A stretch of 64,000 nucleotides of DNA from a virus, in IMG/VR virus record IMGVR_UViG_3300032236_001191, positions 36,558 to 100,557 of that record. One strand, written 5' to 3'. A program made the position numbers and the translations under genes. This document shows positions 1 to 64,000 of this stretch, one piece after another. The first letter of the stretch is position 1. Each line of letters opens with the position of its first letter. The notes beneath the pieces were generated by a model. That model was not told the DNA's origin. It ran no database searches and worked only from the letters and a program-made list of their open reading frames with translations.

Positions 1-2
1 TA

Positions 3-779
3 CTTATTAAGAACCAGGCAGATGCTAAGCAAAATGGTATTTATGTAGCAACCCGTATGGGCGCTGGAGTAACTCCCATCCTTACCCGTGCTACAGATTA
101 TGACAACAGCACTGAAGGTCAAGTAGCTCAAGGTGATCAAATACTTGTTCTTAATGGAACGCTAAACGGAAACAAAACTTTCTTTGAAAGTCTGACCGGA
201 ACTATGTCCGATTACAGCATTAAGATTGGCACCGACAATATTGTTTTTGCTCAAGCAGCCAGCCTTAATAACATCTCTACGGACGTACTTCCTGCCCTAG
301 ATAACACCTACAATTTAGGTTCAGATGCCCTTCGTTGGAAGTCTGTACACATTGGACCTGGAACACTATTTATTACAGATCAAACTACAAATACCCCAGC
401 TAGTTTGACGGTTAATAACTCCATTCTTAATATCAACGGTATCTCTAACCTTAGCGCTCAATCAATTACTACAGGCGTTAGAACCACAACATCTAACACT
501 GTACAGATTGACTACCTAGTTGACTCTATTGTCTTTGTTAGCGTAGCTGGGGGAGCCGTTACCTTTACCCATACTAACTACACTGCGGGTAAGGTAGTTA
601 AGGTTATTGTTAACCGATATGCCTACACATCTGGGGCTCAAGATAACCACGGAGTTGGCAGTACTCACGCCACCTCTGGAAACTCGTTCTTCTTGCCTAC
701 CCATAACACAGCAGAGTATGAGTTCACTTGCCTAGACGGTTCTAATGCAAACGTCTTTGTATCGGGAAAAATTAGCTAA
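3..779 (+). CDS. Tail fibre-like structural protein (5' end outside window)
   Basis: The reading frame is open from the first bases of the window, so this is the C-terminal part of a longer protein; an internal ATG at 57 is not evidence of a start. The visible sequence is rich in Asn, Thr, Ser and Gly with alternating beta-strand character. It has a stretch LGSDALRWKSVHIGPG that I recognise from phage tail-fibre and receptor-binding shafts. There are no enzymatic motifs. It ends in a TAATG overlap with the next gene. The fibre role is inferred from composition and from lying just upstream of the tail genes. Confidence 0.6.
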   Translation, partial: LIKNQADAKQNGIYVATRMGAGVTPILTRATDYDNSTEGQVAQGDQILVLNGTLNGNKTFFESLTGTMSDYSIKIGTDNIVFAQAASLNNISTDVLPALDNTYNLGSDALRWKSVHIGPGTLFITDQTTNTPASLTVNNSILNINGISNLSAQSITTGVRTTTSNTVQIDYLVDSIVFVSVAGGAVTFTHTNYTAGKVVKVIVNRYAYTSGAQDNHGVGSTHATSGNSFFLPTHNTAEYEFTCLDGSNANVFVSGKIS

Positions 780-919
780 TGCCTTTTAAGTCCCAGTCTC
801 AGCGTAAATGGATGTATGCTAACGATCCCAAGATGGCAGAAAAGTGGGAAGAACATACCCCCAAGGGTAAGAAGCTTCCTAAGAAGGTGAAGAAGAAGAG
901 TGGCAAAAGTAAAGGTTAG
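779..919 (+). CDS. Small basic phage protein, FKSQxQRKWMYA type
   Basis: A 46-residue protein starting at the ATG that overlaps the upstream TAA. It opens with MPFKSQSQRKWMYAN and ends in a Lys/Gly tail. This N-terminal pattern is common in short uncharacterised phage proteins near structural genes. It is strongly basic, so nucleic-acid contact or packaging in the virion is possible but unproven. It is the first of six consecutive tiny genes. Confidence 0.6.
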   Translation: MPFKSQSQRKWMYANDPKMAEKWEEHTPKGKKLPKKVKKKSGKSKG

Positions 920-1109
920 TGGCAAGGTCCACGTAGTAAAGAAGAATAAAAAAGGCGATGTTATCGTAGACCATGCGGGTAAAAATGATCCTAAATGGGA
1001 TAAGATTAACCTCACTAAAGTAGCTGGGTCTAAGACTATTAAGGCTGGGGTTAAAGCAACCAAGGCCTACCATAAGACCCATCCCCACAAGAAGACAGGA
1101 ACAAAATGA
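900..1109 (+). CDS. Lys-rich small protein, GTG start
   Basis: A 69-residue very basic protein whose GTG start overlaps the end of the previous gene by 20 bases. The N-terminal half has an alternating KVKVSGKVHVVKKNKKGDVIVDH pattern suggesting a small beta sheet; the C-terminus is Lys/His/Thr-rich. No family recognised. Dense overlap on both sides supports coupled translation. Confidence 0.6.
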   Translation: MAKVKVSGKVHVVKKNKKGDVIVDHAGKNDPKWDKINLTKVAGSKTIKAGVKATKAYHKTHPHKKTGTK

Positions 1110-1297
1110 CAGAAGAATTTACACCTATTGAAGGTGAGACAGTATCTGAGGACGGTTTAGCTCATTTTGATATTACAGCTGGCCCAGATGTAGAACTTGA
1201 TACTAACGCTAAGCTAGAGGATGTTGAAGCCGCTGAGGAATCTGCAGAAGCTCTAGAGGAAGAAGATATCGATGGAGAAGAAGAAGAAGTCGAGTAA
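1106..1297 (+). CDS. Highly acidic small protein
   Basis: A 63-residue protein starting in an ATGA overlap with the preceding gene. It is extremely Glu/Asp-rich, ending in runs of Glu, in sharp contrast to its Lys-rich neighbours. It could be a charge partner or chaperone for the basic proteins made from the same mRNA; that is inference only. Confidence 0.6.
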   Translation: MTEEFTPIEGETVSEDGLAHFDITAGPDVELDTNAKLEDVEAAEESAEALEEEDIDGEEEEVE

Positions 1298-1445
1298 GAA
1301 GCATCCTGGATTTGAAAAGGTCCAGGATAAGATTGCCGATAAAGAGGGCGTCTCTAAGAAGGCTGCTGGGGCTATCCTAGCCGCTTCTTCCCGTGGGGCG
1401 TCTAAAGCAGCTAAACGTAAAAACCCAGCCCTAAAGAAAGTATAA
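1272..1445 (+). CDS. Small basic phage protein with GAILAAxxRxAS motif
   Basis: A 57-residue ORF whose ATG lies inside the acidic upstream gene. The central segment (residues about 14-48: FEKVQDKIADKEG, then AAGAILAASSRGAS) matches a short motif I recognise in many phage proteins of unknown function located next to structural genes. Basic at both ends. Confidence 0.6.
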   Translation: MEKKKKSSKKHPGFEKVQDKIADKEGVSKKAAGAILAASSRGASKAAKRKNPALKKV

Positions 1446-1453
1446 GGTATACT

Positions 1454-1534
1454 ATGTGCAAATCATGTGGATGCGGATGCTCCAAGCCAAACTGCAAGGG
1501 TGCTTGCAAGAAGAAAAAAGGCGGTAAGAAATAA
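1454..1534 (+). CDS. 26-residue Cys/Lys mini-protein
   Basis: An ORF of only 26 codons. Cysteines are at residues 2, 5, 7, 9, 14 and 18, giving the clustered CxxCxCxC pattern of a metallothionein-like metal binder, followed by a Lys/Gly tail. It ends in a TAATG overlap with the next gene, which supports its being translated. Too short for family assignment. Confidence 0.5.
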   Translation: MCKSCGCGCSKPNCKGACKKKKGGKK

Positions 1535-1728
1535 TGTCACATCACAAGGAATCTGCTAAGGAAAAGAAGGCAGATAAGAAGCAAGATAAGAAGCTTGAAA
1601 AGGGTATGACCCCGGCTCAAAAGAAGAAGTTTGAAGCTGCAGATAAGAAGATGGATAAGAAGAAACCATCTCGTAAGGCAGATGAAAAGATGGACAAGGC
1701 TTTGGCCAAGAAGGTCAAAAAGAAGTAA
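1534..1728 (+). CDS. Lys-rich helical small protein
   Basis: A 64-residue protein of which nearly half is Lys, with repeated KKxDKK units and a TPAQKKKFEAADKKMDKKK core likely to be helical. It is the last gene before a strong terminator, so it closes the mini-protein operon. It may neutralise DNA in the virion; no homologous family recognised. Confidence 0.55.
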   Translation: MSHHKESAKEKKADKKQDKKLEKGMTPAQKKKFEAADKKMDKKKPSRKADEKMDKALAKKVKKK

Positions 1729-1733
1729 GCTTA

Positions 1734-1755
1734 GGGCCCCGAAAGGGGCCCTTTT
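1734..1755 (+). terminator. Rho-independent terminator
   Basis: Perfect 7-bp GC stem GGGCCCC-GAAA-GGGGCCC followed by TTTT, directly after the mini-protein operon. Confidence 0.85.
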
Positions 1756-1832
1756 GCTTTAGTATTGTCTATGACGCCGGAGTAATCCGGAACCCTGCAG
1801 CTGTACCCAATGCGCCTTCATTTGGAGGAATT

Positions 1833-1994
1833 ATGATCTTTTTAGCCCAGCGGCTAAACCGTCTAGAGACGGATGCCGATAAACAAGAGTTCATTCGAGG
1901 TGCCGTCGGTCTTAAGACTGGTGGCGAAAAGAAAGCTGCAGCAGTATTCATCGCCAGCTACTTGCTCTCGAAGGCTCTAAGAAAAAATGGCTAA
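1833..1994 (+). CDS. Small phage protein upstream of connector genes
   Basis: A 53-residue protein with a very good ribosome site, GGAGGA three bases before ATG. Mixed basic and acidic, ending in a hydrophobic helix (AAAVFIASYLLSKALRKNG). Its stop overlaps the next start. It is the first gene after the terminator at 1734, so a promoter probably lies in 1756-1830. Function unknown. Confidence 0.6.
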   Translation: MIFLAQRLNRLETDADKQEFIRGAVGLKTGGEKKAAAVFIASYLLSKALRKNG

Positions 1995-2259
1995 GACTTT
2001 AAAACAGATCATTCATAGTCATATTGGTGCAGACGCAGATCGACACACTGCAACTATTCGCAGACATGCTCTTGAAGCCGGTTGGCCTAAGCATTTAGCA
2101 AATTCTATTTCCGTAGCGGTTACCCATAAGGGTACTTACCGAATGGATTATCCCCCACATTTAGAAGACGATATTCTACGTCTTGAGTACGGTACGCAAG
2201 ATGTACCCCCATCACCAATCATGCGAAATTACTTCTCACATATTGGGGTGGCAATCTAA
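1987..2259 (+). CDS. Putative head-tail connector / neck protein
   Basis: A 90-residue protein with HxATIRRHALEAGWPKHLANSI near the N-terminus and LEYGTQDVPPSPIMRNYF near the C-terminus. The last pattern (LEYGT...P..IMR.Y) is typical of HK97 gp10-like minor tail or head-closure proteins. It sits two genes before the tail sheath, where connector and tail-completion genes normally lie. The exact class is inferred from position and motif. Confidence 0.5.
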   Translation: MAKTLKQIIHSHIGADADRHTATIRRHALEAGWPKHLANSISVAVTHKGTYRMDYPPHLEDDILRLEYGTQDVPPSPIMRNYFSHIGVAI

Positions 2260-2855
2260 TGCCCTTTATTACTAACGAAGACGAAGCCCTTAAGACTCTT
2301 TTAAAGGGTATTACAGTATCCGATTCAGGAAACCCTAAGCGTTCTGTAGGCGTATGGTTTGGGCAACCTGACAAGGAAATTCGTCAGCAGTCCTACCCAT
2401 ATATCACCATAGATTTGATTGGCATGTCTGAAGCCGGGGAGCGTGTGCAATCCGGAGTTGTAGATCTGCAGTACACCCCTGAAGGATATGATGGTACTAT
2501 TGACTATCAGACTTACTACCCTATGCCTGTTAATCTTGATTATCAGGTAGCTACATACTCACGTCAGCCTAACCATGATCGACAGATTATGGGAGCACTA
2601 TTCCAAATAGGCAGACTGCCAGTTAGATTTGGATCCCTGTACGTTCCTCAAGACAATACATTGCGTCGTTTGGATGTGCTAGGTTTTTCAAAAAGAGATA
2701 CGACTGAAGCAGACAAGCGTCTCTTCGTGAATATCTATACCATTCGAGTTAGTTCGGAAATCTTCCGTACAAGCTTGTTTGAAAAAGATACGGCCCCTGT
2801 TTCAGGTACCAGTATCTCTGTTAATAATACGAACCTTAATACGTCACACAATTAG
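2259..2855 (+). CDS. Putative tail terminator / tail-completion protein
   Basis: A 198-residue protein starting in an ATG/TAA overlap. It begins with a short ALKTLLKGITV helix and contains YPYITIDLIG, the kind of strand seen in tail-terminator folds, then a domain with little recognisable sequence. Immediately upstream of the sheath gene, the usual place for a tail-completion gene in contractile-tailed phages. Assigned mostly by synteny. Confidence 0.45.
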   Translation: MPFITNEDEALKTLLKGITVSDSGNPKRSVGVWFGQPDKEIRQQSYPYITIDLIGMSEAGERVQSGVVDLQYTPEGYDGTIDYQTYYPMPVNLDYQVATYSRQPNHDRQIMGALFQIGRLPVRFGSLYVPQDNTLRRLDVLGFSKRDTTEADKRLFVNIYTIRVSSEIFRTSLFEKDTAPVSGTSISVNNTNLNTSHN

Positions 2856-2908
2856 CCTAAAACTTCGACCCCCCAGTAAATAATACTATAGATCAAGGAG
2901 AAAACCTA

Positions 2909-4486
2909 ATGGCTACATTCAGTAGACCAGGCGTCTTTATCCAGGAAGTGGAACTTCCACAGACCATTGAATTGGCAGAAGGCGGCGCAGCTATTGGTGC
3001 GTTCGTTGGAGCTCTTGCAAAGGGTCCTACTAACGTTCCAGTACTTCTTAGCACTTGGGCTCAATTTACCAAGACTTTTGGAAACCTACAAGACGCATAC
3101 CCAACAACTTGGGCTGCTTACAACTTTTTTGCTAACGGTGGACGCCAGCTTTATGTTAAGCGTGTTACAGGTGCAAATGCTGCAGCAGCTTCAGTAATGC
3201 TTACAGATCGTTCAAGCTCACACCTAAACACAATCCTAGTTCAAGCAGCTAATGCTGGAACATGGGGAAACAACCTAGCTGTTCAAATTCGTGCAGCAGG
3301 AAGCGCAAGCCGTTTTGGTATTGCTGTTTACGGATCACCAATTAATGTTGGAAACCCAACATCTAATTACCTTGAAGGATACACAGACCTTAGCATGGAC
3401 AAAACAGATCCTCGCTACTTTGCATCTGTTATCAACTCAAGCTCACCGTATATTCACGTATTTGATCAAAACTCAGCATCAACTCCAAATGACAACATGC
3501 CTGTAGTAGGCTCTTTGCTTTATGCTTTGGGTTCAACTACGGCTGGTGCAGACGGAGATGCTCCTACACGTTCTAACTACGCTGCAGGACTTAGTAGCTT
3601 TGATCCAATTCAAACACCACTAGTGTTTAATATTCCAGCTCTTGGATATCTATACACACCTACTGGAAGCAATAACGATCGTACTAACGTACTTGATATT
3701 ACTTCAGACCTAGTTGCATACTGCGCTAGCCGTGGAGATGCATTTGCTGTTTTGGATACTCCATCAGGACTTGCAGTCTCAGAAGCACAAGCTTTTGCAG
3801 CGGATCTTTCCTCTGAATTTGCTGCATCTTCAACAGGTGACGTAGCAGCTATCTACTACCCATGGTACTTAATCCCAGATACACTTCGTGCATCTCGTGG
3901 AGCTACACGTCTTCAGGCACCTGGTGCTGGCGTTGTAGGACAGTTCCTAGCTACTGATGCATCTCGTGGAGTTCAAAAGACTCCAGCTGGTTTGCAGAAC
4001 CGCATTGCTCTTGCCGTAGACACAGAACACCAGTTCACAAATGCTGAACTTGATGCTCTTAACACAGGCGTTGACCCAATCAACCCTATCCGTAACGTTC
4101 CTGGTGCAGGAATTGTTATCATGGGTGGACGTACATTGGACAACTCTGCAGGCAAGCGCTATATCAATATCCGTCGTTCATTGACCTATATTGAAAAAGA
4201 ACTAAAGGATAGAATTGCATTTGCTGTATTTGAAAACAATGACTCACGTCTTTGGGATCAAATTCGTACAGTATGTAGCTCATTCCTTGGTGCATACTGG
4301 CAGCAGGGTGGTCTCCGTGGAGCAACCCCAATCCAGGCCTACTTCGTAAAATGTGACTCAACAACAACTACAGATGCTGACATTCTTAATGGTCAGATCA
4401 ACATTGAAATTGGCGTCGCTCTAGAATACCCTGCAGAGTTTATTGTGATCAAGCTTGGTCAAATAACCGGCAGCGCTACAGCCTAA
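2909..4486 (+). CDS. Contractile tail sheath protein
   Basis: A 525-residue sheath protein that polymerises around the tube and contracts during injection. The N-terminus, FSRPGVFIQEVELPQTIE, followed by IGAFVGALAKGPTNVPVLL, is the classic sheath start. The C-terminal part has NIRRSLTYIEKELKDRIAFAVFE and the conserved closing domain. Length fits the family. Preceded by AAGGAG and followed at 15 bases by the tube gene. This identifies the phage as a myovirus type. Confidence 0.95.
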   Translation: MATFSRPGVFIQEVELPQTIELAEGGAAIGAFVGALAKGPTNVPVLLSTWAQFTKTFGNLQDAYPTTWAAYNFFANGGRQLYVKRVTGANAAAASVMLTDRSSSHLNTILVQAANAGTWGNNLAVQIRAAGSASRFGIAVYGSPINVGNPTSNYLEGYTDLSMDKTDPRYFASVINSSSPYIHVFDQNSASTPNDNMPVVGSLLYALGSTTAGADGDAPTRSNYAAGLSSFDPIQTPLVFNIPALGYLYTPTGSNNDRTNVLDITSDLVAYCASRGDAFAVLDTPSGLAVSEAQAFAADLSSEFAASSTGDVAAIYYPWYLIPDTLRASRGATRLQAPGAGVVGQFLATDASRGVQKTPAGLQNRIALAVDTEHQFTNAELDALNTGVDPINPIRNVPGAGIVIMGGRTLDNSAGKRYINIRRSLTYIEKELKDRIAFAVFENNDSRLWDQIRTVCSSFLGAYWQQGGLRGATPIQAYFVKCDSTTTTDADILNGQINIEIGVALEYPAEFIVIKLGQITGSATA

Positions 4487-4501
4487 GGAGATATATAAAT
4501 C

Positions 4502-5125
4502 ATGGCACTTTCAATTGACAATGTATCAAGAACTTTGGCTACGGATCCAGTCCGTACCTTTAAGTTCCTTGTTTCTTTCAAACCACAGACTAATGATCAG
4601 AATTGGGGCGGACTAACAGGATCTATGGGTTTTGTGTCTGTATCAGGACTTAGTGTTTCTACTGAGCCGATCGCTTATCGTGAAGGTGGATACAATACTA
4701 ACGTCCATCAGATCCCTGGTCAGTCTTCATTTACACCACTTACTCTTTCTCGTGGCGTAATGATCTCTTCCGGAAATGATGCAAACGCACTATGGATGAA
4801 GCGTTTGTTCTCACTCCTAACACCAACAGCTACTTCAGGCGTAGGCGCAAACTTTCGCTGCACAGTAGACATCGCAGTACTTAGCCATCCAAATCCAAAG
4901 GGTTTGACTGCTGAAGGCGGAAAGACTTCTGACAGCGATGCTGGCCAGCACGTCTCAATGCGCTTCCGTGTGTACAACGCTTGGATCGCAAACCTTGCAT
5001 ACAGCAACTTGGATGCAGGACAGAGCACACTAATGGTTGAAGAATTGACACTTGTACACGAGGGATTTGACGTCTCTTATGCTACAAACTACAAGGCTTC
5101 AGCAGGCGCTCTTCTAGACAACTAA
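4502..5125 (+). CDS. Tail tube protein, T4 gp19-like
   Basis: A 207-residue protein of the gp19-like tube family. It has DPVRTFKFLVSF near the N-terminus, then GFVSVSGLSVSTEPIAYREGG, the signature of hexameric tail tubes, and ends in LVHEGFDVSYA. It directly follows the sheath gene, as in nearly all contractile tails. Confidence 0.92.
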   Translation: MALSIDNVSRTLATDPVRTFKFLVSFKPQTNDQNWGGLTGSMGFVSVSGLSVSTEPIAYREGGYNTNVHQIPGQSSFTPLTLSRGVMISSGNDANALWMKRLFSLLTPTATSGVGANFRCTVDIAVLSHPNPKGLTAEGGKTSDSDAGQHVSMRFRVYNAWIANLAYSNLDAGQSTLMVEELTLVHEGFDVSYATNYKASAGALLDN

Positions 5126-5151
5126 ACTTCTAAACGTAAAAGGTAAACAAT

Positions 5152-5976
5152 ATGACTAATGATATCGAGACAATCAGTGCGATGGATAATCCCGTCGCTG
5201 CCAACCAACTAATAGAAGCTGCTCTTTCTGATCAGGAGGTAAAGGCGCCGAAGGTTAAAACCTCGATTCCTTTGCCTCCTGATACAGAGATCAAACTTCC
5301 AGGAGGCTTGTATGACCCATTTGATGGCGTCATTAAGACTGCAGAAGTTAGGGAGCTAACTGGCGCAGATGAAGAGGCTATTGCCCGAATCTCTGATCCA
5401 GCTAAAGCTTTGTTAACTATCTTGGAACGAGCCGTAGTAAAGATTGGCGATAAGCCAGCCTCTAAAGAACTACTAGACGTTATGCTAGCTGGAGATCGTG
5501 AAATGCTACTCCTAGCTATTCGTCGCTTTACCTTCGGAGATAAGACCGAAGTAGGTCCAGGAATCTGTAACGAATGTGAGTTCGAACAGACCTTTGAAAT
5601 TGACCTTGATACAGATGTAAACATTAAAGAATTAAATGAGGATGATCGAGTATTTACCCTAGACTGCAAGGTTGGGCAGGTAGTTGTATCACTTCCAAAT
5701 GGAGCTGTTCAAAAAGCTCTAGTAAACGCTACAAATAAGAACTCAGCTGAGCTAGATACAATCTTGCTTAAGGGCTGCATTTCTTCTATCAATGAGATCC
5801 CAATTATGAATGTTCAACAGGTCAAAGACCTGAGCATCAAGGATCGTCGTGATATCCTAACAGCTATAACATCTCGCAACCCTGGCCCACTACTCAGCGA
5901 AATCAAGAAACCATGCGCTTCTTGCGGCGTGGAGGTACCGCTTCCGCTTACTCTAGCGGAATTGTTTCAAGGCTGA
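5152..5976 (+). CDS. Tail assembly chaperone-like protein
   Basis: A 274-residue acidic protein between tube and tape measure, where tail chaperones are encoded. The middle carries a ribbon-like CNECEFEQTFEIDL (two Cys) and the C-terminus CASCGVEVPLPLTL, so it may bind one zinc across the two CxxC pairs. T4 gp26-type baseplate assembly proteins of similar phages look comparable. Its stop falls within a possible +1 frameshift into the next short frame, so a longer product is possible. Confidence 0.6.
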   Translation: MTNDIETISAMDNPVAANQLIEAALSDQEVKAPKVKTSIPLPPDTEIKLPGGLYDPFDGVIKTAEVRELTGADEEAIARISDPAKALLTILERAVVKIGDKPASKELLDVMLAGDREMLLLAIRRFTFGDKTEVGPGICNECEFEQTFEIDLDTDVNIKELNEDDRVFTLDCKVGQVVVSLPNGAVQKALVNATNKNSAELDTILLKGCISSINEIPIMNVQQVKDLSIKDRRDILTAITSRNPGPLLSEIKKPCASCGVEVPLPLTLAELFQG

Positions 5977-5989
5977 ACTAAGCTACGAA

Positions 5990-6109
5990 ATGCTTATTGA
6001 GACGTACGATGTACTCTCAATGTTGTACCCCGGATGGAGCTTGGAAGAAATACGATCGTTTTCTTTTAGAGAACGAACTATGTGGTTAATACAAAACCGT
6101 AATCGTTAA
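5990..6109 (+). CDS. Short second chaperone frame, possible frameshift extension
   Basis: A 39-codon frame from the first ATG; the same frame is open upstream from 5957. It overlaps and continues the end of the chaperone gene in the +1 frame. The product is helical with PGWSLEEIRSFSFRERTMWLI, resembling the small second parts of tail assembly chaperones. The ATG at 5990 has no visible Shine-Dalgarno sequence. If ribosomes slip +1 at GGC-TGA (5971-5976), the read-through adds about 45 residues to the upstream protein. Confidence 0.5.
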   Translation: MLIETYDVLSMLYPGWSLEEIRSFSFRERTMWLIQNRNR

Positions 6110-6122
6110 GGTGGTGAGTTAA

Positions 6123-9059
6123 GTGGCAGCAACGCAAAATATGATGACTCCTGGTCAAAACCCTGATGCAAATGAGCAGGGTATGATTGAGGTGCTTGAA
6201 AAGAAGCTGCCTGGAATCTTAAAGATCTTTGAAAAGATTACGGAACAAACTAAAAAACAGTTTAACTATACCCAAAAGACCATGGGTAACTTTAATGGTG
6301 GGGATGCTGGTGGGGGCAAACTTGGCTTAGGTTCATTTGGTTTAAGCAGAGGCCAAGTTGCTCTTGGTATGGGTGTGATGGCTGGTGCCTCATACATGAG
6401 TATGGCACCTAATACTATGTCTGCGGTAACTCAGCGCATGAGTGCAGACTCTATGTCTGGACGCATGAATAGTGCAGGCATGACTTCAAGAAGTATTATT
6501 GCCCAGTCTAATAAATTAGTTGCAGGTGGCGCTACAAGCGCTATGGGCCCTACGATGGCCGCTATGAACCTTTCTTACCAGGGTGGTTACTCAGTAAGCT
6601 CCCTTAGCTCTAAGAACGTTATGGCAAGCCTAGGAGGCCTTAGCGCCCTTACTGGTGGGTCTAACGAGCAGGTAGCTTCTACCATGGCCGGTATGAACGG
6701 TATGGGATTTTTACGTGCCGGAATTAACATCCGTGACTCAAAGGGACAACTTCTTCCAATCCCTCAAATTGTAAACCAAGTTTATAAAGTTTTGTACGGT
6801 GGTCGTACACCTACAGCTGATCAAGCTAATATGCTTCTTAACCCTAACTCAAAGGGTTGGAAGACACTTATGATGATTACTGGCGGAGATGCAAATCTTA
6901 GCCAGACTATTGCTATGGCCGTTCGTGATCGTGCTGCTAATGGTAAAGACCTTGCTAACAACGCATACTCAAGCGCCCAGGGTACTTTAGACCGTATGGG
7001 TGTAAGTAAAGACGCACCTACTAGAGCTAACTTTAGATTTAATAGCAGTGAGAATAAAGTATTACAGGCTACTGAAAAAGGATTAGTAGGCGGATATAAC
7101 GCATCTCTTAACACAGCAGCTGGACTAAACAATGGTTTTGCACAGCTAGCAAGTCTTCTTGGACCGGTTAACGATGGGTTGATGACTCTTAAAGGCATAC
7201 TCCAAACATTTCCTAATGCAGGTAATATGGGCGGAACTGTTTCTGGACTTACTGCTATGGGATCAAACTTAGCTGGTAGCGCACTTCAATACGGAATGAT
7301 GAGTAAAGCATTTGGTGGAGGAGCTGCTGGTTCTGGAGCGTTAGCTGCTACAGAAGAAGCCGCTGTAGTAGGCGGGTCTATGATGAGTCGTCTTAAAGGT
7401 GGATTTGGAAAAGTAGGGTCTAACTTATTTAAGGGTGGACTTGGAAAACTTTTTAAAGGTGGTTTAATTTCTTTAGGCGGAAACCTTGTTGGAGATGTTG
7501 TTAAAGGACATTCTGCAAAAGGTAGTGGACGCTCAAGAGCAGGTAATGCTCTTAAGACTGGCGCTTCTTGGGCTGCAATGGCAAGTTTATTTGCCCCTGA
7601 AACTTTTGGTTTATCTACAGCAATTGCAGGAATTGCAGGCGGTATTTATGGAGCATTTCAGGGTGGTCCTAATGATGGCATGACCTTAAGTAACCCATCA
7701 GATTCTAAGAGCCAAGCTTCAGGATCTGCAACTATGGCATTACCAGTTCCTAAAGGAACTCCTATTACATCTCCTTTTGGACACCGTAAAGGTGGGCAAG
7801 GCATTTCAAGTAACCACCAAGGTATTGACTATGGCGTTGCCGAGAATACAAATATTACCGCTGCAGCAGATGGTGTTGTTACTGAAGTAGGTAACGGTGG
7901 TGGTTACGGTAACTATATTATTATTAAGCACGGAAATAAATCAACTCTTTATGCTCACTTAAATACAGCTTTAGTTAGCAAAGGTCAGTCCGTAAAAAAG
8001 GGAACTGTAATTGCTAAGTCTGGTGGTAAAAAGGGTGCGCCTGGTGCAGGCCACTCTACTGGTCCACACCTTCACTTTGAGTTGCGTGATAATGGTGGTC
8101 GTGGTGCAGGTGGCCGTGTTAACCCTTCAAACTGGTTTGGAAAAACTGCCGGTTGGATTGGTAACCTAGCAAGTAAAGCTTTTGGGTTTGTAAAGAGTGT
8201 ATTAACTGGGCATGACCCATTTGCTTCCCATAGTGGAAGCGTATTGTCACACAATAACAACCCACAATTTAAAGGTCTTTCTGATTTAAGTAGTCCTGGA
8301 ATTTCTGGATTACTTTCACAAAATGTTTCTCGTGGTAGACCTATTGGGTGGGAAGATATTGTCAACAAAGTTGGCGCTAAAAATATTGCAAAGCTAAAGG
8401 GCAATCCAAACTCTGTGGGCGATGTATATACCCCTGCAGATGGAGATGCGGGCCATATGGTTGGTGGCAGCCGTAAGGGTCTTATGAAAATGCTCTATGC
8501 CCAAGGCTTCAGAGGGGCTGGTTTAGAGACTGCGTTTGCTGTAGCACTTGCTGAGTCTGGTGGAGTAAGCCGAAGAAACTATAGCCTTAAAACTGGTGAT
8601 GATTCTTATGGCGCATTTCAGATTAATATGCTTGGGTCATTAGGTCCTGCACGTAGAAAGAAATTTGGTCTTAGTAAAGACTCTGACCTTCTTGACGGTA
8701 AAACCAACTTAAGAGTTGCGTATACAATGTCCCATGAAGGAAATAATTTTAAAGCTTGGTCCACATACAAGAACGGTAAATTTGCTTCCTACCTAGACGA
8801 TGCCTATAAAACTGAAAAAGCTGCAGGTATCGGTGGCGGCACACAAGCTGTCGGTGTGGGTAGTATGCCAGAGCACAACATGTCTCATGGCAGGTCTGGT
8901 GGGGGAGCCCACCTCAGTGCCAACACAAACATAGAGGTTAAAGTTAATATGCAAGTGCATATTGAACGCTCTAGTTTCCAAGAAGCGGATAAGATGTTTA
9001 AGCAATTTGCCCACCGTATTGAGACAGATTTACGACACCACATTGGAGGAACTTACTAA
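6123..9059 (+). CDS. Tape measure protein with M23 and lysozyme-like domains
   Basis: A 978-residue protein, the longest gene of the early tail block, starting at GTG after GGTGGTGAG. The N-terminal half is Met/Gly/Ala-rich and repetitive, as in tape measures. Residues about 540-680 are an M23 metallopeptidase with NHQGIDYG and HLHFEL (metal ligands). Residues about 775-890 are a lytic transglycosylase-like domain with ALAESGG, whose Glu is the likely catalytic residue, and GAFQINMLG. It sets tail length and probably opens peptidoglycan during entry. Confidence 0.88.
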   Translation: MAATQNMMTPGQNPDANEQGMIEVLEKKLPGILKIFEKITEQTKKQFNYTQKTMGNFNGGDAGGGKLGLGSFGLSRGQVALGMGVMAGASYMSMAPNTMSAVTQRMSADSMSGRMNSAGMTSRSIIAQSNKLVAGGATSAMGPTMAAMNLSYQGGYSVSSLSSKNVMASLGGLSALTGGSNEQVASTMAGMNGMGFLRAGINIRDSKGQLLPIPQIVNQVYKVLYGGRTPTADQANMLLNPNSKGWKTLMMITGGDANLSQTIAMAVRDRAANGKDLANNAYSSAQGTLDRMGVSKDAPTRANFRFNSSENKVLQATEKGLVGGYNASLNTAAGLNNGFAQLASLLGPVNDGLMTLKGILQTFPNAGNMGGTVSGLTAMGSNLAGSALQYGMMSKAFGGGAAGSGALAATEEAAVVGGSMMSRLKGGFGKVGSNLFKGGLGKLFKGGLISLGGNLVGDVVKGHSAKGSGRSRAGNALKTGASWAAMASLFAPETFGLSTAIAGIAGGIYGAFQGGPNDGMTLSNPSDSKSQASGSATMALPVPKGTPITSPFGHRKGGQGISSNHQGIDYGVAENTNITAAADGVVTEVGNGGGYGNYIIIKHGNKSTLYAHLNTALVSKGQSVKKGTVIAKSGGKKGAPGAGHSTGPHLHFELRDNGGRGAGGRVNPSNWFGKTAGWIGNLASKAFGFVKSVLTGHDPFASHSGSVLSHNNNPQFKGLSDLSSPGISGLLSQNVSRGRPIGWEDIVNKVGAKNIAKLKGNPNSVGDVYTPADGDAGHMVGGSRKGLMKMLYAQGFRGAGLETAFAVALAESGGVSRRNYSLKTGDDSYGAFQINMLGSLGPARRKKFGLSKDSDLLDGKTNLRVAYTMSHEGNNFKAWSTYKNGKFASYLDDAYKTEKAAGIGGGTQAVGVGSMPEHNMSHGRSGGGAHLSANTNIEVKVNMQVHIERSSFQEADKMFKQFAHRIETDLRHHIGGTY

Positions 9060-10813
9060 TGGCCGTAGATTACTACTACACTCAATATCTTCAGCAGGCA
9101 GTAAATCAAACATATGAGAGTATTGATATTCCCAATGTTTCTGTATCTTGGTCTGACTTTTTAGTTAATACAGGCGGAGTGGCTGGCACAAATCAAGCAG
9201 GAAGCTATACTGGAAATTACAACCTTTTAGGTTGGGTTATAAAGGTATACAAAAAAGAAAGCCCTAGTTCTCCTGCTGTTTTAATGACCTCAGATGATGT
9301 TACCGTACGCTTTGGTGCTCCAGACGGTCCTTTAGCCCAATACTACAAAGGCGTTAAGATTACTAATGGGGGTAAAGCTTTTTATATTGAAGTTAACTAT
9401 GACAATGTACTAGCTGCAAAAAAACCTTTAGTACTTAAGCCTGTAATGGCAGTAACTCTAAAGTCTAACGGTAACCACGTATCTTATAGCAAATCCGCTT
9501 CTGGTATAGATCTGCAAAGCGTTACTTTTACCCAAAGTCAAACTTATCCACCTATACCTACAGCGTTAATTGCTGCTGTAAGCCCGGGTTATGACCCAGG
9601 ATTAAATAATGGAAACACATCTAATATTCATTATAATTTTGCTACCAAGCAGTATGTAGGCATTCAAATGGTTACAGACAGCAAAACAAATACAACGTCT
9701 TATTATGCACTTTATTACGACCCAAAAACTAAAAAACAAGTTGGGGATAAAGTATACCTTGGAAAAGAAAAAGCAAACTCTAGGGGTAAAGTTTGGGCAA
9801 AAGGACAAGCTCTTTTAATTGATGCTATTGATAGCCAAAATAAGACAAGTGCTGTTGGAGACTCTACAAAACGCTATCATGATAGTGTAGTCCCAGATCA
9901 ACCTGCAGCTACCTCTCCTGCCCCACCGTACCCTACAGACTCAAATAGATGGAATCCTCCTACCCACCTATACACTAAAAACTTTTCAACAGGGTTGTTT
10001 TTAAATAGTTTAATTAAAAATGATAAACAACTTTTAGATAGTACCCTTAATAATAGCGAGATTCTTCCAGGTATGGAATTTCTTTCTACAAACTATAGCG
10101 TTCCTAGCACCCTATACAGCATTAATACTAATCTTTTTGAACCTAGTTTAGGTCATATTGGTAATATGTACCAAGATGCTGCTACTGCAAAAGCTATTAA
10201 CCAAGACCACCCAGATAAACAATGGGGATTTAGGTTTATGTATAATCCTAATCAAATTGGGTATAGCAATACTGCGGATAATAGTGTTGACTATACACTT
10301 GGTCAGGCAGATCCAGCTAACCTATTAGCTGGCAATATGACGGTTAATTTTCAACTGTATATTAATAGAATTATCGATATGTCATATCTTCGGGGTACTC
10401 AAGCCCCTGGACAAATGGGGTATGCAAGACAGCTTACCCAAGATGAAAAAGACGGGTTAACGTACCGTGGTACTGAATATGACCTAGAATTTTTATACCG
10501 AGTTCTTGGTGGAGATCCAATTAAAAATAACGCAACAATTGGTGCCGCAGGAAACTTAGGAGTAAGCGCAGATATTGGGCTTATTAAAGCTGTTCCTATA
10601 TGGTTGTCTATTAACCCTGTGTATAAACTTTTTGGTGCTGTAGCTAGTATGTCCGTAAACCATGTTTTATTTACTATGGATATGGTACCTATGTTAACTA
10701 CTGTAGACATTACCTTTAACCGTTTTCCTGCCTTATTTAACCTTGCGGATAGCGATCCAAAGTCTGATTCACGTCAAGCCTTTAAAAAGTTTATTACCGG
10801 AAAGGCGCAGTAG
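9059..10813 (+). CDS. Large baseplate or tail protein
   Basis: A 584-residue protein starting in a TAATG overlap with the tape measure. It contains many Tyr/Asn-rich beta segments, no enzymatic motif, and a C-terminal MSVNHVLFTMDMVPMLTTVD followed by FNRFPALFNLADSD. Its place between tape measure and the LysM baseplate protein suggests a baseplate or hub-peripheral role. The exact equivalent in T4 is not clear from sequence. Confidence 0.55.
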   Translation: MAVDYYYTQYLQQAVNQTYESIDIPNVSVSWSDFLVNTGGVAGTNQAGSYTGNYNLLGWVIKVYKKESPSSPAVLMTSDDVTVRFGAPDGPLAQYYKGVKITNGGKAFYIEVNYDNVLAAKKPLVLKPVMAVTLKSNGNHVSYSKSASGIDLQSVTFTQSQTYPPIPTALIAAVSPGYDPGLNNGNTSNIHYNFATKQYVGIQMVTDSKTNTTSYYALYYDPKTKKQVGDKVYLGKEKANSRGKVWAKGQALLIDAIDSQNKTSAVGDSTKRYHDSVVPDQPAATSPAPPYPTDSNRWNPPTHLYTKNFSTGLFLNSLIKNDKQLLDSTLNNSEILPGMEFLSTNYSVPSTLYSINTNLFEPSLGHIGNMYQDAATAKAINQDHPDKQWGFRFMYNPNQIGYSNTADNSVDYTLGQADPANLLAGNMTVNFQLYINRIIDMSYLRGTQAPGQMGYARQLTQDEKDGLTYRGTEYDLEFLYRVLGGDPIKNNATIGAAGNLGVSADIGLIKAVPIWLSINPVYKLFGAVASMSVNHVLFTMDMVPMLTTVDITFNRFPALFNLADSDPKSDSRQAFKKFITGKAQ

Positions 10814-10816
10814 TAA

Positions 10817-11110
10817 ATGGCTAAAACTAATATCGAAAGAGTTTCTAGGTATAACGATGGACCACTACTTCAGCTGCCGTATGAGCATACCAACACCTAT
10901 GCAATCAGCGTATACCGCAATTGGGTTAAATCTAAGACAGTAAGCTATAAAGAGTATACCTGGGTATCAGGAGATACTTTGGCCAGCCTTGCAGTTAAGT
11001 ACTGTGGCGGCGCTAAATACTGGTGGGAAATTATGGATATCAACCCTGAAATTACAGACCCTTTTTATATCGATCCTGGCACAATTATAAGAGTTCCATA
11101 TGGCAACTAA
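10817..11110 (+). CDS. LysM-like baseplate protein
   Basis: A 97-residue protein whose second half (residues about 45-95) is a LysM-type fold: EYTWVSGDTLASLAVKYCGG, then WWEIMDINPEI and PGTIIRVPYG. Phage baseplates often carry such a gp53/LysM protein that bridges hub and wedge. The upstream gene ends 3 bases before. Confidence 0.8.
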   Translation: MAKTNIERVSRYNDGPLLQLPYEHTNTYAISVYRNWVKSKTVSYKEYTWVSGDTLASLAVKYCGGAKYWWEIMDINPEITDPFYIDPGTIIRVPYGN

Positions 11111-11957
11111 TTTTTCTAATGTACCGGTTTACCTGCCATATCCTTGGCGAGATCAAACTCTTAATTCTGATTTTAAGGTTAGATTCCCAGACTTTGCAGA
11201 ACAGCCTAAGATTATCTTTACCGGAGCAGATCTTACACAAACTCAAGCTGAACATGATAGATTAGTTCTTTATGTTAAAGGTAAACCGTTTAGACTTGAG
11301 GACACCGTTAAATCGGAAGATCTTGTTGTTTTTACCTATACAACAGATAAAAATGTAGTTGAGTGGCATGGGTATGTAACTAGCATTGAACAAAACTCTG
11401 ATATTCAAGGCGTAGCGCAAACCTTTATTAATTGTATTGGTGCATCCTATGTATTTAAAGATACTGATCAAAAGATTTATAGGGATGTTACGGCAGACCA
11501 GGTTGTTGCTAGGGTATGCCAAAAGCATTCTTTTTCTGCCAATACTCAACGGCATCCTCGTGTAAAATCTTCTATCTCTCAAACTGGTCAATCAGATTGG
11601 CAGTTTCTTAGGTCTTTGGCTATGCAAACAGGGTACGCTTTACGGGCAGATAATACTACCATTACCTTTTGCTCTAAAAATAAAATTACTGATGCTAAAA
11701 AAACATCTGCCCCATACTTTTACTATATAGACTCACCTACTGGTGGAAACGTACCTACTACTCTTAGAACTCTTGGAAGCATAGTTGCCTTTAAACCTAT
11801 TATCTCTGATTACTCCCCTGAAATGGGTGTTACTGTAGATAGGGTAGTAAGTGGATTTAACATAGCTGCACAGACCACTGTAAAAACTACACACCCACAT
11901 TTTGTTAATACTTCAGGTAAAGGTGCTGTAACTCCAAGTCAGGATTACTTCTCATGA
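11100..11957 (+). CDS. Baseplate hub protein, N-terminal half (gpD/gp27-like)
   Basis: A 285-residue protein with the fold signatures of late-control gene D/gp27 hubs: an N-terminal beta domain (WHGYVTSIEQNSDIQGVAQTF) and a second domain with SDWQFLRSLAMQTGYALRAD, a hallmark of this family. It ends abruptly after a His/Gly-rich linker. The next gene starts in an ATGA overlap and carries what looks like the remaining hub domain. Confidence 0.75.
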   Translation: MATNFSNVPVYLPYPWRDQTLNSDFKVRFPDFAEQPKIIFTGADLTQTQAEHDRLVLYVKGKPFRLEDTVKSEDLVVFTYTTDKNVVEWHGYVTSIEQNSDIQGVAQTFINCIGASYVFKDTDQKIYRDVTADQVVARVCQKHSFSANTQRHPRVKSSISQTGQSDWQFLRSLAMQTGYALRADNTTITFCSKNKITDAKKTSAPYFYYIDSPTGGNVPTTLRTLGSIVAFKPIISDYSPEMGVTVDRVVSGFNIAAQTTVKTTHPHFVNTSGKGAVTPSQDYFS

Positions 11958-12553
11958 CAAGTGCGTTTTCTAATCCTAATCCTAAAGCTAAATTTAAAAA
12001 GCATTATGTTCATGAGGTAGTTGCAAATGCTAATGACTCTAAGCTTCTTGCCCTTGACATGGCAAATACGCATAGATATCAGTATAGAGCTACTGTTACA
12101 GTTGCCGGTAATTCTTTAGTTAAACCTTATGATCCAATATACCTGGATGGCTTGCCAAATGGTATGTCTGGTTACTGGACAGTAATATCAGTAACCCATG
12201 GTTTTGGTGGTATGGATGGATACTACATAATGACTCTTACTGTTGGAACTGATGTGCTGGGGGATGTAAATCCAGACGCTGCTACCGCTATTCCAAAAAG
12301 AGATGTTGAAGGAGAGTTGGCTGGAACCTCTTTAGAAACTTATGACACGATGATTTCTAAATACTCTACTTCGCCAAACTCTTCAGACTTTCCAGCAATA
12401 TACACCGATGCGGTAAGCCCAAAGGTAACCCCACCCCATACAACCATTCCTAACCCAACTCAGGATATTTATGCAGTAACCCCACCCACGTTTAAATCTG
12501 GTAAACGTGCTGTAAAATGGACCTCTACAAGTTCTGGGAGGGTTATTCGATGA
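11954..12553 (+). CDS. Baseplate hub protein, C-terminal half
   Basis: A 199-residue protein that reads like the last domain of a gpD-type hub: ALDMANTHRYQYRATVTVAGN, then YLDGLPNGMSGYWTVISVTHGF. In single-chain hubs these follow the segment found in the upstream gene. The ATGA overlap (11954-11957) makes equal, coupled synthesis likely. The C-terminal 60 residues are Pro/Thr-rich and probably flexible. Confidence 0.7.
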   Translation: MTSAFSNPNPKAKFKKHYVHEVVANANDSKLLALDMANTHRYQYRATVTVAGNSLVKPYDPIYLDGLPNGMSGYWTVISVTHGFGGMDGYYIMTLTVGTDVLGDVNPDAATAIPKRDVEGELAGTSLETYDTMISKYSTSPNSSDFPAIYTDAVSPKVTPPHTTIPNPTQDIYAVTPPTFKSGKRAVKWTSTSSGRVIR

Positions 12554-13077
12554 ATGCCGATTTACAACAAAATTTGCAGTACTCTATGGATCCTTTAGGC
12601 AGAGTACGTTTTTATGGTATCTATCCTGGGGTAGTGACTGATAATAATGATCCCCTAAAAAAGAATCGATTAAAGATTCAGGTGCTTCAACCTACAGGTG
12701 GTGAGGTTAGTAATTGGGCTGAAGCCTGCATGCCAGTTACAAGCATCTCAAACCATCCCGATCATCAAGAGCATACCGCCTCACAAATCGCAGCTTTGCT
12801 AACCACTTCATCAGTATCTGCCTCTGATCCTCAGGGAGGATCCATTACTATCCCTGCGTTAACGGTGGTAGCAAAAGCTGGAGCAGGTACACTTAAGCAT
12901 ACCCATAAGTCAGATGCCAACTCTGCCCAGAAATGGAATGATAAGGCTGAGCTAGCTTTGGCCTCTACAGCGGAGCATACGCCCCACCGTTTAGTGCCAA
13001 ATATTGGACAGACTGTGTGGGTTATGTTTATTGCCGGAGACCCTGATTACCCTGTATGGATGGGAGTAAAACTATGA
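12550..13077 (+). CDS. Baseplate spike protein with OB fold (gpV/gp5 type)
   Basis: 175 residues from the ATGA overlap with the previous gene; an in-frame ATG at 12517 is less likely. The N-terminus has GRVRFYGIYPGVVTDNNDP and KNRLKIQV, the gp5/gpV OB-fold start, and the C-terminus VPNIGQTVWVMFIAGDPDYP, its closing strands. A Gly/His/Thr linker lies between. There is no lysozyme domain, unlike T4 gp5; the tape measure carries the hydrolases instead. Confidence 0.8.
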   Translation: MNADLQQNLQYSMDPLGRVRFYGIYPGVVTDNNDPLKKNRLKIQVLQPTGGEVSNWAEACMPVTSISNHPDHQEHTASQIAALLTTSSVSASDPQGGSITIPALTVVAKAGAGTLKHTHKSDANSAQKWNDKAELALASTAEHTPHRLVPNIGQTVWVMFIAGDPDYPVWMGVKL

Positions 13078-13487
13078 GTGCTATTTCGTATCCATTTACC
13101 TTGGATTCTATCGGTGTACTTACAGCTACTAACAATCCTGCAAAAATTTATTTGGATAGGCTTCTTACGCTACTTTCTACTGAAATTGGTTCTAGACCTA
13201 TGTCCCCTACATACGGCATAGATCTTCAAAGATTTTTGTTTGAAAATGATAGCATTCATATTGGCGGTCTTAATAACTCTTTAGGAAAATCTATAGACGC
13301 AGCTATCAGGTCTGCGGTAAACATTTGGATGCCTGACATTAGCGTTGAGGCTATTAACTATGGAGCACCAAATTTTGATGGTATAGCCACTGTGTCTATC
13401 CTAATAAGGCTCCCTAATGATTTGACTACAAGTTTAGATATAACTACGGCAGTATTTCTTAATACAGGAACGGTGACAAAACTATAA
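13074..13487 (+). CDS. Baseplate wedge protein, gp25/gpW-like
   Basis: 137 residues starting in an ATGA overlap. It has the gp25 pattern: LLTLLSTEIGSRPMSPTYGIDL followed by IRSAVNIWMPDISVEAI. gp25 homologues nucleate sheath assembly in contractile tails. Located between the spike and J genes as usual. Confidence 0.88.
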   Translation: MSAISYPFTLDSIGVLTATNNPAKIYLDRLLTLLSTEIGSRPMSPTYGIDLQRFLFENDSIHIGGLNNSLGKSIDAAIRSAVNIWMPDISVEAINYGAPNFDGIATVSILIRLPNDLTTSLDITTAVFLNTGTVTKL

Positions 13488-15040
13488 TGAGCGAAATTCA
13501 AATTGACTATACCTCTAGAGATTATGCTGCTCTTAAGTCGGACCTTATTAATCTTATCAGTACTAATACCGGTAAAGCTTGGACTCCCACAGATAGCTCT
13601 GACCTAGGCAACGTATTAGTAGAAAGCTTTGCATATATGGGCGACATTATGTCGTACTATATTGACCGAGTTGCTAATGAAACCACCGTTGCTTCTGCCG
13701 TTAAAACAGATACCCTACTTGGGTTTGCATCTCTTTACGGATTTAAACCTTCTGGCCCAACTCCAGCTACAGTTACCCTAAACTTTACAAATAATGCAGC
13801 CTATTCTGTTGACCTACCTATCGGCACTCAAGTAATGGCCCCACTTACTTACGGACCATTTGCTCAAGCCTACTTTGAAACTACCCAAGCCTATACAGCT
13901 GTTCAACCTGGCCAATCAGTTAATATAACAGCTGTAGAAGGTAAAACAGTAAATACCGATAAAGAAGACTTTATTGATGCCGTATTCCACAAGCCGCTGC
14001 CAGCTAATATTGGTACATCCGATGGTTCAGCCAACCAAGAGTTTGTAATCTTAGATAAGTATATTGTAGATAGCTCTTTAACTGTGTATGTTGGACAAGG
14101 TATTGCGTTTTCTCCATGGAAGTATGTGGATACATTAGTGGAGTATGGCCCAAATGATCTTGTCTTTACAACACAACAAAATGCTGACAATACGCTTACA
14201 GTAATGTTTGGTGACGGAGTAAATGGTTCTATACCACCTTCAAACCAGTTAATCAGCGCTTTGTATAAAGTTAGCGTAGGAAAGTATGGCAATATTGTTT
14301 CTGGTGCTGTTACTGAACTTACCTTTGTACCTGGAAATGTTGATCCTCAAGTTATTACTTACTTTACCGTAACTAACAGCGCTGCAGCTATCGGGGGTTC
14401 AGATTCTGATGATACCACCCAACTAAGAAAGAAGATTAAAGCTGCTGTCGTAGCTCGTCGTAGAGCGGTAACGCTTTCAGACTATGAGTACTTGGCATCT
14501 CAAGTTAGCCTTGTAGGTAGAGCTAAAGCATCTGCTTCAGTCTATAGCTCTGTTAATATTTATATTCAATCTCAAAATGATGGGTCTGTTACTCCAGGCC
14601 TTGTTTCAGGTATTCCTACACCTGCTTGGACTAATCTTCAAACGGCTGTTCAAAATTATATGGCTGATAAGGTACCGGTAGGAACTACAGTTACTGTACT
14701 ACAGCCTACATATGTTCCTATTTATTTAACTGTAAACGTATCTATTCAGGCAGCTCAAAAACAAAGCACTATGAAACTTGCTGTATATAAAGCTCTTCTT
14801 ACAGCAGACACTGGTCTTTTCTCATATGCTAAGAATGAGTTTGGTCGTTCTATTGTTAAGTCCTCTATTATTTCTACTATCCTTGGAATAACCGGCGGTA
14901 GCGTATTAGATGCTACGGTGACCCAGTTAAACATCGATAACGGAAGTAGCGCAAACTCAATCGTACTCAGTCCTAACCAAATTCCGTACCTTACACCGGC
15001 AAACCTCACAATTAACATCACCGGCGGAATCGCCCTCTAA
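13487..15040 (+). CDS. Baseplate J-like protein (gp6-like)
   Basis: A 517-residue wedge protein. It starts with IDYTSRDYAALKSDLI and NVLVESFAYMGDIMSYYIDR, typical of phage J/gp6 proteins, followed by a middle domain with MFGDGVNGSIPPSNQLISALY, the J-family signature. It forms the ring that controls sheath contraction. Overlaps the gp25-like gene by one base. Confidence 0.92.
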   Translation: MSEIQIDYTSRDYAALKSDLINLISTNTGKAWTPTDSSDLGNVLVESFAYMGDIMSYYIDRVANETTVASAVKTDTLLGFASLYGFKPSGPTPATVTLNFTNNAAYSVDLPIGTQVMAPLTYGPFAQAYFETTQAYTAVQPGQSVNITAVEGKTVNTDKEDFIDAVFHKPLPANIGTSDGSANQEFVILDKYIVDSSLTVYVGQGIAFSPWKYVDTLVEYGPNDLVFTTQQNADNTLTVMFGDGVNGSIPPSNQLISALYKVSVGKYGNIVSGAVTELTFVPGNVDPQVITYFTVTNSAAAIGGSDSDDTTQLRKKIKAAVVARRRAVTLSDYEYLASQVSLVGRAKASASVYSSVNIYIQSQNDGSVTPGLVSGIPTPAWTNLQTAVQNYMADKVPVGTTVTVLQPTYVPIYLTVNVSIQAAQKQSTMKLAVYKALLTADTGLFSYAKNEFGRSIVKSSIISTILGITGGSVLDATVTQLNIDNGSSANSIVLSPNQIPYLTPANLTINITGGIAL

Positions 15041-15054
15041 GATAGGTAGGTAAA

Positions 15055-15603
15055 ATGGCAGCCTCATACCCAACGCAACCGGCAAACTTTATTGCCAAAG
15101 TTGACGTACAAGATACGGTTTATGCAGACCATATCAACACTCTTCAAAATGAAGTGTATGCAATTGAAACTATTGTTGGAAGCAACCCAAATGTTTCTAA
15201 TTATACGGGTTCATTTTCTTTAACAAATACATGGACTAGCCTTACTGATCGCATTACCAATATTGAACGTGGTTTGGTAAACGGCGTTGGCGGTACCAGC
15301 CCTTATTTTGTTAAGACTGGCGATTCAATTACCAGCTCTGTGGGACAAGTTGGAATTACCGTACGCCCAGTTACAAACAACACTTCAGACCTCATTCAAA
15401 CCCAAGCTACAGACGGAACAGTAGGGTTTAAAGTAGACTATACTGGTAAACCTAAAGTGGGAACATATAACGTGCTGTATGTAAACAGTACAGACTATGC
15501 GTCTTTATTAGCGGCAATTGCTAACGCTAATGCGGCGGCAGCTGCTGCTGCTACCGCTGCGGCTGCAAACCCATTTAATCCATTCCTACTCGGAGGGCTT
15601 TAA
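15055..15603 (+). CDS. Baseplate-proximal fibre or linker protein
   Basis: A 182-residue protein. The N-terminal half has DVQDTVYADHINTLQNEVYAIE and TSLTDRITNIERGL, a pattern found at the start of many phage tail fibres. The middle is beta-rich, and an Ala-rich segment (about residues 155-172) precedes a short NPFNPFLLGGL end. Probably a short fibre or connector for the giant protein that follows. Confidence 0.6.
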   Translation: MAASYPTQPANFIAKVDVQDTVYADHINTLQNEVYAIETIVGSNPNVSNYTGSFSLTNTWTSLTDRITNIERGLVNGVGGTSPYFVKTGDSITSSVGQVGITVRPVTNNTSDLIQTQATDGTVGFKVDYTGKPKVGTYNVLYVNSTDYASLLAAIANANAAAAAAATAAAANPFNPFLLGGL

Positions 15604-15612
15604 TACTAGATT

Positions 15613-18600
15613 ATGTCAAAATATGGTATTGGTATATATGGTGTAGACACCACTAGGTACGGCGATAAAGAAGCCGGCCGTACTTACTATGCGTCTAATA
15701 TCAAAGCTTTATCATATGGATATAATAGTGTTTCCTTGGTTTGGAACTCAATCATTCCAGACCCTGCAGATGTAGACCGTGGGTATTCGCCAACCCACTG
15801 GAGATTGATCAAAAGCTTTTCTGGTACTCCAGATAACCCCATTGATGGAACCTTGGTTTACGGAAGTACTTTTGTTCCGGTAAACAACGTAGGTGGATTT
15901 AAAAACTCTTGGGTAGATGAAAACGTATCAGTTTTGGATACTCAGGTAGTTTATTCTATTTGGGTTTATAACGGTGAATCTTGGATTAATTGTGGTGAAG
16001 TATCTACAATCATAGTTCAAGAAACTGAAACAACCTCCTTGATTGCTAAATGGCTACCTAAAGCTTGGCTTAACTACTCTAACGGTTTTGGTGATGCAAC
16101 CGGAGAAATAGAAGACAATGATCTATACAAAGTTCTTAAAGCCTATAGTTTAATCTATGACCGTCTTCGTGCTGAGGCAAATATTCTACAGCAGTCCTCT
16201 TCCCAAAAGCAAATTCACAATAGCTTGTTACGAGCAAGTCTTGATCAGCTAGGTTTTGGTTACGAGCCTTCTCTTGGTGACTCTTATCATAGATCTCTTT
16301 ACAAAGCTGGAAATACTATTAATGCTCTTAAAGGAACTGCAAAATCTATTAGCGCCTATGTAACCGGCTTGACACATTTGGGTAATGATATAGTAATCGG
16401 CCATAATGAGCTACTTGACTATAATGATTCTTCTTTTGAAGAAAGCACGGGCCATTGGGGTCTTGACGTAGGAACTTTGGTACAACATACTTATGCAGGT
16501 ACCGGTACTGGTACAGCCTACGGTGATTTAGGTGTGACAGTGGCTACGCCTGTAGTTCCTCTATACGATCCTTTAAGCCCACCACGTATGGCTGGATTTG
16601 CATCTGTTGCTATGCCTGCTGCACCAAGTGTTGCTAATCCCACCCCACAAACTTCTACGCTATCCCTTCCCGCAGTAGGATTGAGCGTTACTAATTACGG
16701 AGTTCCAGTAAAGCCAAAAACTCGCTATCTATTTTCTGGCTGGGCAAAGCATTTAGATAACCCAGCAACAGTTTCAGCATACATAACTTGGTACGCATAC
16801 AATGGAAATGTTATCTCAACTACTGCTGCCCCAACTACTTTGACCACAACTACATCATGGGCTGAGTTTACCTCTAAAAATGATGTCGGACGAAATGGGG
16901 TTTTATCTCCAGACACTGCAGTTTATGCAACCATCAGGGTAGTGGTAGTGCCAACAACTTTGCTAGCTAGTACATGCTTGTTTGATCTGTTTCAATTATC
17001 AGATGCAAGTAAGAGCTTAGAGTTTGAAGATGCTAGAAAAGTTAGAGTGTATCTTCGTGGAGAACGTGAGAACTTCCTTCACAACCCAGATTTTGAAGAA
17101 GGTTCTGGCGGATGGATTGCCTCTGATAACGGGTCGTTTGCACAAGACCCTACGGTGTACAACACCTCAATCTATCATGGCTCATGTCTTGGAGAACTGA
17201 CAGTTGTTACCCCAGGCCTAGCGTACGTATCTTCTGACTGGTTTGTTGTAGAGCCTGGACAAAACTATACGTTTAGCGGTTGGATTAGTAGCCACTATCC
17301 AAATATTGGCCATGTCAAGGCACGTATTGAATTTTCTAACCGTGAGTCAATCGATAAACAAACTCAAATCTTAAATGATTCAGATGGGTACTATTACGAA
17401 AACCAAGCCTACTATGTAGACTCTGATCCTTACCTACTATCTGCTCACACAGTTTTAGATGATAACGGCAACGTAATCGTAGATGCTTTTGAACCAGGAA
17501 CTCCTCCGCAGTATGTGCCTACAAAGGTACAAGTTTCTGTAACGGGTATCGCACCCCAGTATACACGTGATTCCGGAATGCCTATGGCTAAGGTATCTAT
17601 TGTGCTATTAGATGCAGCAAACGCTGAACCTAGCTGGACTGTATACATGGATGGTTTTTCCGTTCAAGCAGCTACCACAGCAGTTCCTTTCTTTTCAGGA
17701 AATGGTGCACCACTTCCTGTTGATCCTGTAAATGATTTGTTCTTTCCTGCTGGAGATACTTTCTGGGAAACTAAGAACATTATTAATTTAATCCAGAACC
17801 CTTCATTTGAAACTACTAGTAACTGGACAACAGCTACTGGAACAACTTTGACTACTGATACAGGTGGAATGGCAGCGGTTAGAGCTGTGCTTCCTAACGG
17901 TACTCTTGAAAATGCTATCGGACCAGAGCCGTATGGACCAAAGTTTGGTACCAAGATTGGCAAGGTTGCCTATTCTCCAACTGTTGGTGGATCCATCAGC
18001 ACTACCGTTTATCTTCCATCTCCGGCAGTTGGTGGAGAAGACTTTGTGGTATCAGCATCTGTTCGTGCTGCAGAAGGAGTTTATGTAATCTCTACTTCTG
18101 GTAACGGTGCCACCTCACAAAACAGTATCGAAGTTTATCAGCATGACCAGTATCAGTGGATTCGTATTGCTGCTGTTCGTCAGCTAGTGCCTGGTGAAAC
18201 TTCATTTACAGTAACTTTAGGCATTACCCCACCACCACCATTCTTTCCAGGTGGACCGGCTGGATATACTATTGGACCTACAAGTTTTTTCCATGTTGAT
18301 GGTTTTCAAGCAGAGTATGGCCGAATTCCTAATGGTTTCTTAGACCCAGCCCTTACATCTACCCACACTGTTTCTAACCCGGGTAACCCTTCTACGTTAA
18401 TGTACGTGGGACAAACTCAAAGTAAAAATGGTGGTAAGAGTAGCTTTATATATAACTATGGGGTTAAAACAGCTAGACTAAGAGAATCCCTAGGATTAAT
18501 TATGCCTAGCGGAAGTTCTTGGTGCATTAAGTCAGGAATTCCTACAGAGGAATACCCAGAGTTAATTGAGTCGTTAATTCCATCTGCATCTTTTGAAAAA

Positions 18601-19104
18601 GACCTTGGTTCTTGGACGGGTACTAACTCAACTCTTGCTAGAGTTATCTCTAGAGGATCTTTGTTTAATGAGTTTGTAACTCATGGAGCTGCCTATGCTT
18701 TGGTAAAAACTTCTGGAACAAACAATGCCACAAAGTCATTTGGTATTTCTACTGGACATGTAACCGTCTTGCCAGGTCGTGGATACTACGCATCTGTAGC
18801 TATACGACCAGCTAACTCTGATTCTTTGGGTTCTTATACTCTGAGAGTTGACTTCTATAATGCTAGCGGAGGACTAATCCCAGTATATAAGACAGTCAAT
18901 AACGCACAAGTTTTGGCTACTGATGAATATCGTTCAGTAACTATTAACGTTACGCATACAGACCGTTGGGCATATATTGCCAAAGTCTTGCCAGCCTTTA
19001 CGACTTTGACAGCCTCATATGCTATACTTACCGTTACATATAACCCAACAAGTTATGTGGCAGGTCAAGCTTTCCATATTGACAGGGCTGTATTTAGAGA
19101 GTAG
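15613..19104 (+). CDS. Giant tail adhesin with carbohydrate-binding-like repeats
   Basis: A 1163-residue protein. Residues about 28-140 look like a fibronectin-type or beta-sandwich module; about 140-260 resemble P2 gpI-type tail proteins (LIAKWLPKAWLNYSN, then KGTAKSISAYVTGLT). Four carbohydrate-binding-module-like units begin near residues 267, 487, 724 and 986, each opening with a variant of N-x-SFE-x-GxW (DSSFEESTGHW, NPDFEEGSGGW, NPSFETTSNW, SASFEKDLGSW). Likely the receptor-binding protein for cell-wall glycans. Binding is inferred from fold resemblance only. Confidence 0.75.
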   Translation: MSKYGIGIYGVDTTRYGDKEAGRTYYASNIKALSYGYNSVSLVWNSIIPDPADVDRGYSPTHWRLIKSFSGTPDNPIDGTLVYGSTFVPVNNVGGFKNSWVDENVSVLDTQVVYSIWVYNGESWINCGEVSTIIVQETETTSLIAKWLPKAWLNYSNGFGDATGEIEDNDLYKVLKAYSLIYDRLRAEANILQQSSSQKQIHNSLLRASLDQLGFGYEPSLGDSYHRSLYKAGNTINALKGTAKSISAYVTGLTHLGNDIVIGHNELLDYNDSSFEESTGHWGLDVGTLVQHTYAGTGTGTAYGDLGVTVATPVVPLYDPLSPPRMAGFASVAMPAAPSVANPTPQTSTLSLPAVGLSVTNYGVPVKPKTRYLFSGWAKHLDNPATVSAYITWYAYNGNVISTTAAPTTLTTTTSWAEFTSKNDVGRNGVLSPDTAVYATIRVVVVPTTLLASTCLFDLFQLSDASKSLEFEDARKVRVYLRGERENFLHNPDFEEGSGGWIASDNGSFAQDPTVYNTSIYHGSCLGELTVVTPGLAYVSSDWFVVEPGQNYTFSGWISSHYPNIGHVKARIEFSNRESIDKQTQILNDSDGYYYENQAYYVDSDPYLLSAHTVLDDNGNVIVDAFEPGTPPQYVPTKVQVSVTGIAPQYTRDSGMPMAKVSIVLLDAANAEPSWTVYMDGFSVQAATTAVPFFSGNGAPLPVDPVNDLFFPAGDTFWETKNIINLIQNPSFETTSNWTTATGTTLTTDTGGMAAVRAVLPNGTLENAIGPEPYGPKFGTKIGKVAYSPTVGGSISTTVYLPSPAVGGEDFVVSASVRAAEGVYVISTSGNGATSQNSIEVYQHDQYQWIRIAAVRQLVPGETSFTVTLGITPPPPFFPGGPAGYTIGPTSFFHVDGFQAEYGRIPNGFLDPALTSTHTVSNPGNPSTLMYVGQTQSKNGGKSSFIYNYGVKTARLRESLGLIMPSGSSWCIKSGIPTEEYPELIESLIPSASFEKDLGSWTGTNSTLARVISRGSLFNEFVTHGAAYALVKTSGTNNATKSFGISTGHVTVLPGRGYYASVAIRPANSDSLGSYTLRVDFYNASGGLIPVYKTVNNAQVLATDEYRSVTINVTHTDRWAYIAKVLPAFTTLTASYAILTVTYNPTSYVAGQAFHIDRAVFRE

Positions 19105-19109
19105 GCAAA

Positions 19110-19376
19110 ATGACCAACGTTATACTTGCGGGAATGGCAACTGCGCTTATCCTAAACGTAGTTGAGACATTTATATACTCATTGGGCAAATGGCGGGGTC
19201 TATTGGCCCTAGGAGCCGCTTTTGGTGGTTTGGGTACCTTGGGTATCAAATTGTCTTATTTGCCCGTCTATGGCCTTGCTACGACCTTTTTAGGGCTAGT
19301 TCTGTCCCTATCCGTAGAACAAATTTTTTCCGGGGTTGATGCAAAGCAGCTTCCTAAAAGGATCCCAGTACGATAA
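19110..19376 (+). CDS. Small membrane protein
   Basis: 88 residues with hydrophobic segments at about 5-22, 28-48 and 52-75 and a short charged tail ending in KRIPVR. It sits at the end of the tail operon, 5 bases after the adhesin gene. It could be a holin or a membrane partner of injection; the sequence does not decide. The SD-sequestering hairpin of the next gene begins seven bases after its stop. Confidence 0.55.
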   Translation: MTNVILAGMATALILNVVETFIYSLGKWRGLLALGAAFGGLGTLGIKLSYLPVYGLATTFLGLVLSLSVEQIFSGVDAKQLPKRIPVR

Positions 19377-19382
19377 TCTTTA

Positions 19383-19399
19383 CCTCCTGAGACAGGAGG
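19383..19399 (+). promoter_or_regulatory. Hairpin sequestering the Shine-Dalgarno of the initiator gene
   Basis: CCTCCTG-AGA-CAGGAGG forms a perfect 7-bp stem. Its 3' arm is the Shine-Dalgarno sequence of the ATG at 19405, so folding would block initiation. It may be opened by coupled ribosomes or a protein; that is inference. Confidence 0.6.
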
Positions 19400-19404
19400 G
19401 TCTT

Positions 19405-20316
19405 ATGAAACAACCACCATCGTGGGATGACAAACGCTTTTCGCTAAGAGCAAAAGCAATCTACAACATCTACATCCAATACGGACGTGTGCTATCTGCA
19501 GATGAACTTGTGTCACAGCTCAAAGAAGGCCGTGACGCTATTCAGACTGCCATAAATGAACTTAAAGCTTATAACTACATTCGTGTAACCCGACGACAAA
19601 TTAACGGCCAGTACATTAGTCACCTTAAGTTTGTGGAAAGTCAGGCCCTGGAAACCAGGACCGGAAACTCAGGGCACCTATACATAGATAGCTTACAAGC
19701 TAATAGCTTAAGTAATAGTATAGATATAGATACTAACGTATCTATATCTATAGGGGCTGCGCCCCTTGAGAAGAAGGAGTCTGAAATGGCATGGCCAGGT
19801 TTTGAAGAAGAAGTTGTTACGCCTAAGAAGAACCTTCGTGCGAAGCTGGACTCAGACGATGACTCAGGCGCCGTAGGCAAGGTTGTAGACAAAGCTGCTT
19901 TACGCAGACTGAAATACAAAAAGACAACTTTTGAATCCACACCACGCTCAGCCAAGCGCCACGACCTTCCAGAAGAAGAGTGGGCTAGTCCTGAGCTTGT
20001 AGGTGAGTTCTACGACTTGATGCGTGAGAAAGCTACAGGTGCCCCAAACCAAGTTAACGGTTCAGACCTTGGAAGTTGGATCAACAAGCAAAAAGGTTCC
20101 GGCACAGAGTACGTATCAATTCTCAAAGCCATACGAATGTTCTTTGCTGATCCAAGAAACTTGCACGATGTTGGCACAGGTCCTTCATTAATGCACCGCT
20201 TTATGGCATACTATGGAACTGTATGGGGAATTGTCACAAAGGACGTGAAGTCTAAGTACGAAGACGACGAGCTACTTGCAAGTCAGGAACGTATGCTTAA
20301 ACTATTGGAGGGGTAA
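19405..20316 (+). CDS. Winged-helix replication initiator-like protein
   Basis: 303 residues. I chose the ATG at 19405 because CAGGAGG sits five bases upstream. Residues about 8-70 form a winged helix (RAKAIYNIYIQYGRVLSADELVSQL, DAIQTAINELKAYNYI). The middle is acidic and low complexity; the C-terminal part (LVGEFYDLMREKATG, AIRMFFADPRN) resembles helicase-loader-interacting domains. Followed without a gap by a DnaC-like ATPase, so an origin-recognition or loader-recruitment role is likely. Confidence 0.6.
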   Translation: MKQPPSWDDKRFSLRAKAIYNIYIQYGRVLSADELVSQLKEGRDAIQTAINELKAYNYIRVTRRQINGQYISHLKFVESQALETRTGNSGHLYIDSLQANSLSNSIDIDTNVSISIGAAPLEKKESEMAWPGFEEEVVTPKKNLRAKLDSDDDSGAVGKVVDKAALRRLKYKKTTFESTPRSAKRHDLPEEEWASPELVGEFYDLMREKATGAPNQVNGSDLGSWINKQKGSGTEYVSILKAIRMFFADPRNLHDVGTGPSLMHRFMAYYGTVWGIVTKDVKSKYEDDELLASQERMLKLLEG

Positions 20317-20996
20317 TGTATAAACTCGATGAATTGCCAGGATCCATCAAGTCACAGATTCGCCGTTCCAATGTCCCAATGAAAAGCATCGGTTTAGAAT
20401 TTTCAGATTTAGATCCCAGCCCTACTCTGGACGCCGTACAACTATGGGTAGAGCAAGTGAAAGCAGGGAAGATCATCCAGGCATCAGGAGAGCCAAGCTG
20501 TGGACTCGGCTTACTTCTGATTGGTGAACCCGGTCATGGGAAGACAACAATCGCATCAACAACGCTACAGACTCTGGTTCGGACTGTACCAAGGTTGATG
20601 TGGGGTAATCCGGAGGGCACAGTAAGGCGTCAAACTTACTTTTCGGATTATCCAAAACTTTTACGTCTACAGAAATATCTGTGGAATGCTGAAGACGATG
20701 ACGACTCAAACTTGCTTATGCAGGGTCTTCATGGAGACGCAGGTAAAGAAAACAATGTACCAGTATTTGTCTTAGATGATATTGGTAAAGAGTACCGAAC
20801 TGCAAACGGTTGGGCAGAAAATACGTTTGATTCAATTTTGAGATCACGATTTAATGCTGGACTTCCAACCATCGTTACGACAAATGTCCCCCTAAAAGAC
20901 TGGGGTACAGTGTATGGTGAACCAATGGGCAGTTTTGCTCATGAAGCTTTTATACCACTTGTGGTAAAATCTAGTCGAGGGGATCGTAGAAAATGA
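20316..20996 (+). CDS. DnaC-like helicase loader ATPase
   Basis: 226 residues with Walker A GEPGHGKT (residues about 70-78) and Walker B VFVLDDIG (about 150-157), then TIVTTNVPLKDW, the sensor-1-like Asn region of DnaC/IstB-type ATPases. Start codon overlaps the previous stop. Encoded between an initiator-like protein and the DnaB-like helicase, it most likely loads that helicase. Confidence 0.85.
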   Translation: MYKLDELPGSIKSQIRRSNVPMKSIGLEFSDLDPSPTLDAVQLWVEQVKAGKIIQASGEPSCGLGLLLIGEPGHGKTTIASTTLQTLVRTVPRLMWGNPEGTVRRQTYFSDYPKLLRLQKYLWNAEDDDDSNLLMQGLHGDAGKENNVPVFVLDDIGKEYRTANGWAENTFDSILRSRFNAGLPTIVTTNVPLKDWGTVYGEPMGSFAHEAFIPLVVKSSRGDRRK

Positions 20997-21289
20997 GGAC
21001 GTCAATGAATCAGTGGCAAGCCACGCAGTTATTCTTGTCTGATACAGGTGTGCACGAGGTTGAGGTAAACCTTGGCAGCCACCGTCTACGATGCAACTGT
21101 AATGGCTACAGTGCCAGATCAAACTGTAAGCACACTAGGTTTGTAAAAGAGAAGATGGATAACAACGGTGGAGTTTATCCAACCGAAGTTTCAACACGTA
21201 TCTCTAAGATCGAAACTATGGTTGCTAGCCAAGATCCAGAAGCTTTTAGAAAGATGCTGATTAACTACGGCAAAATAGAAGTGGTTTAA
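20993..21289 (+). CDS. SWIM-type zinc finger protein
   Basis: 98 residues starting in an ATGA overlap. The central HRLRCNCNGYSARSNCKHTRFV matches the SWIM pattern CxCx(n)CxH. SWIM fingers bind DNA or proteins; in phage replication modules they are small accessory factors. The remainder has no recognised domain. Confidence 0.65.
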   Translation: MRTSMNQWQATQLFLSDTGVHEVEVNLGSHRLRCNCNGYSARSNCKHTRFVKEKMDNNGGVYPTEVSTRISKIETMVASQDPEAFRKMLINYGKIEVV

Positions 21290-21291
21290 TC

Positions 21292-21693
21292 GTGCGAGGG
21301 GGCGACATTTCAAATGAAGTTCCTCTTCGTGTTCTAGTAACGCTAGATTGCATCATAGACCGAAAACCAACTTTTAAACGAGTACTGGGTATTCCGGTTA
21401 TGGGTGAAGAGACTACTTATAACAGACAAGCACTTGCACACTTTTGGCGTTTCAGCGAAAAGCATGACTATACTTTTGAGTTAGTTGGTTTTGAGTACAC
21501 GCAAAAAGAAATGGAACGAGTACTAGAAGATCTTGACAATCTAGGTACCAATCCATTTAATTATGCAAAGGCATATAACGTAGTTGCAGATTTGGTTGGA
21601 GAACTTCCTTATCGTCCTGAGGTAAAAGGGGTAGTAGATATACCCTCTCGTGCGCTAAGATACGGCAGTAAATATATGGAGACGGGGGCATAA
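21292..21693 (+). CDS. Unknown replication-module protein
   Basis: 133 residues from a GTG start two bases after the SWIM gene. The N-terminus VPLRVLVTLDCIIDRKPTF looks like the first strand of an alpha/beta fold, but no catalytic pattern is complete. It ends in an ATG overlap with the helicase gene, so it belongs to the replication operon. Confidence 0.5.
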   Translation: MRGGDISNEVPLRVLVTLDCIIDRKPTFKRVLGIPVMGEETTYNRQALAHFWRFSEKHDYTFELVGFEYTQKEMERVLEDLDNLGTNPFNYAKAYNVVADLVGELPYRPEVKGVVDIPSRALRYGSKYMETGA

Positions 21694-22928
21694 TGGCAGC
21701 AGATAATGAGGTTAGACTATTATCTAGAGCTATTCGTACTAGAGATATTTCAGCGTTACTAGAAGCCGGTATAGATAGCGATTGGTTCTTTGTTGAGGAC
21801 AATCGCCAAGTTTGGCGTTTCTTAAAACAGCACTGGACTAAGTACCAGGAAGTTCCTACAGCCGTTACGGTTAAGGATAACTTCCCCACATACAATCTTC
21901 TTGCCGTAGACGACTCTATTGAATACCTAGTTGATCAGCTAGTTGAGTACCGTAGACGTCAAAGTGCAATCACTGTAATTCAGACTGCTTCTGATCTTAT
22001 CGCTACCGGAGATCATGACGCAGCTATTGCATCTATGAACCAAGGCATCGCAAAGATTGCTGATGAGGGTGTTCGTCAAAGTACAGATATTGATCTTACT
22101 CATGACGCTATGGCTCGTTTTGAAGAGTACCGAGAAATCAAGACTCGTCCAAACGGTTTGCTTGGCATGGCTACAGGGTTTCCAACAATTGATAAAGCTA
22201 CCGCTGGACTACAGGGCGGTCAGCTTGTAACAATCATTGCTCCTCCAAAGACAGGTAAATCTGTACTTGCTTTGCAGATGGCAGTTAACATTCACAACGA
22301 CGGTTTTGTTCCTATGTTTCAGTCTTTTGAAATGAACAATATTGAGCAACAACATCGTCATGACTCTATGAGAGCTAAGATTGCACACTCACGTCTTGTG
22401 CGTGGAAGTCTTAACCCAGATGAAGAACGCCGATACAAAGCTACCCTGGCGCATATGGAAACTATGCACAAGTTTTATCTTAGCGATTCCGTAACTGCTT
22501 TGACGGTCAGCGGATTGGGTGCAAAGATCGACAAGCTTCGTCCTGACGTAGTGTTTGTTGACGGTGTTTATCTTATGGTTGACGAGGTTAGTGGTGAGCA
22601 GAATAGCCCACAGGCATTGACCAACATTACCCGTTCCCTAAAACAACTTGCTCAGGCAAAGAATATCCCAGTCGTTATCAGTACCCAGGTTTTGCTATGG
22701 AAGATGAAGGGCAAGAAAGTATCTGCGGATGCTATCGGTTATTCTTCGTCTTTCTATCAAGACTCTGACGTAATCTTTGGTTTGCAACGCCAGGATGAAG
22801 AAGATGACACTACTCGTGAATTAAAGATTGTTGCTAGTCGTAACAGCGGACCTGCCGCTACCGATCTCCTTTGGGATTGGGAAGAGGGAAAGTTTGAGGA
22901 ATATGGTACCTTCGGCATCACCATTTGA
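21693..22928 (+). CDS. DnaB-like replicative helicase
   Basis: 411 residues. RecA-type core with Walker A APPKTGKS (about 183-190) after the typical TGFPTIDKATAGLQGGQL, MFQSFEMNN (DnaB motif with catalytic Glu), and LRPDVVFVDGVYLM (Walker B). It is followed by IPVVISTQVLLWKM and a finger region near RNSGPA. Shorter than bacterial DnaB, with a reduced N-terminal domain. It unwinds the fork with the primase encoded downstream. Confidence 0.88.
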   Translation: MAADNEVRLLSRAIRTRDISALLEAGIDSDWFFVEDNRQVWRFLKQHWTKYQEVPTAVTVKDNFPTYNLLAVDDSIEYLVDQLVEYRRRQSAITVIQTASDLIATGDHDAAIASMNQGIAKIADEGVRQSTDIDLTHDAMARFEEYREIKTRPNGLLGMATGFPTIDKATAGLQGGQLVTIIAPPKTGKSVLALQMAVNIHNDGFVPMFQSFEMNNIEQQHRHDSMRAKIAHSRLVRGSLNPDEERRYKATLAHMETMHKFYLSDSVTALTVSGLGAKIDKLRPDVVFVDGVYLMVDEVSGEQNSPQALTNITRSLKQLAQAKNIPVVISTQVLLWKMKGKKVSADAIGYSSSFYQDSDVIFGLQRQDEEDDTTRELKIVASRNSGPAATDLLWDWEEGKFEEYGTFGITI

Positions 22929-23184
22929 TGGCAGCCAGCTATGTGCTCAAGTAGACAAAGACTGGTTTTTTCCAGACGAAGTTGACGATGAGGTAGAAGT
23001 GTTTAGTCTTAAAGAACTAAATGCCAAAGCCGTATGTCTTATGTGTCCTCTGAGTAAAGCTTGCCTGGACTATGCTCTTAAGACTCCATCACTAGAGGGA
23101 ATCTGGGGAGGAACTACAAAGCATGAGAGAAAGCTTATGCGACGTAGATTACGTGCAAGGGAGCTAAAGCTTGCTAGATCTTAG
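22903..23184 (+). CDS. WhiB-like transcription regulator 1
   Basis: 93 residues from ATG 22903, which overlaps the helicase gene and has GAGGA upstream. Four Cys at 14, 45, 48 and 54 give the canonical C-x30-CxxC-x5-C for a [4Fe-4S] cluster, followed by GIWGG (66-70) and a basic C-terminal arm rich in Arg. WhiB proteins bind sigma factor region 4 and are limited to Actinobacteria and their phages. Confidence 0.9.
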   Translation: MVPSASPFDGSQLCAQVDKDWFFPDEVDDEVEVFSLKELNAKAVCLMCPLSKACLDYALKTPSLEGIWGGTTKHERKLMRRRLRARELKLARS

Positions 23185-23347
23185 AGATAAAGAAAATCCT
23201 TTAGAGGTTTGTATATGCGGATCCACTTTGTGGAAAGTGCAGGCAATGTTTGAAGAAGGTGAGATAAGCCTTTATATGCTAGATATGGAGTGTGCGTTAT
23301 GCGGAGCTTTAGCTACCGCACCAACGCCAATTGATTATAGGAGTTGA
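23171..23347 (+). CDS. Small zinc-ribbon protein, TTG start
   Basis: 58 codons in a frame overlapping the WhiB end. The only usable initiator is TTG 23171. It carries VCICGSTLWKV and MECALCGALATAP, a CxC plus CxxC knuckle pair. Composition and overlap support a real gene; the start is uncertain. Confidence 0.45.
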   Translation: MLDLRDKENPLEVCICGSTLWKVQAMFEEGEISLYMLDMECALCGALATAPTPIDYRS

Positions 23348-23349
23348 AT

Positions 23350-23532
23350 ATGGTAACATTTTTAATGGGTTTAATTATGGGGGCTTACTTTACGTGGGCA
23401 ATTTTAACTAGAGATATTGACCCAAGAGACAAAGCTGACGGGGTAGATGTTATATGCTACGGCTGTGGTAGAAAGTATTGGATCAGTTATGAAAACTTTA
23501 GAACGTCTAACTACTGTACACAGTGTAAATAA
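23350..23532 (+). CDS. Membrane-anchored zinc-ribbon protein
   Basis: 60 residues. The first 19 form a transmembrane helix (MVTFLMGLIMGAYFTWAIL), followed by a charged linker and a CxxC...CxxC ribbon (ICYGCGRKYW, NYCTQCK). AGGAG precedes the ATG. The metal-binding head would face the cytoplasm if the helix is N-out, which is inferred. Confidence 0.6.
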   Translation: MVTFLMGLIMGAYFTWAILTRDIDPRDKADGVDVICYGCGRKYWISYENFRTSNYCTQCK

Positions 23533-23542
23533 AGGAGTCACC

Positions 23543-23644
23543 ATGTGTCATCTATGCGGATCAACAGAAAAGACTGAACTATTTGGTGTGACTCAGATCT
23601 ATCTTTGCAAGAACTGCTGGTCAAATAACTCTAAGGGAGAATAA
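23543..23644 (+). CDS. 33-residue zinc ribbon
   Basis: A minimal rubredoxin-knuckle protein: MCHLCGSTEKTEL and YLCKNCWSN, giving CxxC-x16-CxxC. AAAGGAG is 7 bases before the ATG. It touches the primase start (ATAATG). A longer frame from 23447 is overlapped by the preceding gene and lacks a ribosome site. Confidence 0.55.
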   Translation: MCHLCGSTEKTELFGVTQIYLCKNCWSNNSKGE

Positions 23645-24609
23645 TGTACAAAGAGGGTGACGTAGAACAAGTACTTCTACGTTTGGGTATTGATGCCAAT
23701 CAGCGCAATTCAGAGCTGACTGGCTATTGCCCTATGCACCTAGAACGTGTAGGCCGGGAAGATAGCAATCCTTCCTGGTCTATCAACGTTGAGACCGGTG
23801 TACACCATTGCTTCTCCTGTGGCTATAAAGGTAGCCTATTAAGCCTTGTAGCGGACATTAACGAGTTTTTAACCCAGTGGGGACGTTACGACTACGACGC
23901 AGCTAAAGACTGGCTTAGAAGCCAGATTGAGGTTGATTTTGAGGCACTCAAGAAACATTTAGAAGAGCTTAGAAATTCTTACGTAGCTCCTACCAAGCCT
24001 CTAGAAATGAGTGAAGCTCGTCTTGCGGTATTTACTGAACCTATTCAAGAAGCTTTAGATGCTCGTGCGTTGACTGCAGAAGCTTGCGAGCTTTATGGGG
24101 TTAAATGGGAGCTTAAGAATAACCTTTGGATTACTCCTATTCGTGAGCCTAAAACATTTAAGTTACTTGGGTGGCAAGAAAAAGGGCAGAAAAGCCGTAC
24201 CTTTAGAAACCGTCCTATGGGCGTTGTGAAGTCCAGCACACTCTTTGGAATTGACACCTGGAAAGGTGGCACAATGATCATTGTAGAGTCGCCTTTAGAT
24301 GCCGTGCATCTAGCTAGTTGTGGGTATACCGGTGGACTTGCAACCTTTGGGGCTTCTATCTCAGAGGCACAGATTGACCTAATGCGAATGGCTGATAGAC
24401 TTATCATTGCATTTGATAATCCTAAGATTGATGCTGCTGGGGAAAAAGCCTCAAAAGCTATTCTTAGTACCCCAGGACTAGAACCTATCTTCTTTAGCTA
24501 TGGTGACCTAGGGGTAAAAGATATTGGGGATATGACTGCTGAAATGATTGGTGCTGGCCTTGAAAATGCCAAGCATTGTGTCTACGGAGAGAAAGCTATC
24601 TACTCATGA
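23644..24609 (+). CDS. DnaG-type primase
   Basis: 321 residues. N-terminal CHC2 zinc finger with Cys29, His32, Cys56 and Cys59 (YCPMH...HHCFSCG), then a linker and a Toprim domain with MIIVESPLDAVHLAS and LIIAFDNPKIDAAG (conserved Glu and DxD-like positions). Shorter than bacterial DnaG and lacking an obvious helicase-binding C-terminal domain. It makes RNA primers for PolA. Confidence 0.88.
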   Translation: MYKEGDVEQVLLRLGIDANQRNSELTGYCPMHLERVGREDSNPSWSINVETGVHHCFSCGYKGSLLSLVADINEFLTQWGRYDYDAAKDWLRSQIEVDFEALKKHLEELRNSYVAPTKPLEMSEARLAVFTEPIQEALDARALTAEACELYGVKWELKNNLWITPIREPKTFKLLGWQEKGQKSRTFRNRPMGVVKSSTLFGIDTWKGGTMIIVESPLDAVHLASCGYTGGLATFGASISEAQIDLMRMADRLIIAFDNPKIDAAGEKASKAILSTPGLEPIFFSYGDLGVKDIGDMTAEMIGAGLENAKHCVYGEKAIYS

Positions 24610-26159
24610 CCTTTACAGGCACTCTTTTACCTTATCAGGTTGACGCCGTAGAAGCTATGGTTGAGAAGAAAAAGATGCTTGTAGCCTACGATTTAGGTTT
24701 AGGTAAAACAGTATTAACAATCGCAGCAATTGAGGCTTTAAAGGACCAAGAAAAGATCGTTGGGCCTGGTATAGTTATCTGCTTATCAAGCCTCAAGTAT
24801 CAGTGGGCAGAACAAATCAGAAAGTTTACAAATGGATCTTCAAACCCTTTGGTCATTGACGGAACGCCAAAACAAAGGCAAGCACAATATATCGAAGCGC
24901 TCGACTGGGGCCATTCGCTTGTTGACTACGTCATTATTAACTACGAGCAAGTTGTTAACGACTGGGACTACATACAACAACTCTCAACAGAGTTCATCAT
25001 CTGTGACGAAGCCACAGCAATCAAATCTTTCAAATCAAAACGATCCAAAGCTGTAAAGAAACTTAAGAGTCCGGTACGCTTTGCACTAACCGGTACGCCT
25101 GTAGAAAATGGTAAGCCAGAAGAGCTTTACTCAATCATGCAGTTTGTAGACTCTAAAGTCTTAGGGCGCTTTGATCTATTTGACCAAACATTTATTGTAC
25201 GCAATCGTTTTGGTGGTGTAGAAAAGTATCGCAACCTTTCCACACTGAACAAAGCTCTCTCCGGTTCATGCGTCAGAAAGAAGCAGTCGGATCCGGATGT
25301 AGCCCCATATCTTCCGGATTCAATCTTTGCGGAGCCCATTTTGGTTCAATTTGACAGAGCCGGTGCCGTACTGTATAAGAGTATTGTTAATGATCTTTTA
25401 ACTGACCTTGATGAGGCCCTAGAATCTTACGGCGCATCCTTTAACATCTTTAGCCACTATGGGCAGCAAGAAGACGAGGGTGCACAGGCTGTCAAGGGTA
25501 AGATCATGTCTAAGCTAACTACACTGCGTATGCTCTGCGATCATCCGGATCTGGTAAAGATGTCGGTAAATACCTCTGGGTATGCTGAGAGTCTTGACAA
25601 TGATAATAGATTGGACAAGCTTTCTGCGTCTCCAAAACTCTCTGCTCTTAAAGAGTTTGTCTCTAACTTTCTTTCTGAATACGATGGTAACAAAGTTGTT
25701 ATCTTCACAAGCTATGTAAACATGGTTGATCTTATCCGTGAGGAAATCAGCTATGAAAGTCGTCCGTACACTGGAGCCATGAATGCTAAAGATAAAGAGG
25801 CGGCTAAAGTCGCTTTCCAAACCGATCCAAGTATTCGTATACTTGTTAGTAGTGACGCCGGTGGGTATGGCGTTGATCTTCCTCAAGCTAATCTTCTTAT
25901 TAACTATGATCTCCCGTGGAACGCAGGCCTCGCACTTCAACGTAATGGACGAATCAGAAGAGCATCCAGCACATGGCCCTCAATCGTAATCCAGGACTTT
26001 CTTATGGAGGGCTCCGTCGAAGAACGTCAGCATGCTATGCTCCAACAAAAGATGGCTATTGCTAACGCTATCGTGGATGGGGAAGGCATAAATCTTGAGG
26101 GTGGAATTGATTTAACTGTTGGGACACTTCGCTCCTTTTTGGGCAACTTTACGGTGTAG
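24606..26159 (+). CDS. SNF2-type DNA helicase/translocase
   Basis: 517 residues from ATG 24606, in an ATGA overlap with the primase. Motif I DLGLGKT (29-35), motif II ICDEAT (DEAT, not the usual DEAH), motif III ALTGTPVENGKPEELYSI, then helicase C-terminal motifs with VVIFTSYVNMVDLI, ILVSSDAGGYGVDLPQANLLINYDLPWNAG and QRNGRIRRASS. A phage SNF2/UvsW-like enzyme for fork remodelling. Confidence 0.88.
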   Translation: MTFTGTLLPYQVDAVEAMVEKKKMLVAYDLGLGKTVLTIAAIEALKDQEKIVGPGIVICLSSLKYQWAEQIRKFTNGSSNPLVIDGTPKQRQAQYIEALDWGHSLVDYVIINYEQVVNDWDYIQQLSTEFIICDEATAIKSFKSKRSKAVKKLKSPVRFALTGTPVENGKPEELYSIMQFVDSKVLGRFDLFDQTFIVRNRFGGVEKYRNLSTLNKALSGSCVRKKQSDPDVAPYLPDSIFAEPILVQFDRAGAVLYKSIVNDLLTDLDEALESYGASFNIFSHYGQQEDEGAQAVKGKIMSKLTTLRMLCDHPDLVKMSVNTSGYAESLDNDNRLDKLSASPKLSALKEFVSNFLSEYDGNKVVIFTSYVNMVDLIREEISYESRPYTGAMNAKDKEAAKVAFQTDPSIRILVSSDAGGYGVDLPQANLLINYDLPWNAGLALQRNGRIRRASSTWPSIVIQDFLMEGSVEERQHAMLQQKMAIANAIVDGEGINLEGGIDLTVGTLRSFLGNFTV

Positions 26160-26168
26160 AATATTCCT

Positions 26169-26321
26169 ATGCCCAATTCACCTAAGACTCCGACACGTAC
26201 TATCCGTGTGGCCACTGAATTGTGGACTTCCGTAAAAGAAAAGGCCGCTTCCGAGGGCCGCACAGTGACGGACGTTATTATTGAGGCATTGAAAAAGTAT
26301 GTGGAGGAACAGGTCCTCTAA
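26169..26321 (+). CDS. Ribbon-helix-helix DNA-binding protein
   Basis: 50 residues. TRTIRVATELWTSVKEKAA and GRTVTDVIIEALKKYVEE are the strand and two helices of a CopG/Arc RHH dimer. Such proteins bind operators in phages. It lies 9 bases after the helicase and is followed by a hairpin. Its target is unknown. Confidence 0.7.
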   Translation: MPNSPKTPTRTIRVATELWTSVKEKAASEGRTVTDVIIEALKKYVEEQVL

Positions 26322-26334
26322 GTACAGCAACACC

Positions 26335-26379
26335 AGACCTGCCCAAATGGGAGGTCTTTAACTAGTTATCGTCTAAGGA
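26335..26379 (+). promoter_or_regulatory. Hsp20 leader with two exclusive pairings
   Basis: AGACCT-GCCC-AAAT-GGG-AGGTCT forms a stem (26335-26357). TCTTT at 26355-26359 can instead pair with AAGGA at 26375-26379, the Shine-Dalgarno of hsp20, with one G-U. This is the arrangement of a simple RNA switch or thermometer. Not tested by folding. Confidence 0.35.
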
Positions 26380-26389
26380 GATAATTATT

Positions 26390-26890
26390 ATGGCAACACC
26401 ATTTTCAAATCCAAAGGGCTATCCAGATCACGACTGGACTACAAAACGACCAGCCCCAGTAACACCCCCAGATCCATTTGCACTACTACGTCCATTTCTA
26501 CAATCGTGGACAGTAGGCTTTGATCATCAATTTGAGTTGTTAGAAGACTTGCGTAAAAATGCAAAGACTACAACTTATCCTCCGTACAATATCAAGGAAA
26601 TCGAAGAAGGCTCCTGCTATGAAATTGAGATGGCAGTTGCAGGCTTTGCTAAAGAAGATGTAACCATCAGCGTACAGGACAGCACCCTTACAGTATCCGG
26701 TGGCTCAAAAGAGTCTAAGGCAGATACTTATGTACACAAGGGTATTGCAGCACGAACCTTCGAACAAAAGTTTGGTCTAGCTGAATACGTTGAGGTTTCA
26801 AATGCAACTCTTGAAAACGGAATCCTAACTATTACCTTAAAGCGAGAACTCCCTGAGGAGAAGAAGCCAAAGGTTATCGAGATCAAGTAA
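26390..26890 (+). CDS. Hsp20-family small heat-shock protein
   Basis: 166 residues. The alpha-crystallin domain spans about 65-160: IEMAVAGFAKEDVTISVQDSTLTVSGG, FEQKFGLAEYVEVSNATLENGILTITLKREL, closing with IEIK, close to the IXI-type C-terminal anchor. Small heat-shock proteins are ATP-independent holdases and occur in cyanophages and some actinophages, where they may aid virion-protein folding. The leader may control its translation. Confidence 0.92.
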   Translation: MATPFSNPKGYPDHDWTTKRPAPVTPPDPFALLRPFLQSWTVGFDHQFELLEDLRKNAKTTTYPPYNIKEIEEGSCYEIEMAVAGFAKEDVTISVQDSTLTVSGGSKESKADTYVHKGIAARTFEQKFGLAEYVEVSNATLENGILTITLKRELPEEKKPKVIEIK

Positions 26891-26897
26891 AAATCTG

Positions 26898-26930
26898 TGG
26901 GGATCCCTGGCATAAGTCCGGGGATCCCCA
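26898..26930 (+). terminator. Long palindromic hairpin after hsp20
   Basis: TGGGGATCCC...GGGATCCCCA makes a 10-bp stem. The U-tract is poor (TAGTAAAT), so it may slow rather than stop transcription, or stabilise the mRNA end. Confidence 0.5.
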
Positions 26931-26942
26931 TAGTAAATCGAC

Positions 26943-26948
26943 TATAAT
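26943..26948 (+). promoter_or_regulatory. Perfect -10 box TATAAT
   Basis: TATAAT lies 25 bases before the ATG at 26973, just after the hsp20 hairpin. No convincing -35 box is present 17 bases upstream, as in many actinobacterial promoters. Candidate promoter for the SSB/polymerase block. Confidence 0.4.
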
Positions 26949-26972
26949 TCATACATAACTAGGGGGTATAAA

Positions 26973-27416
26973 ATGGATATTATCGAATCAACACGTAATT
27001 TTGGAAAGCCTGAAGAGGATACTACTCTTAACAAGGTTAAGCGTTTCCTTATGCTTAAGCGTCAAATTGATGACCTTAGCAAAGAACAGGGCGTACTTAA
27101 AACCTACCTATCTGAATTGGTAGATGTAGAGGGTGAACCAGATGAAAAGGGTCACTTGTTCTACCCACTGCCAGAAGAGGTAGACGGTTACAAATCTTTA
27201 CAGCGTCAACGACGTGTATCACAAAAGCTTGATGAAGCTGCAGCTGAACGCATCCTTAAGGAAAAAGGTCTGGAGACCAAGTGCTACCAGATGCTTCCGG
27301 TATTGGATGAGGCTGCTGTTATGGCTGCTCTCTACGAGGGTTTGCTTACAGAAGAAGAAGTTGATACAATGTTCCCTAAGACAGAAACTTGGGCATTCCT
27401 ACCAGTAAAGGCATAG
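26973..27416 (+). CDS. Unknown helical protein of the replication module
   Basis: 147 residues, acidic and mainly helical with a coiled-coil-like start (LKRQIDDLSKEQGVLKTYLSEL). It contains GHLFYPLPEEVDGYK and a central KGLETKCYQMLPVLD. Similar proteins precede SSB and polymerase genes in actinophages but have no established function. Preceded by AGGGGG and TATAAT. Confidence 0.5.
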   Translation: MDIIESTRNFGKPEEDTTLNKVKRFLMLKRQIDDLSKEQGVLKTYLSELVDVEGEPDEKGHLFYPLPEEVDGYKSLQRQRRVSQKLDEAAAERILKEKGLETKCYQMLPVLDEAAVMAALYEGLLTEEEVDTMFPKTETWAFLPVKA

Positions 27417-27417
27417 C

Positions 27418-27894
27418 ATGGACGACGCAGTTGACAAGATGTTCAGCAGCCTTGACCAGTACTACCCCGGCTCTAAGCGTAAACGCCGTGAGCCGGATCC
27501 AAAGGTAGAGGCAAAAAAAGCAGCAATCTCTAAAGATTCTTGGGATTCTGGTGCACAAGTCAAGAAATTACCTAATGGTAATGTGATAGAATTATTCAGT
27601 GCAGGAGCAATGGCCCTTGCACTGGGAAGACCGCTAGTTACTTTACGGCTTTGGGAACGAAAAGGTTATATACCACGTGCACCCTATCGCTTAAAGTCAA
27701 TGATGGTAAATGGTGTAAAGAAGCCAGGTTGGCGGATGTACAGCAGAGCTATCGTAGAAGCAACTATCGCAAGCTTCGAAGCTAGGAATCTTTTAGAGGC
27801 TCCTAGAATTGATTGGAAGAAGTATCCAGATCTATCCATCGAACTGATGGAGACTTGGGTAAAGATTCACAATCAAGAAACAACTGACCAATGA
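27418..27894 (+). CDS. MerR-like helix-turn-helix protein
   Basis: 158 residues. Residues about 58-100 have the MerR-type pattern ELFSAGAMALALGRPLVTLRLWERKGYIPRAPYR, a helix-turn-helix with W-E-R-K-G-Y-I-P. The N-terminal 50 are basic and probably disordered. It probably regulates or binds replication DNA. It lies between the unknown helical protein and the SSB-like gene. Confidence 0.65.
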   Translation: MDDAVDKMFSSLDQYYPGSKRKRREPDPKVEAKKAAISKDSWDSGAQVKKLPNGNVIELFSAGAMALALGRPLVTLRLWERKGYIPRAPYRLKSMMVNGVKKPGWRMYSRAIVEATIASFEARNLLEAPRIDWKKYPDLSIELMETWVKIHNQETTDQ

Positions 27895-27906
27895 CTATGG
27901 AATGGA

Positions 27907-28617
27907 ATGGCAATGACCGTAAATCTACAAGCAACACCAAATCTAGACTCTTATGTTTCTTCAGAGACTGAAACAGAAGAAGTAACACCAGATCTCTTTA
28001 CCGAAGAAGACGAGAACGAAATTCCTGATCGCTCTTCTATCATTCAAACCGGTTGGGCAGCTGCTAAAAAAGCTGTTGCAAACTCAAGTAAGACCTACGC
28101 AACCGATTTCCGTTTTGATGATGAACCACAGCTTATTAAGTTTATCTCAAACGAACCAATGTCCTTCATGCAGCACTGGATTAATCGTCCAGGCAAGAAG
28201 TCATTTATTAGTATTGGTGAGGGCGACCCACTAATCGCAGCAGGCAGCAAGCCAGACCAAAAGTTTGCGTTTACTGTACTGAACCTTTCTGACCCAGCGA
28301 ATCCAGTTCTACAGCTTATGGTTGTGGGCGTTCGCTTGTGCGGAATGTTGGAAAAGCTTGATTCTAATCCTAAGACCGGACCTCTTCACCGTCCAGATAT
28401 TTACTGGGCTGTGTCTAAGTCTGGAAGTGGAACCAAGACTTCCTATAGCATCCTTCCTGTAAAGGAACGTGATCTCCAAGAAGATTGGGATACAGATCCA
28501 GTTGCAACAGCGACATATATCAAAACTCTAAAGCCACTTGGACCTGAGGCTTTGTACACCTCAACTAAGGCGGAGTTGCAAGCAATTGCAGCAGAGTATA
28601 TCGCTAACAACGATTAA
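27907..28617 (+). CDS. Putative single-stranded DNA-binding protein
   Basis: 236 residues. An acidic N-terminal segment (about 15-45), then a beta-rich core (KFISNEPMSFMQHWINRPGKKSFISI, VLQLMVVGVRLCGMLE) compatible with an OB fold. In actinophages the gene preceding PolA commonly encodes the SSB, and this matches in position and length. No canonical SSB signature, so assignment is partly syntenic. The start among three close ATGs is uncertain. Confidence 0.45.
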   Translation: MAMTVNLQATPNLDSYVSSETETEEVTPDLFTEEDENEIPDRSSIIQTGWAAAKKAVANSSKTYATDFRFDDEPQLIKFISNEPMSFMQHWINRPGKKSFISIGEGDPLIAAGSKPDQKFAFTVLNLSDPANPVLQLMVVGVRLCGMLEKLDSNPKTGPLHRPDIYWAVSKSGSGTKTSYSILPVKERDLQEDWDTDPVATATYIKTLKPLGPEALYTSTKAELQAIAAEYIANND

Positions 28618-28628
28618 TCCCAAATAAT

Positions 28629-28685
28629 GTGCTGTGGGGGCCAGGGTTTGTTTGACCTCCTTTCTGTTACCTGGTCCCCCAGCAC
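28629..28685 (+). terminator. Strong imperfect hairpin before the polymerase gene
   Basis: GTGCTG(T)GGGGG-CCAGG pairs with CCTGG(T)CCCCCAGCAC, giving about 16 bp with two bulges around a 24-base loop. There is no long U-tract downstream. It could reduce read-through from the SSB-like gene or shape the polymerase leader. Confidence 0.5.
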
Positions 28686-28702
28686 CCCTTCTTAGGAGAG
28701 CA

Positions 28703-30679
28703 ATGAATATTATCTTTACCCAAGCACAGCTTGATGAGATGGTTGCACACTACAGCACTGTAGATGCTTTTGCATTTGACGTTGAAACTGTTGGTGATCA
28801 TCGTGGCGATCCACGCCAAAACTCTATTACTTGGATTTCATTCGCTACTCATAACCGTGTAGATGTTATTTCTATGGGTCACCCAAACGGTGAGTACATT
28901 CGCACAGAGTACCCACTCCTTCCATCAGCTACTGCTCGCCTTGCTAAAGGGCTTGAGCTGCGTCCATCTGACTATAGCAAAGATGAAAAGAAAGCTACAA
29001 GAATCTTTGGTCCTGCCCCAGAGCAGTTGACTCCGGCAGAAGTGTTTAAAACTCTTAAGCCTTTACTACTTAGCGATAAGATTAAGATTGGTCATAATCT
29101 AAAGTTTGACCTGCAAAGCGTTACTAAATACATTGGTCAGCTTCCTGCCCAACCATATTTCTGCACACTCAATGCAGCTTTTGTAATTAATAGCCAATAC
29201 CACAAGAGTTTAGGTTTGGATGACTGCTTGGCCCGTGAGTTTGACTATCACATGGTCAAGGGTGTAGGTAAGGAAGTAGAAAAGTATTCTCACGAAGAAG
29301 TATCTAACTACGCAGCACTAGATGCCGAGTGGACCTGGAAGCTATACGAACGTTATGCAGAGCAGCTTGACAAGGATTCTTTAAAGGGATTGTTTACTCT
29401 TGAAATGGATATCCTAGAAGTCATCTGTAATATGGAACTTCGTGGTGCTGACATTGATGTTGATGAGCTAGTCAAGCTTAAGGCTAACCTTGAGATCCAG
29501 ATCGAAACTACTAAGGCAACCATCTATCGTTTAGCTGGTAAAGCTTTTAATATGAACAGCGTACCTGAAAAGCAAAAGATTTTGTTTTCCCTCAAGAGAG
29601 ACGGTGGCCGTGGCTTAAAGCCAAAGAAGCTCACTCCGGCTGGTGAGAAGCGAGTAGACTCAGGACTACCTGCCACCGTCTCTGATTATTCTGTAGCTGA
29701 ACCTGCACTACAAATGTTTGCAGGCAAAGATGCTATGGTCGATGCTTTGCTTACATACTCTGAACTTAACAAGCTCATGACTACTTATGTTATCCCCTAT
29801 CTTGGTGGGGATATTACCCGTACCCTTGCAGGTAAGTCTAAGGTTGTTAAGAAGAAAAGCCTTATGTTTAATAACCGTATCCACACTAACTTTATTCAAT
29901 ATGGTGCTGAGACCGGACGTTTCTCCAGTAGAGATCCTAACCTACAAAACGTTCCTGCTCCCCACACACCTAATGGAAAAGCTATTCGTAATCTGTTTGT
30001 AGCTCCTGAGGGAAGCAAGCTTATCGTTGCAGACTACTCTCAGATTGAACCTCGTGTTATTGCGTCTTTCAGTGAGGACCGTATTATGTGCGGTGCTTAT
30101 ATGAACGGTGAGGATATCTATACAACCATTGGTAATACTATGGGTGTTGATCGTAAAGCTGGTAAGGTCTTGGTACTTTCCCTTGCGTATGGCGTTGGCC
30201 CAGATAAGATTGCTACCCAAATTGGATGTACTTTGCCTGAGGCTCGTGAACTTCTAGATGAGTTCGTAGGTAAGTTTCCATCAGTTGCCAGATACAAGCG
30301 ACAGGTTGTAATGGATAGCAAGCGCCGTGCTCCTATCCCTTACGCTACAACCCTCTTAAAACGCCGTAGATACCTTCCAGACCTACGTTCTCCAGAGTTG
30401 TGGAAACGCTCTAGGGCAGAGCGTCAAGCCTTTAATACGGTCATCCAGGGGTCGGCAGCAGACCTCATAAAGGTTGCTATGATTAGGGCTAGTAAAATGA
30501 TTCCTAGTGAGTCCAAGCTTATTCTGACTATCCATGATGAATTGGTAACAGTGGCTCCAGAGCATCTTGCTAATGAGACGGCTGAACAAATTAGACTATC
30601 TATGGAGGGCATCAACGCTCTTAAGATTCCTCTACTTGCAGACGTAAAAATTGTAAACCGCTGGGGAGAGGCAAAGTAA
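28703..30679 (+). CDS. polA: DNA polymerase I (family A)
   Basis: 658 residues from ATG 28703, preceded by AGGAGAG. N-terminal DEDD 3'-5' exonuclease with FDVETVGDH (Asp26, Glu28), then KIGHNLKFDLQSV and the ALDAEWTWKLY motif. Polymerase domain: TGRFSSRDPNLQNVP (motif before A), VADYSQIEPRVIASFS (motif A), TVIQGSAADLIK, and IHDELVTV (motif C). There is no 5' nuclease domain, as usual for phage PolA. It replicates the genome. Confidence 0.95.
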   Translation: MNIIFTQAQLDEMVAHYSTVDAFAFDVETVGDHRGDPRQNSITWISFATHNRVDVISMGHPNGEYIRTEYPLLPSATARLAKGLELRPSDYSKDEKKATRIFGPAPEQLTPAEVFKTLKPLLLSDKIKIGHNLKFDLQSVTKYIGQLPAQPYFCTLNAAFVINSQYHKSLGLDDCLAREFDYHMVKGVGKEVEKYSHEEVSNYAALDAEWTWKLYERYAEQLDKDSLKGLFTLEMDILEVICNMELRGADIDVDELVKLKANLEIQIETTKATIYRLAGKAFNMNSVPEKQKILFSLKRDGGRGLKPKKLTPAGEKRVDSGLPATVSDYSVAEPALQMFAGKDAMVDALLTYSELNKLMTTYVIPYLGGDITRTLAGKSKVVKKKSLMFNNRIHTNFIQYGAETGRFSSRDPNLQNVPAPHTPNGKAIRNLFVAPEGSKLIVADYSQIEPRVIASFSEDRIMCGAYMNGEDIYTTIGNTMGVDRKAGKVLVLSLAYGVGPDKIATQIGCTLPEARELLDEFVGKFPSVARYKRQVVMDSKRRAPIPYATTLLKRRRYLPDLRSPELWKRSRAERQAFNTVIQGSAADLIKVAMIRASKMIPSESKLILTIHDELVTVAPEHLANETAEQIRLSMEGINALKIPLLADVKIVNRWGEAK

Positions 30680-31128
30680 TGTTCTGGAGAAAAAAGCGTA
30701 AGAGTGCAGTGCACCCACGCCACCGTGTAGAGCATATCTCTATGCCTGTTTTAATACGTAAAGTAATTTACGATACGATGCTTACGCCGCCTGAAGATAT
30801 CGCTGACTACCTAAGTCTTCCTAGGATCTCCGAAGAAGTAGCTGAGATGGAAGAGCAGGCAAGTGAGAAGCGGATTGAAAAGATATCCGCATTAATACCG
30901 TTTATTGATTCGCATGCTGATATTGCATCACGAATTGCGGTAGCAGCATATGTTATTGAGCAAGATGAAAAGGTAGAGGTAGAAGAAGTAGAGAGCATGC
31001 ATAATCTGTTTAGATTAGTATCCCTTTCTTCATCCCTATCTTGCATATCAACTTTAGTAGATATGGGATTACTAGATTCAAAAGTTATTTCAAAAGAGGA
31101 AGTAGGAGGCTACAATGGCATCTTCTGA
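30679..31128 (+). CDS. Unknown protein after polymerase
   Basis: 149 residues; ATG overlaps the polymerase stop. A short basic N-terminus (FWRKKRKSAVHPRH), then amphipathic helices (IEKISALIPFIDSHADIASRIAVAAYVIEQDE). No motif recognised. Position suggests a replication accessory factor. Confidence 0.45.
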   Translation: MFWRKKRKSAVHPRHRVEHISMPVLIRKVIYDTMLTPPEDIADYLSLPRISEEVAEMEEQASEKRIEKISALIPFIDSHADIASRIAVAAYVIEQDEKVEVEEVESMHNLFRLVSLSSSLSCISTLVDMGLLDSKVISKEEVGGYNGIF

Positions 31129-31504
31129 TTGGTGGGCTAATAAACTAGGTGGTAACACATCATCCTCAGGTACTCCTCCGGTTGCCCCACCACGACAGCC
31201 GGTATACGTTCCACAGACTGCACAAAACCCTAGAGTAGCTTACGATCCTCAACAGGATCAACTTGTTACTAAAGCACAGAGTGCAAAGGAAGTTATGCGA
31301 TGCCCAGGATGTAACTCTGGAAATTACATGGCCCCTAATGGTACAAACTTAAAGCGTTGTTATGACTGCGGGTACCCATTGGTACAGGCAGGTACTGGAG
31401 CAGGAATGCCAGGAGGAAGTTCTGGTGGGCCTACTATTGCTGCTAAGCAACCAAGCCAAGGTGGCGGATTCCAACCAAACGTGATCGTAGATAGGATCGG
31501 ATAA
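31115..31504 (+). CDS. Disordered protein with a zinc ribbon
   Basis: 129 residues. A Pro/Gln/Ser-rich N-terminal half is followed by a single CxxC-x(17)-CxxC ribbon (MRCPGCNSGNYMAP, RCYDCGYP) and a Gly-rich tail. The gene overlaps the previous one and ends in an ATG overlap with recA. Similar zinc-ribbon proteins in phages may contact RecA or DNA; no direct evidence. Confidence 0.55.
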   Translation: MASSDWWANKLGGNTSSSGTPPVAPPRQPVYVPQTAQNPRVAYDPQQDQLVTKAQSAKEVMRCPGCNSGNYMAPNGTNLKRCYDCGYPLVQAGTGAGMPGGSSGGPTIAAKQPSQGGGFQPNVIVDRIG

Positions 31505-32565
31505 TGGCAATTAACTCAGAAGCACTAAAGATTGTAGCTAACATCAACAAGAAGGTTGGTGCAGGCACCGTAGTCCTTGCTAGTCAAGTTCGACTTCCTG
31601 AACGTATTACTACCGGCTCACTTACCCTAGATGTAGTTCTAGGTGGGGGTTGGCCTATGAACCACTGGGTAGAACTAGTTGGTGAGGCATCACATGGTAA
31701 GACCGCTATCGCTTTGCGAACTATTGGTGCTAACCAGCAAAAGAACCCAGACTTTACAGCTGTGTGGATTGCTGCAGAAGCTTTTGATGCACAGTACGCA
31801 GAGCTTTGCGGGGTAGATACTGATCGAGTTATTTTAGTTGAGACAAATAGTATGGAGGATGCATTCGATGCAGTCATTCAATTCATGGAGAGCAAGGCTG
31901 TTGACATGGTTGTTGTTGATTCCCTTCCTGCCTTGGTTCCTAGCGCAGAAGATGAAAAGCACATGGAAGAATTCACTGTGGGTCGTGGCGCACTTATTAC
32001 CAATAAGTTCTTTAGAAAAGTGGCGTCAGCTACCAAACGAGACCTCGTTGAAGCAGAACGACCAGTACTGGGATTAATGATTAATCAGTACCGTATGAAG
32101 ATTGGCGTAATGCATGGAGATCCACGCACTACACCCGGTGGTCTTGGTAAGGACTATGCCTATAGTATTCGTGCTGAAGTAAAGCGTGACGAATGGCTTG
32201 AGGTAGGTACCGGACAGGAAAAGCGACGTGTAGGTCAAACTATCCGTGTTCGTACAATTAAGAATAAGACTTTCCCGCCACAGCAGACAGCGTACCTAGA
32301 TTTCTACTTTTCTGAGGGTGGTCCAATCAATGCTGGTAGTTATGATACCGGTAAGGAGATTGTAGCTCTTGGAATTCTAAACGGGATCATTGAACGCCGT
32401 GGTGGCTGGATGTACTATGGCGATAGAAAGTGGCAGGGTGCACCAGCGTTGATCGAGTCCCTTCGTGAAGAGATTGAACTAAGCGAAGAGATCAGCAAGG
32501 CTGTTATGGACACTCTTAAGAGTGCACCAATCCTAGCGTTAGCTGATGACTCTGATGAAGAGTGA
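31504..32565 (+). CDS. RecA/UvsX-like recombinase
   Basis: 353 residues. Walker A GEASHGKTAI (60-69), preceded by TGSLTLDVVLGGGWPMNHWVELV. Walker B-like MVVVDSLPALVPSAEDEKHMEE, then a DNA-binding loop region and LMINQYRMKIGVMHGDP, matching RecA L1/L2. The C-terminal lid is short. It drives strand exchange with the adjacent nucleases. Confidence 0.92.
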   Translation: MAINSEALKIVANINKKVGAGTVVLASQVRLPERITTGSLTLDVVLGGGWPMNHWVELVGEASHGKTAIALRTIGANQQKNPDFTAVWIAAEAFDAQYAELCGVDTDRVILVETNSMEDAFDAVIQFMESKAVDMVVVDSLPALVPSAEDEKHMEEFTVGRGALITNKFFRKVASATKRDLVEAERPVLGLMINQYRMKIGVMHGDPRTTPGGLGKDYAYSIRAEVKRDEWLEVGTGQEKRRVGQTIRVRTIKNKTFPPQQTAYLDFYFSEGGPINAGSYDTGKEIVALGILNGIIERRGGWMYYGDRKWQGAPALIESLREEIELSEEISKAVMDTLKSAPILALADDSDEE

Positions 32566-32872
32566 GGGTCAGAAAGAATCTTTAAAGCACGAGAAGCGAT
32601 TAGCTAAGAAGGTAGGTGGCACACGCACTGCTGCCTCTGGAGCTTTTTGGTCTCGTAAAGGTGATGTAAGAAACGATGAGCTACTTATCGAACATAAATG
32701 GACAGGCAAAAAGTCTGTAACAATTAAGTCCGAAGTACTTCAGAAGATAACTAAAGAAGCAATATTAGATAGTAGAACTCCGGTTTTGGGTCTTCATCTC
32801 GACGGTGAAAACTATGTAGTTCTTTTAGAGGAGGATTTCTTTGAATTACGTAACTCCGTCAGAGGTGAATGA
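32555..32872 (+). CDS. PD-(D/E)XK nuclease, Holliday-junction-resolvase-like
   Basis: 105 residues from ATG 32555 within the end of recA. Motif pattern G-RTAASGAFWSRKGDV then LLIEHKWT (E-h-K) is the short PD-(D/E)XK core of phage resolvase-like nucleases. Immediately downstream of recA, so a recombination intermediate is the likely substrate. Confidence 0.65.
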   Translation: MKSEGQKESLKHEKRLAKKVGGTRTAASGAFWSRKGDVRNDELLIEHKWTGKKSVTIKSEVLQKITKEAILDSRTPVLGLHLDGENYVVLLEEDFFELRNSVRGE

Positions 32873-33238
32873 GTGCAATATAGTGACGACCCAGAATGGA
32901 CTTGGCGCTACCGTGCTAAGTGTCAGGGAGAAGATACAGAGATATTCTTCCCACCACGAGACAAGGACCTCTACAAGCCTATTGCAGACAAAGCTAAGGC
33001 TATTTGTTGGGGAAGGGATGGGCGACCTCCTTGCCCTGTCCGTAAAGAATGTTTGAAAGAAGCAATAATTAACGACGAGTTACATGGAATTTTTGGCGGA
33101 ATGTCACACCGAGAGCGAAATGCAGCTAAGCGCAAGTATACTAAGCAGGGTCTAACTTTAGACGAATGGATTAACGTGGAGGGCAAGTATGGCGAAGCCA
33201 AAAACTATCGAGAGCAAGGAACTGAAGAACTTTCTTAA
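32873..33238 (+). CDS. WhiB-like regulator 2, with expanded Cys spacing
   Basis: 121 residues from GTG, directly after the previous stop. Cys at 17, 45, 54 and 60; the normal CxxC is replaced by C-x8-C (CWGRDGRPPC), then x5-C. GIFGG (72-76) and SHRERNAAKRKY follow, as in Wbl proteins. The eight-residue gap is typical of Wbl sequences but unlike the other two here. It should still coordinate a cluster if the loop allows; this is inferred. Confidence 0.85.
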   Translation: MQYSDDPEWTWRYRAKCQGEDTEIFFPPRDKDLYKPIADKAKAICWGRDGRPPCPVRKECLKEAIINDELHGIFGGMSHRERNAAKRKYTKQGLTLDEWINVEGKYGEAKNYREQGTEELS

Positions 33239-34094
33239 CACTACAAAGCGAGAAACTCGCTTAATGGGTGCTGTGGAACGCTACATCCTAGCTAGACCTC
33301 GTGATCACCGTAACCATACGGTTCTTCACCCTTCAGATATGATTAAGCCTGAATGGTGTTCTTTAGCTTCTTACCATGCTTTGCGTGGTAACTACGTTGA
33401 GGTACGTGAAAAGCCTGGTCTTCGTATGCAGTCTATCTTTGATGAAGGGCATGCTATTCACCATAAATGGCAAACCTATCTAAAGGAAATGGGAGTTCTC
33501 CATGGTCTTTGGGAGTTTGAAGGTGAAGTAGAAGAAGGCGCTGGACCTATAAAGCTTATGGGTTGGGCAACTGCTCCTGCTGGTTTTGAGAACATTACCT
33601 ACAAGGAAGTGCCACTACATAGCGAGAAGCACAAGATCTCTGGCCATGCAGATGGTTGGGTAAAAGGTTTAGGTGAAGACTTTCTAATTGAGATTAAGTC
33701 TATTGGTACTGGAACTATTCGCATGGAAGCTCCGGCTATTCTTGCACAGGCAGACAACGACCTTGAAAAAGCTTGGCGCAATATCAAGCAGCCATTTAGG
33801 CCACACATCTTGCAAGGCCAAGTTTACCTACACCTTTGCCATTTAATGGTTGAGGAAGGCTTGCTTGAGTCTGCACCAAAAGAAATTGTTTTTATCTACG
33901 AGCTCAAAGCAAACCAGGATTACAAAGAGTTTGTGGTACAGTACACCCCTGAGTTTGTAGAGGAGCTCTTTGACCGAGCCCTAGACATTTCTTGGGCTGT
34001 GGACAACGAACGTCCACCAATGTGCAACATAGATCCTATTAAGGGCTGCGAACGTTGCACACCATATCGGGAGGGTGAAGATGTCAGTAAGTAG
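33189..34094 (+). CDS. Cas4-like PD-(D/E)XK exonuclease
   Basis: 301 residues. Asp155 in SGHADGW, and Glu168-x-Lys170 in LIEIKSIG are the nuclease motif; QGQVYLHL supplies the QxxxY motif. Cys57 and a C-terminal cluster Cys279, Cys287, Cys290 give the four Cys of a Cas4-type Fe-S cluster. The start overlaps WhiB 2 by 50 bases. Such Cas4-like exonucleases are common in actinophages, outside CRISPR loci, and there is no CRISPR array here. Confidence 0.85.
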   Translation: MAKPKTIESKELKNFLNTTKRETRLMGAVERYILARPRDHRNHTVLHPSDMIKPEWCSLASYHALRGNYVEVREKPGLRMQSIFDEGHAIHHKWQTYLKEMGVLHGLWEFEGEVEEGAGPIKLMGWATAPAGFENITYKEVPLHSEKHKISGHADGWVKGLGEDFLIEIKSIGTGTIRMEAPAILAQADNDLEKAWRNIKQPFRPHILQGQVYLHLCHLMVEEGLLESAPKEIVFIYELKANQDYKEFVVQYTPEFVEELFDRALDISWAVDNERPPMCNIDPIKGCERCTPYREGEDVSK

Positions 34095-34566
34095 AAAAGC
34101 ATTAGAGGGCTTAGCAGAGATTGGTTTTACTTTGGCACCCAAGCCAGGCTATGACATTCCTGATTTGCCAAGAGATATTACTGAGCTAGATGACGAAGGT
34201 CTTATGGATCTTTTTGTTCAGCTAACTCAGTGGACAGACCACCTATCAGGGGCACATGCTATTGCAGTTATTAACGAGAGAGAAGCTGAGCGTAACGTAA
34301 CTGTTGCGGAAGCAAAAGCTATGATCGTTAACTGGACTGGTGCAAAGGGTGGCGATAAGGTAACAGTTATCAAAGCTCAGATTGCAGCAAGTCCTGAAGT
34401 CAGCGATCTTTATGATGATCTGCATACTAAGTATGCATTTCGTAAACTACTAGAGACCCGTGTAAACAATGTGGAGCGTGACTCCCAGGTTGTATCCCGT
34501 GAACTAACACGTCGTACATCTGATGGTGGGGGAATGCGTTCTCGATCAAGGAGGCTAACAGCATGA
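34081..34566 (+). CDS. Unknown helical protein
   Basis: 161 residues starting at ATG 34081 with GGGAGG upstream; an in-frame GTG at 34075 is possible. Residues about 35-130 are helical (LMDLFVQLTQWTDHLSGAHAIAV, YAFRKLLETRVNNVERDSQVVSREL), ending in a basic Arg-rich tail. It may bind recombination DNA; no family is recognised. Confidence 0.45.
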   Translation: MSVSRKALEGLAEIGFTLAPKPGYDIPDLPRDITELDDEGLMDLFVQLTQWTDHLSGAHAIAVINEREAERNVTVAEAKAMIVNWTGAKGGDKVTVIKAQIAASPEVSDLYDDLHTKYAFRKLLETRVNNVERDSQVVSRELTRRTSDGGGMRSRSRRLTA

Positions 34567-35180
34567 CATACGAACAACTATCTTTATTTACTGATGAAGA
34601 GTTGGGCATCAAACCTAACTATGACCTTATCGGACTTACCGGCTATGCTGGCTCCGGTAAGGATACCTTTGCTAAGGTTTTAGTAGAGAAGTACGGTTAC
34701 ACCCGTATTGCTTTTGCTGACCCAATCAGAGAACTTCTTTATAAGATGAACCCAATTATTAATGGTTTGCCTTACGGTGGCACTCGCAGCTTATCTGAGC
34801 TTGTAGATTCAGTAGGCTGGGATGAAGCGAAGAAGGAACCAGAAGTTCGCCGCTTACTGCAAGACCTTGGGGTAGGTGCTCGTGAGGTTATTGATAGTGA
34901 GCTTTGGGTAAGCACTGCTTTTAAAAAGACCGGTGAACCAGGCAAACGTTATGTTATTACAGACGTGCGATTTATTAACGAAGCTGATCTTGTCAAGCAG
35001 TTAGGCGGTCAGGTATGGCGTGTAAAGCGTGTAGACGTTAACGCCGTAAATGGCCACATCTCAGAGAACGAAATGGACGGCTATAAGGTCGATCAAATCT
35101 TCTTGAACAACGGAACTATTGATGAGCTAGAGGCCCTAATTAAAACTCGAATGCAGGATGTAAATGCCATCACAGAGTAG
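34563..35180 (+). CDS. Deoxynucleoside monophosphate kinase
   Basis: 205 residues. P-loop GYAGSGKDT (27-35), followed by ARIAFADPIRELLYK-like RIAFADPIRELL and LLQDLGVGAREVIDSELW, all typical of the T4 gp1-type dNMP kinase family, and VITDVRFINEADLV. It phosphorylates dNMPs for phage replication and complements the ribonucleotide reductase downstream. Confidence 0.88.
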   Translation: MTYEQLSLFTDEELGIKPNYDLIGLTGYAGSGKDTFAKVLVEKYGYTRIAFADPIRELLYKMNPIINGLPYGGTRSLSELVDSVGWDEAKKEPEVRRLLQDLGVGAREVIDSELWVSTAFKKTGEPGKRYVITDVRFINEADLVKQLGGQVWRVKRVDVNAVNGHISENEMDGYKVDQIFLNNGTIDELEALIKTRMQDVNAITE

Positions 35181-35517
35181 AAAACATCGTGGATATCGTT
35201 CTCAGAAAGTAGTTGCTAACTATCTTGCTGAGAATGGTTTCCCATTTGCTGAGTCTACTGGTGCTGGTCGCTCAGGCACAGATGTAACCGGTACAGTAGG
35301 CATTGACTGGGAAGTAAAGGCACGTAAGGATTTTAACCCTAGCGCCGTTATTAAGCAGTTAAAGGAACGACATAATGGGAAAGACCTACCTGTTGCTGTT
35401 CTTCGCTTAAACGGGCAGGGAGAGGCCTCTATTGGGGAATGGGTGACCATCCTAAGACTAGAGGACTTTGTAAACTTACTACGAGAAGCCGGATACGGAG
35501 ATCCTAAAGATGCCTAG
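35164..35517 (+). CDS. Holliday junction resolvase-like PD-(D/E)XK protein
   Basis: 117 residues. RGYRSQKVVANYLAENGFPFAES, then GRSGTDVTG (Asp) and IDWEVKARKDFN (E-x-K), the core of the archaeal-type Hjc fold. It is encoded close to recA and the Cas4-like nuclease; three PD-(D/E)XK enzymes in 3 kb is notable. Confidence 0.75.
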   Translation: MPSQSRKHRGYRSQKVVANYLAENGFPFAESTGAGRSGTDVTGTVGIDWEVKARKDFNPSAVIKQLKERHNGKDLPVAVLRLNGQGEASIGEWVTILRLEDFVNLLREAGYGDPKDA

Positions 35518-35677
35518 ATATGATTACAAATGTGAAGAATGTCAGACCACTATAGAGATCGAACGCTCTATGCATGAAGAGTCTCAGCCTATGTGCGCTG
35601 GGTGTAATGCAACTATGTCCAGAGTATGGCAGGCAACACCTGCAGTATTCCGTGGTGGAGGCTGGGGAGGCCAGTAG
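35510..35677 (+). CDS. FmdB-type zinc-ribbon protein
   Basis: 55 residues: MPRYDYKCEECQTTIEIE, then MCAGCNATMSRVW and a Gly-rich end. YxCxxC...CxxC is the FmdB regulatory-ribbon pattern. Overlaps the resolvase gene by 8 bases. Function unknown; likely a small regulator. Confidence 0.75.
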   Translation: MPRYDYKCEECQTTIEIERSMHEESQPMCAGCNATMSRVWQATPAVFRGGGWGGQ

Positions 35678-35716
35678 TTTAGGCGTACTGACGGCCAAAT
35701 ATAACGTAGTGTTTAC

Positions 35717-35747
35717 CCTTAGGTGGGCGATAATATCGAACCTAAGG
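35717..35747 (+). promoter_or_regulatory. Hairpin covering the SpoVS ribosome site
   Basis: CCTTAGGT (35717-35724) pairs with ACCTAAGG (35740-35747), an 8-bp perfect stem with a 15-base loop containing GATAAT. The 3' arm includes AAGG of the Shine-Dalgarno for GTG 35758. Second case in this window of a ribosome site inside a hairpin. Confidence 0.45.
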
Positions 35748-35757
35748 ACTACAAATC

Positions 35758-36039
35758 GTGACTGAAAAAAATACAGAAGAAGACTTTCTACGAGTTGGTG
35801 CGGGATCTAACGCACAATCCGTAGGATCAGCTATAGCACATGCTTTATACGAAAAGCCTCAAGTTAAGATCCGAGCCGTAGGAGCATCAGCAGTTAACCA
35901 GGCAGTAAAGGCAATTGCGATCGCCCGAGGTTATGTGGCCCCAAGAGGCCTAGACCTAAGCTGTCGCCCAGGATTTACAACAGTAGACTCTAGAGACGGG
36001 CAGATATCTGCAATAGTCTTTACTATTAATGTAAATTGA
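35758..36039 (+). CDS. SpoVS-like protein
   Basis: 93 residues from GTG. The sequence FLRVGAGSNAQSVGSAIAHAL, VKIRAVGASAVNQAVKAIAIARGYVAPRG and the ending FTINVN match stage V sporulation protein S, a small Alba-like family. Family length is about 85-90, so it is complete. In phages its role is unknown; Alba-like folds bind nucleic acid. It is not evidence that the host sporulates. Confidence 0.88.
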   Translation: MTEKNTEEDFLRVGAGSNAQSVGSAIAHALYEKPQVKIRAVGASAVNQAVKAIAIARGYVAPRGLDLSCRPGFTTVDSRDGQISAIVFTINVN

Positions 36040-36088
36040 TATACAATTTTATCTAAGCAAGAGATCTCTCAACATAGTTAGGACCAAA

Positions 36089-36463
36089 ATGGCACGTTCA
36101 TCAATTCCCAGCCCTGACGAGGCGCTGGCAGGTATGGCCAAGAGTGGTGCTCCTCGTAAGCCAATGGGCAAAGATGCCCGTTCGTTTACATCACCATCAG
36201 CAGCTCCTAAAGCTGGAAAGTTAATGCCTAAGAAGAATACACAGGCTGGCGATCCAACAGGCGCTGGAACTAAGAAGAACCGAGCTAACGTACAGCAAAC
36301 TCCTCAAGCTGAACGTAACGGTGCTTCTTACACAGTTAAGGGCGTTATCCATAAGCCTACAGATCCAGCAGCTGGATTTACACAGGCTAACGGCATTGTA
36401 ATTAGTGCAGCAACTAATCGTGATCGCACTAACTTCGATGGCGGAATGGGCGCATCGTACTAA
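36089..36463 (+). CDS. Unknown basic protein with MGAxY C-terminus
   Basis: 124 residues, rich in Pro, Lys, Gly, Ala, probably disordered in the first half. It ends in NRDRTNFDGGMGASY. The same kind of ending (ADRMFDNEMGANY) occurs in the protein at 44674. A weak ATAGTTAGGA region precedes the ATG. Followed by a terminator. Confidence 0.55.
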   Translation: MARSSIPSPDEALAGMAKSGAPRKPMGKDARSFTSPSAAPKAGKLMPKKNTQAGDPTGAGTKKNRANVQQTPQAERNGASYTVKGVIHKPTDPAAGFTQANGIVISAATNRDRTNFDGGMGASY

Positions 36464-36485
36464 TTAATTTGGATTAATTGGCAAA

Positions 36486-36509
36486 GGTCCCAGGTTATCC
36501 TGGGGCCTT
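36486..36509 (+). terminator. Rho-independent terminator
   Basis: GGTCCCAGG-TTAT-CCTGGGGCC, a 9-bp stem with one G-T pair, followed by TT. A TAAAAT -10-like box lies just downstream (36513-36518). Confidence 0.6.
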
Positions 36510-36541
36510 CTGCTAAAATTTGGACTACGAATGGGGGCAAT

Positions 36542-36778
36542 ATGCTAGAAACTTTGTATGAAGAAGCAAAGCAACAGAATAGTTTTAACATTAACTATTG
36601 CGTTGTAGGCCAGTGGGCCGTTAACTTATCCGATCAAGATAAAATTGCATTTGATCAATCCTTAAATGATGATGACTTCTCTTCGAGGAGTCTATTTACG
36701 CTGTATAAAAACGCAGGCGCAACATTTGGACTTACTTCACTACGTATACACAGAAACGGAGAATGCGGATGTCGCTAA
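36542..36778 (+). CDS. Unknown small phage protein
   Basis: 78 residues: MLETLYEEAKQQNSFNINYC, then KIAFDQSLNDDDFSSRSL and a C-terminal RIHRNGECGCR. The latter resembles the C-terminal part of several short phage proteins of unknown function. Ribosome site GGGGGC. It runs into the phosphatase with an overlap of ten bases. Confidence 0.5.
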   Translation: MLETLYEEAKQQNSFNINYCVVGQWAVNLSDQDKIAFDQSLNDDDFSSRSLFTLYKNAGATFGLTSLRIHRNGECGCR

Positions 36779-37938
36779 GCGATTCTTACAGCGCAGCTAA
36801 AGATGATGCTGCCAACTCACAGGGCCTAAGCTCTATCGAAAAATTATTGAAGGCTAATGGCCTTACACCAGAAGACGTGGGAAAGATTAGTAAGGTTAGC
36901 CTTTCTAATAATCCTGACGACACTAAGATTATCCTATCTCCCAAGTGGAGTGACGGCCCTGCGTGGCAACCCGTCCAGCAAGCTGCTCCAACTATAGTAC
37001 AGCCAAAGGTGCATACACCGGCTCTTATTAGCAGTGATTGGAAGGTTGCCGTCGCATTGCCCGATCCTCAAATCGGTTATCGTAAGTATGAAGATGGTAC
37101 TTTAGATACATTTCATGATGAGGCTGCAATGGATGTTGCATTGCAAATTGTTGGCCTAGATCATGGCCACCCATTAGATCAAATTATTAATCTAGGTGAT
37201 TTCCTAGACCTACCCATGTATGGAACCTACGAACAGGAGTCTAACTTTGCTCATACTGCTCAGCTTGCTATTAACCGTGGTCATCGCTTTCTTGCTGAGC
37301 AAAGAGCTAACGGGGGAGGAGATGCTCGTATTATTCTTCTTGAAGGTAATCACGATAAGCGTCTTAGTCGGTTTATTAATACTAATGCTGCCGCAGCTTA
37401 TGGTATCAAAGTAGCAAATATTCCTGACGCTTGGCCAGCACTAAGTTTACAAAATCTATTACGTTGTGATGAACTAGGAGTGGAGTTTATAGATGGTTAC
37501 CCTGCTGCAGCGCATTGGATTAATAAGCGTCTCCGGGCTATGCATGGGGATAGGGCTAACGCATCTGGGTCAACAGCTGCACAGTATGCGAATTCGAATC
37601 CGAATATCTCTACGCTTTTTGGCCATACTCATCGCATGGAACAACAATCCAAGACAGTATTTGATCGTGACCAAGCAATTAAAAGTGTCTCGTTTTCACC
37701 TGGATGCCTCTGCCGAGTGGACGGAGCTGTCCCATCAGTTAAGGGCGGTATTGATGTCAAAGGACAAGCACTTCAGTACTTTGAAAACTGGCAGCAAGGC
37801 GTAAGCGTTATCTTCTTTAAAGATGGTGACGATGACAGCTTCCACTTTGATCAAGTTCATATTCATAAAGGCAAGACAATGTACCGTGGTCAAGAGATCC
37901 ACGCTACAGTAGATACTGTTGGTACTCCGCTAGCATAA
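36769..37938 (+). CDS. Calcineurin-like metallophosphatase
   Basis: 389 residues. Motifs DPQIG, LGDFLDLP (GD), LEGNHDKR (GNHD), HGD and GHTH-like FGHTHR are in the right order for a metallophosphoesterase; the metal ligands are all present. The N-terminal 80 residues are a separate linker or small domain. The substrate is not evident; phage versions may act on DNA ends or nucleotides. Last plus-strand gene before a bidirectional terminator. Confidence 0.85.
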   Translation: MSLSDSYSAAKDDAANSQGLSSIEKLLKANGLTPEDVGKISKVSLSNNPDDTKIILSPKWSDGPAWQPVQQAAPTIVQPKVHTPALISSDWKVAVALPDPQIGYRKYEDGTLDTFHDEAAMDVALQIVGLDHGHPLDQIINLGDFLDLPMYGTYEQESNFAHTAQLAINRGHRFLAEQRANGGGDARIILLEGNHDKRLSRFINTNAAAAYGIKVANIPDAWPALSLQNLLRCDELGVEFIDGYPAAAHWINKRLRAMHGDRANASGSTAAQYANSNPNISTLFGHTHRMEQQSKTVFDRDQAIKSVSFSPGCLCRVDGAVPSVKGGIDVKGQALQYFENWQQGVSVIFFKDGDDDSFHFDQVHIHKGKTMYRGQEIHATVDTVGTPLA

Positions 37939-37988
37939 GTCTTCACGGTCGCACGTGTTCAGCACTAGCCATCAGGCCACAATAAAAA

Positions 37989-38013
37989 ACCCCCCAGCTA
38001 CGAACTGGGGGGT
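37989..38013. terminator. Bidirectional terminator between convergent genes
   Basis: ACCCCCCAG-CTACGAA-CTGGGGGGT is a perfect 9-bp stem, with CTTTTATTTT on the right (plus) and AAAAAA on the left (read as U-tract on minus). It separates the phosphatase from the oppositely oriented endolysin. Confidence 0.88.
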
Positions 38014-38027
38014 CTTTTATTTTAGTC

Positions 38028-38774
38028 TTAGATTAGATCCATAAGTGCTGCCCAAGTCTTTGGACCAACAATTCCATTTGAATCTAGATTATCGTGGTTA
38101 TCTTGGAACTTGATCACAGCTGTTTTAGTTGCTGGACCATAGTCACCATCTTCTACAAGAGTAAGCGCATGCTGAATAGCCTTAACAGCTTCTCCCTTAT
38201 CTCCCGGCTTAACTTGTCCAGGAAATGCTGGCTTAAGAGCTGGGACCGGATCAACGTTTACTTCATTTCCTACGTAGTTAGGACGGCCAAAACCAACGAT
38301 GAATGATGGGATACCCTTAGCATTGCGTTTGTAGGCACGAATCTTCTTTACAGCTTCTCCGCCGTTTGCCTGTGAACCAGACTTCTTCTTGTCACCAGAA
38401 GTATTGCCTTCCATAGTTGTGACAGTTCCGTCACCATTGTTCTTGACAACAATACCAACGTGTTCAATTGGTGCTCCACCTGCTACGAAATCAAAGTAAA
38501 CAATATCTCCTGGCTGTGGATCAGCTTTTTCTGCGTCTGTCCAAGTGCCAAGCTTCTTAAATGCTGCTGCACCTGCCATTGTTGAGACAGTATTAGGGAT
38601 CTTAACTCCAGCTTGGTTTGCAACCCACATGCAGAATGAACCGCACCATGGGAGGAAGTTAGCCTTTGTAAAAGCTCCATACTTAGTTTCGTTGTCCTTA
38701 GGACCTTCTACATAGCCTTCTTCTTTGAGGGCAATCTCTACCATCAAAGCGGCTGTGCCTTTTGCTGCTGCCAT
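38028..38774 (-). CDS. Endolysin: CHAP amidase/peptidase plus peptidoglycan-binding domain
   Basis: 248 residues; start chosen at the ATG with AAGGAG upstream. The CHAP domain (1-165) has catalytic Cys44 (LPWCGSFCMW) and His105 (IEHVGIV). The C-terminal PG_binding_1 domain (187-247) has GDKGEAVKAIQHAL and GDYGPATKTAVIKFQ. No signal peptide, so a holin is needed. Last gene of a four-gene minus-strand lysis operon. Confidence 0.92.
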   Translation of the reverse strand: MAAAKGTAALMVEIALKEEGYVEGPKDNETKYGAFTKANFLPWCGSFCMWVANQAGVKIPNTVSTMAGAAAFKKLGTWTDAEKADPQPGDIVYFDFVAGGAPIEHVGIVVKNNGDGTVTTMEGNTSGDKKKSGSQANGGEAVKKIRAYKRNAKGIPSFIVGFGRPNYVGNEVNVDPVPALKPAFPGQVKPGDKGEAVKAIQHALTLVEDGDYGPATKTAVIKFQDNHDNLDSNGIVGPKTWAALMDLI

Positions 38775-38784
38775 GTTGTACTCC

Positions 38785-39162
38785 TTAGTTATAATCTGGG
38801 TGATCTTGATCAACCACAGGCGCAGCTACTGGAGCAGCTGCTGGTGTTGAGTTTGCTGAAATTACAATATCCTGACCAGACTGCTTAGCTTCAACCTGTA
38901 GGTCGGCTGCGGTCTTAGAGTTAACGTCAACTGCGGCAAATGCTGCGTTGATCTCGTCAAGGTCAAGCTTACCATCATTCATAAAGCCACGAGCAAGCTT
39001 TTCTACAACTGCTGCAACTGCTGTAAGTCCAGCTACTGTAATAGCTTTAACAACTGAAATACCTGCCACTGAACCAGCACCAATAACTGATAGACCAGAT
39101 GCGGCAAATACTGCAACGATACGTAGAATTACGTTACCGAATAGTTTAATTCCTGATTTCAT
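38785..39162 (-). CDS. Membrane protein, putative holin
   Basis: 125 residues. Two hydrophobic stretches (about 7-35 and 37-58) and a cytoplasmic C-terminal tail with an EF-hand-like NDGKLDLDEINAAFAAVD and an Ala/Pro-rich end. Position between the small membrane gene and endolysin strongly suggests a holin. The calcium-loop-like sequence is unusual for one. Confidence 0.6.
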   Translation of the reverse strand: MKSGIKLFGNVILRIVAVFAASGLSVIGAGSVAGISVVKAITVAGLTAVAAVVEKLARGFMNDGKLDLDEINAAFAAVDVNSKTAADLQVEAKQSGQDIVISANSTPAAAPVAAPVVDQDHPDYN

Positions 39163-39347
39163 TATTCTTTTTCCTTAGGGTTGCGAAGACGTAGGGTAAA
39201 GATCCAAACAACAAAAGATACTAGTGTTACTTGTCCGATTACAGTCTTTGCTGAACCAGTAAGCACTAGCCATGCAGAGAACAAACCTACAAATGTCCAG
39301 ATTTCACTGAAGAAATCAGCTGAGATATCTTTAAAGAATTGTTTCAT
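39162..39347 (-). CDS. Small membrane protein of the lysis operon
   Basis: 61 residues with two transmembrane helices (about 15-33 and 36-52, WTFVGLFSAWLVLTG and VTLVSFVVWIFTL) and a charged tail. It overlaps both neighbours by one base. A holin or antiholin partner of the 125-residue protein downstream. Confidence 0.6.
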   Translation of the reverse strand: MKQFFKDISADFFSEIWTFVGLFSAWLVLTGSAKTVIGQVTLVSFVVWIFTLRLRNPKEKE

Positions 39348-41824
39348 TAGTTACCAAATCTCCTTCGTACGGCGGCGATAACGGTTGTTAACACCAAGAT
39401 TTTTTTAGCTTTCTTACGAGTAATAGGGGACATGTCATTACCGATGTTAGCCATGGCAACGAATGCGTGGTTTAAAGCCTGTACGCCAGGCACTACCGCT
39501 AGGGCCCCAGTAACAGGGGTTTCAATAACGGGTACGGCAACGTCAGGTGCGTTGAATGTTGTTCCGCCTGGTTGTCCGATAAATGTATCAACCAAGGTTA
39601 TCGCATCAGGTGGAATTGGTAGGCCTGAACCAGGTGGTGGTGGGGGTGGAGTTAGCTTTCCATCTTCACCAATTACCTGTGGTTGAGTTTTAGTACCAAA
39701 GAACTCAATGCCACCATTCTCTACGCCTGCTTTATCTTCCTGCACGTGTGGCACGAGAAGTTCTTTTGGAGCTTCTTTAGGTATAGAATCAGGTAGTGAG
39801 TCTGGATTATTAGGAATTAACCCGGGGGTAGAAGATGAGTCTGTGGTGGGATCTGTGGAAGGTGCGGGAGCTGGCTGAGGATCTGGCGCAGCGGGTGGAG
39901 TATCTGCGGGAGTCTGCGGTTCAGGAGCAGGGTCAGGTGCCGGAGTGGGTTTTTCCTCTGGAGCGGGCTCTGGAGCGGGCTCTGGAGCAGGTTCCGGCTT
40001 TGGATCAGCAGTTGGGGCAGGTTCGTCCGCAGGTGCTTGAGCGTCTGGAGCAGGTTCTGAAGGAACAGGGTCCGCTACTGGCACGTCTGGCTGTATCTGA
40101 GGCGCAGGATCGGGTTGTGGAGCTGGAGCAGGAGCTGGAGCAGGCGCAGCAGCTTGTGCAGCAGCGGCAGCAGCAGCTTCTGCAGCAAGACGATCAGCCT
40201 CAGCTTTAGCAGCAGCATCCGCTGCAAGTTTATCATTAACAACAGTTGTAATAGTAGAAACGGTAGATTGTAATGAAGTCTGTACTTGAATTGATTGGTC
40301 TAGGGCTGATTGTGATAGTGAGCTGGCTGTCTGTAAACTGGCTTGGGCGTTCGCTTGTAGAGTTGCTAAAGAAGAACTCTCAGTAACAAGAGTTGCTTCT
40401 GCAGACGTAAGGTTCGCTTGAGCTGTAGCTAGATCCTGCTGTGCCTGATCGTATGTAGCCTGTGCTGCGCTAACAAGTGCGGCATTATCAGAAGCAGCAT
40501 GTACAGCTGCGTTATAGGCATCCCACGCAGCATTTCGTTCTGCAAGCTTTGTATCGTAAGCAGCTTGAGCGGTTACTACTGCTTGAGCTGTAGCTGGTAT
40601 TGCTGCTTGGGCAGCAGCAGCTGCCGCAACTAGGGTTGGATCTTTAGTTGTTACGGTTGCGGCAAAAGCACTAGAACCAGGAGTTGTAAAGTATCCGGTA
40701 CCATCTGCTCTAAAAATAGCCCAACCAAGTGTGCAAGTTGCCCCACCACCATTTTCATAATACCAGATAACAAAGTCTTGCTGCTTATCTGTAGTGGTGT
40801 TGTACATAGGTGAGTATGGGCTCCAAGTAGTTCCTTGGTCTCTCCAGTTATTGATAGCAAGAGCGCCATCAATATACATCATTGAGCCGTCATCTGATGA
40901 GACAGCGTATTTAACTGCGACTGCTTCATCTGGAACTGTAATGGTTCCCTCAAACTTAACAATTACACGATCTGATGGGCCGCCCATAACAGAGCCATTA
41001 CCCCAGTTAAATGCAATATTTGGAACAGTAGTTGTTTTAATTGGGGTTGTATTAGCAGTAGGAAGCGCCGGTGTACGCCCTGTACCAGCATAGACTGTAG
41101 CTTTAATCCCATTAGTTGTAGTAGTAACTGTAGAGGCATCTGCCGCTGCTTGAGCAATAGGGGCTGCAATAACTGCTGCATCTGCCGCTGCTTGTGCGGT
41201 AGTGACTTGGTCATGCAAAGGACCTAGCTCAGAATTTGTATTGTAAAAGTGAACGCATTCAGATCCCTCAGCACACGCTGCAGCCGCATCTAGGGCTGGT
41301 TGAGCATCTTGAGCAGATGTTAAATCTGTTTGGGCTGAAGTAACGGTGGATGTTGCTACAGCAACTTCATCAGTCTTTGCTGCCACAGTTGCTGTGGCTG
41401 ATTCAACTACTGCGATCTGAGCTGTTACAGATTCTTGTGCTTGTTGGGCTATAACTATGGCCGTAGTAGCATCCGTTATAGTGGCCTTAGCAGCCGTTAC
41501 AAGGGCTGTAGAGGACTCAATAGCGGCAGTTGCTACTGTGTTGCTCTCCACATAGCTAAGCTTCTCAGGGGTATCTACAATCGCTTTTACAGCGGTATCG
41601 GCTGCAGCTGTTGCAGAATCAATATTATTTTGGGCAGCGGTAACCTGGGAAATTGCTGTACTTAAAGCATCAGCTACTGTAACTACCGCTGTAGAGGTGT
41701 CTAGTGCTGGGGCAATGACGACCTGATCTGTTGTAAGTTCATCTGCGTGTGCAGTTAATTGTGTGCCTAACAAATAAAGAAATAGTACGAGGATTAGTTC
41801 TACGAATAATCGTAGTTTTCTTAT
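39347..41824 (-). CDS. Secreted PA14-domain surface protein, AUA start
   Basis: 825 residues if translation starts at ATA 41822-41824, eight bases after GGAG (41833-41836). This adds IRKLRLFVELILVLFLYLLG-type signal peptide with a clear TAHA cleavage site; the only in-frame classical start, TTG 41771, destroys it. After an Ala/Thr-rich coiled-coil-like region there is a PA14 domain (about residues 235-365, with FNWGNGSVMGG, YAVSSDDGSMMYIDG), then another Ala-rich coil and a Pro/Asp/Glu-rich linker. It ends in a short hydrophobic segment with Arg tail. It probably acts at the cell surface and may bind glycans or peptidoglycan. Confidence 0.7.
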   Translation of the reverse strand: MRKLRLFVELILVLFLYLLGTQLTAHADELTTDQVVIAPALDTSTAVVTVADALSTAISQVTAAQNNIDSATAAADTAVKAIVDTPEKLSYVESNTVATAAIESSTALVTAAKATITDATTAIVIAQQAQESVTAQIAVVESATATVAAKTDEVAVATSTVTSAQTDLTSAQDAQPALDAAAACAEGSECVHFYNTNSELGPLHDQVTTAQAAADAAVIAAPIAQAAADASTVTTTTNGIKATVYAGTGRTPALPTANTTPIKTTTVPNIAFNWGNGSVMGGPSDRVIVKFEGTITVPDEAVAVKYAVSSDDGSMMYIDGALAINNWRDQGTTWSPYSPMYNTTTDKQQDFVIWYYENGGGATCTLGWAIFRADGTGYFTTPGSSAFAATVTTKDPTLVAAAAAAQAAIPATAQAVVTAQAAYDTKLAERNAAWDAYNAAVHAASDNAALVSAAQATYDQAQQDLATAQANLTSAEATLVTESSSLATLQANAQASLQTASSLSQSALDQSIQVQTSLQSTVSTITTVVNDKLAADAAAKAEADRLAAEAAAAAAAQAAAPAPAPAPAPQPDPAPQIQPDVPVADPVPSEPAPDAQAPADEPAPTADPKPEPAPEPAPEPAPEEKPTPAPDPAPEPQTPADTPPAAPDPQPAPAPSTDPTTDSSSTPGLIPNNPDSLPDSIPKEAPKELLVPHVQEDKAGVENGGIEFFGTKTQPQVIGEDGKLTPPPPPPGSGLPIPPDAITLVDTFIGQPGGTTFNAPDVAVPVIETPVTGALAVVPGVQALNHAFVAMANIGNDMSPITRKKAKKILVLTTVIAAVRRRFGN

Positions 41825-41841
41825 TTGAGGGTCTCCTTTAG

Positions 41842-41855
41842 ACTATGCCCATAGT
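41842..41855. promoter_or_regulatory. Palindrome ACTATG-CC-CATAGT (operator site 1)
   Basis: Perfect inverted repeat in the divergent region between the PA14/lysis operon and the plus-strand membrane operon, starting 3 bases beyond the PA14 Shine-Dalgarno sequence. On the minus strand a TTGTCA (-35-like) lies upstream. The same palindrome recurs at 58519 and 62942. Confidence 0.6.
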
Positions 41856-41924
41856 TTAACATGACAAGGTGTATTTTTACAGGCATAGTTACACCATTCG
41901 TAACTACATACCCGGAGACTGCCC

Positions 41925-42179
41925 GTGACCACAGCCGATAAATGGAATATTGTTTCTGGTGTAATTGCCCTATTAGCTTTTGCTGGTGCAATTGGTCACT
42001 GGGTCATCAAGAAGTATCTGGCAGAGTTAAAGCCAAATCATGGAAGCTCATTGCATGACAAGGTTACTCTTGAAGTAATTCCACTTCTAAAAGAACTCCG
42101 AGTTAACCAAGTAGAGATTAAGTCTCAAGTTGACAAGCTAGAAGGAAGATTCGAACAGCACGTCGAAGAAGGGTTCTAA
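41925..42179 (+). CDS. Membrane-anchored coiled-coil protein
   Basis: 84 residues from GTG. One transmembrane helix (about 9-27, IVSGVIALLAFAGAIGHWV) and a coiled coil (LLKELRVNQVEIKSQVDKLEGRFEQHVEE). Arrangement and length fit the small membrane-linked proteins beside holins in actinophages. First gene of a three-gene membrane operon; stop and next start overlap. Confidence 0.6.
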   Translation: MTTADKWNIVSGVIALLAFAGAIGHWVIKKYLAELKPNHGSSLHDKVTLEVIPLLKELRVNQVEIKSQVDKLEGRFEQHVEEGF

Positions 42180-42496
42180 TGTTTCAACGCCTTTCCGATC
42201 TAGCTGCCGAACATTTTGGTAAGCCAGCCTTTATCATCTTTCATCTTTGTTTATGGACCACCTGGTTCTTTATCGAACCATACCCCTTTCTATTTTTAAC
42301 ACTAATAGTTTCCCTTGAATCTATCCTCCTTTCTGGGTTGATCCTAAATGCCACCAACCGTCAAGGTGAGCTTGACCGTTTAAAAGCTCGTGAAGATTTT
42401 GACGTAGACATGGCAACATTGGAAGTTTCAGAGCAAATTCTTGCTATACTTAAGGCAGGGGAAAAAACCCCCCTTAATAACAAGGAGAACGAATGA
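42179..42496 (+). CDS. DUF1003 family membrane protein
   Basis: 105 residues with two helices: FIIFHLCLWTTWFFIEPYPFLFLTLIVSLESILLSGLILNATNRQGELDR-like pattern (LCLWTTWFFIEPYPF and VSLESILLSGLILNA), the DUF1003 signature. The N-terminus is a short cytoplasmic segment; the C-terminal tail is charged. The function of this family is unknown; in phages it is encoded next to lysis genes. Confidence 0.75.
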   Translation: MFQRLSDLAAEHFGKPAFIIFHLCLWTTWFFIEPYPFLFLTLIVSLESILLSGLILNATNRQGELDRLKAREDFDVDMATLEVSEQILAILKAGEKTPLNNKENE

Positions 42497-42684
42497 ACAA
42501 GCAGATCCAAGCAGTACTAGCCTCATATGGCCGTACAGCATTCTCAGCAGTCCTAGCTATGTACCTAGCTGGAAATCACGATGGTAAGGCTCTTGCAAGC
42601 GCAGCTATTGCCGCTGTAGCAGGCCCACTACTACGTGCTTTGAACCCGAAGGATGCCGCTTTCGGAGTCGGTGCATCCAAGTAA
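42493..42684 (+). CDS. Holin-like protein
   Basis: 63 residues with an ATGA overlap. A mostly Ala-rich amphipathic/hydrophobic profile: SYGRTAFSAVLAMYLAG and ASAAIAAVAGPLLRAL, a small two-helix pattern seen in phage holins. Preceded by AAGGAG. It is followed by a terminator hairpin. Confidence 0.6.
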   Translation: MNKQIQAVLASYGRTAFSAVLAMYLAGNHDGKALASAAIAAVAGPLLRALNPKDAAFGVGASK

Positions 42685-42700
42685 AAGCATTATTGTAATA

Positions 42701-42723
42701 GGCGGGGGGTATATCCTCCCGCC
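42701..42723 (+). terminator. Terminator-like hairpin
   Basis: GGCGGG...CCCGCC with an inner extended pair, followed by TCTTGCATTT. Ends the membrane operon; a TATTAT box lies downstream before the next gene. Confidence 0.6.
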
Positions 42724-42767
42724 TCTTGCATTTATAGGGTATTATAAGAAGGTCAAAGGAGCAAAAT

Positions 42768-42986
42768 ATGAAGTGTGTAATTTGCGGCACAGCCGCTGAA
42801 TTCATCGTAGAAAACCCTGGCGCTGCAGACGCAGCATACTGCGATAAAGATTTGCCATGGGTTGTCGATCGTAAACTTGACATGGGCGAACGTCTTAAGA
42901 AGTATTACGTCAAAAAAGAAGCTAAAAAAGAAGAGACAGTAAAAGCAGAACCTGCTAAGGAAGCGCCAGTAGACAAGGCTGAGTAA
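42768..42986 (+). CDS. Zinc-binding small protein with charged tail
   Basis: 72 residues. MKCVICGTAAEFIV and a further Cys in AAYCDKDLPW give a CxxC...C half-ribbon; the last 30 residues are Lys/Glu repeats. AAAGGAG precedes the ATG. Opens a long run of small proteins. Confidence 0.6.
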   Translation: MKCVICGTAAEFIVENPGAADAAYCDKDLPWVVDRKLDMGERLKKYYVKKEAKKEETVKAEPAKEAPVDKAE

Positions 42987-43528
42987 TGCCATCCTCACAT
43001 CAAAACTGGCAATACCTGGGAGCCAGTGGATATTTAGGTGCATACGCTACTACAGGTGGTGGCGGTACTCCAGTTGTTCCTCGCAACGACATGGATTACT
43101 TACGCCTGGGCGTAGGTAAAGCACCTCAAGCAGAATATCCAGATGGCTATCTTGGAACCATTCGCTCTCGTCGTGATGACCGTGGTCGTCCAGCTTCAGT
43201 TTCAGATACAGTATTAGATTCACTAAAGGCACGACAAAACCAACGTGGTTACCAGCGTGGTGTGCACAAAGGTGAACGTATTGATCCAGGCGAATATTTA
43301 TGGCCAAGTGGTTTAGAGCCAGATCGTAGACTTCGTGCTCGTGTAAAAGAAGCAGATCAAGATGGCGTTTTAGTTATGAATGTTAATAGAAATGCTCCAG
43401 TTGTAAATCTAGCTCCTGCCCCACACCTTGTTAACGATGGTAAGGCAAATGTTTCAGCTAGCGTACCTGCAGAATTTAATCCCCGTTCTAACCAAGCATT
43501 CCGACACTTGAAACCGTTGTGGCAATAA
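42986..43528 (+). CDS. Unknown protein, possibly virion-associated
   Basis: 180 residues, Gly/Tyr-rich N-terminus (YLGASGYLGAYATTGGGG), then basic Arg/Gln segments (SRRDDRGRPASVSD, ARQNQRGYQRGVH) and a Pro-rich C-terminus. No motif. Overlaps the previous gene by one base (TAATG). Composition fits a structural or DNA-associated protein; assignment is open. Confidence 0.45.
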   Translation: MPSSHQNWQYLGASGYLGAYATTGGGGTPVVPRNDMDYLRLGVGKAPQAEYPDGYLGTIRSRRDDRGRPASVSDTVLDSLKARQNQRGYQRGVHKGERIDPGEYLWPSGLEPDRRLRARVKEADQDGVLVMNVNRNAPVVNLAPAPHLVNDGKANVSASVPAEFNPRSNQAFRHLKPLWQ

Positions 43529-43800
43529 TGAATAACTCTAATGATGACCGTCTTATTAACCATAGAGAAGTAGCTAAGATTCTAGGTATACATCCAGGAT
43601 CTGTACATCGCTATGTTTCTAATGGTTTGATTCCTGATGAAGCTTATATTCGTCTTCCAAGTGGTGCACGTCAAACCGGTAACACCCCCAATGGGCGTGG
43701 AAATATGATTAGGTTTTGGCACTCTAAAATTTTAAAAGTACAAGAAGATGCTTCTAGAAAAGGCAACCTTGGTATTGGACAAGAAGAGGGAAGAAAATAA
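43528..43800 (+). CDS. MerR/excisionase-type helix-turn-helix protein
   Basis: 90 residues from ATG overlapping the previous TAA. NHREVAKILGIHPGSVHRYVSNGLIPD is a clear winged helix-turn-helix of the excisionase/MerR type. The rest is Gly/Lys-rich. It could regulate this cluster or bind packaged DNA. Confidence 0.7.
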   Translation: MNNSNDDRLINHREVAKILGIHPGSVHRYVSNGLIPDEAYIRLPSGARQTGNTPNGRGNMIRFWHSKILKVQEDASRKGNLGIGQEEGRK

Positions 43801-44150
43801 TGCAATCACAAGATGGCATCTATGACCATACTAAAGGTCGTCCCATCATCGACAACGGCCCAGAGATCCGGTATGACTGGATGGGACCTTTTGCTGATAC
43901 TCAAGAAGCGTTGATTACCCGAGCTGTTCGCTCCGTAACAATGCCGGCAACTATGATCCAAGATTTAGTTCGCCCACCCCTACCAAATGTTCAGCTATTC
44001 CCACCACGCTTTGGCTACCGCACTCGTGCTTTGGGATTAAATGACGTTTTGGATGTTAATATTGAATTCCAGCCTACCCGCACTGATTTTAGCCAGTCTC
44101 CAGGTTCATACCAGGGAACTAGCCGCAACGTCTCAGAAAGCGTCTGGTAA
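43800..44150 (+). CDS. Unknown protein
   Basis: 116 residues, with RYDWMGPFADTQEALITRAV and IQDLVRPPLPNVQLFPPRFGY, Pro-rich and without known motif. TAATG overlaps both neighbours, so it is translated with them. Its C-terminal SPGSYQGTSRNVSESVW is polar. Confidence 0.45.
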   Translation: MQSQDGIYDHTKGRPIIDNGPEIRYDWMGPFADTQEALITRAVRSVTMPATMIQDLVRPPLPNVQLFPPRFGYRTRALGLNDVLDVNIEFQPTRTDFSQSPGSYQGTSRNVSESVW

Positions 44151-44332
44151 TGGCTGAGGATATCTCTACAGATACCTTCTATGAGGGTAGCCAAATCTGC
44201 CGCAAATGTGGTAAGCTTATGAGTCCCCTAGAGGTTATGTACATGGACGGCAATGTCTGTACCGAGTGCAGAAATCTTCGGTTTAAGGCTCACATAAAGA
44301 GCGGAATGGGAGATACTTACACCCGTGATTAA
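44150..44332 (+). CDS. Small zinc ribbon
   Basis: 60 residues: ICRKCGKLMSPLEV and NVCTECRNLRF form CxxC-x(17)-CxxC. A compact zinc ribbon with a Lys-containing tail. Role unknown. Confidence 0.65.
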   Translation: MAEDISTDTFYEGSQICRKCGKLMSPLEVMYMDGNVCTECRNLRFKAHIKSGMGDTYTRD

Positions 44333-44486
44333 GAAGAAATCCGTTTTAACAGGTTCGCTAGCTAAGGCTGATCCTTTGAAGAGGGCTAAGGTAGTCCCAA
44401 TCAAAGTTAAGACTATGGCAAGTGTTGCCAAAGAACAAGAAGCTATCAAGCTTAAGAAAAAGAAACCGGCAGGTAAGAAGAAGTGA
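44325..44486 (+). CDS. Small Lys-rich protein, GTG start
   Basis: 53 residues starting at GTG inside the previous gene. Basic (KKKSVLTGSLAKADPLKRAKVV), with a Lys tail. The following gene starts at GTG 44483, overlapping its stop. Its length is below the usual annotation threshold, but the overlap chain supports it. Confidence 0.5.
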   Translation: MIKKKSVLTGSLAKADPLKRAKVVPIKVKTMASVAKEQEAIKLKKKKPAGKKK

Positions 44487-44674
44487 AGATTCTAGGAATT
44501 ACCTCAATGCCTCGCAGAGAAGGTCGTGCGGAACGCCGTGCAAAGTCTTCTCGTGCTACTGAGCTTGGTATTGCCGGACACCAAGCAGCTATGGCTGCGC
44601 TTAAGCCACAAGAAATGGTTCGAGCACACGTACCAACATCAGATTTTGCAGAAGATACCGAGAGGAAACAATAA
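44483..44674 (+). CDS. Small Arg-rich protein
   Basis: 63 residues from GTG. RREGRAERRAKSSRATELG, then helical and acidic C-terminus. No known fold. It ends in ATAATG with the next start. Confidence 0.5.
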   Translation: MKILGITSMPRREGRAERRAKSSRATELGIAGHQAAMAALKPQEMVRAHVPTSDFAEDTERKQ

Positions 44675-44952
44675 TGGCAGTTAATGAATCACGTTCACTA
44701 ACAAAAAGCTTAGCTGACGGAGCAACCGACGGTAAGTACCGTAAGGTTCGCCCTAACACAGAGGTAGCACGTGGTATGGGAGACGAACTCGTCTCAGCTA
44801 ACCGCCGTGGCCTACACCCATATTGGAACTATGATTATATTGAACAGGAAGCAGCTGTAAAGGTAGCTCCTGGATCAATGGACAAAGCTTCAGCTGGCCG
44901 TGCCGCTGGTGCAGACCGTATGTTTGATAACGAAATGGGCGCTAACTACTAA
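44674..44952 (+). CDS. Unknown protein with MGAxY C-terminus
   Basis: 92 residues. N-terminus NESRSLTKSLADGATDGKYR, then WNYDYIEQEAAVKVAPGSM, ending in ADRMFDNEMGANY. The terminal motif is shared with the protein at 36089, which suggests a common recruitment signal, for example into the capsid. Inference. Confidence 0.5.
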   Translation: MAVNESRSLTKSLADGATDGKYRKVRPNTEVARGMGDELVSANRRGLHPYWNYDYIEQEAAVKVAPGSMDKASAGRAAGADRMFDNEMGANY

Positions 44953-45332
44953 TGGCTGACGACGGCAAGAAGAAATCGCTTAAAGACAAGCTGAAGTCTT
45001 CTCCTGCCGCAAAACAACTTAAAGAAGAAGGACCTATGAAGGTCGCTAAAACTTTAGGTAGCTTAGCTAAAGAAGGCATGGGCGAAGTAAAAGACAAAGT
45101 CCTAGATACTATTATGCCTTTAGATAATACCCACATGCAAACTCGTCAAGGACATTTTGAGCAAGCACATGACATTGCTGTTCGTGGGGAAGATGTACCA
45201 CACGCTGAAGGTATGATCCACACATATCATTCTAATGGTATGAGTGCAGGAACTTTCAGAGATGGAAATGTAAGCTCTATCATGAATGGCTTTGCAAATA
45301 GAGCTCGTAAGCTACCACCGGAAGGTTACTAA
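44952..45332 (+). CDS. Unknown basic-helical protein
   Basis: 126 residues. A Lys-rich N-terminal segment (GKKKSLKDKLKSSPAAKQLKEE), then a helix-rich middle, and a His/Gly C-terminus (HTYHSNGMSAGTFRDGN). No motif recognised. Adjacent genes overlap or touch. Confidence 0.45.
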   Translation: MADDGKKKSLKDKLKSSPAAKQLKEEGPMKVAKTLGSLAKEGMGEVKDKVLDTIMPLDNTHMQTRQGHFEQAHDIAVRGEDVPHAEGMIHTYHSNGMSAGTFRDGNVSSIMNGFANRARKLPPEGY

Positions 45333-45333
45333 T

Positions 45334-45582
45334 ATGGCTACCCCACCACGTAGAGAATTTCGTCGTCCACCTGTACGCATGCGTAAAACAAACTGTGCTC
45401 CAGGTGAGAACTGCAATAATTGTTACCGCTGCGGTGTAGAAGCTGATATTGCACGTCGTGCTGCACTTCCTGCAGATCATCCAGAGCATGCTATTGATGA
45501 TAGCGATACTACTGGAACTATGGGCATTCGTGATAACGCTGCTTTAAGAAAGAACGCAACAGAGCTCAGAAACGGTAAGTAA
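45334..45582 (+). CDS. Small Cys-cluster protein
   Basis: 82 residues from ATG 45334; a longer frame from 45286 overlaps the upstream gene. A Cys cluster KTNCAPGENCNNCYRCG (four Cys) suggests a single metal site. Ends in a basic helix. Confidence 0.55.
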   Translation: MATPPRREFRRPPVRMRKTNCAPGENCNNCYRCGVEADIARRAALPADHPEHAIDDSDTTGTMGIRDNAALRKNATELRNGK

Positions 45583-45584
45583 TC

Positions 45585-46667
45585 ATGGCGCAAGATGAAG
45601 ACTACCATGTTGATCCCGAAGATAGTACTGAGATATCTAGCACCTCACTAGTACAAAGAAAACCTAAATTAACTCGCACACGCCGTGTTATCCCTGAAAG
45701 TTTTTCAGAACGTCAAGAACCTTGCTATAACTGCGACGAATGCGATAGCGGTAATCCGGAAAGCTGTACAAAACCAATTAAGGTTTTAACACATAAGCCC
45801 GAACAAGTTGCTAACAGCTTAACTCATTTACATGATGATATTGCTCGCAGCCATAAATCAACTATTAACTGTGAATTTTCAGCCCCTGGTTCAGCAGGCC
45901 ACACCGGTAAGGCAACCCACTTTGTTCGTTTACCTGGGCAACCTCGTGAAGGAACTTGGGCCGTATGTACTGGACACGCAAAAGAAGTTTCTGCTGCAGC
46001 ATCCAGAAAAGGCGAACATGATCAGCTAGACATCAAGCCTATTAATATTCGCCATGTTCGTTCATGGAAAATACTTCAAGCTCAAAATAGAGAAGAAGTA
46101 AGAACATACCTAGAGGCAGCCCTTCGCTCTCAAGGTATGCGTGGAGAAGATGAGCTTTTTGCTCCAAAGGGCCCTGGTGGTCGTAAACCTCACGTTGCAC
46201 CACCTTCTGGTGGAACCTTTGTTAATCCTTCCGGTTCTGGTGCACCACTCATGTCTGAGGAAGAGGCTGCAGACTATAATAGTGCACGTGAAAAAGACAA
46301 AATTGCAACTGGTAAAAAACCTCCTGAGTATAATCTTAGTAAGCAACCTAGGGGAGTTTACATAGGCAACAAAGCTTCTAAGTCTAGAGTAGACGATCCC
46401 TCAGAAGGTAAGAAAAAGCATAGAGGTGGTTTTACCAAGCCTGAGGATATCGAAGGTGATTCAAGCGTAGCTATAACCATCTCTGGATGGAAACCACGCC
46501 CTAGCCGTTTAGATAGAGCACTTGAAACGGTTGGTGAGGAACATGCTGAGCGTGCTATCATTGCGTTTAATCAATCACGACAGGCTCGCAAACAACAGGC
46601 TATTCAGCAAAGAAAAAATCAAGAATTTGGTCTAGGAAGTGGCACGAGACGGGAACTGGAAGACTAA
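45585..46667 (+). CDS. Unknown 360-residue protein with Cys clusters
   Basis: Contains CYNCDECDSGNPESC (four Cys) near residue 47 and further Cys/His (INCEFSAPGSAGHTGKATH, WAVCTGHAKE) near 95-130. The latter looks like a second zinc or Fe-S site. The C-terminal half is Lys/Arg/Pro-rich. Probably a DNA- or RNA-related protein; no family recognised. Largest unassigned protein of the block. Confidence 0.45.
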   Translation: MAQDEDYHVDPEDSTEISSTSLVQRKPKLTRTRRVIPESFSERQEPCYNCDECDSGNPESCTKPIKVLTHKPEQVANSLTHLHDDIARSHKSTINCEFSAPGSAGHTGKATHFVRLPGQPREGTWAVCTGHAKEVSAAASRKGEHDQLDIKPINIRHVRSWKILQAQNREEVRTYLEAALRSQGMRGEDELFAPKGPGGRKPHVAPPSGGTFVNPSGSGAPLMSEEEAADYNSAREKDKIATGKKPPEYNLSKQPRGVYIGNKASKSRVDDPSEGKKKHRGGFTKPEDIEGDSSVAITISGWKPRPSRLDRALETVGEEHAERAIIAFNQSRQARKQQAIQQRKNQEFGLGSGTRRELED

Positions 46668-46708
46668 TCTGTAGTAAGATAGTACAGTAAATCTTTCGGA
46701 GGAGCAAT

Positions 46709-47290
46709 ATGTCTATTCCCATTCTTGGGCAGGGAAACAACCCTGCTGACCAAGGCACGTACACAGAAATCAAGGACGATGGTCCTAAGATTCGCCTGCT
46801 TTATTGCTATAACTGTAAAACTATTGAGGAGATCCCTGACTTTGAGGGTAATCCAGATGATGACGTTATGCTACAGGTACTTGTAGAACGTCATGAATCT
46901 GCTGGCATTCCTCACACAGGCTTCCTTGCAAAGATTGGTTTAAAAACCTATTCACGCCCTGAAGTTAAGAAGCAAGTTATTGAAAACCTACGAAATAAAG
47001 TGGGTGGAGGTCTTGCTGATATTGACCCTGATTATTATACAACTAAAGCAACATTTTACGATGATGCTATGAAGTGTTTTTCAGAACACTTAAGACCAAC
47101 CGAAGGATGTGGGGACTGGCGAGCAAAAAACAAGCGCCTAGTTCCAAAAAACACAGCAGAGTTACGTAAGGAAATAGGCCTAGTTAGTGCTTCTAAATCA
47201 GCAAGTACTAACGTCTTCCTTTGTGACTTCTGTCCAGTAAAAACCCATATGGTAACTCAGCAGCGCAAAGCTGCTGGCCTATACGAATAA
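46709..47290 (+). CDS. Unknown zinc-binding protein
   Basis: 193 residues. LYCYNCKTIEEIP near residue 30 and FLCDFCPVKTHMV near the end are two CxxC pairs; DDAMKCFSEHLRPTEGCGDW gives additional Cys. An own promoter is likely upstream (about 46668-46705). A GGAGGAG site precedes the ATG. Homologues occur in other actinophages without a known role, as far as I recognise. Confidence 0.5.
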   Translation: MSIPILGQGNNPADQGTYTEIKDDGPKIRLLYCYNCKTIEEIPDFEGNPDDDVMLQVLVERHESAGIPHTGFLAKIGLKTYSRPEVKKQVIENLRNKVGGGLADIDPDYYTTKATFYDDAMKCFSEHLRPTEGCGDWRAKNKRLVPKNTAELRKEIGLVSASKSASTNVFLCDFCPVKTHMVTQQRKAAGLYE

Positions 47291-47300
47291 GGAGCAATAA

Positions 47301-47624
47301 ATGACTGACGAGTCTACAGCTACAGTAGAAGACGCAACAATCATCGGAACTGATGGGCAACCAGAAGTAGATCTTCCAAAGATCAAAGCGGGATTTGTTG
47401 TCCTCTTTGACCAAGATGGAACTATGTATATTGAACGCAATAAGGCAGCAATTGCTGGTGTAGAAGTTGAACGTGACGCTACTCTTATTGAAGTTCGCCG
47501 TTATGCACAGGAAATCATCTTCGACCTTGCAGCACAGGCAGCCGCTGAATATACCAGCCTTCGCCTAGCACCTCAAGCTTCCCAGGTACCTCTAACAGAG
47601 GCACCAGCACCAACAGAAGCCTAA
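47301..47624 (+). CDS. Unknown acidic protein
   Basis: 107 residues, acidic and Ala-rich with an extended middle (AGFVVLFDQDGTMYIERN) and a coiled-coil-prone C-terminal half (LIEVRRYAQEIIFDLAAQAAAEYTSL). The C-terminal 15 residues are Pro/Ala/Thr. Spaced 10 bases from its neighbour with GGAG. No function known. Confidence 0.45.
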   Translation: MTDESTATVEDATIIGTDGQPEVDLPKIKAGFVVLFDQDGTMYIERNKAAIAGVEVERDATLIEVRRYAQEIIFDLAAQAAAEYTSLRLAPQASQVPLTEAPAPTEA

Positions 47625-47667
47625 TTATGTAGAGACGTAACGACCATTCATAGGGGAGAATAAGCGC

Positions 47668-48582
47668 ATGACATACGAAGACATTACAGCGCCTCAGGTA
47701 ATACCTGGCTCTACTTCGTATTTTAGCGCCCCATCTGCTGAACTAGATCCAAAGCTCTTTGACAACAATGGATTAAAGACATGGGTTCGAAACGGCATAC
47801 TCTCTTTATTGTTTGATCACCTGGCCCGCACCTACACTAATCCACACAAGTGGACAAAAGTGTGGCTTGCGGGCTCAGGCGTTTCTTATCAGTGGGAGGC
47901 TGCACGGCAGCCAGGAGACCTAGATTGTCTCGTAGGAATTAACTATGTTGAGTTTAGACGCTCTAATCCTGAATACCAAGGTTATTCAGATCAAGAGATT
48001 GCTTCTACATTCAATGAGGGATTCAACGAAGAGCTCACTCCAACAACCCGTAACTGGGAAGGCTATGAGCTTACATTCTATGTTAATGAGCAGAGTGATA
48101 TCCGTGATATCAATCCTTATGCAGCCTATGATCTTATTGCAGACACTTGGACTGTATCACCAGATAAAAATCCACAAGCTCCATATAGTCGTGCTTGGGA
48201 ACAAAAAGCTCAGCGAGACGCCGAGATCGCAGCTGAACTTGTAAAGCGTTACTCAACAGCTCTTAATGAGGTTAGAAGCTCCGTTAATCCAGCTCACCGT
48301 ATTAATGCTGAGAGTAAATTAAAGCTTGCTAGTGAGCAGGCTACTAGATATTTTGAAGATATACACGCATCAAGACGAATAGCGTTTAGTCAGGTTGGCT
48401 CTGGATATTCTGACTTCAATAACTATCGTTGGCAGGCTGGAAAGCGGTCAGGTGCCATACAGGCTTTAAGAAGCATTAAAGACCAAAGAGATGCTATGGA
48501 ACTAGAGAATCAAAAGAAGATATACGGTGTAGAATTGCCAACTACGGACGCTTTGATTAGGCGGTCGTTAAGAAAGAAGTAG
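47668..48582 (+). CDS. Nucleotidyltransferase-like protein
   Basis: 304 residues. Gly69-Ser70 followed by Asp84-x-Asp86 in LAGSGVSYQWEAARQPGDLDCLV is the GS-x(n)-DxD signature of the Pol-beta/MNT fold. Downstream, YELTFYVNEQSDIRDINP may supply the third Asp. A helical C-terminal half (AAELVKRYSTALNEVR). Target unknown; phage versions could nucleotidylate host RNA or protein, or neutralise a toxin. A complete active site supports activity. Confidence 0.6.
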   Translation: MTYEDITAPQVIPGSTSYFSAPSAELDPKLFDNNGLKTWVRNGILSLLFDHLARTYTNPHKWTKVWLAGSGVSYQWEAARQPGDLDCLVGINYVEFRRSNPEYQGYSDQEIASTFNEGFNEELTPTTRNWEGYELTFYVNEQSDIRDINPYAAYDLIADTWTVSPDKNPQAPYSRAWEQKAQRDAEIAAELVKRYSTALNEVRSSVNPAHRINAESKLKLASEQATRYFEDIHASRRIAFSQVGSGYSDFNNYRWQAGKRSGAIQALRSIKDQRDAMELENQKKIYGVELPTTDALIRRSLRKK

Positions 48583-48616
48583 CAACAACCGGTAAACAAC
48601 TAGGATTAGGAACAAA

Positions 48617-49081
48617 ATGGCCACAGCACTTATCTCAATAGAAGGTGTATTAAGAAAAGAAACAGGAGACCCTATACCAGAGGGTGTCAAACTCTTTCGT
48701 ATTCTATCTGAGCATTATCGTGTAATCCTATGCTCCGATGAAGATATGGGCCGCACTGAACACTGGCTTAGGTCTAACCTAATTATTGGTTATGGCGAAG
48801 TCTATGATAATAGTAACTTCTTTGAGGGACAAGACCTACGAGAACGGCAGCTTGCTGTAGCAAAGTCTTCTGGCAAAGTAGAGTTATTTGTAGATCCGGA
48901 TGCCGACCGTTGTGCTATGGCTCTAGCTGCAGGTGTCCCTGTCCTTATGTTTGCTTCACCTAAGTTTCTAAGAACAAAGAGAAATGTTAAGCCTTGGGGA
49001 GAACTACGTGACGAGATTGAACGTCAACGTTTAGCCCTACTAGATGCCAACCTTGGCAGCAAGGTAAATCGTTTCGAATGA
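48617..49081 (+). CDS. HAD-like protein, possibly inactive
   Basis: 154 residues. It starts like a HAD phosphatase (ALISIEGVLRKETGDPIPEGV) but Asp is replaced at the usual catalytic DxD site (ISIEG). It keeps a later VILCSDEDM and ELFVDPDADRCAMALAAGV typical of the HAD core (second and fourth motifs). It overlaps the next gene by four bases. Possibly a non-catalytic HAD or a different fold. Confidence 0.45.
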   Translation: MATALISIEGVLRKETGDPIPEGVKLFRILSEHYRVILCSDEDMGRTEHWLRSNLIIGYGEVYDNSNFFEGQDLRERQLAVAKSSGKVELFVDPDADRCAMALAAGVPVLMFASPKFLRTKRNVKPWGELRDEIERQRLALLDANLGSKVNRFE

Positions 49082-50577
49082 ACCTTATATACATGGGTGG
49101 TGAAATTCCATCCAATAGACTACTCCTTTTGGACTGCAATGTCAAATCCATTTCAGTTAGCTACGGGGGCCTAGCTAAGCGTGGCCTGCCTAAGACTAAA
49201 GACTATCTATTATCAGAGAAGTATCCTGATGATGTTGATATCTACATTACTCCGGGTACGATCTCACCAGATCTCAGCACCCGTGAGCTAGAAGCTTTTG
49301 CTGCGGACTATGAGGAATGGGCTGCAATTAACTATGACCGTATAATCGGAATGGTTGAGTTTGATGCTCCTGCACTGGGGCACGCATGGATCACAGAACA
49401 ACGCAAGACCCTAGGTTTTGAGATGGGCGATAAGTATTGGCCGGTTTGGCATGGCAATCATACCGAGCTATTTTCCCTATCTCAAGAGTGGGCAAACGTT
49501 GCCATACCTGGGGCTAGCATTGACTCTGATGTGACCTTACCGGGCCGTATGAGGGCGATACAGGGGCAATCAGGGACTATGTTCCATGGACTTGCCTGCG
49601 CTAAACCAGACAGCCTACGCCAGGTTCCACTGGAAACAGCAAGCACTTTGTCATGGCTATCGCCTATGATGCGGGGGGAAACAATTGTCTGGGACGGAAC
49701 TAAACTAGTCCGATACCAGAAGAAACAGAAAGACCAAGCTCGCCCAAGGTACAAAGCGATCATTGAGAAAGCTGGTTTAGATTTTGAAAAGATTATCAAT
49801 GATGATAATCAAGAGGTAACCCGCCTCGCAATTTGGTCCTACCAACAGTTGGAGAAGTCCTTGGATAAGCAGAAGCCGCCACACTTACGAGTAGTAAATG
49901 ACGAGAAGTTATCTGATAACAGTGGTGAACTAGATGATCCAGGTTTAGCGGAAACCCAGGGGGTAACACCTGATAACAGTGGTATTGAAGTGCGGAATAA
50001 TTCTGAGATGGAAGCGCCTAAAATTGTTGCCAGAGATGCGTCAGAGATGCGTACTTTACCTGTATTTTCAGTAAATACTAAGACAATTATTGATAAAGAT
50101 GAAACAGGAAAAGACCTGATAAGAGACGTTTCAGTGCTTGGAACTAACTCTTCGTCATTACGTCAGTGTAATACGTGTTTTGTGGCATCAAATTGCCCCG
50201 CATTCAAACCTGATAACATGTGTGCATTCAACCTTCCGGTCGAAGTAAAGACTAAAGACCAACTCAAGGGTTTACTAAATGCCATCATTGAGATGCAGGG
50301 TGCCCGAGTGGCATTTGCCAGATTTGCTGAAGAACTCAACGGGGGTTACCCAGATCCCAACACAGGTCAAGAGATAGACAGACTCTTTAAGATTGTAAAG
50401 AGTTTAAAGGAATTGGAAGATAATAAAGAATTCGTAAGAATGACCCTAGAACGGCAAAGTTCCGGAGGTGTAATGTCAGCTCTCTTCGGAGATAAGGCAA
50501 ATACTTTAAGGGAATTGCCAAACGGGGGCCTTTCTGAAGAAGAAACTAGTAGAATTATCACCGATAGCTTTGAGTAA
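49078..50577 (+). CDS. Putative TGT/DpdA-like TIM-barrel protein with Cys-rich C-terminal domain
   Basis: 499 residues. The first half looks like the TIM barrel of tRNA-guanine-transglycosylase-type enzymes: an N-terminal LIYMGGEIPSNRLLLLDCN, a YWPVWHGNHTELFSL segment, GTMFHGLACAKPDSLRQVP and TASTLSWLSPMMRGE. The latter resembles the barrel of phage DpdA proteins that insert 7-deazaguanine. The C-terminal third has QCNTCFVASNCPAFKPDNMC (four Cys) and a helical domain. No queC/D/E-like gene lies in this window. Homology is by eye only. Confidence 0.4.
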   Translation: MNLIYMGGEIPSNRLLLLDCNVKSISVSYGGLAKRGLPKTKDYLLSEKYPDDVDIYITPGTISPDLSTRELEAFAADYEEWAAINYDRIIGMVEFDAPALGHAWITEQRKTLGFEMGDKYWPVWHGNHTELFSLSQEWANVAIPGASIDSDVTLPGRMRAIQGQSGTMFHGLACAKPDSLRQVPLETASTLSWLSPMMRGETIVWDGTKLVRYQKKQKDQARPRYKAIIEKAGLDFEKIINDDNQEVTRLAIWSYQQLEKSLDKQKPPHLRVVNDEKLSDNSGELDDPGLAETQGVTPDNSGIEVRNNSEMEAPKIVARDASEMRTLPVFSVNTKTIIDKDETGKDLIRDVSVLGTNSSSLRQCNTCFVASNCPAFKPDNMCAFNLPVEVKTKDQLKGLLNAIIEMQGARVAFARFAEELNGGYPDPNTGQEIDRLFKIVKSLKELEDNKEFVRMTLERQSSGGVMSALFGDKANTLRELPNGGLSEEETSRIITDSFE

Positions 50578-50614
50578 CAAATAACCTTATAACCTAACAG
50601 AAACTGGAGAAACA

Positions 50615-52645
50615 GTGTTTTCTTTTAAACTTGCAGAAGACTTCGTAAACGGATATAAGGAGAAGAAAGTACCTTGGGGCTATCAAGATGCCGCCGGTAA
50701 CTCGGTAGGTGAGATTACCTTCCTTCGTACCTATTCTCGGCTTAAAGAGGATGGCACCAAAGAGACTTGGGCCGAAGTATGCGCCCGTGTAATTAACGGA
50801 ATGTACTCCCTACAAAAAGACCACGCCAAACAAAACCGTTTACCCTGGTCAGATTCCAAAGCTGCCGCTTCAGCTAAAGAAGCTTATGATCGCCTATTCA
50901 CACTGAAGTGGACTCCACCTGGCCGTGGACTATGGGTAATGGGAACTGACATTGTTAATGTTCAGAGAAACTCTGCCGCCCTTCAGAATTGCTCATTTGT
51001 ATCGACATCGTCTATGACAAAGAATGATCCGGCAAAACCATTTGCTTTCTTAATGGAAGCATCTATGCTGGGAGTTGGCGTAGGCTTTGACGACAAGGGT
51101 GCAGACAAAGACTTTTCAATCTATGAGACTACTGAAGGAGATACCTATGTCATCCCCGACACCAGAGAAGGATGGGTTGAATCAACTTCCGCCCTCATCA
51201 ACGCCTACCTTAAGCCAGATACGAAGAGGCCTGTATTTGACTACTCCGAAATCAGACTCGCAGGAACTCCGATTAAAACCTTTGGGGGAACAGCAGCTGG
51301 ACCAGATCCGCTCATTAAGCTCCATGGACACATTGATCGGATTTTCAAAGATAGAGCTGGACAAAAAGTAACTCGCAGAGATATTGCGGACATTGGGAAT
51401 TTGATTGGTGTCTGCGTTGTCTCCGGTAACGTCCGCCGATCTGCAGAGCTTCTAATGGGTCGCATTGATGACGAGGAATTTCTGAACTTAAAGAATGCTG
51501 AAGTATTCCCAGAGCGTAATTCCTATGATCCAAAGAATCCTGGTTGGGCCTGGATGTCGAATAACTCTGTATCAGTTGAGGTTGGGCAAGATCTATCTAA
51601 AATCATTGATGGCATCTCTCGTAATGGAGAGCCTGGAGTAATCTGGATGGATGTAACCCGTAAGTTTGGACGTTTGATTGACCCAGAGAATAACAAAGAC
51701 TGGAGAGCCGCTGGATACAACCCTTGCGCTGAACAATCTTTGGAATCATTTGAGTGTTGTACTTTGGTTGAAACATACCTCAACCGCCATGACAGCCTAG
51801 AGGACTTCAAGCGAACACTTAAGTTTGCTTATCTATACGCAAAGACTGTAACACTTCTCCCTACCCACTGGGAAGAGACAAACGCCATCATGCAGCGTAA
51901 CCGCCGCATTGGTACCTCAATCTCTGGTGTTGCTAACTTTGCAGATAACAAGGGTCTTCCTGTACTTCGTACTTGGATGGACGAAGGCTACAAGAACATC
52001 CAACAATACGATAAGGGTTACTCAGAGTGGCTTGGTATCCGTGAGTCAATTAAGATGACCACAGTCAAGCCATCAGGAACCGTTTCAATTTTGGCTGGTG
52101 AATCTCCAGGGGTTCACTGGTCAGTAGGTGGAAAGCATTTCCTACGTGCTATCCGCTTTGCTAATAGCGACCCAATGCTACCTCTATTTCAGATGGCTCA
52201 GTATCGGGTTGAACCGGCTGCCGAATCACCAGATACAACATCAGTTGTATTCTTTCCGGTAGAGTCAAATGCCGTACGCTCAGAGAAGGAAGTCTCTATC
52301 TATGAGAAGATGGCGCTCGCAGCCACAGCTCAACGATACTGGTCAGATAACTCTGTTTCGGTAACTATTAGCTTTGATACTGATACTGAAGCTCAACATA
52401 TCGGAACTGTACTTCACATGTACGATGGGCAGCTCAAGACCGTATCATTCCTACCATCCGGCAACACTGTATATCCACAGATGCCGTATACTCAGATTAC
52501 TGCTGAAGAGTATGAAGAGTACAGAATGACCCTGTTCCCTATCGACTTCTCAGGAGTCTATGCGGGAATGGCTGCGGATGCAATTGGTGAAGCATATTGC
52601 ACCACAGACGCTTGTGAAGTAAAACTTATTAAAGATAATAACTAG
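50615..52645 (+). CDS. Class II (adenosylcobalamin-dependent) ribonucleoside-triphosphate reductase
   Basis: 676 residues from GTG, preceded by ACTGGAGAAA. LQNCSFVST (Cys126), YNPCAEQSLESFECC (Cys371, Glu373, Cys382) and GTVSILAGESPGVHW align with the monomeric RTPR family (L. leichmannii), whose active-site Cys119, Cys408, Glu410 and Cys419 have the same spacing. A C-terminal CTTDAC pair gives the shuttling disulfide. It needs host cobalamin and supplies dNTPs for replication. Confidence 0.9.
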   Translation: MFSFKLAEDFVNGYKEKKVPWGYQDAAGNSVGEITFLRTYSRLKEDGTKETWAEVCARVINGMYSLQKDHAKQNRLPWSDSKAAASAKEAYDRLFTLKWTPPGRGLWVMGTDIVNVQRNSAALQNCSFVSTSSMTKNDPAKPFAFLMEASMLGVGVGFDDKGADKDFSIYETTEGDTYVIPDTREGWVESTSALINAYLKPDTKRPVFDYSEIRLAGTPIKTFGGTAAGPDPLIKLHGHIDRIFKDRAGQKVTRRDIADIGNLIGVCVVSGNVRRSAELLMGRIDDEEFLNLKNAEVFPERNSYDPKNPGWAWMSNNSVSVEVGQDLSKIIDGISRNGEPGVIWMDVTRKFGRLIDPENNKDWRAAGYNPCAEQSLESFECCTLVETYLNRHDSLEDFKRTLKFAYLYAKTVTLLPTHWEETNAIMQRNRRIGTSISGVANFADNKGLPVLRTWMDEGYKNIQQYDKGYSEWLGIRESIKMTTVKPSGTVSILAGESPGVHWSVGGKHFLRAIRFANSDPMLPLFQMAQYRVEPAAESPDTTSVVFFPVESNAVRSEKEVSIYEKMALAATAQRYWSDNSVSVTISFDTDTEAQHIGTVLHMYDGQLKTVSFLPSGNTVYPQMPYTQITAEEYEEYRMTLFPIDFSGVYAGMAADAIGEAYCTTDACEVKLIKDNN

Positions 52646-52656
52646 GGGAGTACATA

Positions 52657-52794
52657 ATGGCTGCTGAAGAATATGAAGAGGATTTCTTAGATCCGGATCT
52701 TTTCGAAGATGATTTTGATATTGATCTAGATGATTTAGAAGACCTAGATTTAGATGAAGAATGGGACGATGAGCTAGACGAGGACGAAGACTAG
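52657..52794 (+). CDS. Very acidic 45-residue protein
   Basis: More than half of the residues are Asp or Glu, with DIDLDDLEDLDLDEEWDDEL. Isoelectric point would be very low; no Lys or Arg is present. AGGGGAG is 6 bases before the ATG. Located directly after the reductase. It may mimic DNA to block a host nuclease or DNA-binding protein; this is inference. Confidence 0.6.
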   Translation: MAAEEYEEDFLDPDLFEDDFDIDLDDLEDLDLDEEWDDELDEDED

Positions 52795-52816
52795 CAAACG
52801 GCCAACACAAACATTT

Positions 52817-52842
52817 AGCCCCCCGACCGAAGTCGGGGGGCT
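52817..52842. terminator. Bidirectional terminator
   Basis: AGCCCCCCGAC-CGAA-GTCGGGGGGCT, a perfect 11-bp stem with TATTGTTTT on the right. Separates the plus-strand reductase block from the minus-strand early block. Confidence 0.88.
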
Positions 52843-52855
52843 ATTGTTTTATATA

Positions 52856-52999
52856 TTAGAGCGAGTCTCCTGCTTGGCATTCACATGGTTCTACGTCATA
52901 CGTATCGTCATTTGCCCAATACACATGGCCATCACCATTGCATAGCTTGCAGCGAACGTTAGGTTTGCTCTCAATTAGGACCACCGTTTCGTAATCCAC
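52856..52999 (-). CDS. Small DnaJ-like Cys protein
   Basis: 47 residues from GTG 52999, which has AGGAG eight bases upstream; an ATG six codons earlier lacks a ribosome site. RCKLCNGDGHVYW then PCECQAG, i.e. CxxCxGxG plus CxC, the zinc-knuckle pattern of DnaJ/RecR-like modules. It is the last gene transcribed in the minus block. Confidence 0.5.
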   Translation of the reverse strand: MDYETVVLIESKPNVRCKLCNGDGHVYWANDDTYDVEPCECQAGDSL

Positions 53000-53103
53000 T
53001 AGACAGACTCCTATCATGTATGTTTGGTTTTTCGGACTTGTGTTTCAAGGTATACTTATCCCGTTAGCTCTTACGAACTAAGGGTAGACACCGTCGAGAT
53101 GGA

Positions 53104-53124
53104 CCCCTAGAGTGCGTCTAGGGG
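53104..53124. terminator. Hairpin after the 53129 gene
   Basis: CCCCTAGA-GTGCG-TCTAGGGG, perfect 8-bp stem just after the stop of the gene at 53129. No long U-tract on minus, so efficient termination is uncertain. Confidence 0.5.
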
Positions 53125-53128
53125 CTCA

Positions 53129-53329
53129 TCATTCTATTATTTTGATGCTGGATATATAAGCTTTCTCACCTGGTCTATTAAGATCAGCTGTATGTACCCA
53201 CCTTTCTAGGTTACGGTCGTATACGGATAGCGACCACTCGGCATTGTTTGTGTCGGATGGGTCATCGATACGCCACTTAGCTACCTTTATGTTAAAGGTT
53301 ATCTCTAAGTTATAGTGCATGTCTGACAC
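53129..53329 (-). CDS. Unknown small protein
   Basis: 66 residues, beta-rich with MHYNLEITFNIKVAKWRID and WSLSVYDRNLERWV. No motif. Preceded by AAGGAG in the spacing from the adjacent gene. Last of a chain of overlapping or closely spaced minus-strand genes. Confidence 0.5.
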   Translation of the reverse strand: MSDMHYNLEITFNIKVAKWRIDDPSDTNNAEWSLSVYDRNLERWVHTADLNRPGEKAYISSIKIIE

Positions 53330-53339
53330 GTTATTCTCC

Positions 53340-53543
53340 TTAGTTTACCTCTTCATCATTTTCATCGTAGATTGAGCCTACCTCAATCCATCCGGCATTA
53401 TGATCTTCACGCCAACCAGAGTTCAGCTCTTCTGATATCTGGTCCTCGGCTAGTTCCTCGGCTTCACGCCAATTCTCTGCCTCAATGAACGAGTCATACA
53501 ATTTATGCTCGTGGATTGTAACTCTGTATAGTTGTTTAGCCAT
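53340..53543 (-). CDS. Unknown small acidic protein
   Basis: 67 residues; YRVTIHEHKLYDSFIEAENWREAEELAEDQISEEL resembles short phage proteins with an acidic helix and a C-terminal NAGWIEVGSIYDEND. No catalytic residues apparent. Overlaps the upstream gene by one base. Confidence 0.5.
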   Translation of the reverse strand: MAKQLYRVTIHEHKLYDSFIEAENWREAEELAEDQISEELNSGWREDHNAGWIEVGSIYDENDEEVN

Positions 53544-53995
53544 TACTTCTCCTTCTTTTGTATGGTTCTGAATGACCTATCAGGCATAGGCCATTTGTAT
53601 GGCAGGTCTTCAGGCGTATCAAAGTCGTAATACTCAGGCAGCTTACGCTTTAAGTTAGACTGATGACTCTCATGAAACTCCTCAGTTCCAAGCCACCAAG
53701 GTTTCTTGACAGCTTTGAGGTTGTACTGTTTCATAAGCTCTATTACTTGTTGCTTAGTGTTGTCTACGAAACCACGGCTAGTCCACTCATCACATATAGT
53801 GATTGTGTACTTAGCTAACATGCCTTCATGACCACGCCACATTACAGCAGCTGGGTGATTTACCCATCCCTTGGTTAGACCCAGGTTGGCCCTCAGAATC
53901 TGCAACGCTTCAACACGCTGCTTACCGAGTCTCCTATCGTCTAAGGATTTAGCTACTTGCTTGAAGTTTGCATACGGTAAAAATGTATTTACCAT
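53543..53995 (-). CDS. MSMEG_6728-like, pyrimidine-dimer-glycosylase-related protein
   Basis: 150 residues. NTFLPYANFKQVAKSLDDRRLGKQRVEALQILRA, then WVNHPAAVMWRGHEGML and KPWWLGTEEFHESHQSNL match the actinobacterial MSMEG_6728 family, related to pyrimidine dimer DNA glycosylases. It could repair UV damage in phage DNA. The conserved start and the His/Trp positions are present. The enzymatic role is inferred from the family. Confidence 0.65.
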   Translation of the reverse strand: MVNTFLPYANFKQVAKSLDDRRLGKQRVEALQILRANLGLTKGWVNHPAAVMWRGHEGMLAKYTITICDEWTSRGFVDNTKQQVIELMKQYNLKAVKKPWWLGTEEFHESHQSNLKRKLPEYYDFDTPEDLPYKWPMPDRSFRTIQKKEK

Positions 53996-54183
53996 TACTG
54001 CCCCCTATCCTCTACGCTTGTAGTTACTACAGGGAATGTACCAGCTGTTAGCCTTTCTTTACGAACCCTGCGTCTGCCACCTACTCGCATAAAGGATCCA
54101 CCAGCTCTTGTCTTTGTTTTTTTGAACGTGTGAGTTCCATACGGAGTTACAGTGCTTTTATCTTTCTTTTTATTTTTGGCCAT
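53995..54183 (-). CDS. Small Lys/Arg-rich protein
   Basis: 62 residues. AKNKKKDKSTVTPYGTHTFKKTKTRAGGSF then RVGGRRRVRKERL. Highly basic. A GTG one codon upstream is possible. It overlaps both neighbours by one base, so it is probably translated from the same mRNA. Confidence 0.5.
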   Translation of the reverse strand: MAKNKKKDKSTVTPYGTHTFKKTKTRAGGSFMRVGGRRRVRKERLTAGTFPVVTTSVEDRGQ

Positions 54184-54347
54184 CACTCATCCAATAGCAT
54201 AGGCACTAGATCTTCTGCACCTTTACGAATGAGTAACTTTCTAGCATCAGCTTTGTAGGCTTCATGCAGCTTTTCTTCCTCATCCTTAAGGTGTTTAGCC
54301 CATTCCTTTACTTCATCTTTATGCTTTACGGTTTTCATAGCACTCAT
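54183..54347 (-). CDS. 54-residue helical protein
   Basis: MSAMKTVKHKDEVKEWAKHL and KLHEAYKADARKLLIRK form one or two charged helices. AGGAG lies 7 bases before the ATG. Its stop overlaps the next gene's ATG. Confidence 0.5.
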   Translation of the reverse strand: MSAMKTVKHKDEVKEWAKHLKDEEEKLHEAYKADARKLLIRKGAEDLVPMLLDE

Positions 54348-54535
54348 ACAAGTACTCCTAGGTTGATTCCATTGTCATAGGCCCAGTCTTGCACCGCTGT
54401 GATTGACTTGATTACTAGGCTTGCTCCCCCATCGACTAGTTCGTCCGACATGTGTAAGAGGAACATTTCTGCAGACTCGTAGTCATTAAATACCTCGACT
54501 AGTTCATCTGATAGTGTATCCATGATTGTGTACAT
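54344..54535 (-). CDS. Unknown small protein
   Basis: 63 residues from the ATG at 54535, chosen because AAGGAG precedes it at 7 bases; an ATG at 54574 overlaps the upstream VWA gene without a good site. Acidic, with LSDELVEVFNDYESAEMFLLHM and a hydrophobic end. No motif. Confidence 0.45.
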   Translation of the reverse strand: MYTIMDTLSDELVEVFNDYESAEMFLLHMSDELVDGGASLVIKSITAVQDWAYDNGINLGVLV

Positions 54536-54563
54536 CACTTGCTCCTTTTGTTTGTGTTGGGCA

Positions 54564-56477
54564 TTATCTGCCACGCTTTTTAATTGCTCCGACTACTACC
54601 TTACGAGCAAACGGTAGAAGATCACCTGCGGATCTAACACGGCCATAGATTTCAGCACCGTGACGCAAGTCATCTTCAGTTTGTCCATGACGTTCGATCC
54701 ACTCTAGATCTCGGTCTTCAGCGATAAGGGTTAGCACAGTGAGGATGCCACGCTTGTTAATGCGTTCGATTAGCTCATCGTTCTTCTCCTTATTGAATAC
54801 GCCATCAGTGATAACGAATAGCATCTTATTCTTCTTACGAGATGCCATGAGTAACTGCTCAGCAACCAGCAGGGCTGGATACGGCTCAGTGCCACCATTA
54901 CCATAGATAAACTTGTAGTCCGTCTTACCGGCTTTCTCTGTACGTTTGTAGGCCACTTCAGGCTTATCATCAAACGCATAGACTGTAACCGGTGCATCAA
55001 TGTGCTCTAGCGCACGTTTGATAGTCCAGCATGCAATAGATGCTTTTCTATCATTCTGTCCACTAGACATTGAGCCTGAACGATCGATAAGGATAACTGC
55101 TTCGATATCGCAGCCATCATCACCTTCGTCCCAGCGATCGAAAGCGTTGTCAATCTCACATCCACGAATAACTCGTTGAACATTGAGACGACCACTAGGT
55201 GTTTCCTTACTCCATGTAGGCTCTGCATCATCACGCAGACGTTGCAGTTCTTTGGCGAACCTACGGTACGAGACAATGGCTTCCTGCGGTACAGCAGTGC
55301 TGTCGAACTTGCCTCGCTTGATAGTATCTTCATGCTTACCATCGCCACCAACAATAACTTTCTGCTTGGCTTTGATGTCAGCTTGAACATCCTTACGATT
55401 AAGAACATTCTCAATCGTATCGTCCAATAGCTTAGGTATACCACCTACGCTATCCACATGGCCTACACCTGCAGTAGGCGATGCTTGTGAGTTAACTGCC
55501 TCATCACGCATTTCTATTGCATCTTGTACGCTTTGCGGTACAAATACAACAGGCTGACCTTCTCCATCACCAGGCTTACTACTCTCTGCCGTACTTTCTT
55601 CGGCTTGGTCTGATGGATCGGATGTGCTTGATGTTTGTGTTGGTTGAGGCTTAGGTCTAGGAACATATACTGGCTCCTTGACTCCCATGCTTTTAGCACG
55701 ATTAGCATCTTTCTCCTGCGCTTTGCCTGGTTCAGGTCGACCCTTAGATACTGGTTCACGTCCTCCACAGGAACTAGGACCACCATCAAAGGTACTATCT
55801 ATACCCATAGGCTTTAGCACTTCAGTGTTCAATCGTCTAACAAGTTCTATTGCTCGTCCATAGTCCTTAGGAAAATGAAGAGTACGATACTCATCAACGA
55901 TTTCTATGATTGCAGGGATAAGATCAGGGAATGCGAACGCATCTCTGAATGCTTGTCGTACTTCAACCGGTAGATATCTACGGCCACGGATACATAGATA
56001 GTTGCCTGGCATAGACTCTCTGTCTTCACCAAGCCACCTAGCTACTGTGGCTGTTAGGAATGGAGCAACTGAGGGAAACCGTGCTACGAACAGGGTTTCG
56101 ATACGTTGATCCTCGAGTATGTTAAACGACTGCATCAGATCTTCTTCAAGAACTTTCTTGACTAGGTCTGTGCCTTTGCGAGGCGTATACAGGTGATGAC
56201 ATAGCTCGTGATAGTTGAGGCCAGTGACTTGGGTTAGAGTTTCTAAGTCCATGTCATTGATCTCTTCTGCATTGATAGTAATAGACGCACCGTCAGACCA
56301 TGCTGGCGCTGGACCATTACTTGCTACGTGTACTAGTACTGGATCACCAGTTAGTACACGGTCTGCTTGCTCGTATACTCGGCACAAGGCGTTAAGACGA
56401 ATCGAACGCTCTTGCGCCTCTTCAGCCCTAGCTTCTTGATGCCAACCGTATACATCATCCATCTCATCTTGAAACAT
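54564..56477 (-). CDS. VWA-domain protein with HExxH motif, CobT-like
   Basis: 637 residues. The N-terminal domain has HELCHH (His90, Glu91, His94) and LEDQRIETLF (about 121-130), a metallopeptidase-like core. A disordered Pro/Ser/Glu linker (about 240-310) leads to a VWA domain with MIDAS Asp465-x-Ser467-x-Ser469, Thr530 and Asp558 (DRSGSMS, GNGGTE, ITDG). Similar architecture occurs in CobT-like and MoxR-associated proteins. It is encoded directly after the MoxR-type ATPase and probably acts with it in remodelling a protein complex. Confidence 0.85.
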   Translation of the reverse strand: MFQDEMDDVYGWHQEARAEEAQERSIRLNALCRVYEQADRVLTGDPVLVHVASNGPAPAWSDGASITINAEEINDMDLETLTQVTGLNYHELCHHLYTPRKGTDLVKKVLEEDLMQSFNILEDQRIETLFVARFPSVAPFLTATVARWLGEDRESMPGNYLCIRGRRYLPVEVRQAFRDAFAFPDLIPAIIEIVDEYRTLHFPKDYGRAIELVRRLNTEVLKPMGIDSTFDGGPSSCGGREPVSKGRPEPGKAQEKDANRAKSMGVKEPVYVPRPKPQPTQTSSTSDPSDQAEESTAESSKPGDGEGQPVVFVPQSVQDAIEMRDEAVNSQASPTAGVGHVDSVGGIPKLLDDTIENVLNRKDVQADIKAKQKVIVGGDGKHEDTIKRGKFDSTAVPQEAIVSYRRFAKELQRLRDDAEPTWSKETPSGRLNVQRVIRGCEIDNAFDRWDEGDDGCDIEAVILIDRSGSMSSGQNDRKASIACWTIKRALEHIDAPVTVYAFDDKPEVAYKRTEKAGKTDYKFIYGNGGTEPYPALLVAEQLLMASRKKNKMLFVITDGVFNKEKNDELIERINKRGILTVLTLIAEDRDLEWIERHGQTEDDLRHGAEIYGRVRSAGDLLPFARKVVVGAIKKRGR

Positions 56478-56486
56478 GAGTCTCCT

Positions 56487-57914
56487 TTACACTATGCCGT
56501 GTGTTTGAGCAAATTGGCCTGCCCAAGCTGTAAACTCTTCATCTACAGATTTAACTTCTGGTTCCTTCTCTGTTTCCACAGGGATTTCGATACCGAAGTC
56601 AGTCTTGATGTTGTGTTCATATGTTTGGAATATGAGACGTACGCTGGCAGCTTCATCTGACCCAAAGTGAGCAATGAAGTTCTCAACTGCGAACTCATAT
56701 CCCAATGCATCTACGAAGTGTGTGAACTCCTGTAGCATATTGGTAGAGATTGGTGTTTCATACTGACCCTTGGCTGCCTCATTACGAAGCATCTGGGCTA
56801 GTGCTAACAACGACTTAGAGTTAACTAGCTTAGCCTCAACCTTATCGTCATAATCCCAAGGGATCTGAATGTCGAAACGGTTACGGAACGCAAAGTTAAG
56901 CGGCGTTGTACCAATGTAGTCTGGATTCATAGTCGCAAAGATTGTGAGGTCTTTGTGTGCTTCGATAGTTTCACCGTGGTGGTCAAGCAATGTGATCATA
57001 CGGCGACCATCTAGCAATGAATACAGAACAGTGTAGATTTTCGGACTGATGAAGTTAACCTCGTCGAGAAGGAGAACACCACCATTACGAACTACGTCAG
57101 TAACTGGGCCATCGATCCACGCAAATGAACCTGAGCCATCAGCTACGAACTTACCAGTCATTTGGCTTGGCTCCATTGAAGCGTTACCTGAGACTGTTGC
57201 CATGCGTAGTCCTCGTTCAGCAGCCCACGCTTCAACAGACGTAGTCTTACCGGGACCGGTTGGGCCGTAGATAAGTACGTTGATGTTGTTGGCACGAGCG
57301 TGATCGAAGATACTGAAGTCTTCTTGACCCCAGATGCTACGATGGATATATCGCTTAGCTAGCTCAATGCGTGGCACTGATGCTAGGTTCGCTGCAATTA
57401 CCGGACCAGCTCCAACGGATGCTGTTACAGGTTCGGCGATTGTTTGTGTTGGCTGTACCACTTGTACTGGTGAAGCCAATGGAACAGTCGTGCCAGCTGC
57501 ACGACGATTGTCAATTACATATTGCTCCAAGTTATCATCTCCATTGCTTACTTGTTCGTAGAGTTCACAGACAGCATCAACAAATGATGTTGTGTCTGTG
57601 TTTGGACTTGCTTTGGTATGCGCTTGACATGCCTTGGTACCAAGAACTGGAGAATAACCTTTCTCCGTCATAGCCCGTTCATCGGCTGCTGTAACATAGA
57701 TAGCAACAGGTGTACGAGTGAGTTCTTCGTTTGTTCCAATCAACCCAGTAAGCCCATCAAGATCCGTTTCTTCCCACTTGTTATGTGGGCCTTTGGATCC
57801 ATCGGTATTACGTGAGTAGATACGTACGTTACCATCATGCGGTGTGATAAGAACCTGACGGCGCTTAGCCCCCATGGTTGGTTCGTACGATTCTGTGAAC
57901 ACGGCGATATCCAT
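56487..57914 (-). CDS. MoxR/CobS-type AAA+ ATPase
   Basis: 475 residues. Walker A GPTGPGKTT (217-225), Walker B LLLDEVNF (281-288), then DLTIFATMNPDYIGT and FRNRFDIQIPW (sensor and Arg finger region), as in MoxR and CobS. The N-terminal 150 residues form a separate domain. It is followed after 9 bases by its VWA partner. MoxR-VWA pairs act as metal-insertion or protein-remodelling chaperones. Confidence 0.9.
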   Translation of the reverse strand: MDIAVFTESYEPTMGAKRRQVLITPHDGNVRIYSRNTDGSKGPHNKWEETDLDGLTGLIGTNEELTRTPVAIYVTAADERAMTEKGYSPVLGTKACQAHTKASPNTDTTSFVDAVCELYEQVSNGDDNLEQYVIDNRRAAGTTVPLASPVQVVQPTQTIAEPVTASVGAGPVIAANLASVPRIELAKRYIHRSIWGQEDFSIFDHARANNINVLIYGPTGPGKTTSVEAWAAERGLRMATVSGNASMEPSQMTGKFVADGSGSFAWIDGPVTDVVRNGGVLLLDEVNFISPKIYTVLYSLLDGRRMITLLDHHGETIEAHKDLTIFATMNPDYIGTTPLNFAFRNRFDIQIPWDYDDKVEAKLVNSKSLLALAQMLRNEAAKGQYETPISTNMLQEFTHFVDALGYEFAVENFIAHFGSDEAASVRLIFQTYEHNIKTDFGIEIPVETEKEPEVKSVDEEFTAWAGQFAQTHGIV

Positions 57915-57956
57915 GTCTTTGTCCTTTCGTTGTTGGTATTGCTTTCTAGTAGTCTA

Positions 57957-58232
57957 CTAGAAACCTAGTTCATCTTCATCAGGGTTGAGTGTGAGTTCAG
58001 TCACTGCTCTAGCCCTGCTGTCTAGCACAGCAGCAAAAGTAAATGCTGCTTGTCGTTCTTTAGCCCAGTCAATAATGAGCTCGTGAAGGATGTCATGTCC
58101 CTCAGCAAGATTGATTACATTACGGAACTGTTCTTGTGCATAGTTAAAGAACTCTTCACGTTCTTCTTCTGGTATTTCTGCGAGAAAGTCAATATCTGCA
58201 TTCTCGTTCTCATCATCACATGCATTGCACAT
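57957..58232 (-). CDS. Small acidic protein
   Basis: 91 residues, starting at the ATG at 58232, which has GGAG at 6 bases; in-frame ATGs at 58244 and 58277 would overlap the terminator-like hairpin. MCNACDDENENADIDFLAEI at the start and an acidic EFFNYAQEQFRNVI helix. A single CxxC. Function unknown. Confidence 0.5.
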   Translation of the reverse strand: MCNACDDENENADIDFLAEIPEEEREEFFNYAQEQFRNVINLAEGHDILHELIIDWAKERQAAFTFAAVLDSRARAVTELTLNPDEDELGF

Positions 58233-58263
58233 GAGGTACTCCATTCTTGTTAGGGAATTAAAT

Positions 58264-58298
58264 AGCCGGGAGCACACCTATAAGGCATGCTCCCGGCT
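58264..58298 (-). terminator. Terminator ending the candidate RNA
   Basis: AGCCGGGAGCA...TGCTCCCGGCT, an 11-bp stem, followed on the minus strand by ATTTAATT. It lies between the 58549 gene and the 57957 gene and defines the 3' end of a gene-free stretch. Confidence 0.7.
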
Positions 58299-58540
58299 TA
58301 TGTGCTCCAAGTAACTTACTCAGGAAGGATGTAAGAACCACAGAGGTTAGTCTATTGCGTTCAGCTCACTGTTCAGCGCACCACACTCGTTGCCTATGTC
58401 GGCATTGGAAGCACTTAAGTCTTACCAGGTTGAGTCAGGTTTAAACCTACTTAGAATGTTGCGTTCGGCCTCAAGTTCCCTAAGGGGATACAACGTGCTG
58501 TCTCTCGTTACTTATTGCACTATGGTCATAGTTAGACTAT
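58299..58540 (-). ncRNA. Gene-free stretch, candidate ncRNA 1
   Basis: About 240 bases with no ORF of more than a few codons on the minus strand and a strong terminator at the end. On the minus strand a TATAGT box and a palindrome (58519-58532) mark the 5' side. Several short stems (TGCG/CGCA, AACC/GGTT, CTTAC/GTAAG) and two copies of GAACGCAA are visible. Strand and boundaries are inferred. Confidence 0.45.
58519..58532. promoter_or_regulatory. Palindrome ACTATG-GT-CATAGT (operator site 2)
   Basis: Perfect inverted repeat identical in both arms to the sites at 41842 and 62942. On the minus strand it follows a TATAGT (-10-like) box, so it could cover a transcription start. Confidence 0.6.
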
Positions 58541-58548
58541 AACCAATC

Positions 58549-59043
58549 TTATACTGTTGCATTCTGGCGTTCAAACCATGCTGCATTTGATGCTTTACCA
58601 GATTCAATTGCCATCACCAAGTAGATTGGTCCAGGCATTCCTGACTTGATTGCTTTTGCCATAGCCCAACCTAGTGGGCGTGTATTTTCTGGGGTGTTAC
58701 GCATGAGCGCTTTCAAAGCGACATCACGCATCTCACATACAATTGCAACTGTCGCAGTGAGTTCACTGAATACAGTCAGGGATTTAGGAGCCATACTAGG
58801 CACGGCTCGTAACATACGAGTCATGTTTGCTAGTGCACCTTCGTGATTGCTTGTGTTGGACACGTACTCTAACAGCTTACCAATAACAGCATCACGATAT
58901 GAAGCATCGTTCCACATTAGCTCTGCTAAGTTTTCTGGAACCATGCCATTGTATAATGCGTAGGCCGCTTGCTGCGGATTCTCTACTGGGTTTACAGTTT
59001 GATGTGTACTTGCCCCATCATATTCAACCGATAGGTTGGACAT
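58549..59043 (-). CDS. Unknown protein
   Basis: 164 residues, helical, with AAYALYNGMVPENLAELMWND and MRDVALKALMRNTPENTRPLG. The second half vaguely resembles DUF4192-like proteins of Actinobacteria, which is weak. Stop TAA at 58549. Overlaps the end of the next gene upstream by 20 bases. Confidence 0.45.
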   Translation of the reverse strand: MSNLSVEYDGASTHQTVNPVENPQQAAYALYNGMVPENLAELMWNDASYRDAVIGKLLEYVSNTSNHEGALANMTRMLRAVPSMAPKSLTVFSELTATVAIVCEMRDVALKALMRNTPENTRPLGWAMAKAIKSGMPGPIYLVMAIESGKASNAAWFERQNATV

Positions 59044-59743
59044 ATGCTGCCATCGCTTTCTCTAGTTCGGATAGTGCTTTCTTTATTACCTTGCCATCTT
59101 TAATGCGAAGTGGAGAACCATCCCACATTAAAGAAATTGGTTTGTTACCGTAATCACGCTGACCACTACCTACACAGTAATAGCATTGTTGACCACGAGT
59201 TATTGTGTGTCCAGTATCAATACCGTGTTCGCAAGGCAAATAATGCCAACGAGAGTATTGATTTTGGTACGCAGCGTTAGGATGCTCTTCACACACGCCA
59301 TACGATCCTTTGTTGTAACACATATTAGGGCTACAATACTTATCGATTAAGCCAGAACCTTTACAAGATCTGCATCGCTGCATCTTGCTTGGTGTGTACT
59401 GTGGGTCTTTCTCGGTAATGTAGTGCTTACCTTGTCGTTGGAATACATTTTGTACGCCAGCAATTTGCATAAGACTATATCTAATACCTTGAGACTTAAG
59501 TGAGTGCCAAGGACCCCAGTAACCATTTTGGATTATTGGGGCTTGGATAGTAAGCACGTCATCTGTGTCAATCGTGGCGATGTCGGCATGAAGCCAAGGA
59601 ATGTGGACTGCGTACAGCCCACCTTTCCTTGCTTGTAGCCTCATACCACGATAGTAAAGAGTTCTATCAATACCCTTACCTCGACCACCTTTGATCCAGT
59701 CTTGGGCATTAACATAGCTCTGTAACTGGTGGATGTTAGACAT
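59024..59743 (-). CDS. Cys-rich DnaJ-like zinc protein
   Basis: 239 residues. CRSCKGSGLIDKYC and CYYCVGSGQ are DnaJ-type CxxCxGxG knuckles, with further Cys/His in CSPNMCYNKGSYGVCEEH and LPCEHGID. An N-terminal part has a beta domain. Two zinc centres are likely. The role may be nucleic acid binding or chaperone-like; unknown. Confidence 0.55.
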   Translation of the reverse strand: MSNIHQLQSYVNAQDWIKGGRGKGIDRTLYYRGMRLQARKGGLYAVHIPWLHADIATIDTDDVLTIQAPIIQNGYWGPWHSLKSQGIRYSLMQIAGVQNVFQRQGKHYITEKDPQYTPSKMQRCRSCKGSGLIDKYCSPNMCYNKGSYGVCEEHPNAAYQNQYSRWHYLPCEHGIDTGHTITRGQQCYYCVGSGQRDYGNKPISLMWDGSPLRIKDGKVIKKALSELEKAMAAYVQPIG

Positions 59744-60036
59744 TAGTTAGCCTCCACACTTTCAAACAATCCCGCATAGCAGATATCAAAACTCTGCTCA
59801 CGAGCTTGTTCCAGTTCACGTGGTTTATCGAACTCTTCATCAAACCATACGATTGATATAGGGTTACGTCTAGCACGCTTAGGGGATATAGCAAACAAGG
59901 CTTGACCAAGACCATCGATAACTCCGGTATGGTAAGCCCTGCTGTGTTGATCAGTGAGCTCGTTAAGGTTGAGTTCCTCTTCGAGCATCATTGTTTCTAT
60001 CTTGTCAGCCAATTGACGGCGCTTTCGCTTTCGCAT
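59743..60036 (-). CDS. Unknown basic/acidic protein
   Basis: 97 residues from the ATG at 60036, with AAGGAAG upstream; overlaps the WhiB gene upstream. MRKRKRRQLADKIETMMLEEEL, then GLGQALFAISPKRARRNPISIVWFDEE. No motif recognised. Confidence 0.45.
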   Translation of the reverse strand: MRKRKRRQLADKIETMMLEEELNLNELTDQHSRAYHTGVIDGLGQALFAISPKRARRNPISIVWFDEEFDKPRELEQAREQSFDICYAGLFESVEAN

Positions 60037-60397
60037 GCCGTACTTCCTTTCTTGTTGAACCAACGGGTTGTACCACGCTGATTGGGCTGGTTGTAAGGTC
60101 AGACTCTACAATATACGTACGATGACCTCGCATCTTAGGTGTTGTACCACCTTGGATACTATGTGCATCATCACGTAGGATTGCGTCATCTAGACATTGT
60201 TGCTTTACATTGCAATTAGCACAGACCTTGAGAGCTGCTCGCTCTTTAGCTCTGCGATGCGTTCTATTACTATCCTCTGCGGTGTAATAGAAATCATTTA
60301 CGTCTAGACCATTGCAGTTTGCTTGGTCTTGCCACGCACCTAATGCTGCCATATCCCATACCACTGGTAGTGGGACATAGTCGCTTGGCATATCCAT
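60005..60397 (-). CDS. WhiB-like regulator 3
   Basis: 130 residues from ATG 60397, preceded by GGAGGT. Cys28, Cys59, Cys62 and Cys68 (C-x30-CxxC-x5-C), followed by SIQGGTT, where the usual Trp of G[VI]WGG is replaced by Gln. A basic C-terminal tail follows. It is the only WhiB on the minus strand and so may act early. Confidence 0.88.
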   Translation of the reverse strand: MDMPSDYVPLPVVWDMAALGAWQDQANCNGLDVNDFYYTAEDSNRTHRRAKERAALKVCANCNVKQQCLDDAILRDDAHSIQGGTTPKMRGHRTYIVESDLTTSPISVVQPVGSTRKEVRHAKAKAPSIG

Positions 60398-60448
60398 TGT
60401 GACCTCCGTAATGCGGCGCCGATTGTTTGTGTTGGTTGGCACCAGCGT

Positions 60449-60543
60449 GCCTATACAGACTTTGACATCTGTATAGGCGAGTTGATTTATATGCCGCTAA
60501 CTAAGCGGCCTTACGAGGGAGGTTTTCGTTCAGGAGAACTCCC
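60449..60543. other. Three tandem hairpins upstream of WhiB 3
   Basis: GCCTATACAGA...TCTGTATAGGC (11 bp, 60449-60478), GCCGCT...AGCGGC (6 bp, 60493-60509) and GGGAG...CTCCC (60517-60543) follow one another in the 161-base space between genes. None has a U-tract on the minus strand. Possibly a structured 5' leader. Confidence 0.6.
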
Positions 60544-60558
60544 GCCATCCGTGTAAGA

Positions 60559-60756
60559 TTAGTCAGCATCAAATGATGGACGATAGATATCATCCATCAG
60601 TGTGCGCTTCTTTGCATCAAGCTTGCGTATGTACAGGTGGGTAGCCTGTGCTTCATAGTACATCTCACGCCAGTAACGAACCATGAAGGATAGCGCTACT
60701 ACTGTGCACAAGAGGATTAGGAATACCCATGATTGAATTGTAGTCATAGGAAACAT
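60559..60756 (-). CDS. Small membrane protein
   Basis: 65 residues with one transmembrane helix (about 9-26, SWVFLILLCTVVALSFMV) and a charged C-terminal tail. TAATG overlap with the upstream gene. Role unknown. Confidence 0.55.
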   Translation of the reverse strand: MFPMTTIQSWVFLILLCTVVALSFMVRYWREMYYEAQATHLYIRKLDAKKRTLMDDIYRPSFDAD

Positions 60757-61037
60757 TATGCGTCAACCTGCTCTTTCTGCTCAGCTTTCTTAGCCTTGTA
60801 GACTTCACCAGTCTTCCAATGAGGAATGTTTGGGTGATCCCAACGACCACCAGCAGCCTTCCATGCTTCACGCTTAGCGTAGTTAGCAGCGCTGCGTCCT
60901 TCTACACGACCGGAACGACTAACGAACTTGCGTTCGATACCATCTGGGCCAGGACGCTTCTTGCGTGCCTTACCATTCTTACGGTCGCCTGCTGTGTTTG
61001 CTTTAACTGGAGCCTGAGCTCCTCTACCTTTTGCCAT
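60756..61037 (-). CDS. Small Lys-rich protein
   Basis: 93 residues; AKGRGAQAPVKANTAGDRKNGKARKKRPGPDG followed by WDHPNIPHWKTGEVYKAKKAEQKEQ. Very basic; a ribosome site AAAGGGG is upstream. May bind nucleic acid. No homologous family recognised. Confidence 0.5.
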   Translation of the reverse strand: MAKGRGAQAPVKANTAGDRKNGKARKKRPGPDGIERKFVSRSGRVEGRSAANYAKREAWKAAGGRWDHPNIPHWKTGEVYKAKKAEQKEQVDA

Positions 61038-61058
61038 TGTATGGCCCCTTTCGGAGGG

Positions 61059-61208
61059 TTAGTTTGTTTCCTCTACACGGTCGTGCAGAGTGGTGATGCC
61101 ATCGTTCCATAGCATCAATGCTTCCTTGCGAGTACAGCCGTGAAACAACTGTGCCTCTAGTATGAATAACAACTTCTCAGTTGTATCTGATTTGATTTTA
61201 ATCTTCAT
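61059..61208 (-). CDS. 49-residue protein
   Basis: MKIKIKSDTTEKLLFILEAQ then FHGCTRKEALMLWNDGITTL. Overlaps the next upstream gene by 11 bases. Short helical protein; no motif. Confidence 0.45.
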   Translation of the reverse strand: MKIKIKSDTTEKLLFILEAQLFHGCTRKEALMLWNDGITTLHDRVEETN

Positions 61209-61440
61209 GCGTATGCCAATCTATGAGTAGATGGGTTGTACCCCATTTTTTATATGGCTTATCAATGATGGAGTATAACTTCCACCACCTATACCCAGCC
61301 TTGGGCATAGTCTCTTGGTTTTCATACCTAACCTCATACTTCAATGCTTTGTGCAAAGGGTATGATGATAGATGATTACACCAATTAGCAAACCACCTGA
61401 GTGGCAAGATATTGGTCTTGTGTTCTGGTCTAGTACGCAT
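61198..61440 (-). CDS. Unknown small protein
   Basis: 80 residues with LPLRWFANWCNHLSSYPLH and YRWWKLYSIIDKPYKKWGTTH, Trp/Tyr-rich. AGGAT is upstream, weak. No family recognised. Confidence 0.45.
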   Translation of the reverse strand: MRTRPEHKTNILPLRWFANWCNHLSSYPLHKALKYEVRYENQETMPKAGYRWWKLYSIIDKPYKKWGTTHLLIDWHTHED

Positions 61441-61451
61441 ATAGGTTTATC

Positions 61452-61859
61452 CTAAAGCATATCTAGTATTTGTTTAGTCAATGTAATCTCTGCATCAGCA
61501 GAGACTCGAAGAGTAAGAAGCAATCTCTCCCTAGAATTGTAGTCACGCTCAGATGAATCCCATTGACGGTATCCATAAGTATATGTTTCTTCTTGTTCGA
61601 TTAACTTAGGGGGTTCAGGAATCGTTACTTCTTTTGGAAATACAATAGACAATGATTGTTTATGGTATCTATCAGTCTCAACGCTGCAACCAACGCCTGA
61701 TTCAAGTAACTTAGCAACTTCGATAAGATACTTTTTGCACTCTTGTTGGTACTCTTCAATGCGTTGTTCTTCTTTTCTTTTAGCATCTGCTTTATCAGCA
61801 AGATACTTCGCTTGCTTTTCTTCAAGTTCTTTAATGAAGTCGAGCCTATTTAAGCGCAT
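61452..61859 (-). CDS. Coiled-coil protein
   Basis: 135 residues. The first 55 are a strongly charged coiled coil (LEEKQAKYLADKADAKRKEE, IEEYQQECKKYLIEVAKLLE); the rest is a beta-containing domain with YGYRQWDSSERDYNS. Preceded by AGGAGAAC. Unknown function. Confidence 0.5.
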   Translation of the reverse strand: MRLNRLDFIKELEEKQAKYLADKADAKRKEEQRIEEYQQECKKYLIEVAKLLESGVGCSVETDRYHKQSLSIVFPKEVTIPEPPKLIEQEETYTYGYRQWDSSERDYNSRERLLLTLRVSADAEITLTKQILDML

Positions 61860-61882
61860 TGTGTTCTCCTATTCTGTGTAGG

Positions 61883-62030
61883 GCTGTCATAGACAGCAAT
61901 AGACACATAGATGCGGACCGACATTGCCAATGGCGTCCCCTCCTTAGCCGTTAGGCGCAAGGGGTTCACCGAGGACATTCTCTGAGGCTATGTTTATGGC
62001 TACCTATGCCCAGTGCATCTATGTGTCTAT
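61883..62030. ncRNA. Candidate structured RNA 2, 16-bp closing stem
   Basis: ATAGACACATAGATGC (61899-61914) is perfectly complementary to GCATCTATGTGTCTAT (62015-62030). It encloses 100 bases with several further hairpins (GGAC/GTCC, CCCC/GGGG with GCC/GGC inside, GAG/CTC, GGCT.../...AGCC). A further GCTGTC-ATA-GACAGC hairpin lies just left. There is no ORF in the stretch and it lies between two minus-strand genes. Strand unknown. Confidence 0.6.
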
Positions 62031-62126
62031 CATTGTGTATGAATAAGCAGTTTAGCCTTGTCATGCTTAGGACAGGAGTTCTTTTACCTCAGGAAGAACT
62101 ATAGAAACCAACCAGCATTACCTGTA

Positions 62127-62558
62127 TTAACGGATATACTGAGCCCAACCAGATGTTGTGTTGATCTTGAACTCAGTGTCAATAGAACCTTCAACCAAGG
62201 CAATAGCATTACGAACTTGTTCGTAATCACTATTTTCACGCCCTACCTTATGAGAAGGTTGGCAAAGACCCTCAGGACGCTTACCAACTGCAGCCTCAAA
62301 GTCTTCCGTCTTAAAGTAGAAAGCAATACGAACGCCCTTGTTGTATCCAGTAGATACATCAAAGTCATTAGACTTAAGCATATTCTTCTTAGCCCAAGCT
62401 GATGCTTTCTTTTCCCACGCTTCTCGTCGTGCATCTAGAGTTGCGCTGTCCTTTTCCCAAGCAGCAACCTCATCGTCCATACGCTTGAGGGTTGCTTTCA
62501 ACTTGGCGAGAAGGTCTTTCTTGGCCCAGGTGGTTGCGATTACCTTTGTACTAGCCAT
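62127..62558 (-). CDS. Unknown protein with coiled coil
   Basis: 143 residues from the ATG at 62558, preceded by GGGAG; an ATG at 62621 is less likely. It has a coiled coil (LAKLKATLKRMDDEVAAWEKD...) and a C-terminal IAFYFKTEDFEAAVGKRPEGL. The pattern of short helical segments is not a known family. Confidence 0.5.
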   Translation of the reverse strand: MASTKVIATTWAKKDLLAKLKATLKRMDDEVAAWEKDSATLDARREAWEKKASAWAKKNMLKSNDFDVSTGYNKGVRIAFYFKTEDFEAAVGKRPEGLCQPSHKVGRENSDYEQVRNAIALVEGSIDTEFKINTTSGWAQYIR

Positions 62559-62919
62559 TTGTTTCTCCCGTCTGTTATTACATCCTATACTCCGGCTGAG
62601 TTTAGGAATTCTAGTGTGCATAAAGAAACAGAGGACACACGCATACTACTAATCGGATAGAAGGTAGAGTTTTATCCATAGCCCATTTGCGTAACGAAAA
62701 AACCAAAATTAAATAGATGTTGCAACAACTATCTAATCCTTCGTACCTACTGTGAGAGGAATATATGCGCTCCCTGAGTCCCTCAACCCCACAGTCCGTA
62801 ACTATTTCAATTTTCATCCCCCTCTGCATAGACCTATATCCTCACCTATACATACTCAGACTCAATTAACTATGATTAGCCTGTATGCGTGTGCCTTCTG
62901 CTTCTTTATGCTTTGCCTA
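62559..62919. other. Gene-poor region, about 360 bases
   Basis: I see no convincing gene. A 72-codon minus-strand frame (62611-62829) exists but has no ribosome site at a suitable distance and low-quality composition. The stretch is AT-rich (GAAAAAACC, AATTTTGG) with no strong hairpin. It could hold a promoter for the 62127 gene. Confidence 0.5.
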
Positions 62920-63012
62920 TTACTTACGGCGTAACCAAGCAACTATGATCATAGTTAGTGCAAAACTAACTGTCATTAGTTGGAAGGTACCTTCTGAGAA
63001 CTCAATGTACAT
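62920..63012 (-). CDS. 30-residue single-TM protein
   Basis: MYIEFSEGTFQLMTVSFALT then MIIVAWLRRK. A short acidic head, a helix of about 18 hydrophobic residues and a basic end. Ribosome site GGAGGT six bases upstream. Overlaps the next gene by 11 bases. Operator site 3 lies within it. Confidence 0.5.
   Translation of the reverse strand: MYIEFSEGTFQLMTVSFALTMIIVAWLRRK
62942..62955. promoter_or_regulatory. Palindrome ACTATG-AT-CATAGT (operator site 3)
   Basis: Perfect inverted repeat, third copy of the ACTATG-NN-CATAGT family. It is inside the coding sequence of a 30-residue protein, so it may act as an operator placed in a gene, or be a coincidence of codons. Confidence 0.5.
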
Positions 63013-63178
63013 TTAACACCTCCAATTCCTTAATGTCGTTGGGGATAGCCACGCCATCACGGCGGGGAAGGGAACTGAGATACTGTGCTACTTGCTTAAC
63101 AAGCATAGCCGCAATGAAATCGTACTGTGCTTGAGTAACTGAACCTTTGACCTTAACAGTCATAGTCAACTGCTTCAT
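63002..63178 (-). CDS. 58-residue protein
   Basis: MKQLTMTVKVKGSVTQAQYD then FIAAMLVKQVAQYLSSLPRRD. AAAGGAAC lies seven bases before the ATG. A mixed beta-helix small protein, no family recognised. Overlaps the TM protein downstream. Confidence 0.5.
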   Translation of the reverse strand: MKQLTMTVKVKGSVTQAQYDFIAAMLVKQVAQYLSSLPRRDGVAIPNDIKELEVLNVH

Positions 63179-63202
63179 ATATGTTCCTTTCGATTAGGGG
63201 GA

Positions 63203-63330
63203 CAAAAAAATAGTGGTACAACCTAATTAAAGGTCGTACCACCACGAGTGTGAGCCTTTTTACTGCCGACTTGCTCAGGTCGTCCACTCTACTATCATCT
63301 CGCACGACGATAGTTCCCCTCAGAGTGCAT
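63203..63330 (-). ncRNA. Candidate structured RNA 3 with terminator
   Basis: On the minus strand CACTCT/AGAGTG and ACTATC/GATAGT form an interrupted 12-bp stem (63285-63327), then a CGAC/GTCG hairpin (63267-63282), then the terminator at 63213-63243. A longer ORF here (63153-63338) would have to read through the terminator, so I treat the stretch as RNA. Confidence 0.5.
63213..63243 (-). terminator. Rho-independent terminator (minus)
   Basis: GTGGTAC-G-ACCT...AGGT-T-GTACCAC, about 11 bp with one mismatch, followed on the minus strand by TATTTTTTT. A very good intrinsic terminator. Confidence 0.88.
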
Positions 63331-63374
63331 CCCTCCATAGCATAAACTTGCGGGGGGTTTTTCGGGGGGAATTC

Positions 63375-63581
63375 TTATCTACCAGATGATTTACCACCAT
63401 CAGTAAGAAATGGATCATCTTTAGTTACATAGGCAAAGCCCTGCTTAGGGACAAGAACAAAGCGATAGTTATCTTGGCTCAGTCTTAGTTCCTTAGCGAT
63501 ACAGTCTTTAGCCATACAATACTCAAAGCCTGCTTCCCAACGGTCGGGATGAACAGGAGTATTACAATGGGGGCAAATCAT
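63375..63581 (-). CDS. Zinc-finger small protein
   Basis: 68 residues. MICPHCNTPVHPDRW then FEYCMAKDCIAKEL: CxxC plus CxxxxC, with several His. The C-terminus is FVLVPKQGFAYVTKDDPFL. Overlaps the gene upstream by four bases (ATGA). Similar proteins are frequent in actinophages. Confidence 0.6.
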   Translation of the reverse strand: MICPHCNTPVHPDRWEAGFEYCMAKDCIAKELRLSQDNYRFVLVPKQGFAYVTKDDPFLTDGGKSSGR

Positions 63582-63733
63582 AGACCAGCCTCTGTTGCTT
63601 CCTTGAGTACTTCTTCACCAAGAGGTGTAATGCTAACCATAGCTTCTAGGTTCTCGTTGTACTCAACCTTGATTAAGCCTTTACTAAGCAAACTAGCAAG
63701 AGAGTCGTCAAACTCTGCTTCAGTCATAGCCAT
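63578..63733 (-). CDS. Winged-helix small protein
   Basis: 51 residues from the ATG at 63733; AAAGG lies eight bases upstream, while the ATG at 63739 would be too close. AEFDDSLASLLSKGLIKVEY and LEAMVSITPLGEEVLKEA make a typical wHTH of about 45 residues. A small DNA-binding regulator. Confidence 0.55.
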   Translation of the reverse strand: MAMTEAEFDDSLASLLSKGLIKVEYNENLEAMVSITPLGEEVLKEATEAGL

Positions 63734-63768
63734 TGTCATTACCTTTCTGTTAACTCTCAGAATAGAGA

Positions 63769-63805
63769 GTAGTAGGGACACGGGCACGCACCATGCCCCT
63801 ACTAC
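63769..63805. promoter_or_regulatory. Hairpin leader upstream of the wHTH gene
   Basis: GTAGTAGGG pairs with CCCTACTAC over 9 bp, with an inner GCA/TGC. It lies in the 5' untranslated region of the 63578 gene. No U-tract, so it may regulate translation or stability. Confidence 0.45.
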
Positions 63806-63848
63806 CGCCTACTCTGTCAAAATTTTTAAAAAATCGGGGGGACAAAGG

Positions 63849-64000
63849 CTACTCAGTGATAGTACCTATAGTAAGAACAGTAGAAGAGATACGATAGAAG
63901 ATAGAGCCATCCTTGTCGATACAGATAGCACGCAAGGGCTCACCTATCTTACATACATAGGAGAGGAAAGATATAGAGTCATTATCACCTCGTAGTGGCT
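63849..64000 (-). CDS. Partial unknown protein (5' end outside window)
   Basis: Open from the window edge to TAG at 63849-63851. Visible 49 residues: GDNDSISFLSYVCKIGEP, RAICIDKDGSIFYRIS, beta-rich. No motif recognised. Only the C-terminal part is seen. Confidence 0.5.
   Translation of the reverse strand, partial: PLRGDNDSISFLSYVCKIGEPLRAICIDKDGSIFYRISSTVLTIGTITE

Follow-up and report, generated by a model that had tools for sequence, protein, structure and literature searches.

The intergenic gap at about 62 kb of the analysed window, which is a 64,000-nucleotide stretch of an uncultured virus record, holds an RNA element, E1, that judged by sequence comparison is a real RNA module and one of three long-stemmed RNAs (E1, E2 and E3) in this window (Table 1). 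The explanation that we lean towards, at somewhat short of an even chance, is that E1 may be an intergenic RNA cassette that the host RNase III would cut from a polycistronic mRNA. A preliminary description of this DNA had suspected a functional structured element here, and the suspicion is supported by compensatory changes in the family of its closing helix, by a preference for G-U over A-C oppositions and by the neighbouring E2, with covariation among relatives being seen both for the closing-helix family and for E2.

Table 1. Coordinates of E1, its parts and its neighbours in the window.
Feature	Position	Strand	Details or basis
E1, long-stem RNA cassette with 28-nt arms and ~100-nt interior	61887..62042	minus	ranks second among the stems of the record
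5′ strand of the E1 framework helix	62015..62042 (perfect pairing 62015-62030)	minus	gap-free alignment with the relatives' helix
3′ strand of the E1 framework helix	61887..61914 (perfect pairing 61899-61914)	minus	22/24 bases shared with the L055 3′ arm
E1 interior, predicted multibranched	61915..62014	minus	predicted fold; z -0.24 against shuffles
Alternative 3′ hairpin of E1, GCTGTC-TAT-GACAGC	61883..61897	minus	probability 0.71; exclusive with the outer stem
H-type pseudoknot PK3 of the leader, TGTC/GACA and AAGCA/TGCTT	62045..62074	minus	double changes in 7/9 pairs
First, PK1-like leader pseudoknot, AGTTCTT/AAGAACT with weak GG/CC stem	62077..62114	minus	kept in relatives
Gene A, 135 aa	61452..61859	minus	no relatives found
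Ribosome-binding site AGGAG of gene A	61866..61870	minus	sequence
Gene B, 143 aa	62127..62558	minus	upstream of the leader in many relatives
E2, second long-stem RNA, ~294 nt, with long-range pseudoknot	62618..62911	minus	best stem of the record; covariation in 11 relatives
E3, third framework stem, 7-nt loop	63758..63816	minus	upstream of gene 63578-63739
Alternative 3′ hairpin of E3, ACTCTC-TATTCT-GAGAGT	63753..63770	minus	sequence

First, the stem stands clearly above chance. The preliminary description had claimed a perfect closing stem of 16 bp within a gene-free interval of 260 bases; the gap measures 267 bases (61860-62126), and the arm at 61899-61914 (ATAGACACATAGATGC) is indeed fully complementary to that at 62015-62030 (GCATCTATGTGTCTAT), with pairing that reaches 61887-61914 and 62015-62042 at few mismatches (28 nt, 86%). 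When the whole 100,557-base virus record was searched for interrupted stems at a spacing of 50-450, the top two of this ~100-kb sequence were E2 (score 56.5) and E1 (score 45.0), and the top score per Markov-shuffled genome was at most 42.5 (n=100 genomes), below both. The whole ~156-nt E1 also folds more stably than shuffles, owing to the stem, on both the minus strand (z = -4.8) and the plus strand (z = -4.2). The 100-nt interior alone has no excess stability against dinucleotide shuffles (z = -0.24 on the minus strand and +0.2 on the plus strand), and searches for its relatives came back empty, both in 34 related records and, with exact 19-mers, in IMG/VR. Therefore, the four or five local stems of a multibranched RNA in the preliminary description are present in the predicted fold and remain predicted features, the interior being no stabler than shuffles and offering no homologs for covariation.

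Every gene accepted by our home-made gene caller between ~53 and 64 kb is encoded on the minus strand. Therefore, the E1 RNA would start at 62042, end at 61887 and separate gene B from gene A, and a predicted transcript would comprise, in this order, E3, small genes, E2, gene B, the pseudoknot leader, E1 and gene A. A promoter scan gave fewer sites than in shuffles and none on the minus strand between gene B and gene A, and minus-strand terminator-like sites were absent within the stretch from E2 through gene B to E1. A strong terminator-like hairpin with a T run is located at 63210-63245 (minus), and a tiny predicted membrane peptide ending in RRK is encoded upstream of E2 at 62920-63012 (minus), with a similar ending apparent on visual inspection in some relatives, L006 for example (related loci are numbered with L). 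Neither tblastn nor phmmer found relatives of gene A, and an apparent likeness between its product and proteins in L029, L030 and L034, spotted on visual reading, was unsupported.

The closing helix of E1 recurs in related phages, where it forms a frame around differing contents. When the CTAT in the 3′ arm is used as anchor, 13 stems, including those of E1 and E3, align without gaps across 22 positions. Both partners change at 9 of these positions, 8 of the 13 stems have an A-C mismatch at one position, and G-U pairs recur elsewhere; because the 13 were selected by the presence of stem and anchor, the alignment shows membership and is not an independent proof of the family. Across 34 stems scored symmetrically on the gene-sense strand, G-U pairs outnumber A-C mismatches by 99 to 39 (an earlier 110 to 36 came from a stem score favouring G-U), which is indicative in that many of the sequences are related and were mostly detected on the gene-sense strand with a G-U-tolerant score; E1 by itself, with two G-U and one A-C, is neutral. 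The helical frame stays while the interiors vary, and the members keep one orientation relative to the genes. These comparisons support the assignment of E1 to a framework-stem family of related phages. At other related loci, smaller long stems with interiors of 30-102 nt lie upstream of other genes. At L009:2808-2955, L010:2885-3014, L038:813-938 and L096-L105, small long-stem RNAs were observed upstream of other genes, and in these the frame hardly varies and the interiors differ.

Next to E1 in the same putative transcript, E2 shows strong covariation. Nearly all relatives have in the corresponding region an RNA of 230-310 nt closed by 25-30 bp, and RNAalifold predicted 76 pairs for 11 E2 members, 44 of them with compensatory changes. 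When a long-range pseudoknot joining a hairpin loop to a strand further downstream is added by hand, 94.3% of the cells pair and double-sided changes occur in 47 of 80 pairs among the 11 relatives; shuffles never reach either value, and slid structures pair in 36-45% of the cells.

The leader that precedes E1 is conserved in related phages. A blast search with the E1 gap matched 30-70 bases just upstream of the stem, not the stem itself. In related phages this leader is built from two or three H-type pseudoknots in tandem, and a ribosome-binding site and a gene usually come straight after it. Pairing is complete (180 of 180 cells) in a set of 20 pseudoknot sequences, and 7 of the 9 pairs change on both sides, the count being partly circular because part of the set was picked by a descriptor requiring pairing; that descriptor matched 80 sites, of which some belong to overlapping loci, and 10 sites once the sequence was block-shuffled. 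The leader pattern had 16 matches in bacterial genomes, about the chance expectation, and none with the pseudoknot. A scan with the AAA-ATPase gene gathered 34 related viral loci, and the leader pattern, used without a pairing requirement, gave 24 loci in IMG/VR. As counted by reading, with some loci closely related to each other, the leader is followed by a gene in 16 of these 24, by tRNA-Arg in four and by a long-stem RNA in four, and in the window by E1. Two related loci, L040 and L055, have nearly identical flanks: in L040 the leader leads to the ribosome-binding site within about 20 bases and without a cassette, and in L055 a 257-nt long-stem RNA lies between the two, at the same site as E1, with a 3′ arm identical to that of E1 at 22 of 24 bases.

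This pair bears on two explanations in which E1 would not be a functional RNA. Presence or absence at one site, terminal inverted repeats and a variable interior would also suit a mobile DNA element of the MITE type; however, the arms covary, G-U is preferred over A-C on the gene-sense strand, the members hold one orientation relative to the genes, and no obvious target-site duplication was seen by eye between L055 and L040, so that we regard such an element as very improbable. A chance or decaying repeat without function, to which an interior lacking relatives and excess stability would correspond, is more improbable still and is largely refuted by the family alignment, in which the stem matches the family helix column by column; the stem also exceeds those of 100 shuffled genomes and has 22 of 24 3′-arm bases in common with the RNA that L055 carries there.

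The leader pseudoknots appear repeatedly on either side of untranslated RNAs and tRNAs. By analogy, they could be antitermination signals, as the put sites of phage HK022 are, in which case E1 would be a by-product of a tract enabling RNA polymerase to read untranslated regions. We consider this improbable, since the pseudoknots directly precede ordinary genes in 16 of the 24 loci and nothing ties the helix of E1 itself to transcription.

In most framework members, the outer 3′ arm can alternatively pair with the bases next downstream to form a hairpin before the ribosome-binding site. This hairpin is enriched over shuffled downstream sequence with a combined p of about 1e-12, which is inflated because the family members are related, and the mirror control on the 5′ side gave p = 0.42. 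The hairpin of E1 by itself is not significant (p = 0.11); in the predicted ensemble, the hairpin at 61883-61897 has a probability of 0.71 against 0.29 for the outer stem, with the inner 17 bp nearly always formed. E3 has the same sequence arrangement, but its minimum-energy fold keeps the long stem, and E2 of the window is without an alternative 3′ hairpin.

In the main rival explanation, E1 would belong to the 5′ leader of gene A and act purely in cis: pseudoknots, helix and switching hairpin would together set the stability or translation of the downstream mRNA, with no release of RNA. Most framework stems directly precede a ribosome-binding site, which a cis role fits equally well; the outer stem and the 3′ hairpin are mutually exclusive with close probabilities, and the E1 interior looks unconstrained. 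Metabolite riboswitches with strand-exchange platforms are among the closest known systems: here too a closing stem has a competing partner for its 3′ strand just upstream of the ribosome-binding site, with tandem H-type pseudoknots further upstream, although the E1 helix is far longer than usual switch stems, its type of interior is not conserved and there is no Rfam match. Against a purely cis role, the E2-type interior is conserved, with covariation and a long-range pseudoknot beyond what a stabilising hairpin requires, the closest relatives keep the leader without any long-stem RNA, and tRNAs, which are released RNAs, fill the same site. We therefore judge a purely cis role to be a serious but rather doubtful possibility.

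For the excised cassette, which we prefer, the comparison with relatives directly gives a conserved framework helix, a possible 3′ hairpin and a site that relatives have either empty or filled by a tRNA or another long-stem RNA. Based on these findings, we propose that E1 would be carried in a minus-strand polycistronic transcript comprising gene B, the pseudoknot leader, E1 and gene A. The host RNase III would then cut the framework helix, as it does with pre-rRNA processing stems, and free the enclosed RNA; the residual 3′ strand might refold into the short hairpin and so give the gene A mRNA a new 5′ end that is capped and protected, and the freed RNA could act in trans, its specificity residing in the variable interior. 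The predicted inner stem of 17 bp, with pair probabilities of 0.87-1.0, would provide the long double-stranded stem that characterises RNase III-processed RNAs. No RNase III or double-stranded RNA-binding domain encoded by the phage was found in 15 phage records, and the host enzyme must therefore be assumed. RNase III processing stems flank pre-rRNA and occur in the early mRNA of phage T7, and like them the E1 helix is a long imperfect helix between genes of one transcript that encloses or separates RNAs; unlike them, the phage frame encloses unrelated interiors and its 3′ strand has an alternative hairpin partner.

Searches of the databases matched none of these RNAs to catalogued ones. The preliminary description had recognised no known Rfam family, and the covariance models of Rfam 15 gave no gathering-level match in the window; at E <= 5, the interval 61860-62950 yielded only sub-gathering, chance-like matches (E 0.07-2.3), and the relatives' leader, E2 and the small stem had no match. 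The sole gathering-level match across four related loci was a tRNA in L030. The E1 gap and the relatives' leader-plus-E2 regions had no blastn match among 50,697 phage records, and no other description of such RNAs was found in titles and abstracts of the open-access literature. Among the known identities considered, ARAGORN found no tRNA or tmRNA in the window, a retron ncRNA was rejected as the record has no reverse transcriptase (RVT_1) match, and a Y RNA was rejected as the record has no TROVE-domain protein for a Ro60 partner, with the reservation that parts of the record may be missing and that the host could supply such a protein.

The nearest known kind is that of the ornate RNAs ROOL and GOLLD of phages and prophages, though these are much larger: ROOL env-120 has 659 nt and many GOLLD RNAs exceed 800 nt (PMC12286853), whereas E1 (156 nt) and E2 (294 nt) lie below the ~600 nt or more expected of this kind and match no Rfam model. 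Both kinds are structured non-coding phage RNAs, with pseudoknots in the case of E2. ROOL and GOLLD sit near tRNA islands (PMC12286853); the window holds no tRNA, and tRNA-Arg genes fill the E1-equivalent site in four relatives. Unlike ROOL and GOLLD, the RNAs here have a closing helix of 25-30 bp as a frame common to RNAs with different interiors.

Taken further, the comparisons could point to a new system in uncultured phages of probably actinobacterial hosts, in which each genome would carry several small RNAs that have one processing helix as frame and exchangeable interiors as cargo, excised from operons at pseudoknot-preceded sites that also hold tRNAs, thus forming a swappable set of trans-acting RNAs; we put this forward as conceivable and more doubtful than not. 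If true, it would extend the small set of structured RNAs known to be encoded by phages with further classes, from phages represented in this analysis only by uncultured-virus contigs. Candidates for new Rfam families are E2, whose relatives show covariation, and the pseudoknot leader. Both function and exchange are directly testable, given a common helix with varied interiors, three copies in the window and a near-identical phage pair with and without the cassette.

As for the host, the record encodes a WhiB-like regulator at 60005-60397 (minus; Pfam PF02467), which points to an actinobacterium, and its AAA-ATPase gene matches a Gordonia phage; an actinobacterial host is therefore likely from these gene matches. 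Genes for a VWA-domain protein and an AAA-ATPase adjoin at 54564-57914 (minus).
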